From Methanomicrobiales archaeon (GTDB lineage: Archaea > Halobacteriota > Methanomicrobia > Methanomicrobiales > Methanoculleaceae), in contig JAAZID010000335.1 of NCBI GenBank assembly GCA_012510295.1, positions 1 to 6,319 on the forward strand: a DNA stretch of 6,319 nucleotides. The letters are read 5' to 3'. A program made the position numbers and the translations under genes. Below are positions 1 to 6,319 of this stretch, in pieces. How positions within the stretch are numbered: the first letter of the stretch is position 1; each line of letters starts with the position of its first letter. Under the pieces are notes generated by a model. It saw only the letters and a program-made list of their open reading frames with translations. It searched no databases and was not told where the DNA came from.

Positions 1-24
1 ATGGAACCGGCGGCAGCATGCTAT

Positions 25-32
25 TTTATATA
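25..32 (+). promoter_or_regulatory. Archaeal TATA box upstream of the CapK pair
   Basis: The octamer TTTATATA is a textbook archaeal TATA element, and archaeal TATA boxes sit about 26 bp before the transcript start. That puts the start near position 55 and leaves a leader of about 180 nt before the first CapK-like gene. No better TATA element is visible between here and that gene, so this is the best candidate promoter for the two-gene operon. The start site itself is inferred. Confidence 0.55.
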
Positions 33-55
33 CATTGCTTGACGGTATACTGTCC

Positions 56-233
56 CGAAGAAACAGGGGATCCCCGCTCGCTGGATCAGCCACCACATCG
101 GGTGGAATGCAAGGAGCATAACGCCGCCTGCGGCCTGAGGAGCGAACGACCGGGGTAAGTGAGGAAGATGGCTGGAAAAAGTATCGGTCGGGGATCCATT
201 GAACAAGAGAAAAACTCATCAGGAGAACGTGAC
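56..233 (+). other. Long 5' leader region before the first CapK-like gene
   Basis: No convincing gene is seen here. The stretch has a 10-bp palindrome, GGGGATCCCC, at 66-75 and a short GC-rich stem, GCCGC/GCGGC with a 2-nt loop, at 123-134. The reading frame of the downstream gene stays open upstream to a GTG at 159, with an ATG at 168. These extra codons have no counterpart in the neighbouring paralog, so they are treated as leader. I do not recognise a known riboswitch. Confidence 0.4.
221..226 (+). promoter_or_regulatory. Ribosome binding site deciding the CapK-1 start
   Basis: AGGAGA lies 7 nt before the ATG at 234. It is the reason for preferring this ATG over the upstream GTG (159) or ATG (168). 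The protein from 234 also lines up end to end with the N-terminus of the paralog that starts at 1676. Confidence 0.75.
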
Positions 234-1661
234 ATGATACGCCTGGGAGAGAGGATCTGTGGCAGAGGATCCTTCACTGCAAAGGCTCTCAGCATCCTCC
301 CCTCCTACAGTACCTATAGGAAAACCTACACCCTTCTCCAGGCCTCCCGATGGTGGAGCCGGGAGGAACTTTTAGCCTACCAGACAGAGGCGCTCTCGCG
401 CCTGCTCAACCATGCCTACACAAACGTCCCCTACTACCGCCGGATCTTCGATGACCGGGGGCTCGTACCAGAAGACATCCAGACCCCGGCAGACCTCCGG
501 CTCCTCCCGATCCTGACCCGGGAGGATCTGCAGACACACCTCCCCGATCTCAAGGCAAGAAACTACCCGGATGCTGCCTTTGAGTATGTCACCACCGGCG
601 GATCCACCGGGATCCCGGTCGGGTTCTACTACGAGCGGGGCGCCTCCCGGGCCCGGGAATGGGCGTTCATGAAGACCCAGTGGGACTGTGTCGGCTACCG
701 GTTTGGCGACAGGTGCGCCGTCCTCCGGGGTTATATCGTTGGATCCGCTCGCAACTCAGCATACTGGAAAAAGACCCTCTTCGGCCGGTGGTTGCTCATG
801 TCATCCCACCACATGACCGAGGAGACCCTGCCGGCCTACATCGATCAGATCCGGCGGTTTGAACCGAGATTCATCCAGTCATATCCCTCCACTGCAGCCC
901 AGCTCGCCCGTTATATGACCGAGAACGGGGTTGAGCCCTTCCCGACGGTGCGGGCGGTCCTCTGTGGCTCTGAGAACCTCTATCCCTGGCAGCGGATCCT
1001 CCTTGAGGAGGCGTTTTGTTGCCGGGTCTTCTCCTGGTACGGTAACTCAGAACAGACCGTGCTCGCCGGGGAGTGCGAGGAGAGCACACACTACCACATC
1101 TTCCCCGAGTACGGGGTGGTCGAGCTGATCAGCAGGGATGGCCGGCCGGTGGAAGAACCGGGCGAACTCGGGGAGGTCGTCGCCACCAACCTCACCAACT
1201 ACGTCTGCCCCCTCATCCGCTACCGGACGATGGACCTTGCAACCGTGGCACAGGGGCCCTGCACGTGCGGCAGGCACTACCCGCTACTTGAGCGCGTGGA
1301 GGGAAGGATCCAGGACTTCATCATAACCGGTAAGGGCGAGCTCCTCTCCGGTATCACCATGAACATCGATACCGACGCGTTCGACAACGTCAAACAGTTT
1401 CAGTTCTACCAGGAGGAGGTCGGGGAGGTTGTCCTGAACGTCGTAAAAAAGCCGACGTTCGGGGATGTGGATGCAGAATACCTCTACCAGGAGGTGAGTC
1501 GGAGTTGCGGCGACGACGTCACCGTCACCATCAGGTACGTTGACAACATCCCGCTCACCACCCGTGGCAAGTATCGCTACTTCGTCCAGAACCTGCCGGT
1601 ACACTTCGGGGAGAGAGAGATGACAAAGATTGAGTTCGGGACTTCAGATATGCCTGCGTGA
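234..1661 (+). CDS. CapK/PaaK-type adenylate-forming enzyme, copy 1
   Basis: A 475-residue protein of the phenylacetate-CoA ligase/CapK family (ANL superfamily). Members activate a carboxylic acid as its acyl-AMP and usually pass it to a thiol. Visible motifs are the ATP-binding loop TGGSTGIP (about 121-128), YGNSE (269-273), RYRTMD (329-334), CTCGR (343-347), the hinge segment EGRIQDF (356-362) and the C-terminal catalytic lysine in GKYRY (Lys446). Cys281 and His286 of ECEESTHYH, with Cys343 and Cys345, could form the zinc site reported in some PaaK relatives; this is inference. The N-terminal WSREELLAYQ and VPYYRRIF segments and SYPSTAAQLA are typical of CapK members in surface-polysaccharide loci, rather than true phenylacetate ligases or F390 synthetase. 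No signal peptide or membrane segment is seen, so it should be cytoplasmic. It is 14 bp upstream of a close paralog and probably co-transcribed. The acyl substrate is unknown. Confidence 0.88.
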   Translation: MIRLGERICGRGSFTAKALSILPSYSTYRKTYTLLQASRWWSREELLAYQTEALSRLLNHAYTNVPYYRRIFDDRGLVPEDIQTPADLRLLPILTREDLQTHLPDLKARNYPDAAFEYVTTGGSTGIPVGFYYERGASRAREWAFMKTQWDCVGYRFGDRCAVLRGYIVGSARNSAYWKKTLFGRWLLMSSHHMTEETLPAYIDQIRRFEPRFIQSYPSTAAQLARYMTENGVEPFPTVRAVLCGSENLYPWQRILLEEAFCCRVFSWYGNSEQTVLAGECEESTHYHIFPEYGVVELISRDGRPVEEPGELGEVVATNLTNYVCPLIRYRTMDLATVAQGPCTCGRHYPLLERVEGRIQDFIITGKGELLSGITMNIDTDAFDNVKQFQFYQEEVGEVVLNVVKKPTFGDVDAEYLYQEVSRSCGDDVTVTIRYVDNIPLTTRGKYRYFVQNLPVHFGEREMTKIEFGTSDMPA

Positions 1662-1665
1662 TCCC

Positions 1666-1669
1666 GGAG
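1666..1669 (+). promoter_or_regulatory. Ribosome binding site deciding the CapK-2 start
   Basis: GGAG lies 6 nt before the ATG at 1676, inside the 14-bp gap between the CapK genes. A GTG at 1658 overlapping the previous stop codon would add six residues. It has no good Shine-Dalgarno site, and its extra residues have no counterpart in copy 1. The ATG at 1676 is therefore preferred. Confidence 0.7.
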
Positions 1670-1675
1670 ACGTAT

Positions 1676-3082
1676 ATGAAAGCTGACCTGCTGAAATGGA
1701 TATCGGGGGTAAGTCCTCTCACCGTACAAGCACTCAGCCTGATACCCTCCTACCGCATCTACCGGGAGATGTACACGCTCCTCGGAGAGTCACAGTGGTG
1801 GAGCCGTGAAAAACTTCTGGCCTACCAGGCGGAGGCGCTCTCGCGCCTGCTCGACCACACCTATGCAAACGTTCCCTACTACCGCAGGGTATTCGACGAC
1901 CGGGGGCTCGTGCCGGGGGATATCGGAACCCCGGAAGATCTCCGGCTCCTCCCTTTCCTGACAAAAGAGATCGTTCAGACCCATCTCCCCGACCTCAAGG
2001 CGAGAAACTACCCGGAATCGGCGTTCGAGTACGTTCGTACGTCCGGTTCCACCGGTACGCCTATGGGGTTTTACTACGAGCGGGGGGTCTCCCGGGCCCG
2101 GGAATGGGCATTCATGAAGACCCAGTGGGACCGCGTCGGATACCGGTTTGGTGATAAATGTGTCGTCCTCCGGGGACATGTGGTGGACAGCGCATCGAGC
2201 GGCGTCTACTGGAAGCGGGAGCTCTTCGGCCGGTGGTTGATCATGTCTTCTCACCAGATGACCGAGGAGACCCTGCCGGCCTATATCGACCAGATCCGGC
2301 GGTTTGGGCCCCGGTTCATACACGCCTACCCCTCGACGGCCGTGATCCTGGCACGGTTCATGAAGGAACATGGGATCGAACCCTTCCCGACGGTGAAAGC
2401 GGCCCTCTGTGGATCCGAGAACCTCTACCCCTGGCAGCGGAATCTCCTCGAAGAGGCATTTTGCTGCCGGGTCTTCTCCTGGTACGGCAACTCCGAGCAG
2501 ACCATGCTCGCCGGGGAGTGCGAGGAGAGCACGCACTACCACATCTTCCCCGAGTACGGGGTGGTCGAGCTGATCGGCAGGGATGGGCAGCCGGTGGCAG
2601 GACCGGGCGAACTCGGCGAGGTCGTCGCCACCAACCTCACCAACTACGTCTGCCCTCTCATCCGCTACCGGACGCGGGATGTGGCGGTCGCCACAGCAGA
2701 GCGGTGCTCCTGCGGGAGGCAGTACCCCCTGCTTGAGAAGGTGGAGGGGAGGCTCCAGGAGTTCATCGTGACACGGAGCGGGCACCTGGTCTCCGTCACC
2801 CCCATCAACTATGAGTCGGGGGCTTTTGAGAATATCCGGCAGTTTCAGATGTACCAGGAGACGATGGGCGAACTCATCGTAAAGGTCGTCAGGAAGTCGA
2901 CTTACACCCGGGAAGATTCTCAGCAGCTCGCCAGGGAGCTCCGGTGGCAGCTCGGTGATGGCGTGGATGTGGAGGTCCGGTTTGTCGATGAGATCCCCCG
3001 CACAGAGGGCGGGAAGTTCCGGTACCTCATCCAGAAACTACCGATCGATATCGGGGATCTCTCGAGCAGTTATTCGATGTAG
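1676..3082 (+). CDS. CapK/PaaK-type adenylate-forming enzyme, copy 2
   Basis: A 468-residue paralog of the preceding gene with all the hallmarks of an active ATP-dependent acyl-activating enzyme. It has TSGSTGTP (122-129), YGNSE (270-274), RYRTRD (330-335), CSCGR (344-348), EGRLQEF (hinge, about 357-363) and the catalytic lysine in GGKFRYL (Lys447). The core is very similar to copy 1, with two exact DNA matches of 42 and 38 nt. The last 110 or so residues, which form the mobile C-terminal domain, are clearly more divergent. That suggests different acyl substrates or acceptors. Its last codons overlap the end of the convergent GNAT gene by 13 bp. Its tail (IPRTEG...LPI.IGDLS...SM) recurs in a broken copy at 5933-6043. 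It is likely the second gene of a two-gene operon. It is cytoplasmic by the absence of signal or membrane segments. Confidence 0.88.
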   Translation: MKADLLKWISGVSPLTVQALSLIPSYRIYREMYTLLGESQWWSREKLLAYQAEALSRLLDHTYANVPYYRRVFDDRGLVPGDIGTPEDLRLLPFLTKEIVQTHLPDLKARNYPESAFEYVRTSGSTGTPMGFYYERGVSRAREWAFMKTQWDRVGYRFGDKCVVLRGHVVDSASSGVYWKRELFGRWLIMSSHQMTEETLPAYIDQIRRFGPRFIHAYPSTAVILARFMKEHGIEPFPTVKAALCGSENLYPWQRNLLEEAFCCRVFSWYGNSEQTMLAGECEESTHYHIFPEYGVVELIGRDGQPVAGPGELGEVVATNLTNYVCPLIRYRTRDVAVATAERCSCGRQYPLLEKVEGRLQEFIVTRSGHLVSVTPINYESGAFENIRQFQMYQETMGELIVKVVRKSTYTREDSQQLARELRWQLGDGVDVEVRFVDEIPRTEGGKFRYLIQKLPIDIGDLSSSYSM

Positions 3083-4098
3083 GGGATCACCTTCTTCTTG
3101 ATCCAGGGCCTGTTGATGATATTACTGTAGGCCCATTCCGCCGCTTTCCCCACAATATCCGCTCTGCTCACCTCGACATGGATGGAGAGATCCGGGTTGT
3201 ACTTCGCCTTGTGCATATTCAGGTTCGGGTTGTTTGCACCCGTGTTCTCGAACTCCAGGAAACCTTTTTCCTTTGCATCTTTGAGCAGGAGCCACTGGAG
3301 GTACTCGTTTGCCGACGTGCCGTCGATCTTCGGGCCGCCGACCCAGAGGAGATATCGATTATACTCCTGGGTTGTGCCGATACCTTTGAGGTCGCCATCC
3401 CGGTCATAGAGGTGGTAGACACGGACCGATCCCGGATACGCCCGGAGGATATCCTCAAAGTAACCCTGGGCGACCATCGGGATATCCATATCCGGATGGC
3501 TGAACCGCTGGCGCACCGTCTCATAAAAGAGCGCGAGATCGTCTCCCTCCTCCAGGTAGTAACCGCTCTTCTCAAACTTCCGGAGGTTCGTCCGCAGCTT
3601 CGCGCTCAGGTTCTTCCACAGGGTCTCCAGGGGTGGGGTGAGGTCGACGGTATAGGAGTAGCTGATCCGGGCCTGGTAGCCGTCCCAGATGAAGTGGCGG
3701 ATATCATGGTAGTCGGGGGTGAGCTTTATCGAGAGGTAGTTCGGCGAGAGGTCGTCGATCACCTCCCGGAGTCCCTCAATGACCACCTGCAGTGTCGACT
3801 CCCTTTTGCTCTGCTTTGCTGTGGTGTAATCCCTGCTCATCACGATGCCCTGGTAGGGTATGACCGCCTGCATGGGCGGGGGGGAGAAGACGACAGAAAT
3901 ACCGCTTATTTCCTTGTGGAAGAACGGACAGACGGCGACGAGTTCTCTGCCCTTGTAGATCCCGCAGGGGAGAACCTTGTACCCGGTATACCGCTCCGTG
4001 ATCTTCAGGAAATCCCACTTATGAAAGAGGAGGCCGGACGGGCCGGCATCGATGAACGTATCCCAGAGATCCTTATCCGTGACAATATCTACTGACAA
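3070..4098 (-). CDS. FemAB-like GNAT acyltransferase, copy 1 (TTG start)
   Basis: A 342-residue protein resembling the FemAB-like branch of the GNAT fold (Acetyltransf_6 type). This family transfers acyl or aminoacyl groups to amines on peptidoglycan precursors or sugars. Visible features, numbered from the TTG start, are the basic helix segment LSAKLRTNLRKFEKSG (164-179), typical of the family, and the second GNAT half from VGGPKIDG through ANEYLQWLLLKDAKEKG to ENTGANNPNLNMHKAKYNPDL (253-304). An ATG at 4143 would add 15 residues. The TTG at 4098 is preferred because it follows GGGGAG by 8 nt. It also gives an N-terminus of the same length as the paralog up to the shared DKD.WD.FID motif, and it fits the TATA box at 4158-4165. 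No signal peptide or membrane segment is seen. It converges on the CapK pair and ends inside the last CapK codons. The acyl donor and acceptor are unknown. Confidence 0.85.
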   Translation of the reverse strand: MSVDIVTDKDLWDTFIDAGPSGLLFHKWDFLKITERYTGYKVLPCGIYKGRELVAVCPFFHKEISGISVVFSPPPMQAVIPYQGIVMSRDYTTAKQSKRESTLQVVIEGLREVIDDLSPNYLSIKLTPDYHDIRHFIWDGYQARISYSYTVDLTPPLETLWKNLSAKLRTNLRKFEKSGYYLEEGDDLALFYETVRQRFSHPDMDIPMVAQGYFEDILRAYPGSVRVYHLYDRDGDLKGIGTTQEYNRYLLWVGGPKIDGTSANEYLQWLLLKDAKEKGFLEFENTGANNPNLNMHKAKYNPDLSIHVEVSRADIVGKAAEWAYSNIINRPWIKKKVIPYIE

Positions 4099-4106
4099 AC
4101 TCTTCT

Positions 4107-4112
4107 CTCCCC
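4107..4112 (-). promoter_or_regulatory. Ribosome binding site supporting the TTG start
   Basis: On the - strand, GGGGAG lies 8 nt before TTG at 4098-4096. The alternative ATG at 4143 has only a weak AAGG-like site. This site therefore decides the start of the first GNAT gene. Confidence 0.6.
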
Positions 4113-4157
4113 GCTCTACTGGAGAGATCCAGCTTCCTCCCATTACCCGTAGCCTTC

Positions 4158-4165
4158 TAATAAAT
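4158..4165 (-). promoter_or_regulatory. TATA-like box of the first GNAT gene
   Basis: On the - strand the sequence reads ATTTATTA, an acceptable but imperfect archaeal TATA box. A transcript would start about 26 bp downstream, near 4135. That is past the ATG at 4143, which would then lie outside the mRNA. A leader of about 37 nt would remain before the TTG at 4098. If the box is functional, this GNAT gene can be transcribed independently of the second one. Confidence 0.4.
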
Positions 4166-4517
4166 GTAGTGGTCGCTACCGGTCATGGGGGTAGCGGGCT
4201 CACCGCTCCGGGTATCCGGGACGCCTTCCAGCTGCCACATGGCAGGGGAGAGCAGGAGCCCGGGTTTTTCGGGAGAGAGGGGACACTACGTCCGGGGGAG
4301 GAGCGGGCACCTGCAAGAGAGGACCGGGGGTCTCTTCACCTGCGAGGCAGGGAGTATACCTTCCGGAGAGGGCGGGCCGGATTACCCTGCAAGCCCCCGC
4401 CATCCGGAGTACCCCTTTTGTGCATCAGACCCCCGTTATGGGACAATCAGGGTTGTCTAAGAGGGGTTGCTCACAGTCCCGGGGGTGTGGTGAGTCGCAC
4501 CCCGATGGAATAGATCG
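4166..4517. other. Non-coding G-rich gap between the two GNAT genes
   Basis: No gene is supported here. The + strand is strongly purine- and G-rich, with runs of three to five G at 4271-4273, 4279-4282, 4294-4298 and 4305-4307. Small hairpins are present: AGCGG/CCGCT at 4193-4207 and GACAA/TTGTC at 4442-4457. Open frames crossing the gap have no Shine-Dalgarno site and show unnatural composition. No clear remnant of a CapK or GNAT gene was found by eye. Confidence 0.5.
4482..4503 (-). terminator. Candidate stem-loop downstream of the second GNAT gene
   Basis: A perfect 6-bp GC-rich stem (GGGGTG pairing with CACCCC, 10-nt loop) lies 14 bp past the stop codon of the second GNAT gene. No T-tract follows, so it is not a classic archaeal terminator. 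It may protect the mRNA 3' end or be incidental. Confidence 0.25.
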
Positions 4518-5534
4518 TCAGATCCTGCCGGCCAGTATCAGCATCCTCTTCACGAAGGTGAGGTATGCCCACCCGGAGAGAGATCCGAGGATATCCTTCT
4601 TCTCTACCTCGAAATACATAACGAGATCCGGGTTGAACCGGGACTTGAAGAAGGCCAGATCCCGGTTGTTCGCTCCCATGTTCTCAAAAGCTGGGTAGCC
4701 TTCAGCCTTCGCACGCTGGATCAGGAGCCACTGGAGGTACTCGTTCCCGGCATGAAGCCCTTCAAGCCTGGGCGTCCCGAGCCAGAGCAGAAACCGCTTA
4801 TACTCCTGGGCCGCCACCACGCCGACGATCTCATCCCCGGCATCGTAGAGCGAATATACCCCGATCCGGTCAGGGTAGGTACGCACGAGGTCGTTGAGGT
4901 AATCACGCCTTATAGGCGGAATGTCGAGCGATGGATCCTGGTAGCGCTCGGTGATGAGGCGGTGGAGCGTGGATATATCGTTCGTCCTCTCCAGGCGGAG
5001 GCCGGCTTCTGCCTCTTTTTTGAGCTTATTCCGTAGCTTGTAGTGGAGAGAGGTCCATATCGCCTCAAGCGGTTGCTCAAGGTCAATTGTATAGGTATAC
5101 CTGGCTCTCGCCTCGCACCGCTCCCAGATGTAATGACGTATATCCCTAAACTCCGGTACGAAGGCGATCGAGATATAGTTCGGTGAGAGATCCTCGATCA
5201 CCCCCCCGATATCATCAGCGACCATCTGGAGCGTCGACTCTTTCTTGCTCTGCTTGAGCCCCGCAAAACCCCTGCTCATAACGCATCCGAGGTGAGGTAT
5301 CACGGTGAGCGGGGGCGGAGAGAAGACCGCGCTTACGCCGTACACTCGCCCATGGAAGAGCGGGAAGAGACATAAAAGCTCATCCCCCTTGTAAACGGCA
5401 TACGGGAGGAGCGTGCTCCCGGTATACTTCGCTGTCAGGTGCAGATAGTCCCATTTATGAAAGAGAAGTCCGGATGGACTCTCGTCGATAAAAGAATCCC
5501 ACGTGTCTTTGTCGTCGATCCGCACCGCCGTCAT
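4518..5534 (-). CDS. FemAB-like GNAT acyltransferase, copy 2
   Basis: A 338-residue paralog of the first GNAT gene, of the FemAB-like acyl/aminoacyl transferase type. Shared segments are DKDTWDSFIDESPSGLLFHKWD (8-29), FSPPP (71-75), KQSKKESTLQ (94-103), LSPNYISI (116-123) and the basic segment KLRNKLKKEAEAG (166-178). The C-terminal half runs from NEYLQWLL through ENMGANNRDLAFFKSRFNPDL (264-304). By eye well over half of the N-terminal third is identical to copy 1, and a 24-nt DNA match survives (3286-3309 versus 4722-4745). The ATG at 5534 is chosen because it fits the TATA box at 5580-5587, although the Shine-Dalgarno site (GGGA) is weak. It lacks the PYIE tail found in copy 1 and in the remnant at 6031. 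No signal peptide or membrane segment is visible. It probably works with one of the CapK-like ligases; this is inferred from location and duplication, not from a known pathway. Confidence 0.85.
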   Translation of the reverse strand: MTAVRIDDKDTWDSFIDESPSGLLFHKWDYLHLTAKYTGSTLLPYAVYKGDELLCLFPLFHGRVYGVSAVFSPPPLTVIPHLGCVMSRGFAGLKQSKKESTLQMVADDIGGVIEDLSPNYISIAFVPEFRDIRHYIWERCEARARYTYTIDLEQPLEAIWTSLHYKLRNKLKKEAEAGLRLERTNDISTLHRLITERYQDPSLDIPPIRRDYLNDLVRTYPDRIGVYSLYDAGDEIVGVVAAQEYKRFLLWLGTPRLEGLHAGNEYLQWLLIQRAKAEGYPAFENMGANNRDLAFFKSRFNPDLVMYFEVEKKDILGSLSGWAYLTFVKRMLILAGRI

Positions 5535-5579
5535 GATATCGTCCCGTCTGTTCGCGACCTCTGATCATCTCGTTTTGCT

Positions 5580-5587
5580 GTATAAAC
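5580..5587 (-). promoter_or_regulatory. TATA box and BRE of the second GNAT gene
   Basis: On the - strand GTTTATAC is preceded by the purine-rich AAAG, a plausible TFB recognition element. A start about 26 bp downstream gives a leader of roughly 20 nt before the ATG at 5534, which is a normal archaeal arrangement. Confidence 0.55.
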
Positions 5588-5627
5588 CTTTCTGTGGGAT
5601 GACCGGGTGAAGCGGGGCGGCCTTGCA

Positions 5628-5646
5628 GACCGGGATTACCCCGGTC
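5628..5646. promoter_or_regulatory. Inverted repeat between divergent promoters, candidate operator
   Basis: GACCGGG and CCCGGTC form a perfect 7-bp inverted repeat around ATTAC. A further direct copy of GACCGGG lies at 5601-5607. The repeat sits between the - strand TATA box at 5580-5587 and a + strand TATA box at 5661-5668. That is where a dimeric regulator could block either promoter. It could equally be an RNA hairpin. No regulator gene is in the window. Confidence 0.4.
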
Positions 5647-5660
5647 ACTGGAGCCCAACC

Positions 5661-5668
5661 ATTATATA
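5661..5668 (+). promoter_or_regulatory. TATA box possibly left from a lost gene
   Basis: ATTATATA is a good archaeal TATA box. The predicted start falls at about 5691, on the ATG of a 63-codon frame, and a strong Shine-Dalgarno site (GAGGTGA, 5680-5686) lies 4 nt before that ATG. It may drive the small frame, or it may be the surviving promoter of the third CapK gene whose body was deleted. Confidence 0.45.
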
Positions 5669-5690
5669 CCGTGGCGCGTGAGGTGAGGGC

Positions 5691-5882
5691 ATGGTCGCAC
5701 TCCGTCTCCTTGCTGTGGATGATATCTCGTATCAATCATGGGAGTGCAGTCACCTGGAGGCATACGGTGATATCTGGGTGGTGTTTACGGAGAAAAACCT
5801 CCTTTCAGAGTTCCTGCAACACTTTTATCACACATCAGGCCAGGATCTGGTCTCCATGCCGTATTCTGAGAATTTTTTCTAG
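5691..5882 (+). CDS. Possible small protein, 63 residues, doubtful
   Basis: The frame begins MVALRLLAVDD and ends SMPYSENFF. It has both a TATA box (5661-5668) and a good Shine-Dalgarno site (GAGGTGA, 5680-5686), which argues for expression. Against it, its last two thirds belong to a diverged direct repeat whose other copy (6128-6277) is broken by a 1-nt shift and stop codons. Differences between the copies also fall evenly on all three codon positions, so I see no sign of protein-level selection. No known domain, signal peptide or membrane segment is recognised. It is most likely a fortuitous frame or the end of a degraded gene. Confidence 0.25.
   Translation: MVALRLLAVDDISYQSWECSHLEAYGDIWVVFTEKNLLSEFLQHFYHTSGQDLVSMPYSENFF
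5730..5882 (+). repeat. Diverged direct repeat, copy A
   Basis: This stretch matches 6128-6277 at about two thirds of positions by eye, the core being 5766-5870 against 6160-6265. Best-kept blocks include GGTGATA at the start, CCAGGATC in the middle and TCTGAG near the end. Copy A is open on the + strand in the 63-codon frame. It flanks the decayed CapK/GNAT junction on the left. Confidence 0.65.
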
Positions 5883-5932
5883 GGCACTCCCTGTTCCCCG
5901 GATGACTGATCATCTGCGGTTTCACCGGCACT

Positions 5933-6043
5933 CATATCCGCTTCATCGATGCGATCCCGCGCACCGAAGGCGACAGGTTCAGGTAACCCATCCGGTATCT
6001 CCCGATCACGATCGGAGACCTCTCGACGGATCACTCAATGTAA
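5933..6043 (+). pseudogene. 3' remnant of a third CapK-like gene
   Basis: The translation matches the C-terminal tail of CapK copy 2. From the arginine at 5939, 22 of 34 positions are identical, including IPRTEG, LPI.IGDLS and the final SM before the stop. A TAA at 5984-5986 replaces a tyrosine codon in mid-tail with no change in length, so this is an in-frame nonsense mutation. The catalytic lysine of the GGK motif is Arg here (GDR). Nothing clearly homologous to the rest of the gene lies upstream; about 430 codons are missing. The gene cannot be functional. It ends 13 bp inside the convergent GNAT remnant, exactly as in the intact pair. Confidence 0.85.
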
Positions 6044-6273
6044 GGGGCGATCCGGTGCCTCAACCGGGGTGTGCCGGCGATATACGACGTATACCAGAAT
6101 GCATGAGGCAGAGAGAGGTCATCCTTTGCCACCACCATGGGCAGGCACCCTGCAGGTGTGGTGATACCCCGGTGATCATCACCAAAAAACAACCTCTTTC
6201 CTGATTGCCTGAAACACTTCAACCGTGTATCCAGCCAGGATCGGGTCGTCTTCCCATGCTCTGAGAGTTCCAC
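6031..6273 (-). pseudogene. 3' remnant of a third GNAT acyltransferase
   Basis: The - strand frame ends in APYIE followed by a stop and aligns with the last 35 residues of GNAT copy 1, which end VIPYIE. Eleven identities include a central Trp, an Asp and the PYIE end, and several Lys/Arg and Ile/Leu/Val exchanges are conservative. The match is good for about 6031-6138. Upstream to the GTG at 6273 the frame stays open and shows only faint similarity, such as an LK...G spacing. The catalytic core is absent, so it cannot be active. Together with the CapK remnant it forms a degraded copy of the convergent junction at 3070-3082. Confidence 0.7.
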
Positions 6274-6277
6274 CTGA
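6128..6277 (+). repeat. Diverged direct repeat, copy B
   Basis: This is the partner of 5730-5882, offset by 394-395 bp, with a 3-nt deletion near 6142 and a 1-nt insertion near 6190 relative to copy A. The insertion breaks the + strand frame, which is open in copy A. Its left end overlaps the upstream part of the GNAT remnant. TGACCGGGTG at 6275-6284 also occurs at 5600-5609 near the candidate operator. Confidence 0.65.
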
Positions 6278-6319
6278 CCGGGTGTGATCTCCCGGGGTAC
6301 CTGCCATTCTCCCCTGGGG

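What the first reader, a model, noticed from the sequence alone, without database searches (positions are those of the whole stretch)
5933..6273. A dying third copy of the convergent CapK/GNAT junction, with the 13-bp overlap preserved
The + strand remnant (5933-6043) matches the CapK-2 tail, and the - strand remnant (ending at 6031) matches the GNAT-1 tail. Both pairs overlap by exactly 13 bp at their stop codons (3070-3082 and 6031-6043). The ligase and transferase ends were therefore duplicated as one physical unit. A nonsense codon at 5984 and loss of the catalytic lysine show decay. This is the strongest evidence in the window that the two families move and evolve as a pair.
Basis: seen in the sequence. 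Interest (0 to 1): 0.75.

Follow-up and report, generated by a model that had tools for sequence, protein, structure and literature searches.

The report
Dead leftover of a borrowed gene junction
In a methane-making archaeon, a dead scrap inside a gene cluster matches another lineage's version of that cluster better than its own, so it was likely brought in by recombination and then decayed, while a sister species still carries a full-length open version of the decayed transferase gene at the same spot.

Summary
5933-6043 is a decayed CapK tail, it converges on a decayed GNAT tail, and the two stops overlap by 13 bp, as at 3070-3082. The interpretation needs correcting. The remnant is not a copy of the window's own CapK-2/GNAT-1 junction: among 29 junctions from 28 genomes its best match is the intact CapK2/GNAT-A junction of genome G022 (123/149 identities), and the window's own junction ranks 27th. 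GNAT-A is a third paralogue, full-length beside CapK2 in 17 of 28 genomes and missing there in the window; GNAT-1 is the next paralogue along (GNAT-B). The minus-strand "GNAT ORF" is a composite: only 6031-6138 is GNAT; the rest is antisense to a dead second copy of the small gene at 5691-5882. Sister genome G023 has the same joint, and there GNAT-A is an open full-length gene. GNAT-A of G023, and CapK3 on a contig that probably continues the window, are too close to G022 for the species distance. Best reading: recombination with another Methanoculleus lineage, likely a crossover between CapK paralogues, duplicated the GNAT/small-gene block, and the copies eroded differently in the two species. 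In passing: CapK1 and CapK3 show domain-limited concerted evolution.

The parts
159..1661 (+). CapK1, PaaK/CapK-type AMP-forming ligase (homologous part from about 255)
1658..3082 (+). CapK2, PaaK/CapK-type AMP-forming ligase; groups with G023, G021, G002 (native)
3070..4143 (-).
3070..3082 (.). 13-bp stop-to-stop overlap of CapK2 and GNAT-B
   Evidence: sequence
4518..5534 (-).
5691..5882 (+). 63-aa small ORF, conserved before CapK3 in relatives; native copy
5883..5932 (.). about 50 nt of probably native spacer that follows the small ORF (weak match to G002: 2 of 500 shuffles reach its score); the joint to G022-like sequence lies near 5932
5933..6043 (+). dead CapK2-type 3' tail (36 codons and stop; inner TAA at 5984, GK changed to DR, terminal TAA 6041-6043); nearest relative G022
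6031..6138 (-). dead GNAT-A 3' tail, 35 codons plus TGA, ungapped match to GNAT-A of G022 and G023 (16 of 35 identical to each)
6031..6043 (.). 13-bp stop-to-stop overlap in the remnant, as in the intact G022 CapK2/GNAT-A junction
6139..6277 (+). decayed second copy of the small ORF (aligned part 6141-6269), stop TGA 6275-6277; start missing
6196..6319 (.). end of contig, 95% identical to the end of contig C274 of the same assembly, which goes on to CapK3, a CapA-type gene and a TPP enzyme

Best explanation
The stretch 5933-6277 is a dead leftover of a second CapK2/GNAT-A junction and of a second copy of the small gene, and it likely entered by recombination with another Methanoculleus lineage rather than by copying the window's own CapK2/GNAT-B junction. 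Shown: relatives carry CapK1> CapK2> <GNAT-A <GNAT-B <GNAT-C small ORF> CapK3>, with some GNATs lost in many; the window has no GNAT-A next to CapK2; after its small ORF, where CapK3 begins in relatives, it has a CapK2-type tail, a GNAT-A tail and a decayed second small ORF; sister genome G023 has the same joint with GNAT-A still an open full-length gene; these pieces are closest to G022, a more distant species. Inferred mechanism: the CapK genes are direct repeats that exchange sequence, and a crossover between the native CapK3 and the CapK2 of an incoming chromosome piece would put a hybrid CapK gene followed by GNAT-A, GNAT-C, small ORF and CapK3 behind the native small ORF, duplicating the block. 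Inferred afterwards: the hybrid CapK was deleted down to its last 36 codons before the window and G023 parted (both carry GK changed to DR); G023 then kept the incoming GNAT-A and lost the native GNAT-C, while the window kept the native GNAT-C and lost all but the end of the incoming GNAT-A. The remnant itself would do nothing now. The confidence given is for the import by either joint; the crossover alone is put at about 0.45.
For: Gene order in 28 in-genus loci. Remnant against 29 junctions: G022 first (123/149, score 168), own junction 27th (82/111, score 73). Junction tree of 25 sequences: G022A with both remnants, support 100; own junctions of window and G023 with G021, support 97. Species tree of 20 genomes puts G022 with G008 and G013 (100), apart from window + G023. 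Path lengths: window or G023 to G022 is 0.33-0.34 in ribosomal-operon genes and 0.45 in CapK2, but 0.168 in GNAT-A (G023) and 0.191 in CapK3 (C274). AU tests reject a native place for CapK3 of C274 (p 3e-5 for one native grouping, far lower for the other) and for G023 GNAT-A (p 3e-29, 3e-4), and reject a G022-like place for CapK2 (p 1.5e-9). The C274 CapK3 core goes with the two G022 copies, not with the window's CapK1, although CapK1 and CapK3 cores are nearest neighbours within the genome in 12 of 13 genomes; the latter also shows that CapK paralogues of this locus exchange sequence. In 14 of 14 relatives measured, the aligned part of CapK3 starts 123-165 nt after the small ORF, the place now held by the CapK tail. 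GNAT-A of G023 is an open ORF of 343 aa.
Against: G022's own GNAT-A does not sit with its species clade either (AU p 3e-28), so G022 may be a fellow recipient, not the donor. G023's GNAT-C cannot be placed: grouping with window + G002 p 0.13, with G022 and the G008 clade p 0.35, and as sister of G022 alone rejected (p 0.002). No genome shows the hybrid CapK intermediate (28 loci). The native origin of 5883-5932 rests on a weak match (2 of 500 shuffles as good). The link window-C274 is a 124-bp overlap at 95%, not identity, so C274 could be a sister strain or misbinned. The contigs of window, G023 and G022 are from draft genomes. By protein alone the GNAT tail is not decisive: GNAT-B of G028 scores 64 against 69 for GNAT-A of G022. 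In the DNA ranking G023's second site is only 7th, because it has decayed on its own.
Confidence: 0.72

Rival explanations
1. Same import, different joint: the incoming piece was anchored by homology in CapK3/capA and its other end was joined end to end just behind the native small ORF (homology-facilitated illegitimate recombination), so no hybrid CapK gene ever existed. (This share is part of the 0.72 given to import.)
For: The joint at about 5932 has no clear homology on its two sides; this mechanism is described for bacteria and was proposed for displaced Vibrio gene arrays (PMC5361080, passages read).
Against: The CapK tail sits where CapK3 should start, which a CapK by CapK crossover predicts and this does not; the CapK genes of this locus exchange sequence.
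Confidence: 0.3
2. One reading: the remnant is an in-genome copy of the CapK2/GNAT-1 ends, decayed after a tandem duplication.
For: Real homology and the same 13-bp overlap.
Against: Own junction is 27th of 29 matches and on a different, well supported branch; the GNAT tail carries IAGT, found in GNAT-A of G022 and G023 and in none of the 17 GNAT-B tails printed.
Confidence: 0.06
3. Old duplication before the genus spread, with each lineage keeping a different copy (hidden paralogy), no transfer between species.
For: Explains why G022 and G023 share a GNAT-A type that sits outside the others.
Against: G022-G023 GNAT-A distance 0.168 is about half the ribosomal distance 0.331 and far under CapK2 0.453; CapK3 is incongruent in the same direction.
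Confidence: 0.12
4. Assembly chimaera or misbinning of a repetitive locus.
For: The window is a whole contig of a 451-contig draft and ends inside the locus; several draft contigs end in CapK genes.
Against: G023, a different genome (CapK2 95% identical), shows the same joint inside a 35.6-kb contig, with shared decay (GK to DR) and its own extra changes.
Confidence: 0.05

Closest known systems
Displaced gene arrays formed by incoming modules (Vibrio immunity-gene arrays; Rhs 3' ends), PMC5361080, passages read
   Same: An incoming homologous module is joined into a cluster and old genes or 3' ends are left as a record.
   Different: There old genes are pushed behind the new module; here the foreign part lies behind the native part, the anchor is likely a repeated ligase gene, and the genes are not toxin/immunity pairs.
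Merodiploids by unequal exchange with incoming DNA at repeats (Streptococcus pneumoniae), PMC3784515, passages read
   Same: A repeat shared by incoming DNA and chromosome pairs out of register and the block between repeats is duplicated.
   Different: Shown there by experiment in a bacterium; here inferred from fossils in an archaeon, between species, followed by decay.
Domain-limited concerted evolution of mtrA-1/mtrA-2 in Methanomicrobiales, PMC4632066, passages read
   Same: In the same order of archaea, one domain of two neighbouring paralogues is homogenised and another stays distinct; this is the pattern of CapK1/CapK3.
   Different: Different gene family; mtrA-2 gained a new membrane domain by fusion, whereas CapK1 and CapK3 keep a diverged ligase C-terminus.
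FemX/FemA aminoacyl transferases
   Same: The GNAT-B model (mean pLDDT 83) has FemX, PDB 6snr and 1ne9, as nearest solved folds (E 1.4e-14 and 1.5e-13, TM 0.65-0.66); Pfam Acetyltransf_6.
   Different: 12-13% sequence identity; no solved relative by sequence; substrate unknown.
PaaK/CapK AMP-forming ligases
   Same: CapK2 matches phenylacetate-CoA ligases (4r1l, E 6.5e-35).
   Different: Below the cut-off of each of the 11 NCBIfam families listed for it; substrate unknown.

Membership tests
   27th of 29 by score; separate branch
Convergent CapK/GNAT junction, dead | Both tails in convergent frames with stops overlapping | tested here: met
   13 bp overlap, both frames
Between-lineage import | Tree of the pieces conflicts with the species tree | tested here: met
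   AU tests for GNAT-A of G023 and CapK3 of C274 against species tree; GNAT-C of G023 inconclusive
Between-lineage import | Divergence to the other lineage is lower than for native genes | tested here: met
   0.168 and 0.191 against 0.33-0.45
Between-lineage import | Donor identified | tested here: inconclusive
   G022 is nearest, but its GNAT-A is itself out of place
Unequal crossover at CapK repeats | Hybrid CapK gene or its remains at the duplication joint | tested here: inconclusive
   Only a CapK2-type tail remains, at the CapK3 position; no full hybrid in 28 loci
Homology-facilitated illegitimate recombination | One homologous end, one joint without homology | tested here: inconclusive
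   Joint near 5932 without clear homology; the other end is off the contig
FemAB/FemX-like transferase (GNAT-B) | FemX is the nearest solved fold | tested here: met
FemAB/FemX-like transferase (GNAT-B) | Transfers an aminoacyl group from tRNA | not testable with these tools
   needs biochemistry
Domain-limited concerted evolution (CapK1/CapK3) | Core tree groups paralogues by genome, C-terminal tree by paralogue | tested here: met
   own CapK3 is nearest to CapK1 in 12 of 13 genomes for the core, 0 of 13 for the C-terminal part

The most novel reading that the evidence does not exclude
The cluster is a self-renewing recombination platform: gene conversion keeps the cores of the CapK ligases alike, the alike cores let chromosomes of different Methanoculleus species cross over out of register, and each event swaps, doubles or deletes the FemX-like transferases between them, so that the array of transferases is reshuffled between species while the ligases stay; the remnant at 5933-6277 is one frozen frame of that process.
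Probability: 0.35. Interest if true: 0.65.

Novelty: new member of a known kind. Interest (0 to 1): 0.42.

Why it matters
It corrects a plausible by-eye reading (an in-genome copy) to a different history (an introduced version that failed), and shows how one duplication left different genes in two sister species. If the CapK-anchored exchange is real, this cluster offers a traceable example of between-species module shuffling in a methanogen, driven by conserved paralogues rather than by a mobile element. It also warns that draft assemblies can break at exactly these genes.

Tried and rejected
Simple self-duplication of CapK2/GNAT-B: rejected by rank and tree. Reading 6031-6273 as one GNAT remnant: rejected, since the part beyond about 6138 aligns to the small ORF on the other strand. 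The 13-bp overlap as a sign of common descent with the own junction: rejected as evidence, because it is found with GNAT-A in G022 and G010 too. Mosaic origin of the window's GNAT-C: not seen; of 15 sliding windows against seven genomes G002 is highest in 14, and G020 is 0.02 higher in one. Protein-only assignment of the GNAT tail: not decisive. Literature, by listing only unless said: CapK with FemAB gave 1 paper, on a purple bacterium; FemAB, phenylacetate-CoA ligase and archaea gave 0; Methanoculleus with transfer, capsule, recombination, mosaic or exopolysaccharide terms gave 6, 3 and 6 papers, none with a title on this locus; overlapping genes by stop loss gave 1 on a mitochondrion-related genome; reciprocal loss gave 4, none on this by title. 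Not made: searches of viral, metagenome, phage, plasmid or E. coli collections, Rfam, PHROGs and PADLOC.

Full report
What was checked. The window is the whole of contig C254 (6319 bases) of a draft genome with 451 contigs, 80% complete. Its genus includes Methanoculleus sediminis: contig G013:C8 has the length of NZ_JXOJ01000002.1 and the same kind of match. The claimed homologies are real: DNA 5937-6046 to 2976-3085 scores 73 against a maximum of 37 in 500 dinucleotide shuffles, and a protein search with CapK2 finds the remnant at E 2.5e-7. The overlap of 13 bp, the TAA at 5984 and the loss of the invariant lysine are as described. That this lysine is the catalytic lysine of AMP-forming ligases is recalled, not tested.

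The + strand around the small ORF 5691-5882 recurs at 6141-6269 (score 47, shuffle maximum 30 of 500). The small ORF is found in 29 of 40 family genomes (E up to 1), and the aligned part of CapK3 starts 123-165 nt after it in 14 of 14 relatives measured. So the minus-strand ORF 6031-6273 is a composite: GNAT tail to about 6138, then antisense of a dead small ORF.

Gene order in relatives. 28 in-genus genomes (window included) have a contig with CapK2 of this type. Thirteen of them hold everything from CapK1 to CapK3 on one contig; many others are cut by contig ends. Pooled, the order is CapK1> CapK2> <GNAT-A <GNAT-B <GNAT-C small ORF> CapK3>. GNAT-A gives a full-length match beside CapK2 in 17 of 28 and a partial one in 2; A, B and C are all full-length in that order in 7 of 28, with two more where one of them is incomplete. 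After CapK3, contig C274 carries a CapA-type protein (PGA_cap, E 5.9e-60) and a TPP enzyme. The window's GNAT-1 is GNAT-B, its second GNAT is GNAT-C; a search of the whole draft finds only these two. Outside the family, the GNAT relatives in L020-L023 (Methanolobus, Thermosipho) show no CapK hit at E 1e-4 in the flanks held, while one Euryarchaeota locus has a 30% CapK beside it (L024).

Whose junction is the remnant? Compared with 29 junctions (28 genomes, G023 twice), the remnant is closest to the intact CapK2/GNAT-A junction of G022 (123 of 149); the window's own junction is 27th. A tree of 25 junction sequences puts the window remnant and the G023 remnant together (84) with G022 (100), and the own junctions of window and G023 (98) with G021 (97). 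The translated tail reads HIRFIDAIPRT and ends STDHSM, as in G022 (HIRFVDAIPRT, STDHSM); the window's own CapK2 reads VRFVDEIPRT and SSSYSM. The GNAT tail has the IAGT stretch of GNAT-A in G022 and G023, absent from the 17 GNAT-B tails printed. By ungapped protein score it is 69 and 66 to those two, 49 to the window's GNAT-B, but also 64 to GNAT-B of G028 and 63 to GNAT-A of G008, so the DNA comparison carries the weight.

The sister genome. G023 (contig of the length of JAAYND010000017.1, MAG AS21ysBPME_11) has CapK1> CapK2> <GNAT-B small ORF> CapK tail remnant <GNAT-A <GNAT-C, then a decayed small ORF, with GNAT-A an open ORF of 343 aa. Both remnants read DR where intact CapKs read GK, so the CapK tail was likely dead before the two species parted. 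Between GNAT-B and its small ORF, G023 lacks the native GNAT-C that the window has (window 4376-5650 has no counterpart between 11970 and 12019 of L148). G023 shows no CapK3 hit in the 679 bases after its decayed small ORF, where the contig ends.

Native and foreign parts. A tree from 11 ribosomal-operon ORFs in 20 genomes places the window with G023 (100), near G021, G002, G024 and G030, and G022 with G008 and G013 (100). CapK1, CapK2, GNAT-B, GNAT-C and the small ORF of the window group with this neighbourhood, and a G022-like place for CapK2 is rejected (AU 1.5e-9). GNAT-A of G023 groups with G022 (100) and a native place is rejected (AU 3e-29 and 3e-4); CapK3 on C274 groups with G022 and a native place is rejected (AU 3e-5 or lower). 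Distances to G022 are 0.168 and 0.191 for these two, against 0.33-0.34 for ribosomal genes and 0.45 for CapK2. This argues for exchange between species and against an old shared duplication. Against a simple donor story: GNAT-A of G022 does not fit G022's own clade either (AU 3e-28), and GNAT-C of G023 stays unplaced, with a sister place to G022 alone rejected (p 0.002).

The contig end. Window 6196-6319 is 95% identical to the end of C274 (124 bp). C274 is then 84.6% identical to G022 over 3150 bp and 76.5% to G002 over 2534. If C274 continues the window, CapK3 of this genome is foreign. If it is a sister strain or misbinned, the conclusion rests on G023, where the joint and GNAT-A lie in one contig, and on the remnant's own similarity.

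Concerted evolution of the ligases. In 10 of 12 genomes compared, CapK1 and CapK3 of one genome are mostly above 90% identical between about 75 and 900 nt and about 60% in the last quarter; G003 and G035 are lower in the core. In a tree of the core, CapK1's nearest neighbour is its own CapK3 in 12 of 13 genomes (G035 is the exception); in a tree of the C-terminal part, in 0 of 13. The C274 CapK3 core goes with both G022 copies, not with the window's CapK1, and the two are 69-89% identical over most of the core. So CapK genes in this locus exchange sequence regularly. Domain-limited concerted evolution is in print for mtrA in the same order (PMC4632066, passages); the survey PMC6053082 has no occurrence of 'ligase' or 'phenylacetate' in its main text.

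How it likely came about. The CapK tail stands where CapK3 starts in the 14 measured relatives. A crossover between the native CapK3 and an incoming CapK2, both in the same direction, would give native small ORF, hybrid CapK, GNAT-A, GNAT-C, small ORF, CapK3, which is the order found in G023 minus the hybrid's body and CapK3. This step is inferred; no hybrid was seen in 28 loci. The rival is a direct end joint, as in homology-facilitated illegitimate recombination (PMC5361080, passages); duplication by unequal exchange with incoming DNA is known in pneumococcus (PMC3784515, passages). Differential decay followed: G023 kept the incoming GNAT-A, the window kept the native GNAT-C.

What the intact genes may do. 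CapK2 matches PaaK ligases; the GNAT-B model is nearest FemX and FemA, which add amino acids to cell-wall precursors (recalled). With a CapA-type gene next to CapK3 a role in a cell-surface polymer is possible but untested. The remnant itself is unlikely to encode anything that is made.

Verdict. Observation confirmed; interpretation partly supported. The finding is a well documented but small piece of genome history, of a known kind.

Noticed in passing
CapK1 159-1661 against CapK3 (L057:2082-3410 and relatives): Domain-limited concerted evolution: CapK1's core is nearest to its own genome's CapK3 in 12 of 13 genomes, its C-terminal quarter in 0 of 13.
   Followed up: yes
window 5691-5882: A 63-aa protein family without a Pfam match over cut-off or an NCBIfam match, in 29 of 40 family genomes, with only 8 hits in a search of 5.8 billion proteins, those with organism names being Methanoculleus or Methanomicrobiales.
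   Followed up: partly
window 159-1661 and 1658-3082, about 750-975 nt into the aligned genes: CapK1 and CapK2 share a patch of 91-93% identity in a 53-84% background, which looks like a conversion tract.
   Followed up: no
L129 4521-4655 (G003), L143, L152: Other genomes keep dead or shortened GNAT-A pieces beside CapK2, so decay of GNAT-A is recurrent in the genus.
   Followed up: partly
L136 (G010) CapK2/GNAT-A junction: Its 13-bp overlap has a different CapK end (GDLYSM) from those of the window, G023, G021 and G022, so the overlap length seems to have arisen more than once.
   Followed up: no
draft contigs of G005, G010, G015, G020, G027: Pairs of contigs end at the same CapK residue in two different copies, as expected if the CapK1 and CapK3 cores are too alike for the assembler.
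   Followed up: no
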